Origin: Planktothrix tepida PCC 9214
GTDB lineage: Bacteria > Cyanobacteriota > Cyanobacteriia > Cyanobacteriales > Microcoleaceae
DNA length: 64,000 nucleotides
NCBI RefSeq assembly: GCF_900009145.1
Contig: NZ_LN889801.1
Location: forward strand, 62,001-126,000
Direction: 5' to 3'
Below the pieces are notes generated by a model. It saw nothing but the letters and a program-made list of their open reading frames with translations, searched no databases and was not told where the DNA came from. Positions 1-64,000 of the stretch are shown piece by piece. Made by a program: the position numbers and the translations under genes. Every line of letters begins with the position of its first letter. Position 1 is the stretch's first letter.

Positions 1-812
1 GTGCATTCCCGTACCTGAGCCACCGAACCGGGTGCAGAGGTCAGACTAGCGAAATAAATGGTTTGAATACTATCAATAACGGCTAACTGCGGTTTTAAAG
101 ATTCTAATTCTCTTAAAATAACTTCTAAATCCGTTTCAGGAAGCAAATATAAGTTGTCTTCGTGATGTTGGGGTGTCACAGATTCAGACTTCGGGGGTGG
201 ATTTTTTTGCCCATTTTCTGGGGAATTTGACTTTTTCTGTCGCCGACCTTTAAGCTGTTCACTAAAGGGATCAACTGTTGTAGCAGAAGGTTGGGAATTG
301 CCGTTTTCTGGTTCAGGTGAGGGGTCTGTTTCCTCATCCACACCCACCCCTAAACGTTGCGATCGCAATTTTACTTGCTGTCCCGACTCTTCGGCTGAGA
401 CATAGAGTACCCGACTGCTGTGGGATAAACGATTTGCCACTTGTAACAACAGCGTAGACTTGCCAATTCCGGGTTCACCTCCGATTAAGACTAAAGAACC
501 TGGAACAATACCCCCTCCCAAAACCCGATCTAATTCTCCATAACCTGATGGCATTCGGGATTGGGATTGATCGGAAATTTGGGATAATCGGAAGGAAGAC
601 CGAGGTTGTCCGGGTTTAGTCACTTCCGGTGAACCCTCTGGGTGTTCTGGGCTCAGGTTACTCCAACTAAAGCGTTGCAAAGAGGTCGGAGGGGGTTGTT
701 CAACTTGTTCTTCCAAAGAATTCCACGCATGACAAGCAGAGCACCGACCAAAATATTGAGGAAATTCGGCTCCACATTCGTGACAAACATAAAGGGTGCG
801 AGATTTCGGCAT
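1..812 (-). CDS. radA: DNA repair protein RadA/Sms (partial, C-terminus beyond window)
   Basis: RecA-like ATPase that drives branch migration during recombinational repair, acting in the cytoplasm on DNA. Read on the minus strand from ATG at 812, it shows the N-terminal zinc finger (C10xxC13, C24xxC27) and the Walker A motif GGEPGIGKST at about residues 111-120. The segment LAVIDSIQT follows near residue 244. About 270 residues are present, and the KNRFG region and Lon-like domain lie past base 1. Between LGVGV (about 157) and LYLLPETDLE (about 221) there is a 60-residue hydrophilic, Pro/Ser/Lys-rich insert that bacterial RadA generally lacks. The family call is firm. The role of the insert is unknown. 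Confidence 0.93.
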   Translation of the reverse strand, partial: MPKSRTLYVCHECGAEFPQYFGRCSACHAWNSLEEQVEQPPPTSLQRFSWSNLSPEHPEGSPEVTKPGQPRSSFRLSQISDQSQSRMPSGYGELDRVLGGGIVPGSLVLIGGEPGIGKSTLLLQVANRLSHSSRVLYVSAEESGQQVKLRSQRLGVGVDEETDPSPEPENGNSQPSATTVDPFSEQLKGRRQKKSNSPENGQKNPPPKSESVTPQHHEDNLYLLPETDLEVILRELESLKPQLAVIDSIQTIYFASLTSAPGSVAQVREC

Positions 813-1236
813 GGTTGAGAATCATCAAGTGAAATGCAAGAAAACCTGTATTTACCCCTAAAACACAACAACCCCAAATTAAAGCAACTTTAAAAAACTT
901 TAAAGCTGATTCATCTTGACAAGAAAGATGATTAAACTTTTGTTACAGCTAGTGATCGATGTCCAAGGAATACGGGGGTATAATTCGGTATCTCAATGGG
1001 GGTTCCCTTAATGATAAGGTAAAAAAATCAATACATTTCTCAAACTAAACTTAACATAAGTTGAGATTCGCCTAGTACAGTCGCGCCAGCCACGAGTTCA
1101 TACCGTAGGCTAAGGCCTTGCCCCAAGGCAATGGGTGTGGTTGTCTGCTAGAAATTCCTTAGATTCAGGGTTGCGAGTCTTACTGTTGTTCTATCTAAAC
1201 TGTAACTTAATGCAACTAAGGGAGCGTTGAAATCCA
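813..1236. other. intergenic/leader region radA-rpaB
   Basis: About 420 nt separate the divergent radA and rpaB starts. I see a small perfect hairpin (GCCTTG-CCC-CAAGGC, 1115-1129) and an AT-rich stretch around 840-1060 that should contain both promoters. A purine-rich AAGGGAG (1218-1224) precedes the rpaB TTG. No coding potential was recognised. Confidence 0.4.
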
Positions 1237-1968
1237 TTGGAAAATCATAAAGAAAAAATTTTGGTTGTTGATGATGAGGCCAGTATCCGTCGGATTTTGG
1301 AAACTCGCCTTTCCATGATTGGTTACGATGTCGTTACCGCCGCCGATGGAGAAGAAGCCTTAGAAACGTTCCGCAAAACTGACCCGGATTTAGTGGTCTT
1401 GGATGTGATGATGCCCAAATTAGATGGGTATGGAGTCTGCCAAGAGTTACGCAAGGAATCCGATATCCCGATTATTATGCTAACGGCCTTGGGAGATGTC
1501 GCAGATCGGATTACCGGGCTAGAGTTGGGGGCGGATGATTATGTGGTTAAACCGTTTTCCCCCAAGGAACTCGAAGCGCGAATTCGTTCAGTATTACGTC
1601 GCATTGACAAAAATGGCGCATCGGGAATTCCCAGTTCGGGTGTCATTCATGTTAGCAATATTAGAATTGATACCAACAAGCGACAGGTTTACAAGGGAGA
1701 TGAACGCATCCGCTTAACGGGAATGGAATTTAGTTTATTAGAACTTTTAGTGAGTCGTTCTGGTGAACCCTTCTCTCGGTCTGAAATTTTACAAGAAGTC
1801 TGGGGATATACCCCAGAACGTCACGTTGATACCCGTGTCGTGGATGTTCATATTTCTCGTCTCCGGGCTAAGTTGGAAGATGATCCCAGTAATCCTGAAT
1901 TAATCTTAACGGCCAGGGGAACCGGTTATTTGTTCCAACGCATTATTGAACCGGGGGAAGTCGGTTAG
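1237..1968 (+). CDS. rpaB: OmpR-family response regulator RpaB (Ycf27)
   Basis: Master transcription factor of cyanobacteria. It binds HLR1 elements at high-light and photosystem genes and is the partner of the histidine kinase NblS/Hik33. The sequence has an N-terminal receiver domain (ILVVDDE, phospho-Asp in VVLDVMMP, the conserved Lys in VVKPFSP). A C-terminal OmpR winged helix follows, with the RVVDVHISRLRAKLE recognition region. At 243 residues it is a standard length and close to Ycf27 throughout. The start is TTG at 1237: an in-frame TGA sits at 1228-1230, the next ATG would delete the first receiver strand, and AAGGGAG lies 12 nt upstream. Confidence 0.95.
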   Translation: MENHKEKILVVDDEASIRRILETRLSMIGYDVVTAADGEEALETFRKTDPDLVVLDVMMPKLDGYGVCQELRKESDIPIIMLTALGDVADRITGLELGADDYVVKPFSPKELEARIRSVLRRIDKNGASGIPSSGVIHVSNIRIDTNKRQVYKGDERIRLTGMEFSLLELLVSRSGEPFSRSEILQEVWGYTPERHVDTRVVDVHISRLRAKLEDDPSNPELILTARGTGYLFQRIIEPGEVG

Positions 1969-2092
1969 AGTCGGGGAAGCAGGGGGAGTTGGGGAAGCAG
2001 GGAGAAATGGTTGATAGTTCGCACTCCGCACTCCGCACTCGGTACTGTAACCATCAAACCCTTCTTCCTCACCCCTGCCAAAATCAACAATA

Positions 2093-2785
2093 ATGTTTCA
2101 GCTTAATTCAGATGCAGTTATGGCGACATCAGATCGGAATCGGGTTTTACGATTATTACCGATATTTGCAGGCAGTTTAGGGGGGGTGCTACTCCTGATC
2201 AATCGGGTTCTAACCCCGGAATTATTGGACTCTCAAGCGCGTTCTGATGCCTTGGGGGTTATTTTAAGTGCCGTATTGATTTTAACGGGGTTATTGTGGC
2301 AACAAATTCAACCTCGATCTCCTGATGCGGTTGAATTAATCGGAGAACAGGGGTTTGAATTGAAACAAGATTTACCCGAATTTGTTAAAACGGAATTAGC
2401 TTGGGCTTCTCATCTATTATTAACAAATACTGTCACCCGTTCTGTTGTGGTTTATTATCAAGGTGAAGTCTTATTACGGCGAGGAGTATTAGGGAACAAT
2501 CCTACCGTTAATCCAGGGCCGATTTTACAACGGGTTTTAGAGAAACAAAAACCTGTCTATTTAGTCAATTTAGCGTTATATCCGGGGCGAATTGAATTTG
2601 ATTATTTACCCGAAAATACCCAGGGGGTCATTTGTCAACCCCTAGGGAATCAGGGAGTTTTAATTTTAGGAGCTAATGCACCTCGGAGTTATACCAAACA
2701 AGATGAAAATTGGGTGGAAGGAATTGGGGATAAGTTAGCGAATACCTTGTCCAATTTACTGAATGAAACGTCAACTTTGATCTAG
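2093..2785 (+). CDS. cofactor assembly of complex C subunit B-like protein (CCB2/CCB4 family)
   Basis: Related to the CCB2/CCB4 family that attaches the c' heme to cytochrome b6 of the b6f complex in thylakoids. There are two N-terminal hydrophobic segments (LLPIFAGSLGGVLLLI and ALGVILSAVLILTGLLW), then a soluble domain of about 170 residues rich in beta strands (RSVVVYYQGEVLLRRGVLG, GVLILGANAPRSYT). The length of 230 residues suits the family. Translation may start at ATG 2093 or at ATG 2120 (MATSDRN), and the sequence does not decide between them. It lies 124 nt after rpaB in the same direction. The assignment rests on overall resemblance, not on a catalytic motif. Confidence 0.7.
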   Translation: MFQLNSDAVMATSDRNRVLRLLPIFAGSLGGVLLLINRVLTPELLDSQARSDALGVILSAVLILTGLLWQQIQPRSPDAVELIGEQGFELKQDLPEFVKTELAWASHLLLTNTVTRSVVVYYQGEVLLRRGVLGNNPTVNPGPILQRVLEKQKPVYLVNLALYPGRIEFDYLPENTQGVICQPLGNQGVLILGANAPRSYTKQDENWVEGIGDKLANTLSNLLNETSTLI

Positions 2786-2800
2786 GAATTTTAAAATGGC

Positions 2801-2833
2801 ATACCCCGATACAATGACTGTCCGGGTATTTTA
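2801..2833 (+). terminator. candidate intrinsic terminator
   Basis: ATACCC (2801-2806) pairs with GGGTAT (2824-2829), followed by TTTTAT. It lies 15 nt past the stop of the CCB-like gene. The stem is short, so this is tentative. Confidence 0.4.
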
Positions 2834-3182
2834 TATAATATGATGAACAAATGGGTAGTGGCTCAGTTCAAACCTCATCCAGACATTTAAAGGAATTCTA
2901 ATTTTCCAACTTGAATATGGACTTAGTTCTGGCTCAATTTAGAGAGTTTGGAAGACAACTGAGGCTGAAGTCAGTGGGCAAAATCCAAGAAAGTTGAGAA
3001 AATCTTAATTTTTTCCGATTAACAGATAACATTTTTTCCAGAGGGGAAGTTTACCCGTAAAATATTAGGTAGAGCAGGGAATCGGGAATACAAGGATTTC
3101 AAAGATGATGAAGTAGGATAGCACAATTGAATTCTCTGTTGATTTGCAAAACCGTTAAAATGTTGACTTTGGAGTCTAGGTC
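2834..3182. other. intergenic region without recognised feature
   Basis: AT-rich stretch of about 350 nt between the terminator candidate and the next gene. No ORF, RNA motif or repeat was recognised. It probably holds the promoter of the small gene pair starting at 3183. Confidence 0.4.
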
Positions 3183-3596
3183 ATGGAGATAATATTTGAG
3201 TCTACTGAAGAATTTGAAGAGGATTTAAAAACCTATAGTGAAGCAGAACAAACGCTGATTTTGCAACAGCTTCATGAATATTCTTCCTGTTTATTACAAG
3301 TTAAAGGGTATCGAGAAAGACGACTTCATCAATTTTATCAATTTGATTTACTAGGGGATTATGCCTCCTCTCTCTATTCTTTTATTGTTAATTATTACCT
3401 GCGAGTGATTTTAACAATTGATGATGATCCTTTATTCAATCGCACGATTATTACGTTATTTAGAGTGGTAGATAGTCAAGTTGTAGCGAAGGTCTATCAA
3501 CAAGTTGGAGAATCTATTTATCAATCTTTCTTACAATCTACGGAATTTATTGAGGTTCAATCAAACAATGGTACAGTTGTCGCCGTCACTGGTTGA
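3183..3596 (+). CDS. small RelE/ParE-like fold protein, function unknown
   Basis: A 137-residue soluble protein. The order of charged helices (STEEFEEDLKTYSEAEQTLILQQLHEY), an F-Y-Q-F-D-L strand and later strands (YLRVILTIDDDP, IITLFRVVD) resembles the alpha/beta plan of RelE/ParE ribonuclease toxins. I see no clear catalytic triad. Its 3' end overlaps the next gene by 29 nt in another frame, which suggests co-translation. No antitoxin-like DNA-binding gene is adjacent. It could be a toxin, an orphan RelE-fold protein or a cyanobacterial protein of unknown role. Confidence 0.6.
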   Translation: MEIIFESTEEFEEDLKTYSEAEQTLILQQLHEYSSCLLQVKGYRERRLHQFYQFDLLGDYASSLYSFIVNYYLRVILTIDDDPLFNRTIITLFRVVDSQVVAKVYQQVGESIYQSFLQSTEFIEVQSNNGTVVAVTG

Positions 3597-3903
3597 TGAA
3601 CGGGGAATTATTCGTAAAGCGTTAACCCTGCTTCCCCCCCAACTTCGAGGTCGATTTTTAGAAGTTTTAGCAGAATTACAGGATGAATCTTGTTATCGCT
3701 ATCAACGATTTATCAAAACCAAACTAAAACGCATTAAAGGCACACAGATTCCTCTGTATTGCGCCCGAATTGATGAAGCTGAACGCTGGAAACTTTATCT
3801 TTACTATCAAGACGGTAAATTATATTTACAGGATATTATTTATCCCCTTCCTAAAGCCAATAAAGATAGTTTAGATATTATTGCTGAATTAAATGATTTT
3901 TAG
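3568..3903 (+). CDS. second small RelE-like protein, overlapping the first
   Basis: A 111-residue basic protein starting at ATG 3568 (MVQLSPSL), inside the end of the upstream gene in another frame. The body (RFLEVLAELQDESCYRYQRF, LKRIKGTQIPLYCARI, WKLYLYYQDGKLYLQDIIYP) matches the helix-helix-strand order of RelE/HigB-type proteins, including the IP-x-YxAR-like strand. The overlap and shared fold suggest a duplicated, co-translated pair. An upstream in-frame start at 3505 would only lengthen the overlap. Function is not assigned. Confidence 0.6.
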   Translation: MVQLSPSLVDERGIIRKALTLLPPQLRGRFLEVLAELQDESCYRYQRFIKTKLKRIKGTQIPLYCARIDEAERWKLYLYYQDGKLYLQDIIYPLPKANKDSLDIIAELNDF

Positions 3904-3914
3904 AATTTATAGGA

Positions 3915-3961
3915 GGGAACAGGAAAACTGTTTTTCTTTCTGTTCCCTGTTCCCTGTTCCC
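3915..3961. repeat. TGTTCCC heptamer repeat with hairpin between convergent genes
   Basis: GGGAACAG (3915-3922) pairs with CTGTTCCC (3940-3947), and three tandem TGTTCCC units run 3941-3961. It sits between the 3' ends of convergent genes and may act as a shared terminator. The unit is the same as in the array at 38243-38277. Short tandemly repeated heptamers of this kind are typical of filamentous cyanobacteria. Confidence 0.65.
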
Positions 3962-3966
3962 TGTTT

Positions 3967-5076
3967 TTAAGACGGATAAACCTGTCGATAATAAGCTTGA
4001 TATTCTTCAGATAATAAGGGTTCCCACCAATGGCGATGGGTTAAATACCAGCCGACAGTTTGACGTAAACCTTCTTCAACGGTAACTAATGGAGCCCAGC
4101 CTAATTCCGTTTTAATTTTAGTGGCATCAATCGCATATCGTCGATCATGTCCGGGTCTATCTTTAACAAAAGTAATTAATTGATTAGACGGTTTTATCGG
4201 TAAATGTACGGCTAATTCATCCATAATCCGACATAATATTTTAACTAAATCAATATTCTTAACTTCATTATTTCCCCCAATATTATAAGTTTCTCCCGGT
4301 CTGCCATGATGAATGACTGTATCTAAAGCCCGACAATGATCTAAAACATACAACCAATCTCGCACATTTTGACCATCGCCATAAACCGGAAGCGGTTTCC
4401 CTAATAAAGCGTTAATACACATTAACGGAATCAGTTTTTCAGGATAATGGTAGGGGCCGTAATTATTAGAACAATTGGTAATAACAGTAGGCATTCCGTA
4501 GGTATGATAATAAGCCCTGGCTAAATGATCACTTCCAGCTTTTGAAGCAGAATAGGGACTATTAGGAGCATAAGGAGTCTTTTCTGTAAACGCATGATCA
4601 TGAGGGCCAAGACTACCATAAACTTCATCGGTTGAAACGTGCAGAAACCGATAATGGTCTGGTTGACCTTGGGCTAACCAATATTGACGAAAGGCTTCTA
4701 AAAGGGTAAACGTCCCAACGACATTGGTTTGCACAAACGCATCAGGGCCAAGAATTGACCGATCAACATGGGATTCTGCGGCAAAATGGGCAATAGTATT
4801 GATCTGTTCTTCTTGTAACAGACGATCAATTAAGGCGCGATCGCAAATATTCCCTTCAACAAACCGAAAATTCGGGTTATTTTCCAAACTCGCTAAATTC
4901 TTGCGATTTCCGGCATAGGTCAACGCATCCAAAACCACAACCCGGTCATTGGGATACGCACTAAACCAATGATGGACAAAGTTTGAACCGATAAAACCCG
5001 CCCCCCCTGTAATCATGATGCGATGGGGTGAACGAATACCTATATTATCGTAGCTATACTGAACAGCCAATGTCAT
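3967..5076 (-). CDS. rfbB: dTDP-glucose 4,6-dehydratase
   Basis: Converts dTDP-D-glucose to dTDP-4-keto-6-deoxyglucose, the second step of dTDP-rhamnose synthesis for surface polysaccharides, in the cytoplasm. It is an extended short-chain dehydrogenase. It has the NAD-binding motif TGGAGFIGS (about residues 23-31), the STDEVYG segment with the catalytic Asp-Glu pair, and the YSASK (YxxxK) catalytic motif. Typical RmlB blocks NCSNNYGPYHYPEKLIP and DRPGHDRRYAID also occur. The 369 residues include an N-terminal extension of about 20 residues before the Rossmann strand. No other rhamnose genes are adjacent. Confidence 0.95.
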   Translation of the reverse strand: MTLAVQYSYDNIGIRSPHRIMITGGAGFIGSNFVHHWFSAYPNDRVVVLDALTYAGNRKNLASLENNPNFRFVEGNICDRALIDRLLQEEQINTIAHFAAESHVDRSILGPDAFVQTNVVGTFTLLEAFRQYWLAQGQPDHYRFLHVSTDEVYGSLGPHDHAFTEKTPYAPNSPYSASKAGSDHLARAYYHTYGMPTVITNCSNNYGPYHYPEKLIPLMCINALLGKPLPVYGDGQNVRDWLYVLDHCRALDTVIHHGRPGETYNIGGNNEVKNIDLVKILCRIMDELAVHLPIKPSNQLITFVKDRPGHDRRYAIDATKIKTELGWAPLVTVEEGLRQTVGWYLTHRHWWEPLLSEEYQAYYRQVYPS

Positions 5077-5221
5077 ATCCTCCCAAGATCTGCTGGATAA
5101 AAATCATGCTGAAGATTCCGTTTAAAGCCCTGATCCGATAAACTGTTGATCATTGTACTCGTTGAGATGGCTCTCTAAGGGAAATTGCGCCAGAAATTAA
5201 ATTGGATGTGAGGACATTGGA

Positions 5222-6916
5222 GTGAGTGACCACAAGACTATCGCCCTGGCTAAAGCAGGGGATGCAACAGCAATTGCTATTTTAATCAATCAGGCGCTAC
5301 AACCCAAAGGGGTAACGGCAAAAGCTACTCGTCAAGACCACCATCTCAGCGTGGTTTTGGAGTCTAGCCAAGTTCCCGATGCTCAAGCCTGTGTGCGGGT
5401 GGTTCATAACGGTTTGATGCGGTTAGATGCCGCCTGTATTGGGTCTGTGACGATTTCCGCATTCCGTCGAGGTCAGAAAAAAGTTGCTTGGACACAAACT
5501 CTGGTTCTGAGAGAGTTCGTCTCTAACCCTCAACCTTCCCCGGTCAGACCCCCAACTCCTCCGAAACCTCAACCTCAAAAAACGCCTCAACTCAAGGTAT
5601 CCCTTCCTAAACTTTCAAGCCCTAAACTGCACATTTCGGTTCCTAAAGTTGTTTTCCCTAAACCTCAAATTTCAGTTTCTAAACCTTGGTTGATTGCGGG
5701 TTCTGTTAGTTTAATGGTTTTGCCATTATCAGGATTTCTCGTTAACCAAAATCATCAACAAATTACGGCTATTTTAACGGGAATTTCTCAACATATCTCT
5801 ACCGATTTACCTAAAATCCCCTCTCTATCTTTAGCAGTAGAACCCGTTTCTACACCCTCACCCTTGCCAGTTCACAAAACTGCAACAATTAAAACTCTTA
5901 ATCAAGTCTCGCAGTTAACCTTAACAACGCTGCAAAATCCGATTAATCCTGATTTACAACTGACCATTCGGGCTGTCGGAGATATTATCCCTGGAACGAA
6001 TTATCCTTATAATAAATTATCTTCTAATAAAAAAGCTTTATTTGCAGATGTGAAACCGGAATTAAAAGGAGATATTGTTTTTGGTAATTTTGAAAGTACA
6101 TTAACGAAATATCCTAATAGCGCGAAATCGATAGGTCGTGGGTTAGTTTTTGCTTTTCGCACTCCTCCTGAATATACGACTTTATTGAAGGATGCCGGAT
6201 TTAATATTTTGAATGTTGCGAATAATCACTCGTTTGATTTTTTTGAAGCGGGTTTTAAAGATACCGTTCAGAATATTCAAAAAGCCAATATCAAGGCGGT
6301 GGGAGAAAAGGGAAAAATTGTTTATCATGAAGTCAAAGGGGTAAAAGTTGCCTTTATTGGATTTAGTAATTATGACGCTCATAATAATTTAAGTAATATT
6401 GAAGCGGGCAAAAAGTTAGTTAAACAAGCTCAGAAAAATGCTGATTTTGTCGTGATTTCTTTTCATGGTGGAGCGGAAGGAACAGGTGCGTTAAATGTTA
6501 AGAATAAAACGGAATATTTCTACGGAGAAAATCGCGGAAATTTAGTTTCATTTACTCATAATATGATAGATGCAGGGGCTGATTTAATCTTAGGACACGG
6601 CCCCCACGTTCCCAGAGCATTAGAATTGTATAAAGATAAATTAATTGCTTATTCTTTAGGAAATTTTATGGGATATCGAACCTTATCAACGGATGCAGAG
6701 TTAGGATATTCGTTAATTTTAGAAGCAAAAGTTAATCCTCAAGGAGATTTTATAAGCGGGAAAATTATCCCCGTTCAATTAGATTCTCAAGGAGTTCCTA
6801 ATTTAGATAACCATTCTAAAAGTATTAAGTTAATTCGCAATCTCATTCAACAAGATTTCCCCAAAACCCCTTTAAAAATTGATGATGAAGGCAAGATTTC
6901 AATCAAAAAACCTTAA
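5222..6916 (+). CDS. CapA-family metallophosphoesterase-like protein with N-terminal cyanobacterial domain and TM anchor
   Basis: A 564-residue protein in three parts. Residues 1-100 form a soluble alpha/beta domain (ATAIAILINQALQPKGVTAKA). Residues 100-155 form a Pro/Lys/Ser linker with repeated PKL/PKP phrases. A transmembrane helix (about 156-175) and spacer follow, then a CapA domain from about residue 247: AVGDIIPG, FGNFESTL, NVANNHSFD, VVISFHGG and LGHGPHVPRA carry the Asp/Asn/His metal-ligand pattern of the calcineurin-like CapA/PGA_cap family. The C-terminal domain is probably outside the cytoplasmic membrane. The start is GTG at 5222. CapA belongs to poly-gamma-glutamate synthesis in Bacillus, but no capB or capC is nearby, so the substrate is unknown. 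Confidence 0.8.
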   Translation: MSDHKTIALAKAGDATAIAILINQALQPKGVTAKATRQDHHLSVVLESSQVPDAQACVRVVHNGLMRLDAACIGSVTISAFRRGQKKVAWTQTLVLREFVSNPQPSPVRPPTPPKPQPQKTPQLKVSLPKLSSPKLHISVPKVVFPKPQISVSKPWLIAGSVSLMVLPLSGFLVNQNHQQITAILTGISQHISTDLPKIPSLSLAVEPVSTPSPLPVHKTATIKTLNQVSQLTLTTLQNPINPDLQLTIRAVGDIIPGTNYPYNKLSSNKKALFADVKPELKGDIVFGNFESTLTKYPNSAKSIGRGLVFAFRTPPEYTTLLKDAGFNILNVANNHSFDFFEAGFKDTVQNIQKANIKAVGEKGKIVYHEVKGVKVAFIGFSNYDAHNNLSNIEAGKKLVKQAQKNADFVVISFHGGAEGTGALNVKNKTEYFYGENRGNLVSFTHNMIDAGADLILGHGPHVPRALELYKDKLIAYSLGNFMGYRTLSTDAELGYSLILEAKVNPQGDFISGKIIPVQLDSQGVPNLDNHSKSIKLIRNLIQQDFPKTPLKIDDEGKISIKKP

Positions 6917-7038
6917 ACCTTCGTCTTTTGACTTAGGATTATGCTAAATTAGTTCTTAAAATCTGTTTCTGTGCTGATGAAGTCAGCTTCAGTGCAATGA
7001 CTAGGATAAGTCTTGAAAGTTCAATTGAGAGAGTAAAC

Positions 7039-8505
7039 ATGAACAAAATTTTGAGCTTATTCAGCTTAAGTCTAGTCCTAGCAAGTTTGAATTGGGGATG
7101 TGGGGAAGCATCCTCTTATCAACAAGAAAGCTTAAGCAATTCTAATCCAAATGTTAAAGTGATTCCCTTAGATTTTTCCATGAAACCTAAAGATCAAGGG
7201 GGACTGATTGCGGTTGATGTTAATAACAATAATCAAAAAGACTTTATTATTACCCAGTCTCGTTCAAATCTTCTGGGTCAGCAACAAGGTTTAATTCGGG
7301 TTTACGATCATTCCGGTCAAAAACTCTGGGAGAAATCTGCTAAGGTGCAACTCACCACACAAGCAGAAAGCGAAGGTTTACCGGGGTTACACGCACCTGG
7401 AGTTCAAGCTGCTGATGTGAACGGAGATGGCAAAATAGAAGTCTTGTTTCTGACGTCAGATAAGCGGTTACATATTGTTGAGGGTGCAACGGGACAAACA
7501 ATTCGAGAAATTCAACTCACCTCTCCTGAAGGAACTGATCGGTGGGAACATTTAGTAATTGCGAATTTTCGCGGAAAAGGCGATCGCGATCTACTTCTAC
7601 AAGCCACTGAAAATGCTGATTATCGGATGGGTCGTTATATTGCGGCTTATTCTATTGAAGATTTACTCAAACAAGATAATCCTCAACCTTTGTGGACAAG
7701 AAATGATTTTGTCGCCAATGCACACAATGGCGCACGGGTTGGAGATCTCGATGGAGATGGCTTAGATGAAGTGTTAGGGGGGACGCTAATTTCTCCAAAA
7801 GGCGATATCTTGTTTAGTCTTCCTCTTAAAGGTCATCTAGATTCTGTTTTGATTGCGGATGTTCGACCTGATATTCCTGGGTTGGAAGTTGTGGGTTTAG
7901 AAGAAGGGGGGGAAAAAAGAGAAAAGGCCCTGGGTTCCAACCGTCTTAAACGTGATCGTGTTTTTCTCTACAATAAAAAAGGACTGATTTGGGAAACAGA
8001 TTATAAAAATTGGGAACCTCAAAATGCTGCGGTGGGAGACTTTGATCCCAGTCGTCCTGGATTGGAAATTTGGTGTCGGAGTCGTTTTAATACGGATCAA
8101 AAACCCTTTGTCTTTGATGCTAAAGGTCAACTCATTTCTAACTATGAATTCAGTAAGACTGCGCCTGAAGGTTGGACACAGAAAGGGGTTGAAGTGATTT
8201 TTCCGATTGATTGGACGGGGGAAGCTAAACAGTTAGCCGTCGCCAAGGAACGCCATGAACAGGGAGATGTGGCGATTTTCGATCCCCTTAACGGTGAATA
8301 TCAAATTCAATTTCCTGAACAAACCTATCGCCTCTATGTTGCAGATGTTTCTAAGGATTGGCGAGAAGAATTAATCGTCTTGAGTACCAAGGAACTCCGC
8401 ATTTATCATAACCCTGAACCGAACCCTAATCCGAAGCGTGCGTCCCTGTGGGAGCAAAATCGCTATCGTCGTAGCAAGATGACCTGGAATTATTACAGTC
8501 CCTAG
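7039..8505 (+). CDS. FG-GAP/VCBS-like repeat lipoprotein
   Basis: A putative exported beta-propeller lipoprotein. From ATG 7039 the signal peptide MNKILSLFSLSLVLASLNWG ends at a lipobox-like Cys (LNWGC), which predicts lipid anchoring. The body repeats Asp-rich turns typical of FG-GAP/VCBS calcium-binding blades: VDVNNNNQKDFII, ADVNGDGKIEVLFL, GDLDGDGLDEVLGG and VGDFDPSRPGLEIW. An upstream in-frame start at 6997 would put 14 polar residues before the signal peptide and is rejected. No enzymatic motif was seen. A carbohydrate- or protein-binding surface role is inference. Confidence 0.75.
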   Translation: MNKILSLFSLSLVLASLNWGCGEASSYQQESLSNSNPNVKVIPLDFSMKPKDQGGLIAVDVNNNNQKDFIITQSRSNLLGQQQGLIRVYDHSGQKLWEKSAKVQLTTQAESEGLPGLHAPGVQAADVNGDGKIEVLFLTSDKRLHIVEGATGQTIREIQLTSPEGTDRWEHLVIANFRGKGDRDLLLQATENADYRMGRYIAAYSIEDLLKQDNPQPLWTRNDFVANAHNGARVGDLDGDGLDEVLGGTLISPKGDILFSLPLKGHLDSVLIADVRPDIPGLEVVGLEEGGEKREKALGSNRLKRDRVFLYNKKGLIWETDYKNWEPQNAAVGDFDPSRPGLEIWCRSRFNTDQKPFVFDAKGQLISNYEFSKTAPEGWTQKGVEVIFPIDWTGEAKQLAVAKERHEQGDVAIFDPLNGEYQIQFPEQTYRLYVADVSKDWREELIVLSTKELRIYHNPEPNPNPKRASLWEQNRYRRSKMTWNYYSP

Positions 8506-8580
8506 ATATTCCCTGGTTTTAACAAAAGCGATATACTAATGTAACAAATTGTAAAAAATCCTTCCTTTTTGGCATTGATT

Positions 8581-9009
8581 ATGATCTCTGAACCCCTTGT
8601 CGTTTCCCCGATTTATATTGTTGTTGTAGCTTCAACGGTGTTAGCCGTCTTGTGGGGAATCATTTTTAAAGATATGTTGGAATATCAAGTGGCGGTGTGG
8701 AGAGAAAGCGCTCAACGCTCAACGTCTATTCCTTATAAAACCCCCAATTTAATTACTGCTTATTTGGGGATGACGTTATTTATCTCATTGTCTGTAAGTT
8801 CCAGTTTGGCGGTGTTTTTTCCCGTCTATTGGATTGCGGGATTGATGGGGTTAATCGTTGTGATTCCAACGGCTTTATTGATTTGGGTACAATTAGGTTC
8901 AATGTTGAATTTATTAGCCACAAAAGGTTATGAATCAATTGATATTGATACCCTATTTGTCGATAAATCTGCTGAAAAAGTACCGAATCCAACTGTTAGT
9001 AAAAGCTAA
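8581..9009 (+). CDS. small membrane protein of unknown function
   Basis: About 142 residues from ATG 8581 (MISEPLVV); a TTG at 8569 would add four residues. There are three hydrophobic segments (IYIVVVASTVLAVLWGIIF, LITAYLGMTLFISLSVSSSLAVFF, VYWIAGLMGLIVVIPTALLIWV). A hydrophilic loop (MLEYQVAVWRESAQRS) follows the first, and a short soluble tail ends the protein. I do not recognise the family. It lies between a lipoprotein gene and rplU with no clear operon link. Confidence 0.6.
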   Translation: MISEPLVVSPIYIVVVASTVLAVLWGIIFKDMLEYQVAVWRESAQRSTSIPYKTPNLITAYLGMTLFISLSVSSSLAVFFPVYWIAGLMGLIVVIPTALLIWVQLGSMLNLLATKGYESIDIDTLFVDKSAEKVPNPTVSKS

Positions 9010-9189
9010 AGTTAATTAATTTTTTGTCTTTGTTGTTGACACTGGGTTGAAGCCCTGAAAAGCTGACTACGGGTTTGGACTTGACAGAATGAATACTCAT
9101 CAACGATAATAAGAGATTGTGTCTAAACCTTGCTCGGAACAGGTGCAGACATGGCAAACGCTCGAAAAAGACACAAAGTTCATTAACCT

Positions 9190-9250
9190 GTTAAGGGTTG
9201 AACGTGCTTTCAGTGTTTTTGGGCTACCTGTACGGCAACCTTAACCCAAA
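9190..9250 (+). promoter_or_regulatory. possible structured leader of rplU
   Basis: In the 246-nt stretch before rplU, TTAAGGGTTG near 9195 can pair with CAACCTTAA near 9237 with one bulge, enclosing a loop just upstream of the start codon. L21 operons often have structured leaders. Whether this one is regulatory is inference. Confidence 0.35.
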
Positions 9251-9255
9251 ATTCC

Positions 9256-9633
9256 ATGAGTTACGCAATTATTGAAACAGGCGGTAAACAAATCAAAGTA
9301 GAACCCGGTCGGTTTTACGATATTGAACTATTAGCCGCCGAAGAAAATGAACAAATTACCATTGATAAAGTTCTGTTAGTCAATCATGACGGCGACGTTC
9401 AAATTGGTCAGCCTTTAGTGAGTGGGGCGACCGTTGAAGGAACTGTGATGCGCCATCTGCGGGGACGAAAAATTATTGTTTATAAAATGCGTCCGAAGAA
9501 GAAAACCCGCAAAAAACAAGGTCATCGCCAAGAAATTACTCGGTTGATGATTGACTCTATTTCTCTGAATGGGTCTGTCGTGGCGAAGCGGGAAGAACAA
9601 CCCGCAGAATCTGGGACGATAACTGAAGAGTAA
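9256..9633 (+). CDS. rplU: 50S ribosomal protein L21
   Basis: Large-subunit protein that binds 23S rRNA. The start [15 protein letters not shown] is diagnostic of bL21, and the conserved basic stretch [16 protein letters not shown] follows. The length of 125 residues includes a C-terminal extension of about 20 residues ([17 protein letters not shown]), common in cyanobacteria. It is 54 nt upstream of rpmA in the usual L21-L27 order and probably co-transcribed with it. Confidence 0.98.
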
Positions 9634-9687
9634 CACCACATTGCGTCAGACTATCTAACATACTGATTATTTCATTGGGAGAATAAA

Positions 9688-9972
9688 ATGGCTCATAAGA
9701 AAGGGACGGGTAGCACTCGTAACGGTCGTGACTCTAACGCCCAGCGCTTGGGTGTCAAGCGTTTTGGGGGTCAAGTGGTGCGCGCTGGTAATATTTTAGT
9801 TCGTCAACGGGGTTGCAAATTCCACCCAGGTAACAACGTGGGTATCGGTAGCGATGATACCTTATTTGCGAAAATTGATGGGGTTGTTTGTTTTGAACGC
9901 AAAGGTAAAACTCGCCAAAAAATTAGTGTTTACGCTGTTCCTCAAGCTGAACCCGCAGCAGTTGAAGCTTAA
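9688..9972 (+). CDS. rpmA: 50S ribosomal protein L27
   Basis: Large-subunit protein near the peptidyl-transferase centre. It begins [20 protein letters not shown], directly as the mature AHKKG form without the cleavable N-terminal extension found in Firmicutes. [20 protein letters not shown] and [17 protein letters not shown] match bL27. It has 94 residues and is the second gene of the rplU-rpmA pair, followed by a strong intrinsic terminator. Confidence 0.98.
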
Positions 9973-9994
9973 TTAATTTTATCTCTTGCTAAAG

Positions 9995-10017
9995 CGGGCT
10001 AAAATAGCCCGTTTTTT
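9995..10017 (+). terminator. intrinsic terminator of rplU-rpmA
   Basis: Perfect 7-bp stem CGGGCTA/TAGCCCG (9995-10001 and 10005-10011) with loop AAA and an immediate run of six T, starting 23 nt after the rpmA stop. Confidence 0.9.
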
Positions 10018-10480
10018 GTTGAAAAAATTTAGCATTATTCAACTCCTGTAGGGTTTGTAAGTACAGCGCACGCACCCCTTTATTTAAGGATTAAAAACAT
10101 GATAAATCAGGGAATTAGTTACTGAAATTACAGAATTTCTGAGAGTGTTCTAGGGAAAATCTCACCTTCTGGCTGCAAATGTCATTAAACGCTCATATTT
10201 GATCCTAAACTCTTGATTATTCTATCCCTATGTTATAGGATTTATTTCAAGAAAAACACTCAATATCAGTCCAGTTCCCATCTGGAAAAGAGGCGTATTT
10301 TTTTTAATCTTGTTAAATTCGCCACACACTCAATGAACTTTGATCTGTTCCATAGCACCTTGTTTCAGTGGATTAAACTGGATCTGCTTTAACGTGCTAA
10401 TCTTGAGTTAAAATTTATCAGTTTCTTAACAGTTATCAGTGGTTATCGGTTGCTCAAAATCATTTGAAGGATTATTCTCT
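10018..10480. other. intergenic region without recognised feature
   Basis: About 460 nt between the rpmA terminator and the GNAT gene. No reading frame with cyanobacterial character, RNA gene or repeat was recognised. GAAGGA at 10466-10471 is the likely ribosome-binding site of the next gene. Confidence 0.4.
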
Positions 10481-10960
10481 ATGAAAGCCGTTTACCCGGA
10501 TCACCATCATATCTTATTTAATGATTCTCGTACCAACATTGATTTAAACCAGCTTCAAGCTCTATTTCAACTCGCTGCATTTTGGGCAAAAGATCGAAGC
10601 CAAGAAGATTTAAAAATTGCCATTAGTAATAGTGAACCCGTTGTTACGGTATGGGATTATGAGCAAATGATTGGGTTTGCAAGGGCAACTTCTGATGGCA
10701 TTTATCGCGCTAATATTTGGGATGTGGTGATTCATCCTGATTATCAAGGTAGTGGACTGGGACGAAAATTAGTCCAAACTGTATTAAGTCATCCCAAAAT
10801 GTGTCGCGTTGAACGGGTTTATTTAATGACAACCTATCAACAAAAATTTTATGAACGTATTGGCTTTGAATATAATTCAAGTACCACAATGGTTTTGAAT
10901 AATCAACTGTTAGAAATTAACCCTCAAAAATCTGAATTGACGACTATTTTTTCTTCATAA
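10481..10960 (+). CDS. GNAT-family N-acetyltransferase
   Basis: Acetyl-CoA-dependent acetyltransferase, substrate unknown. From ATG 10481 it has 159 residues. The core VVIHPDYQGSGLGRKLVQTVL contains the acetyl-CoA pyrophosphate loop (Q/R-x-x-G-x-G/A form, here YQGSGLG). FYERIGFEY is the conserved C-terminal strand-helix of the fold. MIGFARATSDGIYRANIWDVV is the preceding beta hairpin. The start was chosen for GAAGGA ten nt upstream; a longer frame from 10439 adds 14 unrelated residues. It stands alone on the plus strand. Confidence 0.85.
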   Translation: MKAVYPDHHHILFNDSRTNIDLNQLQALFQLAAFWAKDRSQEDLKIAISNSEPVVTVWDYEQMIGFARATSDGIYRANIWDVVIHPDYQGSGLGRKLVQTVLSHPKMCRVERVYLMTTYQQKFYERIGFEYNSSTTMVLNNQLLEINPQKSELTTIFSS

Positions 10961-11010
10961 TTAACCTAGAAACTCAGTTTATTAACCCATCTCTCCATCA
11001 TTTTTTATCG

Positions 11011-11076
11011 TAGGGTATGTGACCTAAAAAAAAACTATGATCCCAGCAGTAAAGTTATGGGTCGTCACCTACCCTA
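11011..11076. repeat. MITE-like inverted-repeat element
   Basis: A 66-nt segment has near-perfect 13-bp inverted ends: TAGGGTATGTGAC (11011-11023) and the complement of GTCACCTACCCTA (11064-11076), with one mismatch. It lies in the intergenic gap before the methyltransferase gene and encodes nothing. It looks like a small non-autonomous element or structured repeat. Confidence 0.5.
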
Positions 11077-11137
11077 TTATCGTTTTTCGACGGTATTGCC
11101 AACAAAAACCTATTGATTTCACTGCCTCCCTCTAAGG

Positions 11138-11154
11138 GAGAAACCCGGTTTCTC
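11138..11154. repeat. dispersed palindrome GAGAAACCCGGTTTCTC
   Basis: A 17-nt near-perfect palindrome upstream of the methyltransferase start. A 15-nt core of the same palindrome recurs at 57309-57323. It is characteristic of interspersed repeats in Oscillatoriales genomes. Confidence 0.6.
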
Positions 11155-11232
11155 GTTTCTCCTTCCGAGGTGACAAAAAACCCCCGTCGTGAAACACTAA
11201 AGAATATAAATGCAAATACTCAAATATTAATT

Positions 11233-12165
11233 ATGACGGTCAGCACCACCTCCAAACCCGAATTGATGTCCCGCTTCGTCAACGGGATTTTAGCGGTTAA
11301 ACCCCTCAGCAATTTTGCGAAACACCAAGCCCGACAAATGATGATTAAACGGGCTGAAAAAATGGGAGTTCCTTGGCGAAAACAGACGGAAACCTTACTC
11401 GCCCGGAATTGGGATGCAGAATTATCTCAAGTTGAAAACCCCAATCTGCAATATCCCGATTATTATGTTACGTCCTTCCACGCCTATGAGGAGGGAAATC
11501 TCAGTTGGCAAGCCGCCGTTGAAGTGGAAGTTGCAGCTTATGCGGTTCATGCTAAAATCTGGCCAGAAGCAGGAGTCCAGGGGGATGCCAAACTCCGACA
11601 AAGTTATCATGATATTTTAAAAGCTCAATTACCGACTCCTCCACAGGATATTTTGGATTTAGGATGCAGTGTGGGAATGAGTACATTAGCGCTGCAAGAA
11701 ACGTTTCCTGATGCGAAGTTAACTGGTGTGGATTTATCGCCTTATTTTTTAGCAGTTGCCACCTACAATACCCAAAAACAATCGAATTGGAAATATCCTC
11801 CCCAATGGGTTCATGCACCTGCGGAGTCAACCAGTTTACCCAGTGCTTCTTTTGATTTAGTTTCTCTGTGTTTAATTTGTCACGAATTACCCCAAGCTCC
11901 CACCCGTGAAATTTTCCACGAAGCACGACGTTTATTACGTCCGAATGGTCATTTAGCCATTATGGATATGAATCCCCAATCAGAACAATTTAAGAAAATG
12001 CCGCCTTATGTTTTTACCTTGTTAAAAAGTACAGAACCTTATTTAGATGAATATTTCACCTTAGATATTGAACAAGCCATAATAGAAGCAGGATTTCAAC
12101 GTCCTACGATTAATTTTAATAGCCCTCGTCACCGAACCATTATTGCTACTGCGAAATCGATTTAA
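11233..12165 (+). CDS. class I SAM-dependent methyltransferase
   Basis: About 310 residues from ATG 11233 (MTVSTTSKPEL). The SAM-binding motif I is DILDLGCSVGMSTLAL, the acidic strand is LTGVDLSPYFLAVA, and the motif III-like FDLVSLCLICHELP with RRLLRPNGHLAIMDMN completes a methyltransferase_11/25 core. A helical N-terminal region of about 110 residues precedes it. The frame is open back to 11113, but that stretch overlaps a dispersed palindrome, so the internal ATG is preferred. The acceptor is unknown. Confidence 0.85.
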   Translation: MTVSTTSKPELMSRFVNGILAVKPLSNFAKHQARQMMIKRAEKMGVPWRKQTETLLARNWDAELSQVENPNLQYPDYYVTSFHAYEEGNLSWQAAVEVEVAAYAVHAKIWPEAGVQGDAKLRQSYHDILKAQLPTPPQDILDLGCSVGMSTLALQETFPDAKLTGVDLSPYFLAVATYNTQKQSNWKYPPQWVHAPAESTSLPSASFDLVSLCLICHELPQAPTREIFHEARRLLRPNGHLAIMDMNPQSEQFKKMPPYVFTLLKSTEPYLDEYFTLDIEQAIIEAGFQRPTINFNSPRHRTIIATAKSI

Positions 12166-12239
12166 ATAGATTCCGCTTTAAAACTGTGGAACTATAGGAT
12201 ATTAAATTGAGTCCTATTAACCATAAATGAGCATTTTCG

Positions 12240-12266
12240 GATGTAGGGGCGAGGTCATCTCGCCCT
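12240..12266 (+). terminator. hairpin, candidate terminator or dispersed repeat
   Basis: GGGCGAG and CTCGCCC form a perfect 7-bp stem around GTCAT, followed by TTAAA. It lies downstream of the methyltransferase gene. The weak T tract makes a dispersed-repeat origin equally likely. Confidence 0.4.
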
Positions 12267-12302
12267 TAAAGGTTATCAGGTTCATTTCATTGAATTACGT
12301 TT

Positions 12303-14501
12303 ATGTTAGATGCTGCTGGTTTATTTAATGAATCCTTTTATTTAGCTCAAAATCCTGATGTTGCCGCCGCCGTCAAGAGTGGGGTAATTGCCAATGGATT
12401 TCAACACTTTATTGAGTCGGGTCAATTTCAAGTTCGCCAACCGAGTCCCCTCTATGATGAATCTTATTATTTAAGTACAAATCCTGATGTTGCCCAAGCC
12501 GTTAATAGTGGAGCATTTGCTAGTGGTTTTCAACATTATATTACCCTAGGGCAATTTGAAAATCGTAACCCCAGTTTTTTATTTAATACCTCTTATTATT
12601 TAAACGAAAATCCTGATGTTTCTCAAGCCGTTGCCCAAGGTAATATTACTGGAATTGAACATTTTATTGAATTCGGACAATTTGAAGATCGTAGCCCCAC
12701 ACCCCTCTATAATTCTAGCTATTATTTAGCTCAAAATCCTGATGCAGTGGCTGCTGTTGAACGAGATGAACTCACGGGAATTCAACATTATATTAATATT
12801 GGGGCTGCGGAAAATCGACGGTTTACCCCCTTTATTGACCCAGAGGGGTCTAGCTTACCCAACCGAGTAGCAACGGGGGATACAACTGCAACTTCAACGG
12901 TATTTTGGACACGCAGTTCTGCGACTGGGCCGATTACTTTAGAATATGCGACTAATCTAAGTTTTTTTAATCCTATTGGCGTTCTCAATACCACCGTTAC
13001 AGATATTACTGAACCTGTTAAATTAGAAGTCAATAATTTAGTACCTAATACTCAATATTTTTATCGGTTTACGAATGCTCAAGGTGTCTCCTCGGTGGGG
13101 AGTTTTCGCACGCCAGCACCCCTCGATATCCAAACAGAATTAAGATTTGGAGCAACGGCAGACGGACAAGGAGAATTAATGCCTTATATGTCTGTCAATA
13201 ACGTTCCCGAACGCAATTTAGACTTTTTTGTACAACTGGGAAATACTATTTCTGCGGATACCATCTCTCCCGATTTACCCGATGTCCAACAAGCAACAAC
13301 ACCCCTAGATTTTAGAACTAAATATAATGAAATTGTTTCCCCCCGTTTAGAGCTTAATCCTTGGGCGAATTTACAAGCTTCCACAACTTTATATGGAACT
13401 TGGAATGATCAAAATTTAATTCACAATTTTGCCGGAGGAGAAAATCCTGCCTTATCTCCTCAACAATTCTTTTTTGGAAATGAAGGACAATTTATTAACG
13501 ATACCAATCAATTTAATATCGGTTTAGACGCTTGGAAAGACTATAATCCTGTGGGAAATCAAGTTTATGGAGAAACGGGAGACCCACGCACAGCTAATCA
13601 AGAAAAACTCTATCGATTTCAACCTTTTGGTCAGGATGGGGCTTTATTTGTATTAGATGCCCGTTCCTTTCGAGATGCACCTTTAACTCAAGTTCCTGAC
13701 CCGGCTTTAGACAGTCAAATTAATCAATTTTTAGCGTCTTCTTTTGACCCCAACCGGACGTTATTAGGTAAAGTTCAGTTACAAGATTTAAAGACTAATT
13801 TATTAGATGCCCAAAACGCCGGAGTCACTTGGAAATTTATTTTTTCTCCGGTTCCGATGCAAAATTTAGGACTGTTTGATTCGGCTGACCGTTGGGAAGG
13901 CTATGCGGCTGAACGCACGGATTTATTACAATTTATTGATCAAAATAATATTCAGAATGTGGTGTTTGTATCAGGCGGTGCAGATGGAACCATTGTTAAT
14001 GAGTTAACTTATCAATTAAGTTTTGATCAACCTCAAATTCAAACCGATGCGATTGAAATTACGGTGGGGCCTATAGGTCAACAATTGAATTTAGGGGAGG
14101 AGTTGATTCCCGCAACTTTTGGTTCAGAAATTATTAACTTGAGTTCAATTGATACGATTACTCAAGAGACAAAGGATTTTTATCAAACTTTAGAGACCAC
14201 TTCTAGTAAAGATCAATTGGTTCAAACGATTCTCAATAATCAATTAAATCAATTAGGATATAATAATCCGATTGGTTTAGATGAAACTCAAGGAAAAGCT
14301 GAGTTAATGCAAGGGTCTTATTTTGCGGTGCATAATTTTGGCTGGACAGAATTTGTGGTAGATGAACAAACCCAACAGTTACAAGTCACAGTTTATGGAA
14401 TTGAACCCTACACCGAAACTGATATTAAAACAAGTCCTGCTAATATTATTAATCGTCAGCCCGAGGTGATTAGTCAATTTGTTGTTAATTCCATCCCATA
14501 A
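12303..14501 (+). CDS. PhoD-family protein with four N-terminal repeats; metal ligands substituted
   Basis: A 732-residue protein. Residues 1-176 hold four tandem repeats of about 42-46 residues (pattern F/L-x-x-SYYL-x-x-NPDV-x-x-AV, GxxHFIxxGQFExRxPS), common in secreted cyanobacterial proteins. An Ig-like N-domain typical of PhoD follows (NRVATGDTTATSTVFWTR), then a PhoD phosphoesterase fold from about residue 280. Catalytic residues of the family are replaced. GDTIYAD has become GNTISAD (Asp to Asn at 314, Tyr to Ser at 317), DDHE has become NDQN (368-371), and the later DIHG has become GADG. An active alkaline phosphatase is therefore unlikely. No classical signal peptide is visible. The 3' end overlaps the convergent GGDEF gene by 28 nt. 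Confidence 0.8.
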   Translation: MLDAAGLFNESFYLAQNPDVAAAVKSGVIANGFQHFIESGQFQVRQPSPLYDESYYLSTNPDVAQAVNSGAFASGFQHYITLGQFENRNPSFLFNTSYYLNENPDVSQAVAQGNITGIEHFIEFGQFEDRSPTPLYNSSYYLAQNPDAVAAVERDELTGIQHYINIGAAENRRFTPFIDPEGSSLPNRVATGDTTATSTVFWTRSSATGPITLEYATNLSFFNPIGVLNTTVTDITEPVKLEVNNLVPNTQYFYRFTNAQGVSSVGSFRTPAPLDIQTELRFGATADGQGELMPYMSVNNVPERNLDFFVQLGNTISADTISPDLPDVQQATTPLDFRTKYNEIVSPRLELNPWANLQASTTLYGTWNDQNLIHNFAGGENPALSPQQFFFGNEGQFINDTNQFNIGLDAWKDYNPVGNQVYGETGDPRTANQEKLYRFQPFGQDGALFVLDARSFRDAPLTQVPDPALDSQINQFLASSFDPNRTLLGKVQLQDLKTNLLDAQNAGVTWKFIFSPVPMQNLGLFDSADRWEGYAAERTDLLQFIDQNNIQNVVFVSGGADGTIVNELTYQLSFDQPQIQTDAIEITVGPIGQQLNLGEELIPATFGSEIINLSSIDTITQETKDFYQTLETTSSKDQLVQTILNNQLNQLGYNNPIGLDETQGKAELMQGSYFAVHNFGWTEFVVDEQTQQLQVTVYGIEPYTETDIKTSPANIINRQPEVISQFVVNSIP

Positions 14502-15544
14502 ACAATGATTAGATTTCGTCCTTTAGCTTTCGCTTCATAGAGGGCATCATCTGCCCTTTTAATTAACAAATCAATATTCGTGTTAGGACAAGGAATACAA
14601 CTACTTATTCCTTGACTCAAGGTAACATAATGATGGGGTGAATCGGGGTGAATAATTTTCATTTGAGCGAGTTTTTCCTGAATTAATTTAGCGACAGTAA
14701 AGGCCCAAGATTGGTCTGTGTTGGGTAAAATCAGAGCAAATTCTTCTCCCCCATAACGAGCAACTAAATCTGCTGGACGTTGAGCAAATTTTTCTAAAAT
14801 TTCAGCGACTTGCTTGAGACATTCATCCCCTTTTAAATGTCCATACTTATCGTTATACTTTTTAAAAAAATCTACATCGCATAAAATCAACGAAATGGGC
14901 AATTTTTCCCGTGCTAACCTTGCCCATTCAGCTAATAAATAGGTATCAAAATAACGACGATTTGCAACTTGAGTTAATCCATCAACAGTGGCAAGGCGGT
15001 GTAATTCTTGATTAACTTCTTCAAGTTTATGATAGAGTTGAGATTGTTGAATTGCCATGTTAACTTGGGCAGCTAAAGAAAGAATAATTTTAACTTCTGA
15101 TTGTTGCCAACGAACTTCCCCAGAAGATAGAATAATAGGATGTTTGTAAGTGCCGACTGACGCTTGGGGAGATAAACTTTGGAGGTAAGTTTTTAAGGGT
15201 TGATGTTCGTCCGGGGGGATTAAGGAATAAATCATTTTTCCGATTAATTCTTGAAAAGATTGATTAAAATAACGACTAAAGGCTAAATTAACAAAGGTAA
15301 TTGTTCCATCCGGGAGAAATCGACAAATTAATTCTGTTTGCGTTTCTACAATTTCTCGATATTTTTCTTGACTTCTGAGCCGGTTTTCTAACTGTTTGCA
15401 GTTTTGTTTTTCTTCGTACAGTTGTAATTTTAATTGTTGGTGCGAAACGTTCCTGTCAAAGTCTAGGGATAAACCCCAAACGTAAGCAGGGAGATAGGTG
15501 TAGACAATTGATAGAAGGGCATTCAAACCCAACAATAAATCCAA
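14474..15544 (-). CDS. PAS-GGDEF diguanylate cyclase
   Basis: Predicted to synthesise cyclic di-GMP. The order is a hydrophobic N-terminal stretch (LGLNALLSIVYTYLPAYVWGL), a coiled coil (QLYEEKQNCKQLENRLRSQ), a PAS domain (YREIVETQTELICRFLPDGTITFVN), and a phrase typical of GAF C-termini (LAAQVNMAIQQSQLYHKLEE). A complete GGDEF domain follows, with GGEEF as the active loop and an RxxD product-inhibition site (RPAD) five residues before it. The start is TTG 15544 directly after an in-frame TGA. The PAS domain appears shortened, ending at GEVRWQQSEV. A group II intron begins only about 60 nt upstream, so the true N-terminus may have been lost. Confidence 0.85.
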   Translation of the reverse strand: MDLLLGLNALLSIVYTYLPAYVWGLSLDFDRNVSHQQLKLQLYEEKQNCKQLENRLRSQEKYREIVETQTELICRFLPDGTITFVNLAFSRYFNQSFQELIGKMIYSLIPPDEHQPLKTYLQSLSPQASVGTYKHPIILSSGEVRWQQSEVKIILSLAAQVNMAIQQSQLYHKLEEVNQELHRLATVDGLTQVANRRYFDTYLLAEWARLAREKLPISLILCDVDFFKKYNDKYGHLKGDECLKQVAEILEKFAQRPADLVARYGGEEFALILPNTDQSWAFTVAKLIQEKLAQMKIIHPDSPHHYVTLSQGISSCIPCPNTNIDLLIKRADDALYEAKAKGRNLIIVYGMELTTN

Positions 15545-16157
15545 TCAAAACCTGTCTTAACTTTGGAAATGTGACCCTAAAGGAAGGTCAATCTCGGAGT
15601 CAATGGTGCGGCTTTCCGAACAATAAAGTACGGTAGCCCATTCCAAAGAGATACGGCAATTCCCACAGTGTCAGACTGATTATCAAAACACTGAAGCTGG
15701 GAGTAAAGGGGAATCGGATATAAGTCAAATACCTAAGTAATTTCTCTAGCCAATTGCCCAAGAATAACGAAAGTGAACATCCGACTTGAACCGTCGTTAT
15801 AATAAAGTAGCGAAATTGACTTGATTACGCTGCGTTCAAAAGAACAAAGGGAAAAGATGGAAGTTTCAACGATACTTCTATAAAAGGTAAGTATTTCAGT
15901 TCAACACTTACTAAGACTCCCAAAAGTACCTCGGCGGATAGGATGATTCTAAAGGCAATAAACCCATTTCCAAGGAACGTTAAAACCCCTCGTATACTCC
16001 TACAGAGGTCGAATACTGTTAGGTAGCCACAAATCTATGGCGGATGTTGTGAGGGTGAGAGATGGATTCTGAAGCTAATGCTTAAACGTAATGTTTAAGA
16101 TATGCCCATGGAGTCCGGTTTAGTTGTTAGGTAAGGTTTTAATTAGCAGTTAAAACG

Positions 16158-17768
16158 GTGAAAACGAGTATAACCAAGACTACGACTGCATGGAATACTA
16201 TCAATTGGGCGAAAGTTCAACGGGTAGTATTTAAGCTGCAAAAGAGAATTTACCAGGCATCATTATCGGGACAAAATGCAAAAGCTCGGAAGCTCCAAAA
16301 ACTTCTAGTCAAGTCATATTACGCCAAACTCTTAGCAATTAGAAGGGTAACTCAAGATAATCAAGGCAAGAAGACATCCGGGATAGATGGGGTTAAATCC
16401 ATCACACCCAAACAACGATTAGAACTTGCCCAAAACTTGAATAAATACCAAAAGGCAAAACCACTCCGAAGGAAATGGATACCCAAACCCAACGGTGAGG
16501 AAAGACCTCTAGGAATTCCAACTATAAACGACAGAGTAAGGCAAGCCTTGGTGAAATCTGCATTAGAGCCACAATGGGAAGCCAGATTTGAGGGTGAAAG
16601 CTACGGGTTTAGACCCGGACGCTCTGCCCATGACGCAATGTCACGAGTCTTCCATAGCATCAAACAAGGGGAATATTACATCCTAGATGCTGACATCTCA
16701 AAATGCTTCGACCAGATTAATCATGATTACCTACTGTCCAAAATTGATTGTCCATCAATAATAAAAGCCCAAATCAGACAATGGTTGAAAGCTGGAGTAA
16801 TGGACAACGGCATATTTGAGGCAACCGAGGCAGGTACACCACAAGGAGGTGTTATCAGTCCTCTACTCGCTAACATCGCACTGGATGGAATGATTAGACT
16901 AATTGAACATAAATTTCCAAAAAAGAAATACCGTGTTCAAGCCCTAGTCATTAGATATGCCGATGATTTCATCGTGGTAAGTCCACAATTAGAAATTATT
17001 CAACAGTGCATGATTGAAATCGAAGAATGGTTAAAACCTATCGGATTAGAACTGAAACCAGCCAAAACCCGAATTTGCCACACATTAAGAGAAATCGAAA
17101 TAAACGGCGAAAAGGTAAAACCAGGATTCGACTTTCTAGGCTGGAACTTCCGGCAATATCCAGTTGGTAAACACCATTCTAGTAAAACCGGAAGTCAAAA
17201 ACCCAAATTATTAGGTTTTAAAACCTTAATCAAACCTAGTAAGAAATCAATCAAAGCTCACTCGGATAAGGTGAAGGAAGTAATTAAAACCCACAAAACT
17301 GCACCCCAACACGCATTAATCAAAAACCTAAACCCAGTCATAAGAGGATGGTGTAACTACCATTCCAAAGTTGTTTCCAAAGAAACATTCTCCTCATTAG
17401 ACTATGTTACATGGCAAAGATTAAGAGCATGGACAGTCAGCCGATGCGGTAAAGCAAGTTACAAAAAACTGAAAAACTACTTCAGAAAAAACGAGAATAG
17501 GGCATGGAGTTTTGAAACCAAAGACGGGTATAAACTACTAACCCATGCAGAAATACCTATCACCCGCCATGTAACTGTAAGACCTGACGCATCACCTTAT
17601 GATGGAAACTGGACTTACTGGAGTACAAGAAAAGGAACATCTTTTGATGTACCTAAAAGAGTAGCAACTTTGCTCAAAAAGCAAAAAGGTAAATGTAACT
17701 TCTGTGGACAATATTTTACCCCAGAAGATGTTGTAGAAATCGGGACACAATTCATCCTACATCTTTAG
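16158..17768 (+). CDS. ltrA: group II intron reverse transcriptase/maturase, frameshifted in the HNH domain
   Basis: Intron-encoded protein that promotes splicing and retrohoming. It starts at GTG 16158. The RT domain has LDADISKCFDQI, GTPQGG and the YADD active site (267-270). A maturase domain X follows (NPVIRGWCNYH). The C-terminal HNH endonuclease begins CNFCGQYFTPEDVVEI, but then two extra nucleotides near 17740 shift the frame to a short false tail (GTQFILHL) and stop. The rest of the HNH domain (LGGKNEYKNLQLLHRHCHD) is readable in the other frame to a TGA at 17875. RT and maturase look intact, and the endonuclease is broken. Confidence 0.88.
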   Translation: MKTSITKTTTAWNTINWAKVQRVVFKLQKRIYQASLSGQNAKARKLQKLLVKSYYAKLLAIRRVTQDNQGKKTSGIDGVKSITPKQRLELAQNLNKYQKAKPLRRKWIPKPNGEERPLGIPTINDRVRQALVKSALEPQWEARFEGESYGFRPGRSAHDAMSRVFHSIKQGEYYILDADISKCFDQINHDYLLSKIDCPSIIKAQIRQWLKAGVMDNGIFEATEAGTPQGGVISPLLANIALDGMIRLIEHKFPKKKYRVQALVIRYADDFIVVSPQLEIIQQCMIEIEEWLKPIGLELKPAKTRICHTLREIEINGEKVKPGFDFLGWNFRQYPVGKHHSSKTGSQKPKLLGFKTLIKPSKKSIKAHSDKVKEVIKTHKTAPQHALIKNLNPVIRGWCNYHSKVVSKETFSSLDYVTWQRLRAWTVSRCGKASYKKLKNYFRKNENRAWSFETKDGYKLLTHAEIPITRHVTVRPDASPYDGNWTYWSTRKGTSFDVPKRVATLLKKQKGKCNFCGQYFTPEDVVEIGTQFILHL

Positions 17769-17875
17769 GCGGGAAAAACGAATATAAGAACCTGCAACTA
17801 TTACATCGCCATTGTCACGATATCAAAACGGCAACTGATGGGTCTTACAACTCAATCATAAACCAGATGTTCTGA
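17741..17875 (+). pseudogene. out-of-frame remainder of the intron HNH endonuclease
   Basis: Reading one frame over from the RT ORF gives IHPTSLGGKNEYKNLQL, then HRHCHDIKTATDG and a stop at 17873-17875. This is the normal C-terminal HNH part of cyanobacterial intron proteins, including the second zinc/His cluster. It is continuous with the RT ORF except for the +2 shift near 17740. Confidence 0.75.
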
Positions 17876-17897
17876 TGATAACAGTCAACTAGACTAG

Positions 17898-17931
17898 GAG
17901 CCGTGTGCGGTGAAAGTCGCAAGCACGGTTC
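17898..17931 (+). ncRNA. group II intron domain V
   Basis: A 34-nt hairpin with the GAGCCGT/ACGGTTC outer stem, a bulge and the GAAA tetraloop, the catalytic core of group II introns. It lies in the expected position after the maturase ORF. Confidence 0.85.
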
Positions 17932-17959
17932 TGAATGGGAGGTGAGGGTTGTAAAGCCC

Positions 17960-18043
17960 TCATCGACCCCTAATAACTTGAATCTTTAGCTTTTGACACT
18001 GGCTTTCTGGGTGATAGGAACAATCTGTTAGTTCTTCTGCCAT
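17960..18043 (-). pseudogene. 5' fragment of a gene cut by the group II intron
   Basis: On the minus strand a strong ribosome-binding site (GGGAGGA) precedes ATG 18043. The frame reads MAEELTDCSYHP, then SQCQKLKIQV, and runs directly into the intron end, stopping at 17960 after 27 codons. The composition suggests the beginning of a coiled coil. The PAS-GGDEF gene on the same strand, beyond the intron, also begins with a coiled coil, so this may be its original N-terminus. That link is inference. Confidence 0.5.
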
Positions 18044-18395
18044 AAATCCTCCCTGGATTTTGTGAATTGATAGAGAAACTTCAAACAGTGCCAGTTTTTG
18101 AGAATAATTTGCCCCTGAAGAATATAACAATATTATCGCTCTTCTTTAAATAGTATTTTAAAGTAATACCGGGAATAGGGAATAGTCTTTATTTCTGCAA
18201 TTTTTAGACAAAAGCAATTATAATTCGGCTTAGTGACTATTAATATTAACTGAATAAAACAGCCACTCCTAATAAATCTTCCTTGAAAAATAGCTGATCA
18301 TCAGCTAAAAACCCAGCCTCCCTATCCCCACTGGGGTCTTATTCCTAAGATTTTTAAGAGAAACCAGGTTTTATTTTAGGGCTGAATTTGGTAAT
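18044..18395. other. intergenic region with a bidirectional hairpin
   Basis: About 350 AT-rich nt upstream of the truncated minus-strand start and downstream of the PIN-TRAM gene. Apart from the hairpin at 18292-18306, nothing was recognised. Confidence 0.4.
18286..18310 (-). terminator. intrinsic terminator of the PIN-TRAM gene
   Basis: AGCTGA/TCAGCT (18292-18297, 18301-18306) with loop TCA. A-rich flanks on both sides give U tracts in either direction. It lies about 90 nt past the stop of the minus-strand gene. Confidence 0.55.
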
Positions 18396-19475
18396 TTAAG
18401 CTAACACAGAATGTTCTGGACGAGCAAAAATCATTCGACCTGCGGAAGTTTGTAGAGAACTGGTCACAATGACGCGCACCTGATCTCCTACATATTCACT
18501 TCCATCTTCTACCACAACCATTGTGCCATCATCTAAATAGCCAATTCCCTGAGAAGGTTCTTTTCCTTCTTTTCTAATTTTTAACTCAATAATATCCCCT
18601 GGTAAATAGGAGGGACGAATGGCTTGAGCTAAATCATTAATATTCAGAACTGGAACTTGCTGTACCGTTGCTACTTTGGATAAATTGTAATCATTCGTTA
18701 ACAGCGTGCCGTTAATTTCTTGAGCAAATCTCACTAATTTTGCATCCACTGTTTGAGGTTCTTCATAATCAGCCGGATGAATAGAAATTTGCTCAGGATA
18801 GTCTTCCCGCAGACGGTTGAGAATATCTAATCCTCGCCGTCCCCTGATTCGTTTTTGATCATTTGAAGCATCGGCTACTAATTGTAATTCCTGTAAAATA
18901 AACTGAGGAACTAAAATTTGACCTTCGATGAAACCCGTTGCTAACAAACTTTCAATCCGTCCATCAATAATACAGCTTGTATCAATGACTTTTGTATAGG
19001 CAGGTTTTAGGGTTCCTTCTGCCAATAACATTGATTCTAAACTATTGGGATTAATAATTCTGAAAAATGCTCGTCCGTGAGTATCTGCTAAATTAACCCC
19101 AGTAAATCCAAACATGACACTGCATAACACCGCTAACAAGGGTTTAATAAACCCAACTTCACGCGGAATAGGCAGTAAAAATAAAGGTGCTAACATTAAA
19201 TTAGCCACTAATAATCCAATCACTAAACCAATCGCACGGGTGATTAAGACATCCAGTGGCATCTGACGAATTTGTTCTTCCAGACGGCGATAGGTGGTTT
19301 GCACCACTAAACCCATCACGCCTCCGATTAACGCGGTAAATGCACCTGTAACCGATCGCAGTCCTTCGATATTGGTGACTTGATCGAGTACAGGTTTCGG
19401 AAGCAGTTCAATGCCGTAGAAGCCCGTTCCAGCACCAGCTATTATGAATAAAATAATAATGATTGCATCTAGCAT
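18396..19475 (-). CDS. PIN/TRAM domain membrane protein (YacL-like)
   Basis: A 359-residue protein. The N-terminal 150 residues carry about four hydrophobic segments (AIIIILFIIAGAGTGFYG, GAFTALIGGVMGLVVQT, AIGLVIGLLVANLMLAPLFLL, PLLAVLCSVMFGFTGV). A PIN nuclease-like domain with conserved acidic residues follows (VIDTSCIIDGRI, DAKLVRFAQ, TNDYNL). A C-terminal TRAM domain ends it (GDIIELKIRKEGKEPSQGIGYLDDGTMVVVEDG). This is the YacL architecture, widespread in Firmicutes and cyanobacteria; its RNA or DNA target is unknown. Confidence 0.88.
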   Translation of the reverse strand: MLDAIIIILFIIAGAGTGFYGIELLPKPVLDQVTNIEGLRSVTGAFTALIGGVMGLVVQTTYRRLEEQIRQMPLDVLITRAIGLVIGLLVANLMLAPLFLLPIPREVGFIKPLLAVLCSVMFGFTGVNLADTHGRAFFRIINPNSLESMLLAEGTLKPAYTKVIDTSCIIDGRIESLLATGFIEGQILVPQFILQELQLVADASNDQKRIRGRRGLDILNRLREDYPEQISIHPADYEEPQTVDAKLVRFAQEINGTLLTNDYNLSKVATVQQVPVLNINDLAQAIRPSYLPGDIIELKIRKEGKEPSQGIGYLDDGTMVVVEDGSEYVGDQVRVIVTSSLQTSAGRMIFARPEHSVLA

Positions 19476-19757
19476 GATTTTAAGCCGATGGAAGTGGGTT
19501 GGAAATCCTGTTGAGGATATCCGCAGGTTTGCGTACTATTATATCTTCTGTCGGAAACCTGATCTGTATTCAAGTGTTAGGGAAAACCGACTGCATCTAT
19601 CCATCCTCCCTTAAGTTTGGCATTAGAGATCACTCTAAACCCGCTTGTACCTATCCTCTCTACATCTTGATGGGTTCAAGGTTTACAATAACCGTATTCA
19701 AAGCCCACGTCTTTCAAGCGTGGGATGTAGAATACCCGCCTTTAGGCGGAGTGAAGG

Positions 19758-20156
19758 CTAGTGAGAGTTTTGGTTAGCAATATACTTTTTGATAGTTTCA
19801 CTAGAAACAGAACCAGCCGTCCCACAATAATAGCTTCGACTCCACAAAGAAGGTAGTTTAAGTAAATGAGGAAATTCTTTTCTTAATATTCTTGATGATG
19901 CCCCTTTGATTCTGAACATAATTTGATGTGGAGCAATCAAAGGGTGACAACTAATAAATAAATGCACATGATCAGGCATTATCTCCAGAGCTAGGACATC
20001 ACATTCTAGCTCTTTTGCTTTTTGGTAGATAATTTCCTCTAATCTTCTGCTCACTCCGTTAACCAACACCCTTTTCCTCCTTTTTGGGCAAAAGACAAAA
20101 TGATAGTTGATCAGACTAACTGATGTGTTTTTTCTTCTATATTGATTTTCTGTCAT
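19758..20156 (-). CDS. tnpA: IS200/IS605 transposase TnpA (HUH Y1)
   Basis: Single-strand transposase that cuts and rejoins at subterminal hairpins. It has 132 residues. The HUH metal motif is MPDHVHLFI. The nucleophilic Tyr lies in SSETIKKYIANQ, the normal position. The N-terminal NYHFVFCPKRRKRVL strand matches the family. It ends next to the left-end hairpins and is divergent from tnpB. No inactivating change is visible. Confidence 0.93.
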   Translation of the reverse strand: MTENQYRRKNTSVSLINYHFVFCPKRRKRVLVNGVSRRLEEIIYQKAKELECDVLALEIMPDHVHLFISCHPLIAPHQIMFRIKGASSRILRKEFPHLLKLPSLWSRSYYCGTAGSVSSETIKKYIANQNSH

Positions 20157-20191
20157 TGTCGATACACACGATTCATCAACCTTATGTTATC

Positions 20192-21418
20192 ATGGATGAC
20201 ATGACAAAAATAACTCGGACGATTAAATTGAAATTCGTGGATCTCAACCGTTGTAAAGCTCAGGTGTTTGAGCAAATGACGGCAGAAAACACACGGGTTG
20301 CCAACAAGCTGTTGTCATTGCCGATTAAAGAACGGCGTAAAATGACAACAGCTAAAATTATGTCCGAGTTAAAATCTGCCCTTGTTAACCAAGTAATCCG
20401 ACATACCACATCACCCACAGGTCGTAAAACCAAACAATATAAAGTTCTTCCTGTGGAAGTTAACAACCAAAACTGGAAGTTAACCCTAAAAGGGAATACT
20501 TATTCAATTAGTTTTCCAACCCTTAAAGGTGAAAAAAGAATTCCCATTGAAGTTGCATCTCCCCATTGGCAACCTGTTTTAGACGGATTGTTAGAGGGAA
20601 CAATTCAAGGGGGTTCTTTTAAATTAATTAAACATCGAAATAAGTGGTATGCCTATCTGTCAATTACTGAGGATGTTCCAGAAGTTAAGACGGAGAAAAG
20701 ATTAGGATGTGACCGAGGACAGAATAATTTAGCGGTAGTTGCACCTAAACAGGGTTTTGGTAAGTTCTTTAATGGTCAAAGCGTTAAGCATCGGAGACGT
20801 TATTTTCAACAACGAAGAAAACAACTTCAAGAAGCTAAAAAGTTTCGAGCATTAAAGAAATGGGACAAAAAAGAACGACGATGGATGGATGCAATCAATC
20901 ATACAATCAGCCGTCGAATTGTTCGTTTTGCCGAATACCATAATGCTGATGTTGTTATTGAGGATTTAGAAGGATGTCGAAGCACAATGAAACAGAGCCA
21001 AAAATCTCGTTCTGATTCCGGTGAATCTCGACATAATTGGTCTTATTATTCTTTGGAACAGAAACTTAATTATAAGTTGGCTCTTAAAGGATTGAAATTA
21101 ATTAAAAGACCTGCGCCATACACTTCCAAATCCTGTTCAACCTGTGGTTTTATTGGTAAAAGAAATCGACATGATTTCAATTGCCCTAATGGTCACTACC
21201 ATAACTCTGATTTGAATGCTGCGAAAAACCTAGCTCAATGGGACGGTTTTTCTTGTCAGTTAGACCTACAGAGAGATGCTTCTGTAATGGATTCATCCGG
21301 TTTAACTGATGGGGTGCTTGGCACACCCCTGAACTCGGTGAATACAGTCAAACAAGAGTATATTCAACTGTCTCTGCTTGACTGGACTAGATACGAGAAT
21401 CCCACCCCTTTAGCGTAG
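20192..21418 (+). CDS. tnpB: RNA-guided endonuclease TnpB of IS200/IS605
   Basis: Cas12-ancestor nuclease that, with an RNA from the right end of the element, cleaves the donor joint to maintain the transposon. From ATG 20192 it has about 408 residues. The RuvC triad is visible as Asp in GCDRGQNNLAVV, Glu in VVIEDLEG and Asp in HNSDLNAAKNLA. The zinc finger is CSTCG plus CPNGH. An upstream in-frame start at 20123 overlaps tnpA and is unlikely. All catalytic residues are kept. The tail after the RuvC domain is about 50 residues and ends beside the right-end hairpin. Confidence 0.93.
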   Translation: MDDMTKITRTIKLKFVDLNRCKAQVFEQMTAENTRVANKLLSLPIKERRKMTTAKIMSELKSALVNQVIRHTTSPTGRKTKQYKVLPVEVNNQNWKLTLKGNTYSISFPTLKGEKRIPIEVASPHWQPVLDGLLEGTIQGGSFKLIKHRNKWYAYLSITEDVPEVKTEKRLGCDRGQNNLAVVAPKQGFGKFFNGQSVKHRRRYFQQRRKQLQEAKKFRALKKWDKKERRWMDAINHTISRRIVRFAEYHNADVVIEDLEGCRSTMKQSQKSRSDSGESRHNWSYYSLEQKLNYKLALKGLKLIKRPAPYTSKSCSTCGFIGKRNRHDFNCPNGHYHNSDLNAAKNLAQWDGFSCQLDLQRDASVMDSSGLTDGVLGTPLNSVNTVKQEYIQLSLLDWTRYENPTPLA

Positions 21419-21430
21419 CGCAGGGGTGGG
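21401..21430 (+). ncRNA. right-end hairpin / probable 3' part of the TnpB guide RNA
   Basis: CCCACCCCT (21401-21409) pairs with AGGGGTGGG (21422-21430), spanning the tnpB stop codon and the right end. In studied IS605 elements the guide-RNA scaffold covers the 3' end of tnpB and the right end, with the guide taken from flanking DNA. Here that would start just after GTGTCAA (about 21437). Expression is inferred. Confidence 0.5.
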
Positions 21431-21514
21431 AGTGTCAATGTTTCATACCCAATCAAACTCCTCATTTCTTTACAAACAATTTAGAATTGAAGATACAAAT
21501 GTTGATAAAATTCC

Positions 21515-22783
21515 ATGAATGCTAATCCTCTTGTTAACAAAATTCAGCCTCCGGTATCATTTCAAGATTTAGAACCGCCCAAATCTGCTTATTTACATAT
21601 CCCTTTTTGTCGTCGCCGTTGTTTTTACTGTGATTTTGCTGTTGCGGTTGTGGGCGATCGCAAACACGGGGATAATTCTACAATGATTCAAGATTATGTC
21701 GATATTTTATGTCAAGAAATTGATCAAGAATCTGTAATTGTTCCAGCTTCTAACTTAAATACAATTTTCTTTGGAGGGGGAACTCCTTCATTATTATCTG
21801 TTCATCAGCTTCAGAGGATTTTAAACACCATTGATCAAAAATTGGGTATTGCTAAAAATGCAGAAATTTCAATGGAAGTTGATCCCGGAACCTTTGATCG
21901 CGAAAAATTACAGGGTTTTGTGAATCTAGGGATCAATCGGGTGAGTTTAGGGGTTCAAGCTTTTCAAGATAAATTGTTACAATTAGCAGGGCGATCGCAT
22001 ACCGTTGAGGAAGTTTTTTCCGCTATTAATATTATCCAAGAAGTAGGAATTCAAAACTGGAGTTTAGATTTAATTTCTGGTTTACCTGAACAAACGCTCA
22101 AAGATTGGGAATTTTCTTTACAGGAACTATTACAACTTAACCCTAATCATGTTTCAATTTATGATTTAATTGTTGAAGACAAAACCCCTTTTTCTCGCTA
22201 TTATACTCCAGGTGAATCTCCTTTACCTTCTGAAGAAGCTACGACTCAAATGTATCGTTTAGCTCAACAATTATTAACACAAGCAGGATATGAACATTAT
22301 GAAATTTCAAACTATGCCAAACCGGGTTTTCAATGTCAGCATAATTTAGTTTACTGGAAAAAACAATCCTATTATGGGTTTGGCATGGGTGCGGCGAGTT
22401 ATCTTCAAGGTTATCGTTTAACAAGACCTCGAAAACGCCTAGAATATTATGCTTGGGTGAAAGGGGATCATTCTGATGATATGAGTGAATTTGTGAATAC
22501 AACTCAAGAACAATTATTAGAAACCTTAATGTTAGGATTACGGTTATCAGAAGGCATTAATTTAAAAGCATTATCCCAACAATTTGGAACAGATACCCTA
22601 CACAATATTATAACACTATTAATGCCTTTTTATCAAGAAGGTTTAGTTCAATTTTTAGATATTAATCAGAATTTAATTCAATCTAACTTTAATCAAGGGT
22701 TAATCCGATTAACTGACCCCGATGGTTTCTTAGTATCCAATCAAATTCTATCAACAGTATTCGCCGGACTCAGTGAACTGTAG
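21515..22783 (+). CDS. hemW: radical SAM heme chaperone HemW-like protein
   Basis: A 422-residue radical SAM protein of the HemN-like group. YLHIPFCRRRCFYCDFAV carries CxxxCxxC for the 4Fe-4S cluster. FFGGGTPSLL, EVDPGTFDREKL, RVSLGVQAF and SLDLISGLPEQT are typical HemW blocks. The C-terminal HTH-like region (LMLGLRLSEGINL) fits as well. Members are often annotated as oxygen-independent coproporphyrinogen III oxidase, but this N-terminal motif lacks the additional HemN Cys and suits a heme chaperone. It follows the IS element directly. Confidence 0.85.
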   Translation: MNANPLVNKIQPPVSFQDLEPPKSAYLHIPFCRRRCFYCDFAVAVVGDRKHGDNSTMIQDYVDILCQEIDQESVIVPASNLNTIFFGGGTPSLLSVHQLQRILNTIDQKLGIAKNAEISMEVDPGTFDREKLQGFVNLGINRVSLGVQAFQDKLLQLAGRSHTVEEVFSAINIIQEVGIQNWSLDLISGLPEQTLKDWEFSLQELLQLNPNHVSIYDLIVEDKTPFSRYYTPGESPLPSEEATTQMYRLAQQLLTQAGYEHYEISNYAKPGFQCQHNLVYWKKQSYYGFGMGAASYLQGYRLTRPRKRLEYYAWVKGDHSDDMSEFVNTTQEQLLETLMLGLRLSEGINLKALSQQFGTDTLHNIITLLMPFYQEGLVQFLDINQNLIQSNFNQGLIRLTDPDGFLVSNQILSTVFAGLSEL

Positions 22784-22845
22784 CTTAAAGTTTCTCCCTT
22801 AAGCTGTTCCTTGCTATATTATTGAAAGTCTTTGGAGAAAAAGAG

Positions 22846-24168
22846 ATGACAACACCCGAATTTAACTTTTTCCAACACTGGTATCCTCTAGTTCTTCTAG
22901 CCGATCTTGATCCTAAATATCCCAAACCAATCACCCTATTGGGAATGCGTTTAGTGATTTGGAAACCGAAAGATCAACAACATTATCAAGTCTTTTTAGA
23001 TGAATGTCCCCATCGTTTAGCTCCCTTAAGTGAAGGCAGAATTGATGAAAAAACGGGAAATTTAATGTGTAGTTATCACGGTTGGGAATTTAATTCTCAA
23101 GGTGTTTGTACTCGCATCCCCCAAGCCGAAAACCCGGAATTAGTGAAAGATAAATTTTGTGTTCAAAGCTTTCCCACCCGTGAACAACAGGAAATTTTAT
23201 GGGTTTGGACTGATCCATTATCTCCTGAGTTAGCTGCAAAAACTCCCTTAGCTTTATCCCCTCAAATTGATGCTAAAAAAGGATTTGTTTGGAGTTCTTT
23301 TTTTCGAGAATTAGACTATGATTGGCAAACGTTAGTCGAAAATTTAGTTGATCCAAGTCACGTTGCTTTTGCTCATCATGGATTACAAGGAAGACGAGAA
23401 AATGCTCAACCGATTACGTTTGAACTTCTGCAATCAACAATCCAGGCTATTGAAGCCACAATTTCTGTTGCAGGTCGTACAATTAAATTTTATCCCCCTT
23501 GTCATATAGAATATCAAATTGAATTTCCTAACAGTAAAAAAGTTGGAATTTTGGCATATTGTATTCCTGTTTTACCCGGAAAATCCCGATTAATTAGTTT
23601 CTTTCCTCAAAACTTTGCTAAAACTTTAGTTCAGCTTAAGCCTCGATGGTGGGATCATATTATGTTGCGGAATTTAGTCATGGATAGCGATATGATGCTA
23701 CTCCATCAACAGGAACGCTTGTTACAACAAAATCACCCGAATCAAACCTGGAAAACCGCTTATAAAATGCCAACCAGTGCTGATCGTTTAATTATTGAAT
23801 TCCGTAAATGGTTTGAAGAGTATTGTCACGGACAGTTACCTTGGAAACAAGTTCATATTCCGGTTCCTGAATATTCCCCTTTTAATGATAACCGTCGCCA
23901 AGTTCTGGATATTTATCACCAACATACCCAACATTGTAGTAGCTGTCGAAATGCTTTAAAAAATATTCAACGGGTGCAATTAGGGTTATTAATTTATTTT
24001 GTATTAACAGTTTCCATTGTCGCGTTAATGTCAGATTCTCTTCGGTCACAATGGGGAATTCCCTTAATAGTGATCGCCCTTTTAGGATTAGGAATTTATG
24101 GCGGGTTAAAATATTATTTAGAACCTAAATTTTATTTCGTTGATTATATTCACACCGATAAAAAGTAG
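22846..24168 (+). CDS. Rieske 2Fe-2S oxygenase, pheophorbide a oxygenase/Tic55-like
   Basis: A 440-residue non-heme iron oxygenase. The Rieske cluster is CPHRLAPL and CSYHGW. The mononuclear iron site is NLVDPSHVAFAHHG (Asp-His-His). A C-terminal CSSC motif (QHCSSCRNAL) and two membrane helices (LGLLIYFVLTVSIVALM, IPLIVIALLGLGIYGGL) match the PAO/Tic55/PTC52 group, which acts on tetrapyrroles at membranes. ATG 22846 follows GGAGA; an earlier TTG at 22822 has no advantage. The substrate is not determined. It lies 62 nt downstream of the hemW-like gene in the same direction, a suggestive tetrapyrrole link. Confidence 0.87.
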   Translation: MTTPEFNFFQHWYPLVLLADLDPKYPKPITLLGMRLVIWKPKDQQHYQVFLDECPHRLAPLSEGRIDEKTGNLMCSYHGWEFNSQGVCTRIPQAENPELVKDKFCVQSFPTREQQEILWVWTDPLSPELAAKTPLALSPQIDAKKGFVWSSFFRELDYDWQTLVENLVDPSHVAFAHHGLQGRRENAQPITFELLQSTIQAIEATISVAGRTIKFYPPCHIEYQIEFPNSKKVGILAYCIPVLPGKSRLISFFPQNFAKTLVQLKPRWWDHIMLRNLVMDSDMMLLHQQERLLQQNHPNQTWKTAYKMPTSADRLIIEFRKWFEEYCHGQLPWKQVHIPVPEYSPFNDNRRQVLDIYHQHTQHCSSCRNALKNIQRVQLGLLIYFVLTVSIVALMSDSLRSQWGIPLIVIALLGLGIYGGLKYYLEPKFYFVDYIHTDKK

Positions 24169-24204
24169 GATGAATTTTTCCCCATCAAAACACCCTAAAA
24201 AACA

Positions 24205-24243
24205 ACCCATCAAAACTCTATCTTGAATAGAATTCTGATGGGT
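24205..24243. terminator. hairpin between convergent genes
   Basis: ACCCATCA (24205-24212) pairs with TGATGGGT (24236-24243). It lies between the 3' ends of the Rieske oxygenase gene and purF and may terminate both. There is no strong T tract. Confidence 0.45.
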
Positions 24244-24261
24244 GAAGCTCATCCGACGAGG

Positions 24262-25743
24262 TTAAACCGTTGCGGTTTTTTCTAATATTAATTTAGAGCG
24301 TTTGACTTTTTCAGGAATATCAATGGGATAATTCCCCGTAAAACACGCCGAACAGAAAGTATTAGGATCTTCCTGTGTCGCTGTTAACATTCCTTCCCAA
24401 CTCAAATAAGCTAAAGTATCCACCTCAATTTGTTGGCGAATTTCCTCAATAGATTTCGTCGCCGCAATCAATTGTTCTTGACTATCGGTATCAATTCCAT
24501 AGAAACAAGGATGGGTTACTGGAGGAGAAGAAATTCTCATGTGAACTTCCGTTGCACCCGCATCCCGTAGCGCCTTAACAATTTTGCGACTGGTTGTTCC
24601 TCGGACAATAGAATCATCCACAATGATCACCCGTTTACCTTCTAACACATCCCTTAACGGGTTTAACTTCATGCGAATTCCTGACTCCCGCATACTTTGG
24701 GTAGGTTGAATAAACGTCCGTCCCACATAACGATTTTTAATTAAACCTTCAGCAAAAGTAACGCCTGACTGTTGGGAAAATCCAATGGCGGCGGGAATTC
24801 CAGAGTCGGGAACGCCGATGACAATATCCGCATCTACAAAGGATTCTCTGGCTAAAATCCGACCAATTTCCATGCGATAACTATAGAGACTTTCGCCACA
24901 CATCACACTATCAGGACGGGCAAAATAAATCATCTCAAACACACACAATTTCCGCGCAGGTTTCGGACTCCAGTGAAAGGATGCCATTCCTTCTTCGCTG
25001 ATCCAAACCAGTTCCCCAGGTTCCACATCCCGCAGATATTCTGCCCCAATAATATCTAATCCGCAGGTTTCTGAAGCCAAAACATACCGTTTAGGATTGG
25101 TCGGTAACGTTCCAATCACTAAGGGTCGAATTCCATTGGGGTCACGCACTCCCATTAATCCTTTTGGAGTACCAATCACTAAACTATAAGCTCCTTGGCA
25201 GAGGTTAAAGGCACTTAACGCTCCTTCCAACCAATCTTTGCCATTATTGACTTCTGAGGCGATGGCTAAGGCAATCATTTCGCTATCCGTCGTGGTCAGA
25301 AAGTCAAATTCACGCTTGGTTAATTCCTCACGCAATTCCCCAGTATTGACTAAATTACCATTATGTGCTAATGCGAGGGAACCTAAACGAGTTGAGACGA
25401 CCGCAGGTTGAGCATTCACCACCCGACTCGATCCAGTGGTGGAATAGCGGGTATGGCCCACCGCAATATAGCCAACGAGGTCGTTTAATAGGGTTTCATT
25501 GAAGACTTGGGACACTAAACCCATGTCTTTATGTAGATGTACCTTGTCGCCCTCAAAGGTGGCAATTCCGGCGGATTCTTGGCCTCGGTGTTGGAGCGCG
25601 TACAGACCAAAATAAGCCAGTTTTGCAACATCCTCACCCGGAGCATAAACCCCAAAAACGCCACAGGCTTCTTCTGGTTTATCGGGTTGTTCGTGATCAA
25701 CCGGGTGGGCAGAGTGCGTATCAAGGGAATCGTTTGGAATCAT
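24262..25743 (-). CDS. purF: amidophosphoribosyltransferase
   Basis: First committed step of de novo purine synthesis: PRPP plus glutamine to phosphoribosylamine. It has 493 residues. A propeptide of about 26 residues precedes the N-terminal nucleophile Cys (EEACGVFGVYAPG). The glutaminase domain has LQHRGQESAGIA, GHTRYSTTG and AHNGNLVN. The PRPP-binding loop is VIIVDDSIVRGTTS. The cluster-type C-terminus (MLTATQEDPNTFCSACFTGNYP) keeps the spaced Cys residues of Fe-S-containing PurF. It is on the same strand as purL but 300 nt downstream of it, separated by repeats. Confidence 0.97.
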   Translation of the reverse strand: MIPNDSLDTHSAHPVDHEQPDKPEEACGVFGVYAPGEDVAKLAYFGLYALQHRGQESAGIATFEGDKVHLHKDMGLVSQVFNETLLNDLVGYIAVGHTRYSTTGSSRVVNAQPAVVSTRLGSLALAHNGNLVNTGELREELTKREFDFLTTTDSEMIALAIASEVNNGKDWLEGALSAFNLCQGAYSLVIGTPKGLMGVRDPNGIRPLVIGTLPTNPKRYVLASETCGLDIIGAEYLRDVEPGELVWISEEGMASFHWSPKPARKLCVFEMIYFARPDSVMCGESLYSYRMEIGRILARESFVDADIVIGVPDSGIPAAIGFSQQSGVTFAEGLIKNRYVGRTFIQPTQSMRESGIRMKLNPLRDVLEGKRVIIVDDSIVRGTTSRKIVKALRDAGATEVHMRISSPPVTHPCFYGIDTDSQEQLIAATKSIEEIRQQIEVDTLAYLSWEGMLTATQEDPNTFCSACFTGNYPIDIPEKVKRSKLILEKTATV

Positions 25744-25892
25744 GTTACGGTTTGGCTCCTGATTGGCAAAGTCAGATGGTGGGAACGGTATAACGCTACT
25801 GGATTATAGAGGTAGAATGACTAAAAAGTTAATATTCTCTTAATCTTGTCCCTCTTTACTGTAGCTTATTTGACACGGATCAGGGAATAAAA

Positions 25893-26039
25893 TCAGTTAT
25901 CAGTTATCAGTTATCAGTTATCAGCGTGTAGAACTCAGATTTTGATCATTGGTTAACATCTTGATGAGTCTGTACGGACGGACTCCCGCTATGCGAGTGA
26001 ATCAACTGTCTATTTCTCGACTGATCACTGATCACTGAT
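25893..26039. repeat. short tandem heptamer repeats between purL and purF
   Basis: TCAGTTA is repeated 4.6 times (25893-25924), and nearly three copies of CTGATCA lie at 26021-26039. Both are unit-7 repeats of the cyanobacterial short-repeat type. The roughly 300-nt gap holds these, probably the purF promoter, and nothing else that I recognise. Confidence 0.8.
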
Positions 26040-26042
26040 TAT

Positions 26043-28388
26043 TCATAACCGTCGTTCAATAGCGTTTTCATAGGAAACCTGCATTTCTGCAACATTAACC
26101 TCTATTAAGCTCTGATCATCAGCCGTGAGAATTTGTAAAGATTCAGACACCGACCCCACAGAACCTAAAACCTGCCAGATGTCGTGTTCTGTTCCTAACT
26201 GTTGTTGCAGATAGGTTTCCCAAACCGATTGATTTTCAGGCTTAACAGAAACCAGAATCCGTCCCCCGCCTTCTGCGAACAAAATATTATCCCAACGCAC
26301 AGAAGCGGTAGAACTTAAACTCAGCTTAACCATTGCGCCTTTTTGACTACTCATGCAGCATTCAGCTAACGCCACTGCTAACCCTCCTTCGGCACAATCA
26401 TGGGCCGATTGAATCCAACCTTGACGAATGCCTTCCCGACAAGCTGCTTGTACCTTTTGTTCTAACTCAAAATCGACTCTGGGCGGTTTCCCTGCAATGG
26501 TTTGATGAACTACAGCCAGATATTCAGACGCTCCTAACGTAGGTAAGGTTTTGTCATCCCCCAAAAGATAGATTAAATCCCCTGAATTTTGCCAAGCTTG
26601 GCCACAAATTTTCGTTAAATCTGAAATCAATCCCACCATTCCCACCACGGGAGTCGGATAAATGGCTTCAGGATTTCCTTCTGCATCAAGGGTTTCATTG
26701 TAAAGCGATACATTTCCCCCCGTTACGGGAGTATTAAACGCTTTACAGCCATCGGAAATTCCCCGACAAGCTTCGGCTAACTGCCAATATCCGATGGGTT
26801 TTTCAGGGCTCCCAAAATTTAAGTTATCCGTCACCGCCACAGGTTCAGCCCCCACACAACTTAAATTCCGGGCGGCTTCGGCTACTGTTGCTTTTGCTCC
26901 TTCGTAGGGGTCAAGATACACATACCGAGAGTTACAGTCTACCGTTGCGGCTAATCCCTTATTAACTGACCCTTGGAAATTTGGAACAGGTTCCAACGGC
27001 CTTAACCGAATCACCGCCGCATCTCCACCGCCAGGAACTAAAACGGTATTATTTTGAACTTGATGATCATATTGACGATAAACCCAGCGTTTAGAGGCAA
27101 TAGAAGGGGTATCTAATAACGTTAATAATACCTGATTCCACGATTGAAATTCGCCGTTAATTTCAAGTCCTAAAATTGTAGATTGAGGTAAAGATTCCGG
27201 TGTCCACTGCCATGCTTTTTGAGCATATTCTGGGGGTTCTGATAATATTTCTCGCGGATATAACGGCGTATTTTCTGCTAAAGCATCGGCTGGTATTTCC
27301 GCCGCAATTCCCCCTTTAAATAAAATTCTAACGATGGGTTCTGCAATGACTGTTCCTGCAACAACCGCTTGCAATCCCCAACGATGGAAAATCTCAATTA
27401 ACTCCGGTTCTCGTCCTTTTTGAGCCACAAATAACATTCGTTCTTGAGATTCCGATAATAGATATTCATAGGGAACCATCCCCGTTTCTCGCACCGGAAT
27501 TAAGTCTAAATCGAGTTCAATTCCGACCCCACCTTTTGCCGCCATTTCTGACGTTGAACAGGTAATTCCTGCGGCTCCCATATCTTGGGCTGCCACCACC
27601 GCCCCGGTTTTAAACGCTTCTAAACACGCTTCAACTAAAGACTTTTCTAAAAACGGATCTCCCACCTGTACTGCGGGGCGATCTTGTATTGATTCTTCGC
27701 TTAATTCAGCACTAGCAAAACTCGCGCCCCCCATGCCATCCCGCCCCGTTGTTGAACCTACATATAACACAGGATTTCCAATTCCTGAAGCTCCTGATTT
27801 AACGATTTCTGGGGTTTCCATTAACCCAATTGCCATCGCATTAACTAGGGGATTTCCATTATAAGCCGGATCAAAATAAACCTCTCCTCCAACAGTCGGA
27901 ACCCCGAAACAATTCCCGTAATTAGAGATACCTGAAACAACGCCTTTAAAGATTTGTCGAGTTCGGGAATCTTCTAAGGAACCAAACCGTAAAGAATTTA
28001 ATGCAGCAATAGGACGCGCCCCCATTGTAAAGATATCCCTTAATATTCCTCCGACTCCTGTGGCGGCACCTTGGAAGGGTTCAATGGCTGAAGGGTGATT
28101 ATGGGATTCGATTTTAAAGGCAATATGGAGTCCATCTCCAAAGTCTACAACTCCGGCATTTTCCCCAGGGCCAACTAATATTCTCTCTCCCGTCGTGGGA
28201 AATTGTTTGAGGAGGGGACGGGAATTTTTATAACAACAGTGTTCACTCCACATCACGCCAAACATCCCCAATTCTGCTTGATTGGGGTGTCGTCCTAAGC
28301 GTCGGACTATTTCTTCATATTCTTCCGGTTTAATGCCTTCAGAGGCGATTTCTTCAGCAGAAAAGGGAGTATTGGTTTCGGTAGACAT
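26043..28388 (-). CDS. purL: phosphoribosylformylglycinamidine synthase subunit PurL
   Basis: Fourth step of purine synthesis: converts FGAR to FGAM using ammonia from PurQ, with PurS as linker. At 781 residues it is the small, PurQS-dependent form. It shows [14 protein letters not shown] near the N-terminus, [24 protein letters not shown] with the catalytic His, PTVGGEVYF and [13 protein letters not shown], then the pseudosymmetric second half ([43 protein letters not shown]). It begins [14 protein letters not shown]. It lies upstream of purF on the minus strand. Confidence 0.97.
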
Positions 28389-28525
28389 GGGTTAAGCGAT
28401 CGCACTTTGCAGACAGCATTGTTTATTGTATAGCAAGGGAGAGGCAACAGGGAACAGGAAGGAAAACCTTCTGGGATAGCCCTACTTATTGTTTATTCTT
28501 ACCGATAATATTTGTCCAAAGCTAA

Positions 28526-28722
28526 TTAATATACTTCATCATGGCTACCAATATGTACAAATACAGCCTTTTCATCTTCGGTAAAGTAGAACAATACCCA
28601 ATAATACCCTGGCATCATAATCTATAATAAAACTCCAAAATTCTTTAAGCTTGCCCGATAGTTTATGCGTTTTTAAACTCGGATCGTAAGGATTGACTGC
28701 AAACTGTTCCAATTTCCCATAA
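28526..28722 (-). pseudogene. RelE-like toxin pseudogene (5'-truncated and frameshifted)
   Basis: The minus strand reads KLEQFAVNPYDPSLKTHKLS, then GKLKEFWSFIIDYDARV, a typical RelE/YafQ-like core. After a shift it reads LFYFTEDEKAVFVHIGSHDE, then VY and a TAA stop at 28526-28528. The shift comes from a near-perfect 10-nt tandem duplication (AACAATACCC 28590-28599, AATAATACCC 28600-28609). Deleting one copy restores one frame. The N-terminal third is missing: a TGA lies just upstream in frame and no start is available. No antitoxin gene remains beside it. Confidence 0.75.
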
Positions 28723-28729
28723 TTGCCTC

Positions 28730-29209
28730 ATGACCTTCCCCCAAATTAACAATTATTCCATCCATCAATATTGGATGAATCAAGCGTTAGAATTAGCGCA
28801 ACAAGCAGGAGAAGCCGGAGAAGTGCCCGTTGGAGCTATTATTATTAATCATAATAATCAATTAATTGCCCAAGCTCAAAACCGCAAAGAACGAGACTTT
28901 GATCCGACGGCTCATGCAGAAATATTAGTGCTACGAGAAGCGGGAAAACAATTAAAAAATTGGCATCTCAATACTTGTACCCTCTATGTGACCCTAGAAC
29001 CTTGTCCCATGTGTACCGGAGCCATTTTACAAGCTCGTTTAGGGTTACTGGTTTATGGCGCAGATGATCCTAAAACGGGTACTATCCGCACCGTTGCGAA
29101 CCTTCCTGATAGTGCTTGTTCGTTTCATCGGTTATCGGTTTTAGGAGGAATATTAGAATCTTCCTGTCGTCAACAGTTACAAGCTTGGTTTGCTCAAAAA
29201 CGCCATTGA
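28730..29209 (+). CDS. tadA: tRNA-specific adenosine deaminase
   Basis: Zinc enzyme that converts the wobble adenosine of tRNA-Arg(ACG) to inosine. It has 159 residues. The zinc ligands are in PTAHAEILVLREA (HAE with catalytic Glu) and LEPCPMCTGAI (PCxxC). GEVPVGAIII, RKERDFDPTAHAE and YGADDPKTG match TadA. ATG 28730 was chosen from similarity in length. The gene is divergent from a decayed RelE-like pseudogene and begins immediately beside it. Confidence 0.95.
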   Translation: MTFPQINNYSIHQYWMNQALELAQQAGEAGEVPVGAIIINHNNQLIAQAQNRKERDFDPTAHAEILVLREAGKQLKNWHLNTCTLYVTLEPCPMCTGAILQARLGLLVYGADDPKTGTIRTVANLPDSACSFHRLSVLGGILESSCRQQLQAWFAQKRH

Positions 29210-29299
29210 AAAGCTTTGCTGAACAGACAATAGAAAAACTGTCCTGAACCCCATAGATAATCCCTTTTAAACTTTTTAATCTAAAGTTAAGAGGTTTAT

Positions 29300-30028
29300 T
29301 TGATCCAGAAAACCATTATGCTCATCCTTGACTCTCATCAATCTTCTGCAAAAATGTCCATCCCGACAAAGGAAACACCCACTAATTCTGATGTTTCCCC
29401 CTGGTTAGCTTCCTTGGTTTACCCCTTGGGACGATATTTTGTTTTACCGTTCTATTTCAAATCCCTGGAAGTCATTGGCCAAGAACATCTTCCCAAACAA
29501 GGCCCTGTTATCTTAGCACCCACCCATCGTTCTCGTTGGGATGCTTTGATCGTTCCCTTTGCGACGGGTCGCCATGTCACCGGACGAGATTTACGATTTA
29601 TGGTGACAGTGGATGAAATGAAAGGACTCCAAGGCTGGTTTATTCGTCATTTAGGAGGGTTTGCAGTGAATCAAAAACACCCGACTATTGCCACCCTCCG
29701 TTATGGGTTAGAATTACTCCACCAAGGAGAAATGTTAGTGATTTTTCCAGAAGGTAATATTTTTCAGGATCATCAAGTTCACCCGCTCAAACCGGGACTT
29801 GCTCGTTTAGCACTACAAGCGGAAACCAGCTATCACAATTTAGGGATTAAAATTGTACCGATGTCCTTACACTATGATCCGATTATCCCCCATCAAGGTG
29901 CTCGTGTTCAAGTTAGGATTGGTTCGCCCTTATCGGTTCTTGATTATTCTCAAGGTTCGATTAAGAAAAATGCTCAATCTCTGATGCAAGATTTAGAATT
30001 TGCTCTCCATCAAATTGATCAGCAATAA
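29300..30028 (+). CDS. plsC: 1-acyl-sn-glycerol-3-phosphate acyltransferase
   Basis: Acylates lysophosphatidate to phosphatidate in membrane-lipid synthesis. It has 242 residues if started at TTG 29300, which has AAGAGG at 29288-29293 in good spacing; ATG 29318 or 29354 are alternatives. Motif I is THRSRWDAL (HX4D), motif III is FPEGNIFQD, and LKPGLARLALQ and IVPMSLHYD follow the PlsC pattern. No clear membrane segment is visible other than a hydrophobic patch before motif I (LASLVYPLGRYFVLPFYF). Confidence 0.9.
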   Translation: MIQKTIMLILDSHQSSAKMSIPTKETPTNSDVSPWLASLVYPLGRYFVLPFYFKSLEVIGQEHLPKQGPVILAPTHRSRWDALIVPFATGRHVTGRDLRFMVTVDEMKGLQGWFIRHLGGFAVNQKHPTIATLRYGLELLHQGEMLVIFPEGNIFQDHQVHPLKPGLARLALQAETSYHNLGIKIVPMSLHYDPIIPHQGARVQVRIGSPLSVLDYSQGSIKKNAQSLMQDLEFALHQIDQQ

Positions 30029-30084
30029 CCGTTATAATCAAGATTAAGAGTCAGCCATATGTTGTTTGGATTAAATCAATACGA

Positions 30085-30525
30085 ATGAACTCTAGCTTGA
30101 ATTTCCAGCCCGGTCAGATTGTGGGATTAAATCATCTCAACCGTTGTTTATATGCAGAAGTCATTCAAGTTGTCGAATTTCGGGGAGTGTGTTGGGTACG
30201 CCCTTTGATGTTAATTGAAAGGTTAGCCGATCAAGATCAAGGTGATTATTTGGATGTTCCTAATACCCCAGAATCCTTTATTTTGTACAATTTGCAACAA
30301 AGCCCTGATTTAATTTGGCCGACTCAGTTATTTAGAGCCGCTTTAGATACGGAGGTGATTCCCTTCTTAGCTCAGTTAGACGCTCCAGATGTCAATTTTC
30401 CGGGAATAAAACCCGTTAATGCTCGTTCTGCTCACCAACAATTGCGAGAGTTTATTCGTCAGGTTTGGCAAGCTTATCCTGATGTTTTTCAGTCTGTTGA
30501 TCATCCTGAAGTTGATGTTAAATGA
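30085..30525 (+). CDS. conserved cyanobacterial hypothetical protein
   Basis: A 146-residue soluble acidic protein. The first half looks like a small beta-barrel (FQPGQIVGLNHLNRCLYAEVIQVVEFRGVCWVRPLML), reminiscent of but not clearly an SH3-like fold. The second half is helical (ARSAHQQLREFIRQVWQAYPDVFQ). No catalytic residues or signal peptide were seen. It lies 56 nt after plsC, same strand, so co-transcription is possible. I cannot assign a function. Confidence 0.7.
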   Translation: MNSSLNFQPGQIVGLNHLNRCLYAEVIQVVEFRGVCWVRPLMLIERLADQDQGDYLDVPNTPESFILYNLQQSPDLIWPTQLFRAALDTEVIPFLAQLDAPDVNFPGIKPVNARSAHQQLREFIRQVWQAYPDVFQSVDHPEVDVK

Positions 30526-30612
30526 ACTGAAAAACACGTTTAGTAAGCACCGTCAACCTAATCGCTGAAAATATTTTATTTGGCTATATCAAAATTTTAA
30601 ACCGTGAACTCA

Positions 30613-30807
30613 TTAATGGCTAGAAATTAACCGAATACGACCTGCATCCATTTCTTCCATTAAGAGTTCTAAGGCTTCATAATCCACATCTGAAATATAA
30701 CCGAGTCGGGTTAACTCAGTGTTAATCGCATTCTCAATTTCAGGGGTCAGACATTTGAAATAGAGTGCTTTTTCAACCAATTTACGAATCATATTCGTTG
30801 CTGACAT
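30613..30807 (-). CDS. small conserved cyanobacterial protein
   Basis: A 64-residue protein, mostly helical (NMIRKLVEKALYFKCLTPEIENAINTELTRLGYISDVDYEALELLMEEMDAGRIRLI). It resembles short cyanobacterial proteins of unknown function that carry the LTPEIENxIN and DVDYEALE phrases. Balanced composition and an ATG with upstream purines support a real gene. It is convergent with the preceding hypothetical gene. Confidence 0.7.
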   Translation of the reverse strand: MSATNMIRKLVEKALYFKCLTPEIENAINTELTRLGYISDVDYEALELLMEEMDAGRIRLISSH

Positions 30808-31279
30808 GGCAGGTACAGAGAACTCAGATAGCTTTATTGTCTTATAAACTGTTATTTTGACTTGTGATCACATCCTTTGATTCTGCGTGATCCCTATCAC
30901 TTAATTTTCAGGAACTTTATTGATAGTTATTCTGTCCCCAATCCATCCTTCTTAAGGAATATTTTTTAGTGTCATTGGATACATTTTACTTAAAATCTAG
31001 CTTCAAAAATTAATCGGTCTTTTGTTTCGGTAACAACTATTTTATGACACTTGAGGCTCGAAATTGCTGTATTAATTGTTACTCTTTTCTGTAAAAGAAA
31101 AACGGTACTCTAGCCTAGTCTTATTACCCAATCAGTCTGATCACAACTCCTACTGAAAACAATAACATCCTGATTTCGGTAACATTTATACTTTCTGGTC
31201 TAGGTTAACCCCTCAGTTTCTGCTACAATGAGCCAGTAGAATTATCGATTAAAACCTTAAAGATTGTCCTTTTATACAG
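30808..31279. other. intergenic region with promoter-like signals
   Basis: About 470 nt between divergent genes. The phrase TTTCGGTAACA occurs twice (about 31024 and 31174), a possible protein-binding repeat. TACAAT near 31225 is a plausible -10 box for the radical SAM gene. No RNA gene was recognised. Confidence 0.4.
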
Positions 31280-33952
31280 GTGAGGTTGACTTTGGCAGTC
31301 GCAGTAGAACAACTGATTACACCGGAAATTCACCAACCTGCACGTTATTTGGGTCAGGAGTTAGGCGCGAAACGCAAACCTTGGGAGTCCGCCATTGTGC
31401 GTTGGTCGTTGACCTATCCTGAAGTTTATGAGGTGGGAGTCTCTAATTTGGGCCATGTTATTCTCTACAATATTTTAAACACTCAACCTCGGCAATTATG
31501 CGATCGCGCCTATCTCCCGGCACCGGACTTTGCTAAAAAATTACGCGACACCCAAACCCCTCTATTTGCTGTTGAGTCCCGTCGCTCTTTAATTGATTTT
31601 GATATCTTAGGATTTAGCCTCAGCTACGAATTAGGGGCAACCAATATCCTAGAAATGTTAGATTTGGCTGAAATTCCTTTAACCTGGAAAGAGCGACAAA
31701 ATTATTCGGTTTGGGCTAATGAAAACGAAGCTACTCAACGCCATTATCCGTTAATTTTTGCGGGAGGACAAACGGCAACTTCTAACCCTGAACCCTACGC
31801 TGATTTTTTTGATTTTATTGCTTTAGGAGATGGCGAAGAATTATTACCCGAAATCGGATTAATTATTGAAGAAGGCAATAAAAATAACTTAAATCGAGAA
31901 GAAGTTTTATTAGATTTAGCGCAAATTCCAGGGGTCTATGTTCCCCAATTTTATCAGATGGCAGAAGATGGTTCTGTTCATCCCTTACGGGCTGATGTTC
32001 CAACTCAAATTTTAAGACGGGTTGCGGCACCAATGCCCGCTTATTCAATTAAATTTGTCCCCTATGTCCAAACAGTTCATGATCGATTAGTGATTGAAGT
32101 TCGACGGGGTTGTACAAGGGGATGTCGCTTTTGTCAACCCGGAATGTTAACCCGTCCGGCGCGAGATGTGGAACCGGAAGCGGTGATTCAAACCGTTGAA
32201 AAAGGCATGAAAGAAACGGGTTACAATGAATTTTCTTTATTATCTTTGAGTTGTTCCGATTATTTATCCTTACCCTCGGTGGGAATGGAAATTAAAAACC
32301 GCCTCAAAGATTACAATGTTAATTTAGCTTTACCGAGTCAACGGGTGGATCGCTTTGATGAAAATATTGCTAATATTATTGGGGGAACTCGACAAAGTGG
32401 GTTAACCTTTGCGCCTGAAGCCGGAACTCAACGGATGCGAGATATTATTAATAAAGGGTTAACTAATGAAGAATTATTAAAGGGAGTTAAAACCGCCTTT
32501 GAGCAAGGGTGGGATAAAATTAAACTCTATTTTATGATCGGTTTACCCGGAGAAACCGATGCCGATATATTAGGAATAGCCGAAACCGTTGCTTGGTTAC
32601 AACGAGAATGTTCGGCTCAAGATCGCAGAAAATTAAGCTTTAATTTAACGATTTCTAACTTTACCCCCAAACCTCACACCCCGTTTCAATGGCATTCCGT
32701 TTCAACCACAGAATTTGAACGGAAACAAAAATTATTAAGGCATGAATTTCGCCGGATGAAAGGGGTGAAAGCGAATTTTACTGATGTTAGAATATCAGCA
32801 ATGGAGGATTTTGTCGGTCGAGGCGATCGCCGTTTAGGATCAGTTGTTCGTAGAGCTTGGGAACTCGGCGCGGGAATGGACTCCTGGTGGGAAAGTTTAG
32901 ATCGGGCGTTTGGTGCTTGGACACAAGCGATAGAAGAAGCGGGTTTAAGTTGGAAATATCGTCAAGTTGAAAGCGGAGAATGGAGTTTAATCCAATCTGT
33001 AGAAACCCATGAAAACCCCGTAGAGGCGCGCCATGGCGCGTCTCTACAGATGGATCAAACTTTATTAGATCAGCCGTTACCTTGGGATCATATTAATAGT
33101 GGGATTGAAAAAGATTGGTTAAAAGCAGATTTAAAACGGGCGTTAGAAGCGGCGACTGTTCCTGATTGTTCTTTTGAGAGTTGTTCCCATTGTGGCGTTT
33201 GTGGAACTGATTTTGGTCATAATATTGTCATAGAACCTCCAGCTATTCCTAAATTTTCTGGTGAATTTATTCCCAATTCTCAAAAAGTCCAACGGTTAAG
33301 AGTTTGGTTTGGCAAATTAGGGGATATGGCTTTAGTCGGTCATTTGGATTTATTAAAATTATTAGATCGGGCGGTTCGTCGTGCTTCCCTTCCCCTGGCT
33401 TTTACCGCCGGATATCGTCCTAGTCCGCGAATTTCTATTGCTTATGCCTTACCATTAGGGGCAACCAGTAGCGGAGAAATTGTTGATTTTGAATTAACAG
33501 AATTCATTGATTTAGAAGAATTTCGCCAAAAATTAGCCGAAGGTTTACCCGAAACAATACCCCTATATTCTATCCAAAATATTCCAGTCAATGCTCCTTC
33601 CTTAACGGATGTTGTTAAACAAGCAGAATATCATTTAACCGTCCAGTGGAAATCCGAAACTGGAAATTCACCCCTATGGTTAGAGTGGATAAATCGCGTT
33701 AAATCTACATCAGAAATTCTATGGGAAAAAACCACAAAATCAGGGAAAAAGAAATTAATCAATTTACGAGAACAGTTACAGGAACTGGATATTATTTCCC
33801 CCAAAGGGACAGTGCTGCGTTATGTCGGAACTTGTCTTAATGATGGGACACAACTGCGACCGGAACATATTATTGAGATGTTAGAACAAGTGACTCACCA
33901 AGAGTTTCAATTGTTGCACATCCACCGTCAGCAGCTTTTAACCCACGACTAA
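31280..33952 (+). CDS. B12-binding-like radical SAM protein fused to DUF2344 (TIGR03960/TIGR03936 type)
   Basis: An 890-residue protein. An N-terminal B12-binding-like region precedes a radical SAM domain (RRGCTRGCRFCQPGML, CxxxCxxC). GLTFAPEAGTQRMRDIINKG and the GLPGETDADI motif are typical. The C-terminal DUF2344 domain starts near VQRLRVWFGKLGDMALVGHLD. In cyanobacteria this fusion often precedes rne, as here. The start is uncertain: GTG 31280, or TTG 31292 (MAVAVEQ) with AGGTGAGG in front. A palindromic repeat (33020-33047) is embedded in frame and adds residues near PVEARHGASLQ. The reaction is unknown; a role in RNA modification is only suggested by context. Confidence 0.85.
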   Translation: MRLTLAVAVEQLITPEIHQPARYLGQELGAKRKPWESAIVRWSLTYPEVYEVGVSNLGHVILYNILNTQPRQLCDRAYLPAPDFAKKLRDTQTPLFAVESRRSLIDFDILGFSLSYELGATNILEMLDLAEIPLTWKERQNYSVWANENEATQRHYPLIFAGGQTATSNPEPYADFFDFIALGDGEELLPEIGLIIEEGNKNNLNREEVLLDLAQIPGVYVPQFYQMAEDGSVHPLRADVPTQILRRVAAPMPAYSIKFVPYVQTVHDRLVIEVRRGCTRGCRFCQPGMLTRPARDVEPEAVIQTVEKGMKETGYNEFSLLSLSCSDYLSLPSVGMEIKNRLKDYNVNLALPSQRVDRFDENIANIIGGTRQSGLTFAPEAGTQRMRDIINKGLTNEELLKGVKTAFEQGWDKIKLYFMIGLPGETDADILGIAETVAWLQRECSAQDRRKLSFNLTISNFTPKPHTPFQWHSVSTTEFERKQKLLRHEFRRMKGVKANFTDVRISAMEDFVGRGDRRLGSVVRRAWELGAGMDSWWESLDRAFGAWTQAIEEAGLSWKYRQVESGEWSLIQSVETHENPVEARHGASLQMDQTLLDQPLPWDHINSGIEKDWLKADLKRALEAATVPDCSFESCSHCGVCGTDFGHNIVIEPPAIPKFSGEFIPNSQKVQRLRVWFGKLGDMALVGHLDLLKLLDRAVRRASLPLAFTAGYRPSPRISIAYALPLGATSSGEIVDFELTEFIDLEEFRQKLAEGLPETIPLYSIQNIPVNAPSLTDVVKQAEYHLTVQWKSETGNSPLWLEWINRVKSTSEILWEKTTKSGKKKLINLREQLQELDIISPKGTVLRYVGTCLNDGTQLRPEHIIEMLEQVTHQEFQLLHIHRQQLLTHD
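33020..33047. repeat. interspersed palindrome inside a coding sequence
   Basis: A 28-nt near-perfect palindrome: GTAGAGGCGCGCCA and its complementary arm TGGCGCGTCTCTAC, with one wobble pair. GC content is far above the surroundings. It is translated in frame in the linker between the radical SAM and DUF2344 domains. The same type of palindrome occurs between genes in many filamentous cyanobacteria. Confidence 0.75.
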
Positions 33953-35191
33953 CAAAGTTCTACGGACTGAGAAAATTTGCATTTTATCCAGTGTTATAAT
34001 ACAATTCGGTAAGCCAAGTTTTGTGGCGTAGAGGCGGGTTCGTCCAGATCTAGGCTACAAACCGACAATATTGCTAAACCCACCTGGATTCAGCTAGGGT
34101 TGTCAGAATCAAAAAATGCAGGCTGACGCTAAAATAAACTCAATCAAAAGTGTTCATTGAACAAAAGCTACTGCTATCTCTCAACGCTGAGGAAGAAGTA
34201 GACCGAAGGGTTATCGACTTACGCCAAAGTCACCTTGATGGCTGACGACAGTTGTATAAAACCCGATCCTCATTTAGAAAGGATGGGAAAACATTGGACA
34301 ACTCTTTGTCAATTGATAATCAATAGATAGTCAAGAATCAAGGGTTTAGAAAGGTTGAGCTTTGAAACCCCAACCTACTTTTAGGAGTAGCGTACCTGTC
34401 CCTTGGGCGGTTGAGAAATCCAGAAACCTTAATGTTGCTGAAAGTTAGGGAAATCAGGAAGAAAGTAGCGGAGTCTCGTGTGGGAACATTCGCTTTCTTG
34501 AATAGAACTAGGGGGAAGGTTGTTCCAAGGTTAAGCCTGTAGAGAATCATCTTTGATGGGAATACCGACTGAGAAGGATCTTAATACAGGAAAAAATTGG
34601 GTCAATATCCAAAATTATCCTAGGGTTGCAGTAGCTCAAATTCAATTCATTTGATTTGCAATGTGGCATCTGTTTGTGCCAGTATTTGACAATAAAACTT
34701 TCTCTGGTATATGTCTTAAGACCAGAACAAAACAAACTTACCTGAAGGGCCTAGGTTTAAGTCCAGTTCAGTGAGGATTAGGGGATATTGTGTAGCTTAG
34801 ACCGTGCGATCTAAGCTGTACGCTCTAAAAAACTTTTGAGAAGGCGGATACGGTGTGCTGAGTCTGTCAAGAGGGAAACCCCTGTCAAACCCAAGTATCG
34901 TTTTAGACAGAAAATGATGAAGGCTAACGGATAACAAATAACCTGCTTTCATTTCAGTTGCCCATAACGGTTTAAGGCTGACGGTTGATGGATTTTTGCG
35001 ATGGGATTAGGTTAGGTATTAACTGTTATTTTTAAACAATCACTCACCTAATTTCCTCCGGCTTCCTGTCTTCAGTTTTTAGTCTTCCTAAAGGGCGACA
35101 ATTCGCATTAATAGATTTACTAATCACGTCAATATTGCGAGGTACACGCAACGTAGGTGCCTTCAATATGACTCAGTTTTGAGGGAATTGA
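33953..35191 (+). promoter_or_regulatory. long leader/intergenic region upstream of rne
   Basis: A stretch of 1,239 nt with no convincing gene. TATAAT at 33995-34000, with an extended AT-rich upstream part, is a good -10 just after the preceding stop codon. AGCTTAGA/TCTAAGCT (34794-34801, 34810-34817) is a perfect 8-bp hairpin. Long 5' leaders of rne are known to mediate RNase E autoregulation in several bacteria, including cyanobacteria. The extent and function here are inferred. An unrecognised small RNA is possible. Confidence 0.5.
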
Positions 35192-37453
35192 ATGTCAAAA
35201 CAAATTATTATCGCAGAACAACAACGCATCGCGGCGGTTTTTTCAGAAGATCAAATTCAAGAACTGGTTGTAGCGACCGGAAATCACCAAGTCAGTGATA
35301 TTTATCTGGGTATCGTTGAAAATGTCCTACCAGGGATTGATGCAGCATTTGTCAATATTGGAGATCCTGAGCGCAATGGATTTATCCATGTTTCCGATTT
35401 AGGGCCATTACGATTAAAACGAACGTCTGGTTCCATCACCGAATTATTAACCCCCCAGCAAAAAGTGCTGGTACAGGTGATGAAGGAACCGACGGGAACT
35501 AAAGGCCCCCGGTTAACTGGAAATATTTCCTTACCCGGACGGTATTTAGTGTTAATGCCTTATGGCAGGGGGGTAAATTTATCTCGGCGCATTCGTTCAG
35601 AAACAGAACGCAACCGTTTAAGGGCTTTAGCAATTTTAATTAAACCCTCTGGAATGGGGTTATTGGTGCGGACAGAAGCCGAAGGCATGGCTGAAGATGC
35701 GATTTTAGAAGATTTAGAAAGTCTGCAAAAACAATGGGAAGTGATTCAACAAGAAGCTCAATCTTCCCGCCCTCCGGCTTTGTTAAATCGAGATAATGAC
35801 TTTATTCAACGGGTGCTGCGAGATATGTACAGCACCGAAGTTAACCGAATTGTGGTGGATAACAGCCCGGCGGTTAAGCGGGTCAAACAACATTTGATGA
35901 ATTGGAGCGTCGGAAAAGCACCTCAAGGGGTCTTAATTGATCACCACCGGGAACGAATTCCGATTTTAGAGTATTTCCGAGTTAATGCAGCCATTCGAGA
36001 AGCCTTAAGACCCAGAGTTGATTTACCATCAGGCGGTTATATTATCATTGAACCGACGGAAGCTTTAACGGTGATTGATGTTAACTCTGGCTCCTTTACC
36101 CGTTCGGCGACATCACGAGAAACCGTGTTATGGACAAATTGTGAAGCCGCCACGGAAATTGCCCGTCAATTGAGGTTACGCAATATTGCTGGGGTGATTA
36201 TTGTGGACTTCATTGATATGGATTCCCGGCGAGATCAATTACAAGTCTTGGAACATTTTAATAAAGTTCTCAAAGCCGATAAAGCCCGACCCCAAATTGC
36301 TCAATTATCGGAATTAGGGTTAGTAGAATTAACCCGTAAACGCCAAGGCCAAAATATTTATGAGTTGTTTGGGCGAACCTGTGCCACCTGTGGCGGTTTA
36401 GGTCATACCGTTCATCTACCGGGAGAAATTGAACTCGAAATCGGAGAACCCCCCGCCGAACGAGTTGTCCTCACCAATAATCGGATTGTTCCGCCACCAG
36501 CCAGTAGTGAATCCCCAGAACGACCTAGTTTACGCACTCCGATTTCCCCCTATGAACCCACTTCTCGGGAAGAACCCGAAGTCGTTGAATTTGATGCGTC
36601 TAATAATTTCCAAGAGTTAGAACTGCTCAACCATCCCAGTTATCAAGATATTGGAACCAGTAACGCCCGTCGCCGCCGTCGTCGAATTCGGGATATGGAT
36701 TCGTTAACGCGAGATGAAGAAACCCCCCGGACTTCCCTGCGGATGTCTCCTCCGGTTCAATATGGCGAGTCTCGTTCGGATATGGGGGGATTCAGTGAAG
36801 GGTTCTCCGCCCGAAGCGGATTCAGTGAACGCAGTCGTCCCACAAAATCCGAAATTATTAAACCGCCTGTGGAACCCCCGGAAGTTGTTTCGGTGGAAAT
36901 GACCCCAGAAGAGCAGGAAATGTATGCGTTGATGGGGATTTCTCCCTTGATGCTCTCCCATCAACAGGTGAAAAACCCTCGTTCGGTGATTGTTACCGTT
37001 CGTTCCCCTGGGGAAGCCCCCGTGTCTCCCTCAACCCTCATCGATGAAGACTATGACGAACCCGACATTCCTGGGATTTCCATAGGGGTCACAGACCGGA
37101 TTATTCCTGAACGGACGATTTCTGAACGGATTATTCCTGAACGGACGATTTCTGAACGGATTATCCCCGAACGGTCGATTTCTGAACGGATTATCCCCGA
37201 ACGGTCGATTTCTGAGCGGATTATTCCCGAACGGACGATTTCTGAACGGATTATCCCCGAACGGTCGATTTCTGAGCGGATTATTCTGGAACGAGAAACA
37301 CCAGAAGTTGAAGAACCGGAACCCACCCCAGAATTTTCTATTTTGGAAACCGATAATGAGGATTTCTCAGAAGAGTCTTCTGACTCAGACCATGAACCGG
37401 GTGAACCCATTATTCGTCGCCGTCGCCGTCGGTCTTCTGCGGTTACAGAGTAA
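35192..37453 (+). CDS. rne: ribonuclease E
   Basis: Endoribonuclease of mRNA decay and rRNA/tRNA processing. It has 753 residues. An S1 domain (about 35-120), the 5'-sensor/RNase H-like region, the DNase I-like catalytic Asp residues (D296 in VIDVNSG, D339 in VDFIDMD) and the zinc-link CATC (397-400) make the catalytic half. The non-catalytic tail has an Arg-rich patch (ARRRRRRIRD) and ends RRRRRRSSAVTE, the C-terminal element reported to bind PNPase in cyanobacteria. Between them lie six perfect-length 10-residue repeats (RIIPER-T/S-ISE, residues 636-695) plus a degenerate seventh. The long leader upstream suggests autoregulation. Confidence 0.96.
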   Translation: MSKQIIIAEQQRIAAVFSEDQIQELVVATGNHQVSDIYLGIVENVLPGIDAAFVNIGDPERNGFIHVSDLGPLRLKRTSGSITELLTPQQKVLVQVMKEPTGTKGPRLTGNISLPGRYLVLMPYGRGVNLSRRIRSETERNRLRALAILIKPSGMGLLVRTEAEGMAEDAILEDLESLQKQWEVIQQEAQSSRPPALLNRDNDFIQRVLRDMYSTEVNRIVVDNSPAVKRVKQHLMNWSVGKAPQGVLIDHHRERIPILEYFRVNAAIREALRPRVDLPSGGYIIIEPTEALTVIDVNSGSFTRSATSRETVLWTNCEAATEIARQLRLRNIAGVIIVDFIDMDSRRDQLQVLEHFNKVLKADKARPQIAQLSELGLVELTRKRQGQNIYELFGRTCATCGGLGHTVHLPGEIELEIGEPPAERVVLTNNRIVPPPASSESPERPSLRTPISPYEPTSREEPEVVEFDASNNFQELELLNHPSYQDIGTSNARRRRRRIRDMDSLTRDEETPRTSLRMSPPVQYGESRSDMGGFSEGFSARSGFSERSRPTKSEIIKPPVEPPEVVSVEMTPEEQEMYALMGISPLMLSHQQVKNPRSVIVTVRSPGEAPVSPSTLIDEDYDEPDIPGISIGVTDRIIPERTISERIIPERTISERIIPERSISERIIPERSISERIIPERTISERIIPERSISERIILERETPEVEEPEPTPEFSILETDNEDFSEESSDSDHEPGEPIIRRRRRRSSAVTE
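37097..37306 (+). repeat. 30-bp tandem repeat within rne
   Basis: Six 30-bp units start at 37097, 37127, 37157, 37187, 37217 and 37247, and a degenerate seventh starts at 37277. They encode RIIPERTISE or RIIPERSISE. Unit differences are a few bases, largely the T/S codon and synonymous changes. No spacers are present. Confidence 0.95.
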
Positions 37454-37487
37454 GCTGTCCTTTTCCAACAAACTCAGCGTTGAAATC

Positions 37488-37506
37488 GCCTCTAAGGGTT
37501 AGAGGC
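37488..37506 (+). terminator. hairpin after rne
   Basis: Perfect 8-bp stem GCCTCTAA/TTAGAGGC with a GGG loop, 35 nt past the rne stop. It has no T tract, so it may be a 3'-end stabiliser instead of a terminator. Confidence 0.45.
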
Positions 37507-37582
37507 TAGGGTGTGGGGGGAACAAAGTGAAGTAGAGAGTATCAATGATGTTATCCTCTCTTCCTGTGTCCCTACACCCCTC

Positions 37583-38071
37583 TTATTTTTGAACTTCGAT
37601 AATTTCTGTATCTCCAATTTCTTGATCATGAACCATTAACATTTCATGACCATTTCCTGTTAAACCCACTCGAATTTCATGGCGTCCTGGTGGCAATTCG
37701 GGGAGATAATACCAATTTCCATAAATTCGGGTTACTTTTTTGCCATTAATATAAAGATGAGCGTGTCCTTCTTGATAGGAACTCATGGCTTGATTGACAT
37801 TTTCAGGTGTTAATTTAAAATTCGTTAATTTTAACTCTAAATTCCATCCTTGACGGGCATCAGGATGGACAATTAAATCAACGGTTGGAATGGGTTGACC
37901 CGGAGGAATCGTCACGGTTTTATGATGACCAGAAGAGGAATGGTGCTGTTGTTCATCGGCTTGGACAGATAATAGACCCAATCCTGTAAAATGACTCAAA
38001 ACCATTCCCAATAGTAGAGAAAATCCCAGCACAACGTTTTTGTCTTTTCTCAGATTAAATTGCCAGTTCAT
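37583..38071 (-). CDS. His-rich secreted protein, probable PetR-regulated gene
   Basis: A 162-residue protein. The N-terminus has a positively charged start and a hydrophobic core (VVLGFSLLLGMVLSHFTGLGLLSVQADE) that suggests export. A His-rich segment follows (EQQHHSSSGHHKT), then a beta-rich domain (VDLIVHPDARQGWNLELKLTNF, GHAHLYINGKKVTRIYGNWYYLP, GRHEIRVGLTGNGHEMLMVHD). The domain resembles copper-trafficking beta-sandwich proteins only loosely. Its promoter carries the same 26-bp block as petJ, so it is probably copper-responsive. Binding of copper by the His residues is inference. Confidence 0.7.
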   Translation of the reverse strand: MNWQFNLRKDKNVVLGFSLLLGMVLSHFTGLGLLSVQADEQQHHSSSGHHKTVTIPPGQPIPTVDLIVHPDARQGWNLELKLTNFKLTPENVNQAMSSYQEGHAHLYINGKKVTRIYGNWYYLPELPPGRHEIRVGLTGNGHEMLMVHDQEIGDTEIIEVQK

Positions 38072-38143
38072 GAAATCAAGACCCTATATCAAGAAAGTGT
38101 TTTTCCTTTGTTCTGGTCTTGATTTCTCACCCTCATGTTATTC

Positions 38144-38169
38144 TTGTCAAAAGACAGTTTGTCAAACTT
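38144..38169. promoter_or_regulatory. putative PetR operator upstream of the His-rich protein gene
   Basis: A 26-nt block starts TTGTCAAAAGACAG and ends TGTCAAACTT. It is identical to 40127-40152 except for two bases. It contains GAC-AGTTT-GTC (38153-38163), matching GAC-N5-GTC, reported to my knowledge as the PetR recognition motif in Synechocystis. It lies 73-98 nt before the start codon. Confidence 0.65.
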
Positions 38170-38242
38170 ATAGGAAATTCAAAAATGTTAGCTAAAAATC
38201 CTTTATCGGGTAGCTAATCACTTTTTACTATCCTCTATTTTC

Positions 38243-38277
38243 TGTTCCCTGTTCCCTGTTCCCTGTTCCCTGTTCCC
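38243..38277. repeat. five tandem TGTTCCC heptamers
   Basis: Five perfect TGTTCCC units, downstream of the petP-like stop codon. They match the units at 3941-3961 and belong to the cyanobacterial short tandem heptamer class. Confidence 0.9.
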
Positions 38278-38289
38278 TCTTTCCTAAAT

Positions 38290-39135
38290 TTAAGAATAAT
38301 GAAAAGGAACTGTAATCCAAGGTAAACAAACCCAGAACAGTAACATCCACATCCACCATCCCCAGGTTAAAGTATCAGAATCTTCCGCTAAAATAGCATC
38401 GATTCGCTCTCCTAAACGACTACTCCGAATCGAACAACTAAACGATAAATTGCAATAAGTTGGAGATTTAAACGGAGCTTTGGCAAGATATAATAAAGAT
38501 TCTGCTAACACTAACGGATCGACTTTTTGGGTTGCATAACGGTCAGCCCGCATTTCTCTTAATAACAGTAATTCTTGCCATAGATTCTCTGTATTGGGTA
38601 GCCAAACTGTGAAAGTTTTTAACCAACCTAAAATACAAAACCAAAAGGTATCTCGATAGTTTAAATGAGCTTGTTCATGGGCAATAACGGCTTCTAAATG
38701 GAGGTCATCTAAGGTTTCTAATAATCCTCGACTCACCACTAATTCCGGTTGCCAAAACCCAACTTGAGCACTGTAGGGAAAATCATCTTGTAAAATTCGG
38801 GCTGTTTTTCCCATCACCACCTGTTGAGACAGACAATCAATTCGGTGTTGAGACTGACACAATTGACTCAGTAACTGAACCCCTGTGAACAGTCCCCAAG
38901 CGACAAACCCCACAGCTAGTAAATAACTAAACCAACTCGCTTGGAGTCCTAACATTTCCCCTTTTGTCCCCATCGACAACACCGCCAACGCCGTCATCAA
39001 CAATACTAACGGAGGACAAACAAATAAAAATAGAGATTTTTGCCAACGTTGATGCCAACTTCTTCCTTGAGGTAAAGGCATCACTCGTAAACCCAGCGCC
39101 ACTAAGAGTGCTAATAAAATAATCATTAAGTGCAT
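38290..39135 (-). CDS. petP: M56 (BlaR1-type) membrane metalloprotease, PetP-like
   Basis: A 281-residue membrane protein. Three or four N-terminal hydrophobic segments (MIILLALLVALGL, FLFVCPPLVLLMTALAVL, WFSYLLAVGFVAWGLFTGV) precede the zinc motif HEQAH (His153, Glu154, His157), and a final segment ends the protein (WWMWMLLFWVCLPWITVP). Family M56 proteases of the BlaR1 type cut a cognate BlaI repressor. In Synechocystis the PetP/PetR pair degrades or releases PetR in response to copper. Its ATG overlaps the petR stop by one nucleotide (TAATG), which implies translational coupling. There is no external penicillin-binding domain, against a beta-lactam role. Confidence 0.8.
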   Translation of the reverse strand: MHLMIILLALLVALGLRVMPLPQGRSWHQRWQKSLFLFVCPPLVLLMTALAVLSMGTKGEMLGLQASWFSYLLAVGFVAWGLFTGVQLLSQLCQSQHRIDCLSQQVVMGKTARILQDDFPYSAQVGFWQPELVVSRGLLETLDDLHLEAVIAHEQAHLNYRDTFWFCILGWLKTFTVWLPNTENLWQELLLLREMRADRYATQKVDPLVLAESLLYLAKAPFKSPTYCNLSFSCSIRSSRLGERIDAILAEDSDTLTWGWWMWMLLFWVCLPWITVPFHYS

Positions 39136-39557
39136 TATTGTTGTCCCTCCCGTTGACGACGAATGGCATCCAGACGTGAGGCAATGGCATCAATTTGTTC
39201 TAAACTTGCTGTATCCAAGCTATCGGCAAAAGAAGCCACTACATCAGGATTACCAATCGCTAAAAATCGATTTAAACGATCATAAGCCAAAATAGCCTGC
39301 GCTTGTTCACGGGTGACTAAAGATTGCCAATAAAAAGCACGTTCCTGTTTATTACAGGTTAACCAACCTTTATCGGTTAAACGGCGTAAAACTGTTGTGA
39401 CTGAAGTATAAGCTAATTCTCGATTAGGGTCAGCTAAAATTCGTTCATGAACATCTTTAACCGTGGCAATACCCAAGTCCCAAACGATTTCTAGGATTTC
39501 CGTTTCTAATGGGCCGAGAGACAGTTGGCGAGGACGATAATCTGGCAAAGGGGCCAT
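39135..39557 (-). CDS. petR: BlaI/MecI/CopY-family repressor, PetR-like
   Basis: A 140-residue winged-helix repressor. LGPLETEILEIVWDLGIATVKDVHERIL and YTSVTTVLRRLTDKGWLTCNKQ form the BlaI DNA-binding domain. The C-terminal half is helical for dimerisation (REQAQAILAYDRLNRFLAIG). The neighbours identify the role: petJ upstream on the same strand, a BlaR1-type protease translationally coupled downstream, and GAC-N5-GTC operators before petJ and the His-rich gene. In Synechocystis PetR represses petJ and supports petE under copper. petE itself is not in this window. No GAC-N5-GTC was seen upstream of petR itself. Confidence 0.82.
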   Translation of the reverse strand: MAPLPDYRPRQLSLGPLETEILEIVWDLGIATVKDVHERILADPNRELAYTSVTTVLRRLTDKGWLTCNKQERAFYWQSLVTREQAQAILAYDRLNRFLAIGNPDVVASFADSLDTASLEQIDAIASRLDAIRRQREGQQ

Positions 39558-39728
39558 AAGGAATTAAGAGAAATACAACTAATTCGTTAGTTTAGTGGAT
39601 GATTTGAACAGAAATCAAGGATTGGTGATGTTTCGACATGAAGATCTAATAAAGATACACCTCTCACCCTTTAATTGATCCAAGGGTTTGAGAGGTTTAA
39701 GGGTATTAAAATTTGGGATTAATTGATA

Positions 39729-40070
39729 TTACTTTGGCCAACCTTGATCGGCTTGAGACAACACATAAGTCGCAACATCAGCAATTTGTTCTGGTTTTAA
39801 ACGACCTTTGAAAGCTGGCATGGCATTTTTCCCGTTTGTAACTTGGGCTGTGATTGCCTCAATACTATACATTCCATATTTTTCGAGATCTGCTTTTTGT
39901 AAGGTATATTTAGCATTGACTAGATTTTTTCCACCAGCATGACAAGATGCACAATTTGCTGAAAATACTTTACCTCCATTTGCTACATCTCCAGCCAATG
40001 CACTAGGAACAACAATTAAAACAGCCACTGCAATCATTAACAAGGCTGAGATTAACTTCTTTTTCATCAC
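39729..40070 (-). CDS. petJ: cytochrome c6
   Basis: Soluble lumenal c-type cytochrome that carries electrons from cytochrome b6f to photosystem I when copper is too scarce for plastocyanin. It has 113 residues. The signal peptide [21 protein letters not shown] ends around ALAGD. The heme motif is CASCH, the sixth ligand Met lies in [11 protein letters not shown], and [10 protein letters not shown] is typical of the C-terminus. The petR-petP pair follows on the same strand 171 nt away. A GAC-N5-GTC operator lies 66-76 nt upstream of the start. Confidence 0.96.
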
Positions 40071-40126
40071 TATTCTCCTCTGAGGAAATTAAATCAATCC
40101 TTCTATCGTGCAAAACAGATTTCTGG

Positions 40127-40152
40127 TTGTCAAAAGACAGGCTGTCAAACTT
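40127..40152. promoter_or_regulatory. putative PetR operator upstream of petJ
   Basis: A 26-nt block nearly identical to 38144-38169, with GAC-AGGCT-GTC at 40136-40146. It lies 57-82 nt before the petJ start codon, suited for repression when copper is present. Confidence 0.7.
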
Positions 40153-40235
40153 CCAATTTAAAACCGTTTACATCTAGGCTGTGTAAGCTGCATACTACGG
40201 CACAAATAAATATTAAAAATTATTAATCAAATCGC

Positions 40236-42119
40236 TTAATCTGGAGTCGGAGAAATCTGTTTCATGACTTCAATATTAGCTGGCTTAATACTTGATTTTG
40301 CTTCTAAATCTTTAACTTGATTGGATTTTAGTTTGTCTAGCCAATTCACTAAAATCGTTTCGACATCATCAATAATCTGTTCTTTATTTAATTCTATGCG
40401 TAACTGATCTACAAACTTTTGAGTTAATTGTTTTTGTAACTGCATAGCTATAAAATCAGGGGGTTTATTTTTACCTTCCTCCAGAGATTTTTTAGGGTTT
40501 TCTGAAATAGCGATCGCAATTTTTTGGGCTACATTATTAGCAACTTGTTGGGGAAGATGACGAACACCTGGAATTTTATTTAACCCTTTATAAATGGGGG
40601 ATTTTTGGATGGATTGAGAAACTTGATAATGTACATAAGCTTCTAATTCAGGATGAATACTGGGTAAAACCTGAGTAATTGTAAGTTCAACAATCCGATT
40701 AGGAATTCCTGGGGGAACTTGTTGAGTCAGGTCTACAAAATCGAGGGCTTGATAGGAGGAAGCAGGATTACCGATTAAATTTTTAATCGCTCCTTTTTTC
40801 ACAAAAGATTGAACTTGATTAACGCCTTGATTGACCAAAACTTGAATTAATTCTTGAGCAAAACTATAGATAAATTTTAATTTTAGATAATCAATAGTAG
40901 GCTGTAATCTAGGAAAATTAGCTCGATTCAAGTGATAAACGGCTGAAATAAACCGCAAGAACAATAATTTAGGAATTAATAAAAACAAATAATACCATAA
41001 TTTTAAAATAGCTTCCCTTAATGTCAACTCCGGTTGACGACGACGAAGGGCATAGATCTCCATTAAAAATGTTAAAAAGAATAAGGTAATCCAAGGTAAA
41101 TCAATCAACCAAAATCGGTTAACAAATTCACCATCTATTCCTAAATGTCGAAAATAAAATAACTGCATTAACTCTTGCATTTCAGCTTCAAAAAATTGAA
41201 GTTCAGTTTCCCATCCATATTGTTCTAAGTTTTCAAGGCTCCAAAAAGTGTTAAACGCTTGTTTAGCGGATCGATCTGACCAAATTAACTCTGGGGCTAA
41301 AAAATTTAAGAGTTTAATTTGATATAAAAATTTTAAGGTGGGTGTCAGTCGAGTTGTAAATTGGGGATCTCGACCATAAATATGATCAATAATTCGATAT
41401 TTAATTTCCGTTAATTTCCCTAAATTAGGTTGTAATTGTAAGGGATAATTACGGTCAATCAGTTCTATGCTAATTTGACGAATTTCTTTCAATAAACTCT
41501 GAGATTTAGGGTGATTTAATCCGTTGTATTTTAAATTAACCTTTAATTCAGAAACTTTTCTTAAATAGTTTTGGCTAAGTCGATCCGGTTCAACCCCTTT
41601 AATCAGGTCATAGGTTAAACTAGGTTCATAAAAAATAATTAAAAATCGAATATTTTGATTAAAAAAAAGTAATTGCTTTTTCCAGGTTTTCTGATTAAAA
41701 TAAACAGGACTCCAAAACAATTCTAAGGCTTGCTGAAAATTATTAGCCTTGACCTGATTTTGAAAACGTTTTTGAATTTCAGCTAAGGTTCCAGATGAAT
41801 TAAGAACCGGAAAGGGAGGATTTTTAATGAATAGTTCTACACTGGATGTCTGAATCTGCTCTAAGGCTAGTTTAACTTGTTGAGATTCAATCCCAAATTG
41901 ATTAATCGTTTTTTCAAGTTGATCAATTTGTTGTAAATATTGATTTTGAGGCGTATTTTCAGATTGTTGTTGATGTTGATCTATTTTTAAATAATATTCC
42001 CGAAATTTTATGTAGCTTAAATCAAAAATAACTAAACAGAAATTAGCAGTGACAACTAGAGCTAGAATTCGAGCCGTGAGTAGGGATAAACCACTGGATG
42101 GAGAAGATGACAATCGCAT
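40236..42119 (-). CDS. large membrane-associated protein of unknown function
   Basis: A 627-residue protein. An N-terminal membrane helix (ARILALVVTANFCLVIFDLSY) precedes a long helical, Gln/Leu-rich region. A second hydrophobic pair follows (FWLIDLPWITLFFLTFLMEIYAL, LWYYLFLLIPKLLFLRFISAVY). The C-terminal third is soluble and helical (QVANNVAQKIAIAISENPKK, VETILVNWLDKLK). No enzymatic motif was recognised. It lies 18 nt downstream of the UPF0104-like gene on the same strand, so the two are probably one transcription unit. Confidence 0.65.
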   Translation of the reverse strand: MRLSSSPSSGLSLLTARILALVVTANFCLVIFDLSYIKFREYYLKIDQHQQQSENTPQNQYLQQIDQLEKTINQFGIESQQVKLALEQIQTSSVELFIKNPPFPVLNSSGTLAEIQKRFQNQVKANNFQQALELFWSPVYFNQKTWKKQLLFFNQNIRFLIIFYEPSLTYDLIKGVEPDRLSQNYLRKVSELKVNLKYNGLNHPKSQSLLKEIRQISIELIDRNYPLQLQPNLGKLTEIKYRIIDHIYGRDPQFTTRLTPTLKFLYQIKLLNFLAPELIWSDRSAKQAFNTFWSLENLEQYGWETELQFFEAEMQELMQLFYFRHLGIDGEFVNRFWLIDLPWITLFFLTFLMEIYALRRRQPELTLREAILKLWYYLFLLIPKLLFLRFISAVYHLNRANFPRLQPTIDYLKLKFIYSFAQELIQVLVNQGVNQVQSFVKKGAIKNLIGNPASSYQALDFVDLTQQVPPGIPNRIVELTITQVLPSIHPELEAYVHYQVSQSIQKSPIYKGLNKIPGVRHLPQQVANNVAQKIAIAISENPKKSLEEGKNKPPDFIAMQLQKQLTQKFVDQLRIELNKEQIIDDVETILVNWLDKLKSNQVKDLEAKSSIKPANIEVMKQISPTPD

Positions 42120-42137
42120 TATTAGAATCGCCTAGAA

Positions 42138-43100
42138 TCAATAAAATGAACGCTGTTTTTTAATTTCATGAATTCCCAGTAATAAGGTCGCTACAATTAA
42201 AGGAAGAAGATAGTAAATTGCGCGATAAGCCAATAAAGCTCCTAAAACCTCTGCTGGATTTGCTTCTGCGGAAACCAAGGTGAGAACAACGGTTTCAAAG
42301 ACACCTAAGCCCCCTGGAATACTACTAATCATACTAGCAGTCATTGCCAATAAATAGATACTAAAACAACTGAGATAGGAGGAAGTGCTCCCTGCTGGTA
42401 ATAATAAATATAAAACACCACCCGCAGCCCCCCAATCGAATAATGCAAAAGCGATTAAGGCTAAGGAAAGGCTAACAGTTGGAAAATTTAATTCCCAGTC
42501 TCCCAGTTTCAAGGGTTGATGATTGAAACTACTCCATAATAAATAAAGACTAATAGTGAGGAGAAAGATCATTCCGATGGGACGAACAGAGACAAAAGGT
42601 AAATCTAAAATACTAGGAATTTGTAAAGGGGTGATTAGAAAAACAAACCCACAAACACCAAATAATCCCAACCAAAATGTTAAGTTAGCGAAAGCAATCA
42701 CTTGAGCAATCACACCCGCAGGAACACGCCATCCTGAATAGATTCGATATCGAAGAGCACTGCCTGTTAATATGGATAATCCAATATTATTACTAATAGC
42801 ATAACTAATAAATGCACCGTAGGCAATTTTGCTATAATGCAGGGGGAAACCGATATAACTAAATGCTAAAACATCATAACCTGTTGTCATTAAATAACTA
42901 ATTAACATCAGGAAAATTGCACCTGATTGATGAGTTTTAGGAATATTCGATAAACTGCTTAAAACATCTTGAAGAGAATATCGTTCTAGCTTTTGACTAA
43001 TGGCCCAGATGGAAAGAGCAAATAGAAGAAAGCCAAGAAGAGAAGGCCAAATCTTACGCAGTCGATTCATCTCTGAATTTAACCATGAACTGGTGGACAT
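42138..43100 (-). CDS. UPF0104 / lysylphosphatidylglycerol synthase TM-domain family protein
   Basis: A 320-residue polytopic membrane protein with about eight hydrophobic segments. The family signatures are GAFISYAISNNIGLSILTGSALRYRIYS, which resembles the YbhN/MprF-flippase region, and IPGGLGVFETVVLTLV. In MprF the homologous domain flips aminoacylated lipids. Stand-alone members such as this have no synthase domain, and their substrate is unknown. It begins a probable two-gene unit with the 627-residue protein. Confidence 0.83.
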   Translation of the reverse strand: MSTSSWLNSEMNRLRKIWPSLLGFLLFALSIWAISQKLERYSLQDVLSSLSNIPKTHQSGAIFLMLISYLMTTGYDVLAFSYIGFPLHYSKIAYGAFISYAISNNIGLSILTGSALRYRIYSGWRVPAGVIAQVIAFANLTFWLGLFGVCGFVFLITPLQIPSILDLPFVSVRPIGMIFLLTISLYLLWSSFNHQPLKLGDWELNFPTVSLSLALIAFALFDWGAAGGVLYLLLPAGSTSSYLSCFSIYLLAMTASMISSIPGGLGVFETVVLTLVSAEANPAEVLGALLAYRAIYYLLPLIVATLLLGIHEIKKQRSFY

Positions 43101-43116
43101 TGATTCTTAACCTCAT

Positions 43117-43200
43117 GCTGGGGACAAGGGGACAAGGGGACGGGGGGACAAGGGGACAAGGGGACGGGGGGACAAGGGGACGGGAGAATGGGAGAGGGGG
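43117..43200. repeat. GGGGACAA tandem repeat tract
   Basis: The sequence GGGGACAA, varied to GGGGACGG, is repeated about eight times upstream of the UPF0104-like gene. It is a purine-only tract on the plus strand, G-rich enough for unusual structure. No gene lies in the 262-nt gap. Confidence 0.85.
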
Positions 43201-43362
43201 GGAGTAATAGTTAAGGGTTAATATGGCGATGCCTTTTGTAGATCAGGAGGTGAAATACCTAATACTAACGTTTCATACAGTTCGGTTTTTGGGTTGCCAT
43301 TTTTGAATGCCCTAGAGATCAATAGATAGTTTTGCTCTAGGGAGGGAATGAAAACCAAAAGA

Positions 43363-43773
43363 TTACTTAATTTGGGCTAAATAGTTTTGGAAGTCTTGAA
43401 CCCGTTGCTGAGTTACTTTTGTTAAGCAAGTGGTTAGGAATAAAGATTCTGCCGAACCTCCTAAAACTTCACTAGATTCAAAACGGCAGGTTTTGTCTCG
43501 GAATGAAATCCAAGCTCGTTGAGCTTCAATTAAGCGTTGTTTTCGTTCAGGTGACAGTTGACCGATTAGGGTTTGGTAATTTTGATTGAGCTTTTTATCC
43601 GCTAATACATATTGATCGGATGCACACTTTTTCATTTCTAAATTTGTTCCATTCGGATTACACTGAATATTTTGAGCAATCACAATTGGGACTGTTGCCC
43701 AACTTGGATCGACACCAAACAAAAAATTCACCATTAAAAGCAATAGAAAAAAACCGGGTAATAATCGTCGCAT
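43363..43773 (-). CDS. LprI-like (DUF1311) secreted protein
   Basis: A 136-residue exported protein. The signal peptide MRRLLPGFFLLLLMVNFLFG is clear, with processing likely after SWA or nearby. The mature part has the DUF1311 pattern: four Cys, EMKKCASDQYVLADKKLNQNYQTLI, and the QRAWISFRDKTCRFE phrase, ending with CLTKVTQQRVQDFQNYL. Family members include the lysozyme inhibitor LprI of mycobacteria. The role in cyanobacteria is unknown. It lies downstream of rodA on the same strand. Confidence 0.88.
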   Translation of the reverse strand: MRRLLPGFFLLLLMVNFLFGVDPSWATVPIVIAQNIQCNPNGTNLEMKKCASDQYVLADKKLNQNYQTLIGQLSPERKQRLIEAQRAWISFRDKTCRFESSEVLGGSAESLFLTTCLTKVTQQRVQDFQNYLAQIK

Positions 43774-43847
43774 ATTTTTTTAATAAACTCTGATTTAAGG
43801 ACAAAGAACATTAGATCTATTCAACAATCCCTTCCGGTTTAAATCCC

Positions 43848-45101
43848 TTAAAACTTAATACGCTGTCGGTGGTTGGCAACAGATTGGACAATGCCAATGG
43901 CAATCCAATTACTCAGTAAGGAAGACCGACCATAACTTAAAAACGGTAAGGGAATTCCAGTGACAGGTGCGATACCAATATTCATGCCAATATTAACAAA
44001 CACCTGAAACAACAGCATACATAGCACTCCAATCGTAATTAAAGACCCGAAGGAATCTTTAGCCGTTTGAGCAATAATGACTAAACGTAAACAGACAAAC
44101 CAAAATAGAGCTAATACAGCAATACAACCAATAAAACCCAATTCTTCCCCAACGGCTGAAAAAATAAAGTCTGTATGTTGTTCAGGAATAAAATTCAATT
44201 GAGTTTGAGTCCCTTGATACAGTCCCCGACCATACAATTGTCCTGCACCAATTGCAATTCGAGACTGAATTAAATGATAACCACTTCCTAACGGATCTTG
44301 CTCAGGATTTAAAAATCCAATCAGCCGCATTTTTTGATAGTCTTGCAGGACATTCCATAAAATATGGCTTAACTGTCCCGCTCCTAAATTCGCTAATAAA
44401 GCCAGAGGGCCTGTCAACCATCTCAAGGGAAGACTCCACCACCCCACAAAACCCATCAAGATCGCCCAAACAATTCCCACCGGGAGAGAAACATTAAATA
44501 CAATGGCTGTAATCACTGGAGACACCAGCAAAATTAACCACCCCGGATGAATATTGCCCCAATACATCATGCCAACGGTAATCGCACCAAACACTAAGGA
44601 AGTTCCTAAGTTCGGTTCAATAAAAACCAATCCCCAAGGAACCGCAGCAATTCCTAAAATCCGAACCATATCCCCTAAATTTGGCGTTTTTAACTCTTGA
44701 AGTAAAGCCGCCAAGGTAATAATAATTCCGACTTTGGCAAATTCTGAGGGTTGGACATGAAACCCCGCAATATTAATCCAGCGTTGCGCTCCTAATGCCG
44801 TTGTTCCAATGATTTGTACCGCAATCAAAGACAAATTGGTAACGCCATAAATCACCCATCTCCACTTAATCAGACGTTCATAACGACATCGAGAAAAAAT
44901 GAGAGCTAAGATTAAACCCACCCCTCCAGTTACCCAATGTTGCCACCAATCCGTTAACCCTTGGTTTAATTCCACACTGCGGATCATAATTCCCGCAAAC
45001 AAGGTGAGAGCAATGCAACTCGCCATTAACAACCAATCGACTTCAGCCCAAGCATAAAATCGTGAACTCCGGCGACTTCCCACTCGGATTTTTTGAAACA
45101 T
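43848..45101 (-). CDS. rodA: peptidoglycan glycosyltransferase RodA
   Basis: SEDS-family polymerase that builds lateral-wall peptidoglycan with a class B PBP in the inner membrane. It has 417 residues and about ten membrane segments. Motifs include GAQRWINIAGFHVQPSEFAK, PNLGTSLVF, RIAIGAGQLYGRG, IPEQHTDFIFSAVGEELGF and the C-terminal PVTGIPLPFLSYGRSSLL. The start MFQKIRVGSRRSS includes a basic N-terminus. It is the third gene of a close string with a TPR protein and a VOC protein. Confidence 0.94.
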   Translation of the reverse strand: MFQKIRVGSRRSSRFYAWAEVDWLLMASCIALTLFAGIMIRSVELNQGLTDWWQHWVTGGVGLILALIFSRCRYERLIKWRWVIYGVTNLSLIAVQIIGTTALGAQRWINIAGFHVQPSEFAKVGIIITLAALLQELKTPNLGDMVRILGIAAVPWGLVFIEPNLGTSLVFGAITVGMMYWGNIHPGWLILLVSPVITAIVFNVSLPVGIVWAILMGFVGWWSLPLRWLTGPLALLANLGAGQLSHILWNVLQDYQKMRLIGFLNPEQDPLGSGYHLIQSRIAIGAGQLYGRGLYQGTQTQLNFIPEQHTDFIFSAVGEELGFIGCIAVLALFWFVCLRLVIIAQTAKDSFGSLITIGVLCMLLFQVFVNIGMNIGIAPVTGIPLPFLSYGRSSLLSNWIAIGIVQSVANHRQRIKF

Positions 45102-45127
45102 AGTTTTTTAGTGCAACTTTTCTTAAC

Positions 45128-45481
45128 TCATTTATTGGGTTCATACAGGTATTCAAAGCCATTTCCGTCAGGATCACGACCATAAAAAGAGGCTGTACCA
45201 TCTCGATGTTCATGAATCGCCGTCACCGGAATTCCTTGGGCTTTTAACGCTTGATAGGCGCTTTCCATCTCACTGCGTTGATTAAACACAAAGCCAAAAT
45301 GGGGGCCTGCTTGGTCATAACCAGGACTCAGTAATGCTAATCCATCTTCACCTGCTTTTAAATAAGCCCAGTCCGCATCCTTCCAAACCAGATCCATGCC
45401 TAAGTTTTGATAAAACTGAGCGGATGAGTCAATATCGTTGACACAAATAGCAACATGGCCTAAACGTTTCAGGTTCATCAT
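45128..45481 (-). CDS. VOC-family (glyoxalase-like) protein
   Basis: A 117-residue single-module vicinal-oxygen-chelate protein. It has two beta-alpha-beta units: LGHVAICVNDIDSSAQFYQNLGM with a metal-ligand His, and GPHFGFVFNQRSEMESAYQALKAQGI, ending FYGRDPDGNGFEYLYEP with a likely Glu ligand. Metal and substrate cannot be fixed from sequence. It lies between the TPR gene (40-nt gap) and rodA (26-nt gap). Confidence 0.88.
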   Translation of the reverse strand: MMNLKRLGHVAICVNDIDSSAQFYQNLGMDLVWKDADWAYLKAGEDGLALLSPGYDQAGPHFGFVFNQRSEMESAYQALKAQGIPVTAIHEHRDGTASFYGRDPDGNGFEYLYEPNK

Positions 45482-45521
45482 GACAACAATTAACGTCTCT
45501 ATAACTTTCTATTGTAGGGAA

Positions 45522-46472
45522 TTAGTTACTAGATGCTGGAGCCGAGGGGCGGGGTTCAGGAACCTCCGTTGCGGGTGCTGATTCAGTTTGGGGTTGGGTT
45601 TCTAACGGTTTCGGCTCAGGGGGTTCACCCGACTTAGCAGGAGCCAGATTTCCTCCGGCTTGTTTTTGAATTTGATCTTTATAAACCGCCGGAGCTAAAT
45701 CAACCGCTTTAGCAAATAAAGGTTCAGCTTCTTCGGTATTTCCTTGTTGTTTTAAAACCAATGCTTTTGCATAAACAGGGCGGAAATCTTGGTCGTTATT
45801 TTTAATCGCTTCATCGTAAATCGCTAGGGCTTCATCATAGCGTTTATCTTCAGCATAAACCTGCCCTAAAATTAATTGTACCGACATTTCATCAATCGTA
45901 CCGGGTGCAGTTTGATTGACAGTCGCGGCAGATTTAAGCGTATCTTGTAATAATCCAATTGCCGCTTCAGGACGTTTTTGTTCTAAGAAAAGATTCACTA
46001 ACCCTTGTAAGGCTTGAATATCTCCAGGTTGACTCGCTAAAATTGTGCGATAGGTTTGAGCCGCGCCTTCTTGATCTCCAGTATAGGCTTTAGCCTGTGC
46101 TAAAAGAACACTGTAACGTGTATCTTCAGGGTGTTTTTTTGACAGTTTCTCTAAAGGTTCAATCACATCTTTAATCTCCGCTTGCTTAAAGCGAATAAGC
46201 TCTAATTTAGCTTGCAATAAACCCTTCAAAGCCGTTTCATTATCTGGTTCTCGCTGCAATACTAACTCATAACCACGAGCTTGTGCTTGTAAATCGGATT
46301 GTTTACCCGTTGGAGTTGATTGCGTGGGTGTTGGAGCAGGTTGTCGTTTGGACTGATTGTTTTCCACAATCCCACTAATCAGTGGCCCCATAGAAAATCC
46401 CACAAAGGCGATTACAGCTAACACTAAAACTACACCAATAAACCCACGACGTTTATCTACCATGAAACTCAA
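45522..46472 (-). CDS. membrane-anchored TPR protein
   Basis: A 316-residue protein. A single N-terminal helix (GFIGVVLVLAVIAFVGFSMG) anchors it, probably with a lumenal or periplasmic C-terminus. At least four tetratricopeptide repeats follow (ALKGLLQAKLEL, DTRYSVLLAQAKAYTGDQEGAAQTY, DIQALQGLVNLFLEQKRPEAAIGLL, YDEALAIYDEAIKNNDQD). A Pro/Glu-rich tail of about 40 residues ends it. It is the first gene of the string leading to rodA, so an assembly role in the envelope is conceivable but unproven. Confidence 0.8.
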   Translation of the reverse strand: MSFMVDKRRGFIGVVLVLAVIAFVGFSMGPLISGIVENNQSKRQPAPTPTQSTPTGKQSDLQAQARGYELVLQREPDNETALKGLLQAKLELIRFKQAEIKDVIEPLEKLSKKHPEDTRYSVLLAQAKAYTGDQEGAAQTYRTILASQPGDIQALQGLVNLFLEQKRPEAAIGLLQDTLKSAATVNQTAPGTIDEMSVQLILGQVYAEDKRYDEALAIYDEAIKNNDQDFRPVYAKALVLKQQGNTEEAEPLFAKAVDLAPAVYKDQIQKQAGGNLAPAKSGEPPEPKPLETQPQTESAPATEVPEPRPSAPASSN

Positions 46473-46948
46473 TCCTGAACTGATTAGGCCAACTTCCTTG
46501 TAGCTAATATCCTAACAGAAGCCAGAGACTCCCACTTAACTTTATTTTCTACAAACTCAGTCCTTCAGGCACAAAGCCTACGGATTTGTCCGATCAGCCT
46601 GTGGATTCAGTACAATAGGTAAGTTAACTCAAGATCAATTGTGATGGCAGCCTTCAAGCACTTAACTTGAGATGACAACATTTTCTGACAGGATAAACAA
46701 TAGGCTACGGCTTTAGGGTAGGCACAAATCAACCTCGGTTGTTTGTTAACAACAACGATCTAGGTCAAAGTATCTTTACTGCTTCCTATTCCTCAAGAAG
46801 GGGTGCAAATGTTGAAATGTCCTGATAGTGTTGATCCGTGACTTAAGTTTAGTGTCAAACTTTTACCTTTCCTCAAATCATTAGGGAAGATAGGTTGGTT
46901 TGCCATGTCCTCGCTCCCATAAGGGATGTGTCTCCGCTAAGAGGTTTT
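46473..46948. other. intergenic region without recognised feature
   Basis: About 475 nt between divergent genes. It contains the promoters of both by necessity. No RNA gene or repeat was recognised. TAAGAGG just before 46949 is the ribosome-binding site of the next gene. Confidence 0.4.
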
Positions 46949-48061
46949 ATGAGTCCTTCTCCCAATCGCTCCTCTCAATCTAAACGTTCTTCCCGCTCAA
47001 GTCCAGTTAATGAGCCAGCCGTGAATATGTCTAAAGATATCCATTTGGATGCACCTCATGAGAGTGAACGTGTCATCCCCGAACCGTTAAAAGAAACACC
47101 ACCAGAACCAGAAAGTGCTGATCCAACACCCCAAGAGGGTGCATTGGATCAGCCTGAAATGATGGAATCCGAAGAAGAAGCAGAGGAGGAATCTTCTGAA
47201 TTTTCTGAATCTCCCGAATCTGTAGAGCGTCTCTGGCAACATCCAATTCCGCCCCCTAGCGAAGCTCGCCAGTATCGGGCTATTGGATTAGTTCATGGCC
47301 GATATATTGCTTCTGCGGATCAGTTTACCCAAGGAACTTTACTCACCAGTGAAGGAAAACTTCTGGATGCAGTGTTATTAGGTCGAGTCATGAGTTTAGT
47401 GAAAAAACATATTGACTTAGATCAAGATCATCTTTGGGTGGTATATCCTCGGACACGTCAACAAGAAGGAAATTTACACGTTCAAATTATGGGGGTTTGG
47501 GAACCTGAAACCCTCCGATCTGATGAATCTGAAATTTCCGATGAATCTTCACCCGAAATAAAAGATTCTGCATCGGTTTCTGAGGAATCAAAGTTAGTAG
47601 AATCTGGGAATAAAATTGAAGCCTTACCGGACGTTCAACAGGGCTATTTTTCCATTCGAGGTGAGGTTGTTTATCAATCTCAAGAAGTTGAGAAATATGT
47701 CATTGTTAAAATTCGCCAAGCTCCTCGTAAAGATAATGATAAACCCAAGTTTTTCAAACTCAAACTGATGGGAATTGCGGGAATGAGAGCCGTCGGTCAT
47801 TTCTGGGATTTACACGTTCAGTTACAGGAAGATTATTTGGTCATCCAAGAAAGTCATGATATCGGCTTTCTTCCTACTAAAAAGCGCAAACCTCCCTTTC
47901 AAAAAGGTGGCCCCAGAAGACAACCGGGTCAGGGTTACTCTAATCCGGGTTCTCGTCCTCCTTATAAGCCTAAATTCCAATCGGATGCGCCTCCGCCTCC
48001 TCCCCGTCGAGAACCCCTTGCTAAACCGTTAAAACGGAAAGCTGCATCAGAAGAAAGTTAA
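46949..48061 (+). CDS. conserved cyanobacterial protein with acidic N-terminus and basic C-terminus
   Basis: About 370 residues from ATG 46949 (MSPSPNRSSQ), chosen over an upstream start at 46895 because of the strong TAAGAGG. The N-terminal 90 residues are Ser/Glu/Pro-rich and disordered. Two related ordered parts follow: YRAIGLVHGRYIASADQFTQGTLLTSEG and GYFSIRGEVVYQSQEVEKYVIVKIRQ. The C-terminus is Pro/Lys/Arg-rich (PTKKRKPPFQKGGPRRQPGQG). Such charge separation suits a nucleic-acid-associated or scaffold protein, but I cannot name a function. Confidence 0.7.
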   Translation: MSPSPNRSSQSKRSSRSSPVNEPAVNMSKDIHLDAPHESERVIPEPLKETPPEPESADPTPQEGALDQPEMMESEEEAEEESSEFSESPESVERLWQHPIPPPSEARQYRAIGLVHGRYIASADQFTQGTLLTSEGKLLDAVLLGRVMSLVKKHIDLDQDHLWVVYPRTRQQEGNLHVQIMGVWEPETLRSDESEISDESSPEIKDSASVSEESKLVESGNKIEALPDVQQGYFSIRGEVVYQSQEVEKYVIVKIRQAPRKDNDKPKFFKLKLMGIAGMRAVGHFWDLHVQLQEDYLVIQESHDIGFLPTKKRKPPFQKGGPRRQPGQGYSNPGSRPPYKPKFQSDAPPPPPRREPLAKPLKRKAASEES

Positions 48062-48093
48062 AGCTATTAGCCGTTTTTTTAACAATTAATATT

Positions 48094-48135
48094 AATTGAA
48101 ATTCCCCAGAGCTAAAAGCTAGGGGAGTTTCAATT
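48094..48135. terminator. long hairpin between convergent genes
   Basis: AATTGAAATTCCCC (48094-48107) pairs with GGGGAGTTTCAATT (48122-48135) with one wobble, forming a 14-bp stem with a 14-nt loop. AT-rich flanks suit termination in both directions. Confidence 0.6.
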
Positions 48136-48251
48136 AAACCAACAGAGCAGTGAAAATGTTGTTTCCAGGTTAAATATTCTGACTCAATATTATCCTAAGT
48201 TTAAGGGTATGGATACAGAGCAAGAAACTGATTACATCCTTCAAGATTTGC

Positions 48252-49685
48252 TCAATCTTGAGACCGCTTTTTCACATATTCTTTAATCACAGGTTGAAGG
48301 GTGAAGCCAAATGCTTCCCTGTCTATAGCTTTTTCAATTAAACCGCGTTTCCTCAAAGACTGTACGGCTTTCAAAAATTCTGAGTCCGACAAAAATTCTG
48401 CGGGTTTACTGCAAATATCTGCTGCTGTCTCTTGGTTAGCTAACCATACCATGACCAATTTTTCTGACTCTGATAACCTTTGATAATGTTCCTGTAATAT
48501 TGTTTCTAAGTCTCCTAAAAACAGAGTAGAATAAGATAGAAATTGAGCAACGCTACCATTAAATAAATCGAGTATCGTTAAAGCAATAATGTTTAACCAG
48601 GAAGGGTTTCCGCCATAAAGATTAATCAGTTTTAACCATTGATCTTGATCATTTAATCCTCTCGCCTTCAAGAGTTGTTCTCCTGACTCTCCTAAACCTT
48701 GAAGTTCTAAACTTCGACAATGGGAGTTTTCAGCTTCTAAGGTAGCAATTTCTATGGGTTTTTCCCAACTCAGGAGTAGCAAGCAACTGTTATGTGACGA
48801 TCGCCCAATTTGCTTTAATAATTTACCATAATTTTTGTATTCTGGGAAATAACTACCGACTAATTCCCCACTGGTTAATGTTTCTTGAAAATCATCAAGG
48901 ATAATCAAACAACGATGCGATCGCAAAGAGTCAATAATTGATAATTGTTGAGTTTCTTGCTGTCGGAAAAGAAACTCAATTAAGTTAGTTTTTAGGGATT
49001 TTAGACTAGAAAATTGACTATGACTTCGCCAGATTACCCGATCAAAGTCCTCTTTTATGTGTTCAACCAGTTGGGTAGCGAGGGCTGTTTTACCAATACC
49101 AGATAATCCAAAAATAGTGATGATACGACTATTTTCCGTCAGTATCCATTGTTTCAAGGTGTTTAATTCTTGGGTGCGGTTGCAAAATATTTCGCATTCT
49201 GAGACTTCGGTTATATCGTGGTATTTTTCGGGTTCATTGTTGTCTGAGTTAACGGGGGAAGGTGATCGGTTTTTTGTGGTTTCTTGAGAATGCGGATTTT
49301 CTCCACAGACTGTAATGCTACTTCCAAAAGATTGACTCTGTACAACAAAATTACCCACTTGGGAATTAGAAATATTATACCGTTCCATCGTGGCGCGGAA
49401 GTTTGATTTATTAACTTTTTCGCCTAATTCTTTTGATATTATTTCCCATAAATTGCTTGCAACTCTCTTGACATTCGCTTCACTACAGTGATAGCGTTCA
49501 GCAATTTCTCCATATTTTTGATTATGCCAAACCCCTATTAACACAGCTTGTTGTAGACTATTTAAGTGTGTTCCTGTTTTGATAAACATCAACTCATCGG
49601 CCCACTTCAGGATTGTTTGAACATCCATAGGCGATACAAATATTATTTTGTCAGAAATCATACTACTTTTTTCATCCTTTTGCAA
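48252..49685 (-). CDS. STAND-type NB-ARC ATPase with N-terminal HTH-like domain
   Basis: A 477-residue signal-transduction ATPase. Residues about 20-100 form a helical domain common at the N-terminus of cyanobacterial NB-ARC/WD40 proteins (DVQTILKWADELMFIKTGTHLNSLQQAVLIG, EIAERYHCSEANVKRVAS), resembling a sigma-like HTH. The P-loop is FGLSGIGKT (192-200), and Walker B is CLIILDDF (259-266). A winged-helix-like part ends the protein. The usual C-terminal WD40 or TPR sensor is missing. It is divergent from the precursor-peptide operon with 241 nt between starts, so it may regulate that locus; that is inference. Confidence 0.8.
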   Translation of the reverse strand: MQKDEKSSMISDKIIFVSPMDVQTILKWADELMFIKTGTHLNSLQQAVLIGVWHNQKYGEIAERYHCSEANVKRVASNLWEIISKELGEKVNKSNFRATMERYNISNSQVGNFVVQSQSFGSSITVCGENPHSQETTKNRSPSPVNSDNNEPEKYHDITEVSECEIFCNRTQELNTLKQWILTENSRIITIFGLSGIGKTALATQLVEHIKEDFDRVIWRSHSQFSSLKSLKTNLIEFLFRQQETQQLSIIDSLRSHRCLIILDDFQETLTSGELVGSYFPEYKNYGKLLKQIGRSSHNSCLLLLSWEKPIEIATLEAENSHCRSLELQGLGESGEQLLKARGLNDQDQWLKLINLYGGNPSWLNIIALTILDLFNGSVAQFLSYSTLFLGDLETILQEHYQRLSESEKLVMVWLANQETAADICSKPAEFLSDSEFLKAVQSLRKRGLIEKAIDREAFGFTLQPVIKEYVKKRSQD

Positions 49686-49826
49686 CTTTTTTTAACTAAA
49701 CTCTACTTTTTAAACCAATGACTACTCAAAAAGGTCTGTCAAAATCTATCCAAACTTAGACTTTTTATGACTTTACAAATTCCTGAGAATGCTTATTATG
49801 AAAAAGAGAGATAAAAATTAAATAAA

Positions 49827-49846
49827 CTAGCTTTCAAGAGAGCTAG
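49827..49846. promoter_or_regulatory. inverted repeat upstream of the precursor gene
   Basis: CTAGCTTTC and GAGAGCTAG form a 9-bp stem with one wobble around AA, 81-100 nt before the precursor start. It may be an operator or a leader hairpin. It lies in the divergent gap with the NB-ARC gene. Confidence 0.45.
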
Positions 49847-49926
49847 ATTTGTAGTCCAATATGAAATGACTGCTTGATTTTCAAGGGTATATTCATAGAA
49901 ATTCGTTTAATCTTAGGAGAAAAGTC

Positions 49927-50121
49927 ATGAACCCAGACAAAACAGTTGAAAACATGGAACAGAAATTTAGCGCCCTCAGTGCTGAAGATTTGGAAAATTT
50001 GGAAGTTGAAGAACTTGAACAGCGTCTTGAGTTAGCAGCTATTGATTATACTGCAACTATTATCACCTTTGCGGCGATCAAAACCCCTGATTGTAGGACA
50101 CTAGGCGTTTGGTTTTGTTAG
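49927..50121 (+). CDS. RiPP-like precursor peptide
   Basis: A 64-residue peptide with an excellent ribosome-binding site (AGGAGA at 49915-49920). Residues 1-37 are a charged, acidic helical leader (SALSAEDLENLEVEELEQRL). Residues 38-64 are hydrophobic with Thr and few charges and end in TPDCRTLGVWFC, with Cys56, Trp62 and Cys64. This leader-plus-core plan is typical of ribosomally made, modified peptides. The Trp third from the C-terminus matches its place in ComX pheromones, and the terminal Cys is an alternative prenyl acceptor. The modification enzymes are inferred from the next two genes. I know of no named family for it. Confidence 0.65.
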   Translation: MNPDKTVENMEQKFSALSAEDLENLEVEELEQRLELAAIDYTATIITFAAIKTPDCRTLGVWFC

Positions 50122-50143
50122 GATATAAATCTAATTTCACCTG

Positions 50144-50196
50144 ATAAATGCAGAATTCGTACAGGCTTTTACACTGTAAAATCTGCATTTATTTTT
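50144..50196 (+). terminator. attenuator-like hairpin between precursor and biosynthetic genes
   Basis: ATAAATGCAGA (50144-50154) pairs with TCTGCATTTAT (50182-50192), an 11-bp perfect stem enclosing an inner palindrome TTTTAC-ACT-GTAAAA (50167-50181), followed by TTTTT. Partial termination would raise the ratio of precursor to enzyme transcripts. Confidence 0.7.
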
Positions 50197-50232
50197 GTTC
50201 ATTTTTGATATTTATTTATTCGATTTAAAATC

Positions 50233-51198
50233 ATGAATAATTTTAACTTTACAGAGAATCATAATAACAACACAGATTTGATTGCGAAAGCAAACTTGCT
50301 ACAAGCTCAAGAAACTATCGAAAATGTCGATAAAATTATTTGTGGTTTAGGTAACCAATGGCCTAATGATATAGAATTCCCAATAAACTTTGTTTTTTTA
50401 GAAAGATTTGGGCCTCTATTATTTTTAGATGTTTTTCCATCACTGACCCTAGAAACAATTCGCCCCATTATGGTTGCTGAAAAACTTTTAGGAACATCCT
50501 TGGTTATGTGTGATTGGATTACAGATCGTACAAACGATGCTTTTCTAGCCACTAAATACGGCTTGAGCATTCAAGCAATGCAGTTAGAAGGTTATCATAT
50601 TTTATACTCTATTTTTCCTCCAAATTCAAAATTTTGGCAACGTTTTCGCAACTATTACCAAGAATATATGGATGCCTGCATTAAAGAACAAAAATTCGCT
50701 TCAGGCGAGTTACCCTTCTCTGAATATACCGAAGAATTAGCAATTGAAATCACGGCTAATAAATCAGCACCTATTAAAAGTAATATTGCTGCTTTAGTAG
50801 AATTGTCAGGGGATGAGAGTCTTTTTGAACCTTTGACTGCTGCTGTTAAACAGTATCTAATTGCTCGTCAAATCTGGGACGATATTCAAGACTGGAAAGA
50901 AGATTTACAGTTTGGTATTCCTTCTTTATTACTGTCGCGTATTATTCAGGAATGGCCGATTAAACCTGATGAAATTAACCTAAAAAACTTAACTAAAAAA
51001 ATGTACTATGGCGGACATATAAACTATGTAATCGAAATCGCTTGTCAAAGTCTTGAACTCGCTAAAGAACTAACAAAAGATATTCCCGAACTGGCTTGGC
51101 GAAGTGTAGCAATTTCAGCTTTAGAGAGTAATTTTAAATCACTATCTCAGGATATCGAAAAAATCTGTAATAAAAATCTTGAATCATTGCAAAAGTAG
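50233..51198 (+). CDS. class-I isoprenyl-synthase-fold protein, ComQ-like candidate peptide prenyltransferase
   Basis: A 321-residue, all-helical protein. The second Asp-rich motif is perfect: RQIWDDIQDWKEDLQFGIP (DDxxD at 216-220). The first is altered: LVMCDWITDRTND, where Cys93 replaces the first Asp and Asp94, Asp98 and Asp102 remain. This is the trans-isoprenyl diphosphate synthase fold, related to terpene synthases. ComQ of Bacillus has the same fold and prenylates the Trp of ComX. Position directly after a Trp/Cys-ending precursor suggests peptide prenylation. Alternatives are chain elongation or a terpene cyclase. The prenyl donor is unknown. Confidence 0.7.
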   Translation: MNNFNFTENHNNNTDLIAKANLLQAQETIENVDKIICGLGNQWPNDIEFPINFVFLERFGPLLFLDVFPSLTLETIRPIMVAEKLLGTSLVMCDWITDRTNDAFLATKYGLSIQAMQLEGYHILYSIFPPNSKFWQRFRNYYQEYMDACIKEQKFASGELPFSEYTEELAIEITANKSAPIKSNIAALVELSGDESLFEPLTAAVKQYLIARQIWDDIQDWKEDLQFGIPSLLLSRIIQEWPIKPDEINLKNLTKKMYYGGHINYVIEIACQSLELAKELTKDIPELAWRSVAISALESNFKSLSQDIEKICNKNLESLQK

Positions 51199-51217
51199 AC
51201 TATTCAAAACAACATAA

Positions 51218-52417
51218 ATGCACAAAAAATATAGCTTGCAAGAACTTCAAAAAAGACTGGTGGTGGAAACATCAGAAAATCGACCTGTTTATTTATTATT
51301 AGTGGGTAATCCCCCCAAATATATCCGATTATCTGTTTTTGCCTATGAACTCCTCTACGAAAATAGCTTAGGTAAATCCTTTGAAGAAATTTCTGAAATA
51401 GTCCGGCAAAAAACAGGGAAAAATCTATCACCCTCTGAGGTAGAGGCAGCTTATCAAAAAGTCATCTCTGACCTGAGCGAAATCGAAGAAAATAAAAAAA
51501 ACCAGCTTTCAGGTTTTTTACTGCGCCTGCCACTTATCCCCCAAAAAATTGTTAATAAGATTGCATCTTATCTTTCAGTTGCCTATTATCAACCCGTAGC
51601 GATTTTACTTTTAACTATTATTATTGTAGCTACAGGATTTGCCCCGCGAAATGATTTATTTTTAAGATTGGCAAAAGAAGACTTAATTTGGGGATACTTT
51701 TTCTTTTTCATTTCTCTGCTATTCCACGAGTTAGGTCATGCTAGTGCTTGCGTTTATTATGGGGCAGAACCTAGTAATATTGGTTTAACAATTTACTTCA
51801 TATTTCCAGCCTTTTATAGCGATGTCACCGATGCTTGGAGATTGAAACGTTGGCAGCGCGTCATCATTGATTTTGGAGGAGTATTTTTTCAACTAATTGT
51901 TGGTGCAATTTATATAATTTTTTACAAATTTACGGAATGGGCTGCCCTTAAAATAGCTATTTTAGCGATCGCTTCCAGTTGTATTTTATATCTAAACCCA
52001 GTCTTTAAATTTGATGGTTACTGGGCTTTATCAGACGCTTTAGGTGTGACCAATCTCAGTCGAGAACCCGGACGCATTTTCCGTCACATATTTAGTCAAA
52101 TCAACAACCCATCAAACAAGCGTTTACCCTGGTCTCCACTAATGATGTCTTTTCTGGCAATCTACACAGTTACTAGCTTTAGCATTATAGGATATTTTAT
52201 CTGGCTAGTTTTCCCAATTTTATGGCGACAACTTCTGGGCTATCCTCTTGTAATAACTACCTTCATCGAGAAATTATTCACTTCCCCTAACCAACTGGGT
52301 TTTGAGCAAATTACATCTTTTCTGACTTCTACATTGATGGTCGGTATCCTCTTGTTAATAGGTTGGAAATTCATCCAATTTTTATTGACGGCTATGAGAA
52401 GATTATTGAAGAAATGA
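51218..52417 (+). CDS. M50 site-2-type metallopeptidase with N-terminal PqqD-like (RRE) domain
   Basis: A 399-residue membrane protein. Residues 10-90 form a PqqD-like domain (KYIRLSVFAYELLYENSLGKSFEEISEIV, LSPSEVEAAYQKVI), the fold used as RiPP precursor recognition element. The M50 peptidase part has HELGH (170-174), SDVTDAW and NPVFKFDGYW with the third metal ligand Asp266, among about six hydrophobic segments. Related peptide zinc metalloproteases occur in RiPP clusters. It starts 19 nt after the isoprenyl-synthase-like gene. The likely role is cleaving the leader or releasing the modified peptide across the membrane (inference). Confidence 0.78.
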   Translation: MHKKYSLQELQKRLVVETSENRPVYLLLVGNPPKYIRLSVFAYELLYENSLGKSFEEISEIVRQKTGKNLSPSEVEAAYQKVISDLSEIEENKKNQLSGFLLRLPLIPQKIVNKIASYLSVAYYQPVAILLLTIIIVATGFAPRNDLFLRLAKEDLIWGYFFFFISLLFHELGHASACVYYGAEPSNIGLTIYFIFPAFYSDVTDAWRLKRWQRVIIDFGGVFFQLIVGAIYIIFYKFTEWAALKIAILAIASSCILYLNPVFKFDGYWALSDALGVTNLSREPGRIFRHIFSQINNPSNKRLPWSPLMMSFLAIYTVTSFSIIGYFIWLVFPILWRQLLGYPLVITTFIEKLFTSPNQLGFEQITSFLTSTLMVGILLLIGWKFIQFLLTAMRRLLKK

Positions 52418-52418
52418 C

Positions 52419-52522
52419 TGTACATCCCTCTTTTGTCACTAAGAGGAATTTGGAGAAAGTTACGTCATTTCAGGCTACGGAAAATCAAGGTTTTCCCTTA
52501 AAGTGACAAAAGAGAGGTACAT
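52419..52522. repeat. MITE-like element with terminal inverted repeats
   Basis: TGTACATCCCTCTTTTGTCA (52419-52438) at the left matches the complement of the right end near 52502-52522, sharing the 13-nt core CTCTTTTGTCACT and the TGTAC tip. The 104-nt unit encodes nothing and begins two nt after the stop codon of the M50 gene. Confidence 0.65.
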
Positions 52523-52587
52523 CAAAAACCGGAAGGGTTAGTAGCAAACTTCTGAGAATTAGGGTAACTATAACCTTTCTTTTGATT

Positions 52588-53697
52588 TTAACGGGATTCA
52601 TTATTCAAACCCATCTGTTTTAATCGAGTTTCAATAAACTTTTTCCCTTGTTTTTCCCCATCTTGAATCAAGCGATTAATCATTTCTGGAGAGCGATCTA
52701 ATTTACTTTCATAATTCAATAGTTTGGCTAAATCTTCAGACATTTCAATCATCGGAATATGGTAATCTTGGTCAGGATCATCAGGAAAAGATTTAGGAAT
52801 TTTCATCGGTTCTTTCACATCAATTTTAGCGAGAAATTCCTCGTTAAATGCCCCCCTTAAAAAGAGATTATTGAGATTTTCGATTTCACCAAGGCTTTGA
52901 AATAAAGAGAGGTTTCCCTCTAATTCATTACGACGATCAGCAATATCATCGGCCTCTGTGGGAATCTTATCCCTAGTTGTGGGATTGATTTTAATCACCC
53001 AAATTTCTTGGGGAAGATTAGCAATTCCCACAAAATTGCTTTTAATCAAAGAATCAATCGGTGGATTATCGGAAAAAAGTCCGTCCCAATAAGCCATTTC
53101 TTCAATAGAAACAGCCGGGAAAAGGTTCGGTATGCAAGCAGAAGCCAAGATATGTTCGAGTTTAATAGCTTCGCGATAGGAGTTGAATTTATGTAATCTC
53201 CCTGTGAGGATATTACAAGCGCCGATCAGTAAAATTGGGGGTTCGGGTTGCATACCCCAAGTCGCTAATTCTGAGAAATCAATATGAGATCCTAGTAATT
53301 CTTCAAAATCAGTAAATCGACGGCGTAAACCTTGGGTCGCAAAGGAAAACCAAGCTTTAACAATCGGTGAATAAGGACTTAAATTGTACTGAGGAATTTT
53401 CCCTTTGCTGACCCATTCCAGAGTTTTAATTGCAGAATCGTTGAAAAACTTTTCTTGAGCGGTTTGGGCTGTATTATCTTCCCAAAAGTCGATCAGTCGT
53501 TTCCAAACAATATCATCTCCTTTTTTCAGGGCGTACCAAATCAGAAATGCACAGATCGCGCCTCCAGAAGTTCCACTTAAGCTGACAATATTAAAATAAT
53601 CCTGAATCTTGTTTTCAAATAGGGCTTTAAAGACACCCGCCGTGAAAGCGGTTTGGCTTCCTCCTCCCTGACAAGCGATCGCAATTTTAGGCTTCAT
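52588..53697 (-). CDS. patatin-like phospholipase
   Basis: A 369-residue serine lipid hydrolase. The oxyanion segment is CQGGGSQTAFTAG. The nucleophile Ser lies in GTSGG, and the catalytic Asp in YWDGLFSDNPP. These make the Ser-Asp dyad of the patatin family. There is no signal peptide, so it should be cytoplasmic or membrane-peripheral. The substrate lipid is unknown. It is convergent with the precursor-peptide operon and not obviously linked to it. Confidence 0.9.
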   Translation of the reverse strand: MKPKIAIACQGGGSQTAFTAGVFKALFENKIQDYFNIVSLSGTSGGAICAFLIWYALKKGDDIVWKRLIDFWEDNTAQTAQEKFFNDSAIKTLEWVSKGKIPQYNLSPYSPIVKAWFSFATQGLRRRFTDFEELLGSHIDFSELATWGMQPEPPILLIGACNILTGRLHKFNSYREAIKLEHILASACIPNLFPAVSIEEMAYWDGLFSDNPPIDSLIKSNFVGIANLPQEIWVIKINPTTRDKIPTEADDIADRRNELEGNLSLFQSLGEIENLNNLFLRGAFNEEFLAKIDVKEPMKIPKSFPDDPDQDYHIPMIEMSEDLAKLLNYESKLDRSPEMINRLIQDGEKQGKKFIETRLKQMGLNNESR

Positions 53698-53782
53698 ATA
53701 GAATCTATTCTAAAGGTTTTCGGACTAATGGGTGCAAGGCTGGATCAGTTTAACACGATCAAAACAAGTATATCTTAATGAA

Positions 53783-54076
53783 CTACGCACATCCGCTATC
53801 GCGCTCGATGTGCGTTTCTGACGCTTCAACTGAGAAACTTGCTTGAAGCTTCCGCACTCCTGTAGAGGTATTCTCATCTGCATCTGAAGAGGCACGTTCC
53901 ATACCCCTTGCATAATTAAGCATCACCATTGCTGCGGCAACATCTCTATCACAATGAAACCCGCAATTAACACAATGATGTTCTCTTTCTGCTAATGTTT
54001 TCTTCTTCTGATGACCGCAATTTGGGCAAGTTTGTGAAGGTTTAACTTTTTGAGTGGGAACCTCAACTTGTCCCAT
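53783..54076 (-). pseudogene. C-terminal fragment of an IS200/IS605-type TnpB
   Basis: The frame encodes only the zinc finger (CPNCGHQKKK, CVNCGFHCDRD) and the last RuvC Asp region (DRDVAAAMVMLNYARG) of TnpB, then a tail of about 40 residues. The N-terminal three quarters are absent, and the sequence before MGQVEVPTQ changes frame (GWDKLR read in another frame). It is unrelated in detail to the intact tnpB at 20.2 kb. This is a decayed element remnant. Confidence 0.85.
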
Positions 54077-54598
54077 CCCATAAACCTATTTGATCCTTGC
54101 TCAACCATTTCTTTAATTTCTACAAGATTAGCGATCGCAATTTAACAAAAACTTAACTTAAAATCTTGTTTAATGCTAAATTGCTTAAATTGTTAAACCT
54201 TAATTTAATTCATCTTTGGATTATTGTTAAGATATTCTAATCATTTTTCTCAAATTCTTTTGTTTTTTAAAAGATTGTCAGGAAATCTTGATACATTATT
54301 GAAAATTACTTGCAAATAGTTGACGGCAGCATGGGGGTTCTGGTATATTTAGAAAATACCGCTCAAGGGGTTATTGTGTCTATTTGCCAAAATAGAGGCT
54401 AGAACTACTATTCTTTCGTAAAATATCTGGATTTCCTGACTCAATTTCTGCCTTACGAGCTATCAATTTTGGGGGTAAATCCTTAAAGGACTAAGAGGGG
54501 TATTGACAAAGTTGCCAATTTATGCAATTAGACAGGAAGGGAAGAGGTGATTTTAAAATAACTGGGTGTTTCCGTCTCTAACTCTAATTAAGTCAGAC
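54077..54598. other. intergenic region without recognised feature
   Basis: About 520 AT-rich nt between the TnpB remnant and the COG1900 gene stop. No ORF, stable RNA or repeat was recognised. A HIP1 octamer lies at about 54131. Confidence 0.4.
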
Positions 54599-55774
54599 TT
54601 AATCTAAACTAATTTGAGAACCCCAAATATTTTGAGGAAGAAATGATCGATCTAAGGGAATAGAAGCAACGGGTTCTGTGAGGGTAAAGGTTCCTGATTC
54701 AATCCATTTTTTTAACTCTTGGGCAATTTCACGAGAACGGGAAATACTCGCTACAGGTGCAGTTCTGACCATTTTTCCCTCAATAGAAATTTTGCCTTTT
54801 TTCAGTTGACTATAGGAAACTAAACCAAAGGTGGGACGAACCCGTCGAGGGATGGCAAAATCCACTACGGGTGCAACAATATCTTGATCAGAAACTGCAC
54901 AACGAGCAATCACATCTTCATTCAAAACGGGTAAAGGAATCCCCACACCTAACATTAATGAAGGGCCATAATTTTTAAAATAGCAACCCCTAACCCAATA
55001 AGGATTCATTTGTTTTGCATCTCCAATTAACGCTAACGTTGCAGCAGGGCCGATGGGGGTGCGATTGTCTAGGCGTTTTTGCAGGGGAAAATGTTGGGTT
55101 CCTTCCCAAGTAATATAGCCAATTCCGCCTCCTAAAAAAATCCGAGTCCCAATTCCAATTACTTGTAAATCAGGATCATTAATTAAGGGAGAAATTGCAC
55201 CCGGATTAGAATAAACTGCATTTCCTAAATAGGGTTGGAGGGGGCCTAAATAAGTATAAAGGGGGCGATCGCCACCATTAACTCCGACAATAAAATTTTG
55301 ATAGAGATTGCGAGGATTGAATAAATAAAATTGGTTAATGGTATCACGGGTAATTGTAGTTTCAAAAGAACTCCGGGGATAACAATCAGAAACCACTCCT
55401 GATGCTCTGAGATGCACCGATTTTCCCGCAATTAAATCTTCAATCACATGACCCCCCCCTTGTTCATTGCCCTCTTCCCCATCTTCCATCATTTGACTCG
55501 CGCCCAGATATAAATCAACGGAACCAAATCCACTATAGGCAAGAACCCCATTTAACCAACAGGTTTTAATATTAATCGGGGGATCGGTATGACCTAAATT
55601 AATCACCGCCCCAGAGGCTTCCATCGGTTCAAAAGTTCCTGTGGTAATGACATCAACTTCTTGAGCAATTTGGGGAATAGTATCGGGGGTGACTTTGGCT
55701 TTCAATTCCTCCACAGTCCAAACAACAGCACGATTCTGAAGAATTTTATCGTTAATTTCAGCAATAGTTTTCAT
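54599..55774 (-). CDS. COG1900/DUF39 homocysteine-biosynthesis protein
   Basis: A 391-residue soluble protein. COG1900 proteins make homocysteine from aspartate semialdehyde by sulfur transfer, as shown for methanogens. The sequence has TTGTFEPMEASGAVINLGHTDPPI, GGGHVIEDLIAGK, the Cys-containing ASGVVSDCYPRSSFE with a candidate catalytic Cys, and GIGTRIFLGGGIGYITWEGTQH. No CBS or NIL domain is attached. No ferredoxin partner gene is adjacent. The family call is firm. Activity in cyanobacteria is by analogy. Confidence 0.85.
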   Translation of the reverse strand: MKTIAEINDKILQNRAVVWTVEELKAKVTPDTIPQIAQEVDVITTGTFEPMEASGAVINLGHTDPPINIKTCWLNGVLAYSGFGSVDLYLGASQMMEDGEEGNEQGGGHVIEDLIAGKSVHLRASGVVSDCYPRSSFETTITRDTINQFYLFNPRNLYQNFIVGVNGGDRPLYTYLGPLQPYLGNAVYSNPGAISPLINDPDLQVIGIGTRIFLGGGIGYITWEGTQHFPLQKRLDNRTPIGPAATLALIGDAKQMNPYWVRGCYFKNYGPSLMLGVGIPLPVLNEDVIARCAVSDQDIVAPVVDFAIPRRVRPTFGLVSYSQLKKGKISIEGKMVRTAPVASISRSREIAQELKKWIESGTFTLTEPVASIPLDRSFLPQNIWGSQISLD

Positions 55775-55834
55775 TAAATTTTGACACCCCTTTAATTCTA
55801 TTGTTTATGTTTCGTCGTTTTCAATTGTCGGAAA

Positions 55835-56881
55835 TTATTGTTTCCAGTGATCCAGAATATCTCGAATTAGGATTTCTTGCACTAAAACTTGTCCCACAAC
55901 CGTTAACGGTAAGGCTAAAAGTAAACCCAGAAAGCCAAAAAAGGTAAGAAAAAAGCCTTGGGAGAGTAACGTAATTGCAGGTAAGAGGGAAACTTGTTGC
56001 GCCATAAGATAGGGCATTAAAAAATTGCTTTCCGCTTGTTGAATCAGAAAATATAAAATAAAAACAAACCCGGCTTTCCAAGGATCTTCTAATAAAGCAA
56101 TCGCCATCGGAGGAATCACACTCAAAGTCGGCCCAATATTGGGAATTAAGTTGAGCAATCCTGCTAATATGGCATTGGCAAAGGCTAACGGAACTTGTAA
56201 GACTAAAAGCCCTGCTAAACTACAAACCGCCACAACACTCATATCAATTAAAGCTCCAACAACCCATAGTCCTAACGCTATTTCACATTGATCTAAAATC
56301 CCATTCAGGCGTTGACGGTAAAAGGAAGGGATGAGTTGAATAAATGCTCTGCGATAAGCTACAGGATCAGCTAATAGCATGATTGTTAAAACTAGAATTA
56401 ATAAAAAGCCGAGAAGTCCTCCTAATGTATTTCCCACGAAAGCCCCAACGCCTCCTATTAAAGGATTTCCGATGCGTTGTAACTGTTGAATCAGGGCATT
56501 AATTTGTAAATCGACTTGAAATAAATTTTGCCAAAATTCCCCTGGAAGTTGGGTTTCTAGGTAATTAATCCAAAGATTTAGCCGTTGTAATCCTCGTTCT
56601 AACCCTCTAGGAACCCGTGTAGCGAGTTCTTGTAATTGGTCAAATAAAGGCGGAACAACTAACAAGAATATCGTTATAAACCCTAAAATTAGTAAACTAA
56701 TTGAGAAGAATACCGCCCAAGAGCGTTTAATTCCAAAGCGTTGTATCCATCGAGCTAATTTATTCAGGGCGGTTGCTAAAACAATCGCAGCAAAAACAAG
56801 TAATAAAGCTTGTCGAACTTGCCAAAGGATATAGATGGCACAGAGAATTGCGCTAAAACCGAACCATTGCCCTAGTGTCAC
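55835..56881 (-). CDS. AI-2E-family transporter
   Basis: A 348-residue membrane protein with about eight hydrophobic segments. The family pattern is seen in ALLLVFAAIVLATALNKLARWIQRFGI, a long soluble middle (PLFDQLQELATRVPRGLERGLQRLNLW), and the C-terminal FANAILAGLLNLIPNIGPTLSVIPPM and GFLGLLLALPLTVVGQVLVQE. The PNIGP motif is characteristic. Family members export autoinducer 2 or act as Na+/H+ antiporters, so the substrate here is open. Confidence 0.9.
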   Translation of the reverse strand: MTLGQWFGFSAILCAIYILWQVRQALLLVFAAIVLATALNKLARWIQRFGIKRSWAVFFSISLLILGFITIFLLVVPPLFDQLQELATRVPRGLERGLQRLNLWINYLETQLPGEFWQNLFQVDLQINALIQQLQRIGNPLIGGVGAFVGNTLGGLLGFLLILVLTIMLLADPVAYRRAFIQLIPSFYRQRLNGILDQCEIALGLWVVGALIDMSVVAVCSLAGLLVLQVPLAFANAILAGLLNLIPNIGPTLSVIPPMAIALLEDPWKAGFVFILYFLIQQAESNFLMPYLMAQQVSLLPAITLLSQGFFLTFFGFLGLLLALPLTVVGQVLVQEILIRDILDHWKQ

Positions 56882-57043
56882 AGGATAAACACCGATGAGA
56901 TGAAATTCTGATCTATTATGATCGATTTAAGTCTTAAGAATATCAATTATCTGTTAAAATTAAGCGATCGCTCATTCTGAAGGGAACAGTCAGTAAATTT
57001 TCAATCCGTTTCCCGACGTTCCCTTTTGCGATTCTTTACCCTT

Positions 57044-57250
57044 CTATTCCGGTTGTTGAGAATGTTGTCTCATCCGCCAACTAAATAAAACGGCTAGAAT
57101 AACCGAAGGTAAGCAAACCGCAATAGCTGCAAGAATTGAGGATTCAGGAATCGAAAGCAAGGGGCCAACGAATTTGATCACAACCGATAGTCCCAGGGAC
57201 AAAAGTAGAACTTTGAGTAGAAATGTTATTTTGTTATCCATACAGGGCAT
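57044..57250 (-). CDS. small two-helix membrane protein
   Basis: A 68-residue protein (MPCMDNKITFLL), or 65 residues from the second ATG at 57241. Two hydrophobic helices (FLLKVLLLSLGLSVVIKFVGPLL, SSILAAIAVCLPSVILAVLFSW) flank a short polar turn, and a basic tail ends it. Similar short membrane proteins are common in cyanobacteria, with no known function. Confidence 0.6.
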   Translation of the reverse strand: MPCMDNKITFLLKVLLLSLGLSVVIKFVGPLLSIPESSILAAIAVCLPSVILAVLFSWRMRQHSQQPE

Positions 57251-57268
57251 TTTATAAAGGGTGAGGGT

Positions 57269-57323
57269 GCGATGGCGTAGCCGCCGCCTGTCGGCATCGC
57301 AACTAGGCAGAAACCCGGTTTCT
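57269..57323. repeat. two interspersed palindromes
   Basis: GCGATGGC (57269-57276) faces GGCATCGC (57293-57300) around a GC-rich loop. AGAAACCCGGTTTCT follows at 57309-57323. Both are repeat types seen between genes of Oscillatoriales; the second recurs at 11139-11153. Confidence 0.65.
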
Positions 57324-57422
57324 CAACAAAAAATCTGGATAGAATTACTAAAATCTGGGTGAGAAACTCGGTGTCTTGGGTTTTGTGCGATCGCCAATTC
57401 ATAGTTTACTTGAGAAATACCA

Positions 57423-58745
57423 ATGCAAAACCAAGATCCAAAATTATTAGAAAAAATTCGTCAACAGTTTGACTCAGCCCCCTATCCTAGAATTCCCTTA
57501 GAACACTCCCCTAAAACCGATTATGAGTTGCTATTTATCCACAATTTAGTCACGCCTTATTATTTAAAATATCAGAAAGTTATTAATACAGAAGGAAAAG
57601 TTATTTTAGATGCAGGCTGTGGAAGCGGATATAAATCCTTAATGTTAGCAGAAGCCAATCCAGGGGCTAAAATTGTAGGGATTGATATTTCTGAACAATC
57701 TATTGAACTGGCTCGTCAACGTTTAAAATTTCATGGGTTTGATAATACAGAATTTTATGTTTTACCGATAGAAAACTTACCAGAAATTGGGTATGAGTTT
57801 GATTATATTAATGCAGATGAGGTGCTTTATCTATGCCCAAATTTATTCAATGCAATGCAAGGGATCAAACAAGTTTTAAAACCCCAAGGTATTATTCGGG
57901 CTAATGTACATAGTTTATATCAAAGGGTCGGTTATTTTAGGGCGCAATCTCTGTTTAAACTCATGGGAGTCATGGATGAAACTTCTCAAGAATTGAAGGT
58001 TGAGATCGCTAGAGAAACAATAGAATCCATCAAAGATGAAGTGGTACTCAAGACACAAACTTGGAATAGTCCAGATTATAAAAATGACGAATGGTTGCTG
58101 GTTAATTATTTACTTCAAGGGGATAAAGGCTATACAATCCCAGAGGTTTTTGCGGTTTTGAAGGCAACTGATTTACAATTGATCAGTATGGTAAAATGGC
58201 GACAATGGCAGTTACTAGATTTATTTAAAGATCCTGATAACTTACCTGCGTTTCTAGCCTTGAGTTTATCCGAAATTTCTATCGAGGAACAGCTACATTT
58301 ATTTGAGTTAATTAACCCCGTGCATCGGTTATTAGATTTTTGGTGTGGTCATTGTGAGCAAGAATTGATTCTCCCGGTGTCTGAATGGGCTGAAGTTGAT
58401 TGGCAAACGGCACGGGTTGATTTACATCCTCAACTCAGAACGACTCAAGCTAAAGCAGACTTAATTGAATGTATTCAGACCCATAGACCTTATGAAATTA
58501 GCCAATATGTGAAGTTACCCACTCGCATACCCATCACCCTTGAGAGTAGTCGGGCAGCCTGTTTACTGCCGTTATGGGATGGAAAACAGACGGTGATCTC
58601 CCTGGCAGAACGGTGGCAACAAATCTATCCTCTTGATCCCATTACCCTAGAACCCATTACTGTCCAGAGGGCACTGCAACAGATCAAAGAAGTCCTCATC
58701 ACCCTGGATGCCTTTCTGTATGTGCTTCTGGAGCATTCCGGGTGA
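57423..58745 (+). CDS. class I SAM-dependent methyltransferase with long C-terminal domain
   Basis: A 440-residue protein. Motif I is VILDAGCGSGYKSLMLAE, motif II is IVGIDISEQSIELARQRL, and FDYINADEVLYLCPN with IKQVLKPQGIIRANVHS completes the Rossmann core. The C-terminal 200 residues are helical (LSEISIEEQLHLFELINPVHRLLDFWCGHCEQ, ISLAERWQQIYP) and of unknown function. This gene is first in a group with a pilin-like gene and two glycosyltransferases, so it may modify a surface protein or glycan. That is inference. Confidence 0.85.
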   Translation: MQNQDPKLLEKIRQQFDSAPYPRIPLEHSPKTDYELLFIHNLVTPYYLKYQKVINTEGKVILDAGCGSGYKSLMLAEANPGAKIVGIDISEQSIELARQRLKFHGFDNTEFYVLPIENLPEIGYEFDYINADEVLYLCPNLFNAMQGIKQVLKPQGIIRANVHSLYQRVGYFRAQSLFKLMGVMDETSQELKVEIARETIESIKDEVVLKTQTWNSPDYKNDEWLLVNYLLQGDKGYTIPEVFAVLKATDLQLISMVKWRQWQLLDLFKDPDNLPAFLALSLSEISIEEQLHLFELINPVHRLLDFWCGHCEQELILPVSEWAEVDWQTARVDLHPQLRTTQAKADLIECIQTHRPYEISQYVKLPTRIPITLESSRAACLLPLWDGKQTVISLAERWQQIYPLDPITLEPITVQRALQQIKEVLITLDAFLYVLLEHSG

Positions 58746-58848
58746 AATAAAAAAAATTTTTGTAGGGGTGATATGAAAGGTTGAGAAAGTGGGTAAGTTA
58801 GAACTACCAGATAAAAAGTTAAACATCCCCCCAAGAGGAGAAAAACCT

Positions 58849-59376
58849 ATGAAGACCGAATTTAAAGCGAAATTCCTGCAATACGTTGCTAATAGAAAAA
58901 AAGAAGAAGGTTTCACCTTAATTGAATTGTTAGTTGTTATTATCATTATCGGTATTCTGGCTGCGATCGCTCTGCCTTCCTTCCTCAACCAAGCTAACAA
59001 AGCCAAACAGTCTGAAGGAAAACAATATCTTTCTTCCATTAACAAAGGTCAACAAGCTTACTACGCTGAAAATACACAGTTTGGAGCAACCATTTCAGAA
59101 TTAGGGATTGGTTTAAAAACCCAAACCTCTAACTTTGTCTATGACAATGGAGTTGCTACTGGTGGTACTGGAGCATCATCCTCAGCTTCCCCTGCTTCCT
59201 CTGCAATGAAAGCTTATGCGGCAGGTGTCGGCTTAAGTGGAACAGGCGAAGCAAAAACAACCTCTACTGTTCTCTGTGAAGAAGTTGTAGCTGCAAACTG
59301 GCAGGATCCTGTTAGTATTGGATTCTCTACTACTGGGCCAATTTGTGGAACCAACCAAAGTGCAGTAACGAAATAA
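58849..59376 (+). CDS. pilA: type IV pilin-like protein (PilA family)
   Basis: Major or minor pilin. From ATG 58849 a basic leader ends at EEG, followed by FTLIELLVVIIIIGILAAIALPSFLNQA, the class III signal with Phe+1 and Glu+5 and the assembly helix. The C-terminal domain is Ala/Ser/Gly/Thr-rich (GGTGASSSASPASSAMKAYAAG), a likely O-glycosylation target, with two Cys (LCEEVV, PICGTN) for a disulfide loop. An AGAGGAG site lies before the ATG. The start at 58789 is rejected because it only lengthens the leader. A strong hairpin follows the gene. Confidence 0.92.
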   Translation: MKTEFKAKFLQYVANRKKEEGFTLIELLVVIIIIGILAAIALPSFLNQANKAKQSEGKQYLSSINKGQQAYYAENTQFGATISELGIGLKTQTSNFVYDNGVATGGTGASSSASPASSAMKAYAAGVGLSGTGEAKTTSTVLCEEVVAANWQDPVSIGFSTTGPICGTNQSAVTK

Positions 59377-59424
59377 TAGCTTAAGTCTAACCAGTCTTTC
59401 TGGTTCAGAATATGAATCATTGAG

Positions 59425-59453
59425 AGCGGGTAGTATGGAAAATACTGCCCGCT
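59425..59453 (+). terminator. hairpin after the pilin gene
   Basis: AGCGGGTAGTAT (59425-59436) pairs with ATACTGCCCGCT (59442-59453), 12 bp with one wobble and loop GGAAA. It lies 49 nt past the pilin stop and before the SPINDLY-type gene. The T tract is short, so partial readthrough is plausible. Confidence 0.6.
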
Positions 59454-59489
59454 TTCATGCAATAAATTTGCACAAATTATTTGAGTTCT

Positions 59490-61730
59490 ATGAAATCTAA
59501 TCTTAGTCTAAGTGTTTATTCTGATTGGGAACAAAAAGCCAAGCAGTATTGGGAAGAAAAAAACTATACCCAATCGGCAAAATTGTATGAAGCTGCGATT
59601 GAAAGAGAACCTGATGTTAAATCTCTATACTGGTATCTAGGCTTAATGTTATTATTGCAAGGACAAGAAGTGGAAGCTCAAACCACTTGGTTCTTGGCAA
59701 TGACCGAAGGTGAACCGGATCAAGTTGAGCAGTGGACGCAAGAATTAATCCAAGTTTTAGAAACTGAAGCTGAACGACAAAGAATTACCCTCGGAGACTG
59801 TACAACAGCCTGGATTATTCGCCAGCATATTCGAGAAATTAATCCCACAGATATTAATAATCTTTTACATTTAGTGGGCTTATCAACCTTACTGAACACT
59901 TATTCCGATGAGGTGCTAGTTGAATTCGGAATTTTAGAGTTATTTCAATCTAATGTTATTGTTCCAGAAGACGTTAATAATGACTTATTACTTGAAGTTT
60001 TAAATAATGTTTTAGACCAAGCTCCTCAACAGCCTTTATCTTATGAATTAGTAGAAACCACTGTTCCTTATCTGTCTGATATTCAGTCCTATATGGGAGT
60101 CTTAGTTCCCGTTATCTATCAATTAGCGTATTCTCGAAGTCAACATCCTTTAGCAATTAAATTCACTGAACAAGGCTTAAAATTCGATCCCAAGCATCCT
60201 GAATTATGGCGATGTTTATCGACGTTGTATCAAGATATCGGGGAATATGCAAAGGGGATAGAAGTTGCAAAACATTGTTATTCTGTAATGGATAATTTTC
60301 CTGATCAAGTCTATGCAACTTTTTTATTGCTTCGGGGGTTAATGAGTGCTGGTGGACGCTGGACAGAATTCTGCACAACGATAGAAAATTATCAGTTGAT
60401 GCTCAATCGTTTATTGGAAGAAAAGCCAACCTTAGCTTATGATTTGGCTGTGCGCTCTTTTTCAACAACATTTTTCTTTCCCTATTATCAAGATCAACCC
60501 CGCGAAAACTACTCGCTGCGTCGTCAGGTTTCTGAATTTATCCAGTCTAATATAGAAACTCAAAATACAGAAACAGTCAAGTATTGTCGGGGTTGGAAAT
60601 CTCGTTCAAAAACAAATATTTTAGCTGAAAAACGCTTAAATATTGGTTATGTTTCCCACTGTTTAAGAAATCATTCGGTCGGTTGGTTAGCGAGGGGTTT
60701 ATTTCAACATCATGACCATGATAAGTTTAAAATTCATAGTTATTTATTCGCAGCACAAAAGAATCATAATGAGGTACAAGATTGGTACGTTAGTAAAAGT
60801 GATAAAGCCCATGGATTAGGGTTAGATGGAAAAGAAGTGGCTAAAGTTATTTATGATGACGAGATTGATATTTTAGTAGATCTCGACAGTTTAACCTTGA
60901 CATCAACCTGTGAAACCTTAGCTCTTAAACCAGCACCCATACAAGTTACTTGGTTAGGTTGGGATGCTTCATCGGTTCCCAGTGTCGATTATTTTATGGC
61001 TGACCCTTACGTTTTACCTGAAGATGCTCAAGACTATTATCAGGAAACAATTTGGCGTTTACCTAATACTTATTTAGCAGTAGATGGGTTTGAAATCGCA
61101 ATTCCTAGCCTGCGACGGGACGAATTAGGGGTTTCTAATGATGCCATTCTGTATTTTACGGCTCAACGAGGCTATAAATATAACCCTGATACGGCTAAAT
61201 TACAGCTTCAAATTTTGAAAGCTGTTCCTAATAGTTATTTTTTGATTAAAGGGATGGCTGATCAAGAATCTTTGAAAACTTTTTATGCTGAAATTGCTGA
61301 ATCTGTTGGGGTCGATTGCGATCGCTTAAAATTATTACCTTTATCCCCAACAGAAGCGAGTCATCGAGCTAATTTAGCGATCGCAGATGTAGTTCTTGAT
61401 ACCTATCCCTATAATGGTGCTACAACCACGATGGAAACCCTGTGGATGGGTGTTCCAATGGTGACAAAGGTTGGGCAACAATTCGCCGCCCGTAATAGTT
61501 ATACGATGATGATTAATGCCGGAATTACAGAAGGTATTGCTTGGACAGATGAAGAATATGTGGAATGGGGAATTAAGCTAGGAACTGATGAAAATTTACG
61601 GCAACAAGTTACTTGGAAATTAAGAAAAAATAGACAAACTGCCCCGTTATGGAATGCGGAACAATTTACCCGTGAGATGGAGAATGCTTATCAACAAATG
61701 TGGCAGAGATATATTGAGGGTAAGAATTAA
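59490..61730 (+). CDS. SPINDLY/OGT-type O-linked glycosyltransferase with TPR region
   Basis: About 746 residues from ATG 59490. The N-terminal half is TPR-like (YWEEKNYTQSAKLYEAAIEREPDVKSLYWYLGLM, LWRCLSTLYQDIGEYAKGIEVAKHC). The C-terminal half is the GT41 domain: LNIGYVSHCLRNHSVGWL, ILVDLDSLT, APIQVTWLGWDASS, YFTAQRGYKYNPDT, VDCDRLKLLPLSPTEASHRANLAIADVVLDTYPYNGATTTMETLWMGVPMVT. GT41 enzymes put GlcNAc or fucose on Ser/Thr of proteins. Its place between a pilin and a GT4-like enzyme suggests pilin glycosylation (inference). Confidence 0.9.
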   Translation: MKSNLSLSVYSDWEQKAKQYWEEKNYTQSAKLYEAAIEREPDVKSLYWYLGLMLLLQGQEVEAQTTWFLAMTEGEPDQVEQWTQELIQVLETEAERQRITLGDCTTAWIIRQHIREINPTDINNLLHLVGLSTLLNTYSDEVLVEFGILELFQSNVIVPEDVNNDLLLEVLNNVLDQAPQQPLSYELVETTVPYLSDIQSYMGVLVPVIYQLAYSRSQHPLAIKFTEQGLKFDPKHPELWRCLSTLYQDIGEYAKGIEVAKHCYSVMDNFPDQVYATFLLLRGLMSAGGRWTEFCTTIENYQLMLNRLLEEKPTLAYDLAVRSFSTTFFFPYYQDQPRENYSLRRQVSEFIQSNIETQNTETVKYCRGWKSRSKTNILAEKRLNIGYVSHCLRNHSVGWLARGLFQHHDHDKFKIHSYLFAAQKNHNEVQDWYVSKSDKAHGLGLDGKEVAKVIYDDEIDILVDLDSLTLTSTCETLALKPAPIQVTWLGWDASSVPSVDYFMADPYVLPEDAQDYYQETIWRLPNTYLAVDGFEIAIPSLRRDELGVSNDAILYFTAQRGYKYNPDTAKLQLQILKAVPNSYFLIKGMADQESLKTFYAEIAESVGVDCDRLKLLPLSPTEASHRANLAIADVVLDTYPYNGATTTMETLWMGVPMVTKVGQQFAARNSYTMMINAGITEGIAWTDEEYVEWGIKLGTDENLRQQVTWKLRKNRQTAPLWNAEQFTREMENAYQQMWQRYIEGKN

Positions 61731-61863
61731 AAATTAAGCCCTTCAAGTTAGCTAGCCATGGTCAAGGATTCTCCCTTGCTTATTGGTAGTGGGGGTATCC
61801 GTAGAACTGAGCATTCAATTTCAGATCACAAACTAAGTGAGTAAAATTTTAAATTCTATCTTT

Positions 61864-64000
61864 TTATAAATCATAAACAGGAATTTTTTCTCCATTAAAA
61901 TTAGCGATCGCATTTTGATCTTCATGTAATAGAATCATGCGGGCAGTCAAACGAGATCCTAGAGCCTGACTTTGCTGATCAGTTAATTGTCCTGTGAGGA
62001 GAATTTCTAATCCGACAGTGACATCCAATTCAGTTTCCATGAAGAAATTCATGACCATGCTAGATAAAATTACATTAGCATCTTCATCCAAAATATTCTG
62101 ATTATTCAGATATAACGTTATTTCGTTTTGATTGGGTAGAGTTGCCAGGGTTTGGAAGAGATGAGCTAACTCTAAATAAAGAGTTTCTTCCGGTTGTTTC
62201 CAATCAGGAAAAACAATATAATTTTTTTCTCTAAGTTTCCACAATTCCCAACCCCCATTTTCCAGCTTCAGACCTCGCCAATCTAGCAACTCTTCTAATG
62301 GAAACTGGGGAATTTGATCAGCATGAACTGCTTCAATTGCGGTGGAGTTTTCCAGGTCTAAACAAATTCGACCTTGGACAATTGAAAGTAAATTTGACCA
62401 CTGGGGTTGAGTTAACTGACCCAGGAGAGAAACATCTGGCCCCTCTTCCACATCTAATTCATCTTCTATCAGAAGATTCATCATCATACTCGATAACGTT
62501 AAATCTGCATCTTCATCGCCCATTCCTTGATGATCAATCAATAGTTTAATTTGACGTTTATCAAGATGATTAATCAGAGTTTTGATGATAGCACTTAACT
62601 GGGAATACAGTTGTTCTTCTTCTTGAGTCCAGTCAAGAAATACGATCAGATTAATGTCCTTTAATCCCAGATGACTAATATCCCCTTCTAATAAAGGTTG
62701 TAAACGCTCATAAAGTTGTTGTGCTTTGACAAAATCCGGCACAAACTGTAACACTCTTGTTACCGCTTGTTCAGCCAAAACAATATCCTGTAATTGTTCT
62801 GCTGATTCGGCTAAATACCAAAAAACACGCCAATGATTACAGCCTAAATTAATAGCATTTTGAAACTCAAAAATGGCTTGAGGAATTCTTTGCTGATGAC
62901 GTAAAACCAACGCCAACCATAACCTTAAATAGCCATCATTGATGTAATGATCTCGATACTGACAAATGCTTCCTTCTCCTAATCCCAATAACATCGATGA
63001 AGCGGCAATTTGTTCTTCGGCTGCTAGAATTAAATCAATATTTTCTGCGGTTAAACTAACCAGAAAAGGTTCGGCTGTATGACCCAACGCTTTAATAAAG
63101 GTTTGCGCTCCCACAAACTTTTCAGGGAGTTCTAAAACATCCAGTAAAGATAGCGGTTGATCTAATAAGCTCGATCCCATCGGAATGCCCCATTGACGTT
63201 CCCGCTTGGGTAATTGCATTAATTTTTCATAAATAGGATTCAATTGTTTAGCCGCATTTTCGGCACCAAAAAGCTGTTTAGCATATTCTTTAGCATTTTG
63301 CCCAAGTCGTATTCTTTCTTGAGGATGATGATAAAGATATTCAATGGCTTGGGTGTATTCTAATTGACTTTTAACGACTAATCCAGTATAATTATTAATA
63401 ACTAATCGTTTAATTCCACCATGAGGAAAAACAACAGGGGGGATTCCAGCACACATGACTTCTTGTAAATTTAACTCTGCGGCGGCATAGGTATCTTTAC
63501 AAAGCGGATAACCATAAATATCTAAGGTTTCAATCACGGATGCAATATCTTCAACGAAGCCTCGGAAATCAAATTTTTCAGACGCATTAATTTTTTCAGC
63601 TTGTTGTTTTAAATAATCTTCTACACCTCCACCACAAACCACAAAACGCACATCGGGAAGATTCACCGCAGCACTCATGGCGACATAATCTTGGTGCATT
63701 TTACTAAAGCTAACACTGCCAATATAACCGACATTAAAATTTTGATGGGGTTTAGGCTGAATATTAGCAACACGCTCAAAATCTGCCGCATCATAAACCA
63801 TACCAATTTTTTCAATTCTCACGGCATCAGGGAGAGATTGAAAGACCGGAAGCTCATAGGAGTAAGGATTACAAGGAATAGCAAAATCAGCGTAATCTAC
63901 TAATTCCTTAGTAATCACTTGAGGGGGATATTCTCCAGCAACATGAAACCAAATTAAGAGCCGAGTTTCGGGAAGTGGCGATCGCAAAAATTCAAACAGT
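61864..64000 (-). CDS. GT4-type glycosyltransferase with TPR part and duplicated C-terminal domain (partial, N-terminus beyond window)
   Basis: The frame is open to base 64000, so the N-terminus is missing. About 711 residues are present. The first 280 form a GT-B fold glycosyltransferase C-terminal half: FNVGYIGSVSFSKMH, KFDFRGFVEDIASVIETLDIYGYPL, AAAELNLQEVMCAGIPPVVFPHGGI. TPR-like helices (HWRVFWYLAESAEQLQDIVLAEQAVTRVL) come next. Two copies of a domain of about 125 residues end the protein; each begins with I/V-VF-DW and carries DEDA-x-x-x-LSSM-x-MN and ELDV-x-x-G. The duplicated domain is one I cannot name. It is convergent with the SPINDLY-type gene. Confidence 0.85.
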   Translation of the reverse strand, partial: LFEFLRSPLPETRLLIWFHVAGEYPPQVITKELVDYADFAIPCNPYSYELPVFQSLPDAVRIEKIGMVYDAADFERVANIQPKPHQNFNVGYIGSVSFSKMHQDYVAMSAAVNLPDVRFVVCGGGVEDYLKQQAEKINASEKFDFRGFVEDIASVIETLDIYGYPLCKDTYAAAELNLQEVMCAGIPPVVFPHGGIKRLVINNYTGLVVKSQLEYTQAIEYLYHHPQERIRLGQNAKEYAKQLFGAENAAKQLNPIYEKLMQLPKRERQWGIPMGSSLLDQPLSLLDVLELPEKFVGAQTFIKALGHTAEPFLVSLTAENIDLILAAEEQIAASSMLLGLGEGSICQYRDHYINDGYLRLWLALVLRHQQRIPQAIFEFQNAINLGCNHWRVFWYLAESAEQLQDIVLAEQAVTRVLQFVPDFVKAQQLYERLQPLLEGDISHLGLKDINLIVFLDWTQEEEQLYSQLSAIIKTLINHLDKRQIKLLIDHQGMGDEDADLTLSSMMMNLLIEDELDVEEGPDVSLLGQLTQPQWSNLLSIVQGRICLDLENSTAIEAVHADQIPQFPLEELLDWRGLKLENGGWELWKLREKNYIVFPDWKQPEETLYLELAHLFQTLATLPNQNEITLYLNNQNILDEDANVILSSMVMNFFMETELDVTVGLEILLTGQLTDQQSQALGSRLTARMILLHEDQNAIANFNGEKIPVYDL

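Follow-up and report, generated by a model that had tools for sequence, protein, structure and literature searches.

Trans-isoprenyl-diphosphate-synthase (trans-IDS)-like prenyltransferases that act on Trp in peptides have been published, and the characterized trans-IDS-like transferases, as summarized in a recent review, all target Trp (PMC13290415). In the ChrPC-type RiPP enzymes, a terpene cyclase is fused to the trans-IDS-like prenyltransferase, which acts on an internal Trp (Hubrich et al., 2024, as described in PMC13290415). In Paenibacillus alvei, the three-gene PalQ/PalX cluster, which includes a histidine kinase, encodes an isoprene-synthase-superfamily enzyme whose first Asp motif (DxxxD) is formed by D89 and D93, together with a small precursor that has an NHLP (nitrile-hydratase-like) leader and a terminal Trp (PMC10853753); PalQ is reported to tolerate no residues beyond that Trp (PMC13290415). 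ComQ of Bacillus, compared here by description only, belongs to the same superfamily and is described as having no second Asp motif (PMC10853753). Ord1 is a farnesyltransferase whose substrate is free Trp rather than a precursor peptide (PMC13290415).

The window analysed here is a 64,000-nt stretch of the Planktothrix tepida PCC 9214 genome (NZ_LN889801.1, 62,001-126,000; coordinates below are window positions), and it holds a cluster that appears to be a pared-down relative of such prenylated ribosomal peptide pathways, a type described only recently. Like PalQ/PalX, it combines an isoprene-synthase-superfamily enzyme that has a DxxxD first motif with an adjoining small precursor whose C-terminal Trp is conserved. 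From the computed gene set, conservation pattern, predicted folds and relatives, we infer a three-gene RiPP pathway (probability roughly 0.73), along with its prenyl donor and acceptor, the sequence of its steps, the site of cleavage, export of the product and what that product does. In this pathway, a leader-bound precursor would be prenylated at Trp62 by the trans-IDS-like enzyme and then cleaved and released by an RRE-M50 protease. The first-pass annotation's statement that it knew of no cyanobacterial system described with these components was an overstatement given the published Trp peptide prenyltransferases and the two cyanobacteria that carry larger versions.

Gene set and precursor peptide

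Three open reading frames run in the same direction (+) and encode a 64-aa precursor (49927..50121), a 321-aa isoprenyl-synthase-like enzyme (50233..51198) and a 399-aa M50 metalloprotease (51218..52417), with an AGGAG ribosome-binding-site-like sequence at 49915..49919 (+). These frames, the 477-aa NB-ARC frame on the opposite strand and the 241-nt divergent gap are all present as first annotated. Gene order (precursor, enzyme, M50 gene) is the same in two relatives, one from another genus of the same family (L002, enzyme 65% identical to the window enzyme) and one from the same genus (L003, 97%), and because this order is kept in both, the gene set goes beyond chance. The immediate neighbours of the cluster are the NB-ARC gene and a patatin gene. 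No exporter was recognised by eye beside the cluster, no radical SAM, CAAX-protease-like or glycosyltransferase gene was recognised next to the enzyme gene and, unlike in ComQXPA, no ComP- or ComA-like gene was recognised beside the cluster. Viral contigs, when searched, gave no match.

The precursor evolves in the manner of a RiPP, with its leader kept and its core varying. The leader covers approximately residues 1-42 (..LSAEDLENLEVEELEQRLELAAIDYT) and the core lies towards the C-terminus, which reads TLGVWFC and contributes to a C-x5-W-x-C pattern that is fixed in the window, L002 and L003, with C56 and C64 invariant in these three close precursors. Between the window and L002, the 37 leader codons comprise 19 that are the same, 11 synonymous and 7 non-synonymous, whereas the last 16 residues (stop codon left out) comprise 3, 2 and 11, respectively; between the window and L003, the leader differs by one synonymous change and the remainder by one synonymous and five non-synonymous changes. 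Conservation in three genomes and this codon-change pattern rule out a chance open reading frame and, with the related leaders found next to related enzymes, bear out the leader-plus-core precursor proposed at first pass. All eight leader-type precursors carry the motif [LFIM]-x4-L-x2-R-x-E, which in the window takes the acidic form LEVEELEQRLE. The window precursor gave no NHase_alpha match at E 1, and its leader is not of the NHLP type, unlike that described for PalX (PMC10853753). A precursor profile run against the same genome returned the window copy only, plus a weak 23-residue match (E 0.21), and a precursor search of the plasmid collection returned no match.

The enzyme, the protease and their relatives

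A trans-IDS fold is predicted for the enzyme, as first proposed: its structure model, of low confidence (pLDDT 52.7, pTM 0.55), is helical, lacks strands and matches trans-IDS structures. The top Foldseek match is the tryptophan prenyltransferase Ord1; VIA-align places Ord1 at row 50, after ordinary prenyl diphosphate synthases, which we count against our reading. The first Asp motif (D94-WIT-D98, i.e., D94-x3-D98; 50512..50526, +) and a second one (D216-D217-IQ-D220, within D216DxxD220xxxD224; 50878..50904, +) preceded three residues ahead by Gln213 are accompanied by KSA at residues 177-179. The D94/D98 pair and Gln213 before the second motif are traits of ComQ/PalQ/ChrPC-P-type prenyltransferases; the Gln is also found in the genome's three housekeeping synthases, and so it is a weak membership criterion that is not diagnostic. 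Presence of the second motif separates the enzyme from ComQ as the latter is described (PMC10853753).

Searches of the enzyme against Pfam and NCBIfam gave nothing meaningful (best Pfam match Sec3_CC, 0.03-0.07), those against PDB sequences gave nothing significant (best trans-IDS match E 0.03 with a seven-row profile), and no cyclase domain was matched in its 321 residues. The enzyme profile links to a PalQ-like pair (E 3.3e-8) and shows no such link to the genome's three housekeeping synthases; motifs invariant in housekeeping synthases are lacking from the window enzyme. It is ~25% identical to the protein of P. cellulosilyticus (Paenibacillus) from a locus termed PalQ-like by its neighbour genes and not by the PalQ sequence, one peptide of which matches NHase_alpha (E 1.8e-16). 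The enzyme's sequence links run to this PalQ-like locus and to PT-cyclase fusions, themselves assigned by neighbours or domain order.

Eleven enzyme-like loci were read (the window, L002, L003, L035, L036, L037, L048, L069, L071 and two in L070), and the earlier expectation that synthase homologues would have a small peptide nearby held at 10 of them. One L070 locus has a degenerate enzyme and a Trp-less peptide; no adjoining precursor was recognised for the L070 open reading frame at 11277-12221 (G657:C2:2250519). Two cyanobacteria, G657 and G622, share with the window the leader type (0/2000 shuffles reach the score in either case), the prenyltransferase (40-41% identical) and the protease (48-50%), all within larger clusters, that of G657 including a CAAX-protease-like gene. 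Their enzymes are fused to a squalene-hopene-cyclase-like domain and are assigned as ChrPC relatives by this PT-cyclase domain order alone, whereas the window enzyme stands alone.

Distant versions of the set occur on two Hymenobacter plasmids (DG01 and BRD128), where the peptides were chosen by position and motif. Compared with the window and L002 leaders, the DG01 leader showed good similarity, its score being reached by 0 and 5 of 2000 shuffles, respectively. Similarity was weak for BRD128 peptides a (76 and 216) and b (39 and 68), for the Muribaculaceae (162 and 104) and Tolypothrix (105 and 221) peptides, and for the DG01 leader against G657 and G622 (86 and 104); the P. cellulosilyticus peptide (266 and 1094) and another small DG01 open reading frame (1021 and 367) likewise had weak similarity to the window and L002. 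Several candidate relatives were set aside: the G138 contig, a possible second cyanobacterial M50 relative, shares genes with a Muribaculaceae plasmid and was taken as contamination; L044 (E 2.4e-5) is an ordinary polyprenyl synthase by motifs and neighbours, as judged by eye; and L004 (E 0.10) and L005 (E 0.47) were dropped as noise.

The M50 protein carries the HELGH zinc motif at residues 170-174 (51725..51739, +) and DGYW at 266-269, so that both the HExxH and the NP-x4-DGYW-type motifs are represented. Its N-terminus (~residues 1-96; 51218..51505, +) is predicted to be an RRE: the AlphaFold2 model (pLDDT 79.9) has a short N-terminal helix, three strands and three helices, and, with its best structural matches, fits a PqqD-like winged helix with beta3-alpha3, in agreement with the PqqD-like N-terminus noted at first pass. 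Pfam and PDB sequence searches gave no PqqD match. As a putative HExxH membrane protease, the protein resembles those of the daptide and epipeptide RiPP pathways, but it falls under the curated cut-offs of both (NF041824, E 5e-34, 118 bits against 300; NF058609, E 1.1e-15, 58 bits against 225). The modification chemistry of those two pathways is other than that proposed here. Relatives of the M50 protein are by themselves unspecific, because 72 plasmid records match it at 1e-3.

Proposed pathway and competing readings

In the proposed pathway, the 64-aa precursor would be recognised via its acidic leader and the [LFIM]-x4-L-x2-R-x-E motif, the genome's ordinary synthases would supply an allylic diphosphate donor (C10-C20), and the stand-alone enzyme would prenylate Trp62, as ComQ and PalQ do their Trp. 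The putative membrane M50 protein would hold the leader by its N-terminal RRE and cleave the prenylated peptide, such that a short C-terminal piece around C-x5-W-x-C, carrying the lipid, is released, perhaps exported, and may serve as a signal or antimicrobial. Alternatively, the M50 protein could cut on the C-terminal side and free a very small prenylated fragment, leaving the remainder as a scaffold, in the manner of TglG and TmoG, membrane M50 enzymes described as cutting modified residues off the C-terminus in 3-thia-amino acid pathways (PMC13290415). The conserved window residues do lie at the extreme C-terminus, yet in the precursors of G657, G622 and Hymenobacter, whose M50 proteins are related, Trp lies further in, at positions 15 to 27 counted from the end, and we consider such a cut unlikely.

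As to the acceptor, the first-pass annotation had left a choice between Trp62 and Cys64. Exactly one Trp occurs in each of the eight leader-type precursors while Cys is not universal (none in the DG01 precursor; one, in the leader only, in BRD128 peptide a), and so Trp62 (codon 50110..50112, +), the only Trp of the window precursor, is the likely acceptor on these sequence comparisons and the Cys option recedes. It is third from the C-terminus, like the Trp of B. subtilis 168 ComX. Modification of Cys64 or Cys56, in a bacterial counterpart of CaaX-type S-prenylation, would suit the invariance of both Cys in the three close precursors, the two Cys in each of the G657 and G622 precursors and the CAAX-protease-like gene of G657; set against the precursors that have no core Cys and the Trp specificity of characterized trans-IDS-like transferases (PMC13290415), it seems to us very improbable. 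Counting against Trp62 prenylation, two residues follow this Trp, at odds with the substrate limit reported for PalQ (PMC13290415); the window enzyme may tolerate two residues beyond its acceptor, which PalQ does not.

A further reading, to which we give only a slim chance, is a ComX-like pheromone system whose receptor or regulator is the product of the divergent HTH-NB-ARC (STAND) gene (48252..49685, -), separated from the precursor by positions 49686-49926. This gene is adjacent and divergent in both the window and L002. However, its tie to the cluster is weak because the protein has 32 matches in its own genome (itself included, some partial), and the eight paralogues read sit beside varied genes; the L002 neighbour is just 36% identical to the window protein, compared with 57% for a paralogue within the window genome, and at the Hymenobacter, G657 and G622 loci a counterpart was neither annotated nor seen by eye. 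The association is doubtful, and the dedicated regulator suggested at first pass was not adopted. It is very unlikely that the enzyme makes a small terpene or a prenyl diphosphate and merely neighbours a peptide of other role, since, although the fold is common to GGPP synthases, which rank above Ord1 in VIA-align, the enzyme is without the housekeeping motifs, its profile is nearer to peptide-associated enzymes and a small peptide adjoins its relatives at nearly every locus read.

Beyond the three-gene pathway itself, we see an even chance that the window holds, in its most reduced form, a separate RiPP class spanning Cyanobacteria and Bacteroidota. Its marks would be the [LFIM]-x4-L-x2-R-x-E leader, a one-Trp core, a trans-IDS-like Trp prenyltransferase of the stand-alone type and an M50 protease with an RRE that may work for both enzymes; the PT-cyclase clusters, which add radical SAM, CAAX-protease-like and glycosyltransferase genes, would be elaborate versions of this set. 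The cluster would be a very small genetic unit (64-aa precursor, enzyme, RRE-protease) for cyanobacterial ribosomal lipopeptides outside the cyanobactin type, and would bring a putative Trp prenyltransferase that stands alone together with PT-cyclase fusions and RRE-M50 proteases in one family that reaches Bacteroidota plasmids.

Hairpin and inverted repeat

The hairpin reported at first pass is present between the precursor and enzyme genes, followed by a T-rich stretch (50143..50193, +). An equal or better fold was obtained in 1/200 shuffles of the 117-nt window stretch that contains it (z -2.95), with similar values for its counterparts in L002 (1/200, z -3.23) and L003 (0/200, z -5.28), and one arm, ATCTGCATTT, is invariant in all three. 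A terminator scan did not list the hairpin among its sites; its role may be that of an attenuator or in mRNA stability. On the 3' side of the cluster lies a 13-nt perfect inverted repeat with arms 61 nt apart (52428..52514).

Layout and recurrence of a proposed minimal pathway

The three-gene cluster is best read as a minimal RiPP pathway, in which a stand-alone trans-IDS-like enzyme would prenylate a Trp, guided by the precursor's leader, and an RRE-bearing M50 protease would then release the product. The gene set, its conservation pattern, the predicted folds and the relatives were established computationally. All four ORFs lie where the first-pass annotation placed them: the precursor (49927–50121, with AGGAG upstream), the enzyme (50233–51198) and the M50 protein (51218–52417) on the plus strand and, divergent to these across a 241-nt gap, an NB-ARC ORF on the minus strand (48252–49685). 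Two other loci have precursor, enzyme and M50 gene in identical order: L002, an Oscillatoriales MAG contig (RDXH01000007.1) from another genus of the family (counted as one genome with G631), and L003, from genome G386 of the window's genus. Between precursor and enzyme, a hairpin at 50143–50193 precedes a T-rich stretch; the hairpin is absent from the terminator-scan list. The fold of the 117-nt hairpin-bearing stretch was matched by 1/200 shuffles for the window, 1/200 for L002 and 0/200 for L003, and one hairpin arm is invariant in all three.

The enzyme is rare. A single-sequence search found it in one of 386 cyanobacterial genomes (the window's own), strong matches occurred in two of 59 relatives (the own genome and G386), and a seven-row profile picked up six among 388 genomes from the window's order. 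Our search of open-licence papers found no published description of the three-gene set. Known systems differ from it: PT-cyclase (prenyltransferase-cyclase) fusions, in that the window enzyme has no cyclase; ComQXPA, in that the cluster lacks an adjoining kinase or regulator; and NHLP/PalX, in that the precursor has another leader. We infer the prenyl donor and its length, Trp62 as acceptor, the cleavage site, export and the biological role.

By eye, a short TnpB-like C-terminal fragment with a zinc finger (53783–54076) and a longer TnpB-like ORF (20123–21418) look like transposon remains near the cluster; a group II intron reverse-transcriptase-like ORF was likewise seen at 16158–17768.

Precursor evolution and the candidate acceptor

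Across window, L002 and L003, the precursor alignment holds through the leader up to AAIDYT, past which only Phe48, Pro54, Cys56, Trp62 and Cys64 are invariant. Window and L002 differ by 11 synonymous and 7 non-synonymous changes over 37 leader codons, and by 2 and 11 over the last 16 residues (stop codon excluded); against L003, the counts are 1 and 0 in the leader, 1 and 5 in the remainder. This pattern is consistent with a RiPP.

Trp62 is our preferred acceptor, ahead of Cys56 and Cys64, because each of eight leader-type precursors (window, L002, L003, cyanobacterial genomes G657 and G622, and the Hymenobacter plasmid sources DG01 and, with two, BRD128) has exactly one Trp, because Cys is not universal (DG01 has none, and that of one BRD128 peptide is confined to the leader), and because all characterized trans-IDS-like transferases target Trp, according to the review PMC13290415. 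The motif [LFIM]-x4-L-x2-R-x-E also occurs in 8/8. The three Hymenobacter peptides were picked by position and motif, and only DG01 has good leader similarity: of 2000 shuffles, 0 and 5 reach its scores against window and L002, compared with 39–216 for the BRD128 peptides. Against the Trp rule, a 676-aa degenerate enzyme in G657 (locus L070) is paired with a Trp-less NHLP-like peptide. Also counting against Trp62, PalQ rejects extensions beyond its Trp (PMC13290415), so the window enzyme would have to resemble ComQ or ChrPC-P in that respect. For a leader-dependent lanthipeptide prenyltransferase, PMC12715784 identifies L-x4-L within an acidic leader as an enzyme-contact hotspot; the window leader contains two L-x4-L stretches.

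Larger PT-cyclase relatives

G657 and G622, both of the window's order, encode proteins of 682 and 702 aa. Over their first ~300 residues these share 41% and 40% identity with the window enzyme; the C-terminal part of each is a match to the squalene-hopene cyclase C-terminal domain (4.4e-18 and 8.5e-16). This PT-cyclase domain order is shared with ChrPC as the review PMC13290415 describes it. The adjoining precursors share the window leader (..VEELERRLELAVATTAGWGGSC.. and ..VQELEKRLELAVATTAGWGCQNKGC..), with scores against window and L002 reached by 0/2000 shuffles. A radical SAM/SPASM protein adjoins each fusion, as does an M50 protein, identical to the window's at 50% over 381 residues (G657) and 48% over 399 (G622).

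These two elaborate cyanobacterial clusters (L069 561–9117; L071 1356–10266) combine radical SAM/SPASM, precursor, PT-squalene-hopene-cyclase-like fusion, RRE-M50 and, by eye, ABC-permease-like genes, with CAAX-protease-like and glycosyltransferase proteins established as additional members for G657; they suggest a peptide bearing several kinds of modification. The gene for the degenerate PT-cyclase-like protein, the second in G657, overlaps the end of its peptide gene (L070 4812–7017). Nearby, a 314-aa ORF (L070 11277–12221) is a third profile match, with no precursor recognised alongside.

The NB-ARC neighbour and further loci

That the NB-ARC gene regulates the cluster, as first proposed, is possible but not supported: the protein has 32 matches in its own genome, itself included (nearest other, 57%), the divergent NB-ARC gene also present in L002 encodes a product only 36% identical, and the eight paralogues inspected adjoin varied genes. 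Three of these eight are, by eye, divergent to small genes with secreted-looking products. HTH-NB-ARC genes of ~460 aa form a large family in this genome, and the L002 NB-ARC gene contains an in-frame PPL-x-RGGEERQT-like repeat run (6497–6718).

On a Muribaculaceae plasmid (L038 2511–6113), a 47-aa peptide with an F-x4-L leader-like stretch sits beside an outer-membrane-receptor-like gene and an M50 of the same type. A near-copy in a cyanobacterial assembly (G138 contig, L045) is probably contamination and was set aside; the 6.1 and 9.7 kb inspected at these loci held no prenyltransferase. Hymenobacter plasmids (L035 5887–8214; L037 5698–8294) carry Bacteroidota versions of the cluster, which start with the enzyme, continue with an M50 gene whose N-terminal stretch is similar, and end in small peptides, one or two in number, with F-x4-L and a single Trp. 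PalQ-like reading frames with no annotated gene were seen at two loci. On a Tolypothrix PCC 7910 plasmid (L036 1–1115), the frame spans the record origin and precedes an Os1348/NHLP peptide that has a single Trp and the near-motif FQDVDLEKRLD. In Paenibacillus cellulosilyticus (L048 3773–6274), the frame is accompanied by NHLP-like peptides, five in tandem, in which Trp is always penultimate and the last residue differs.
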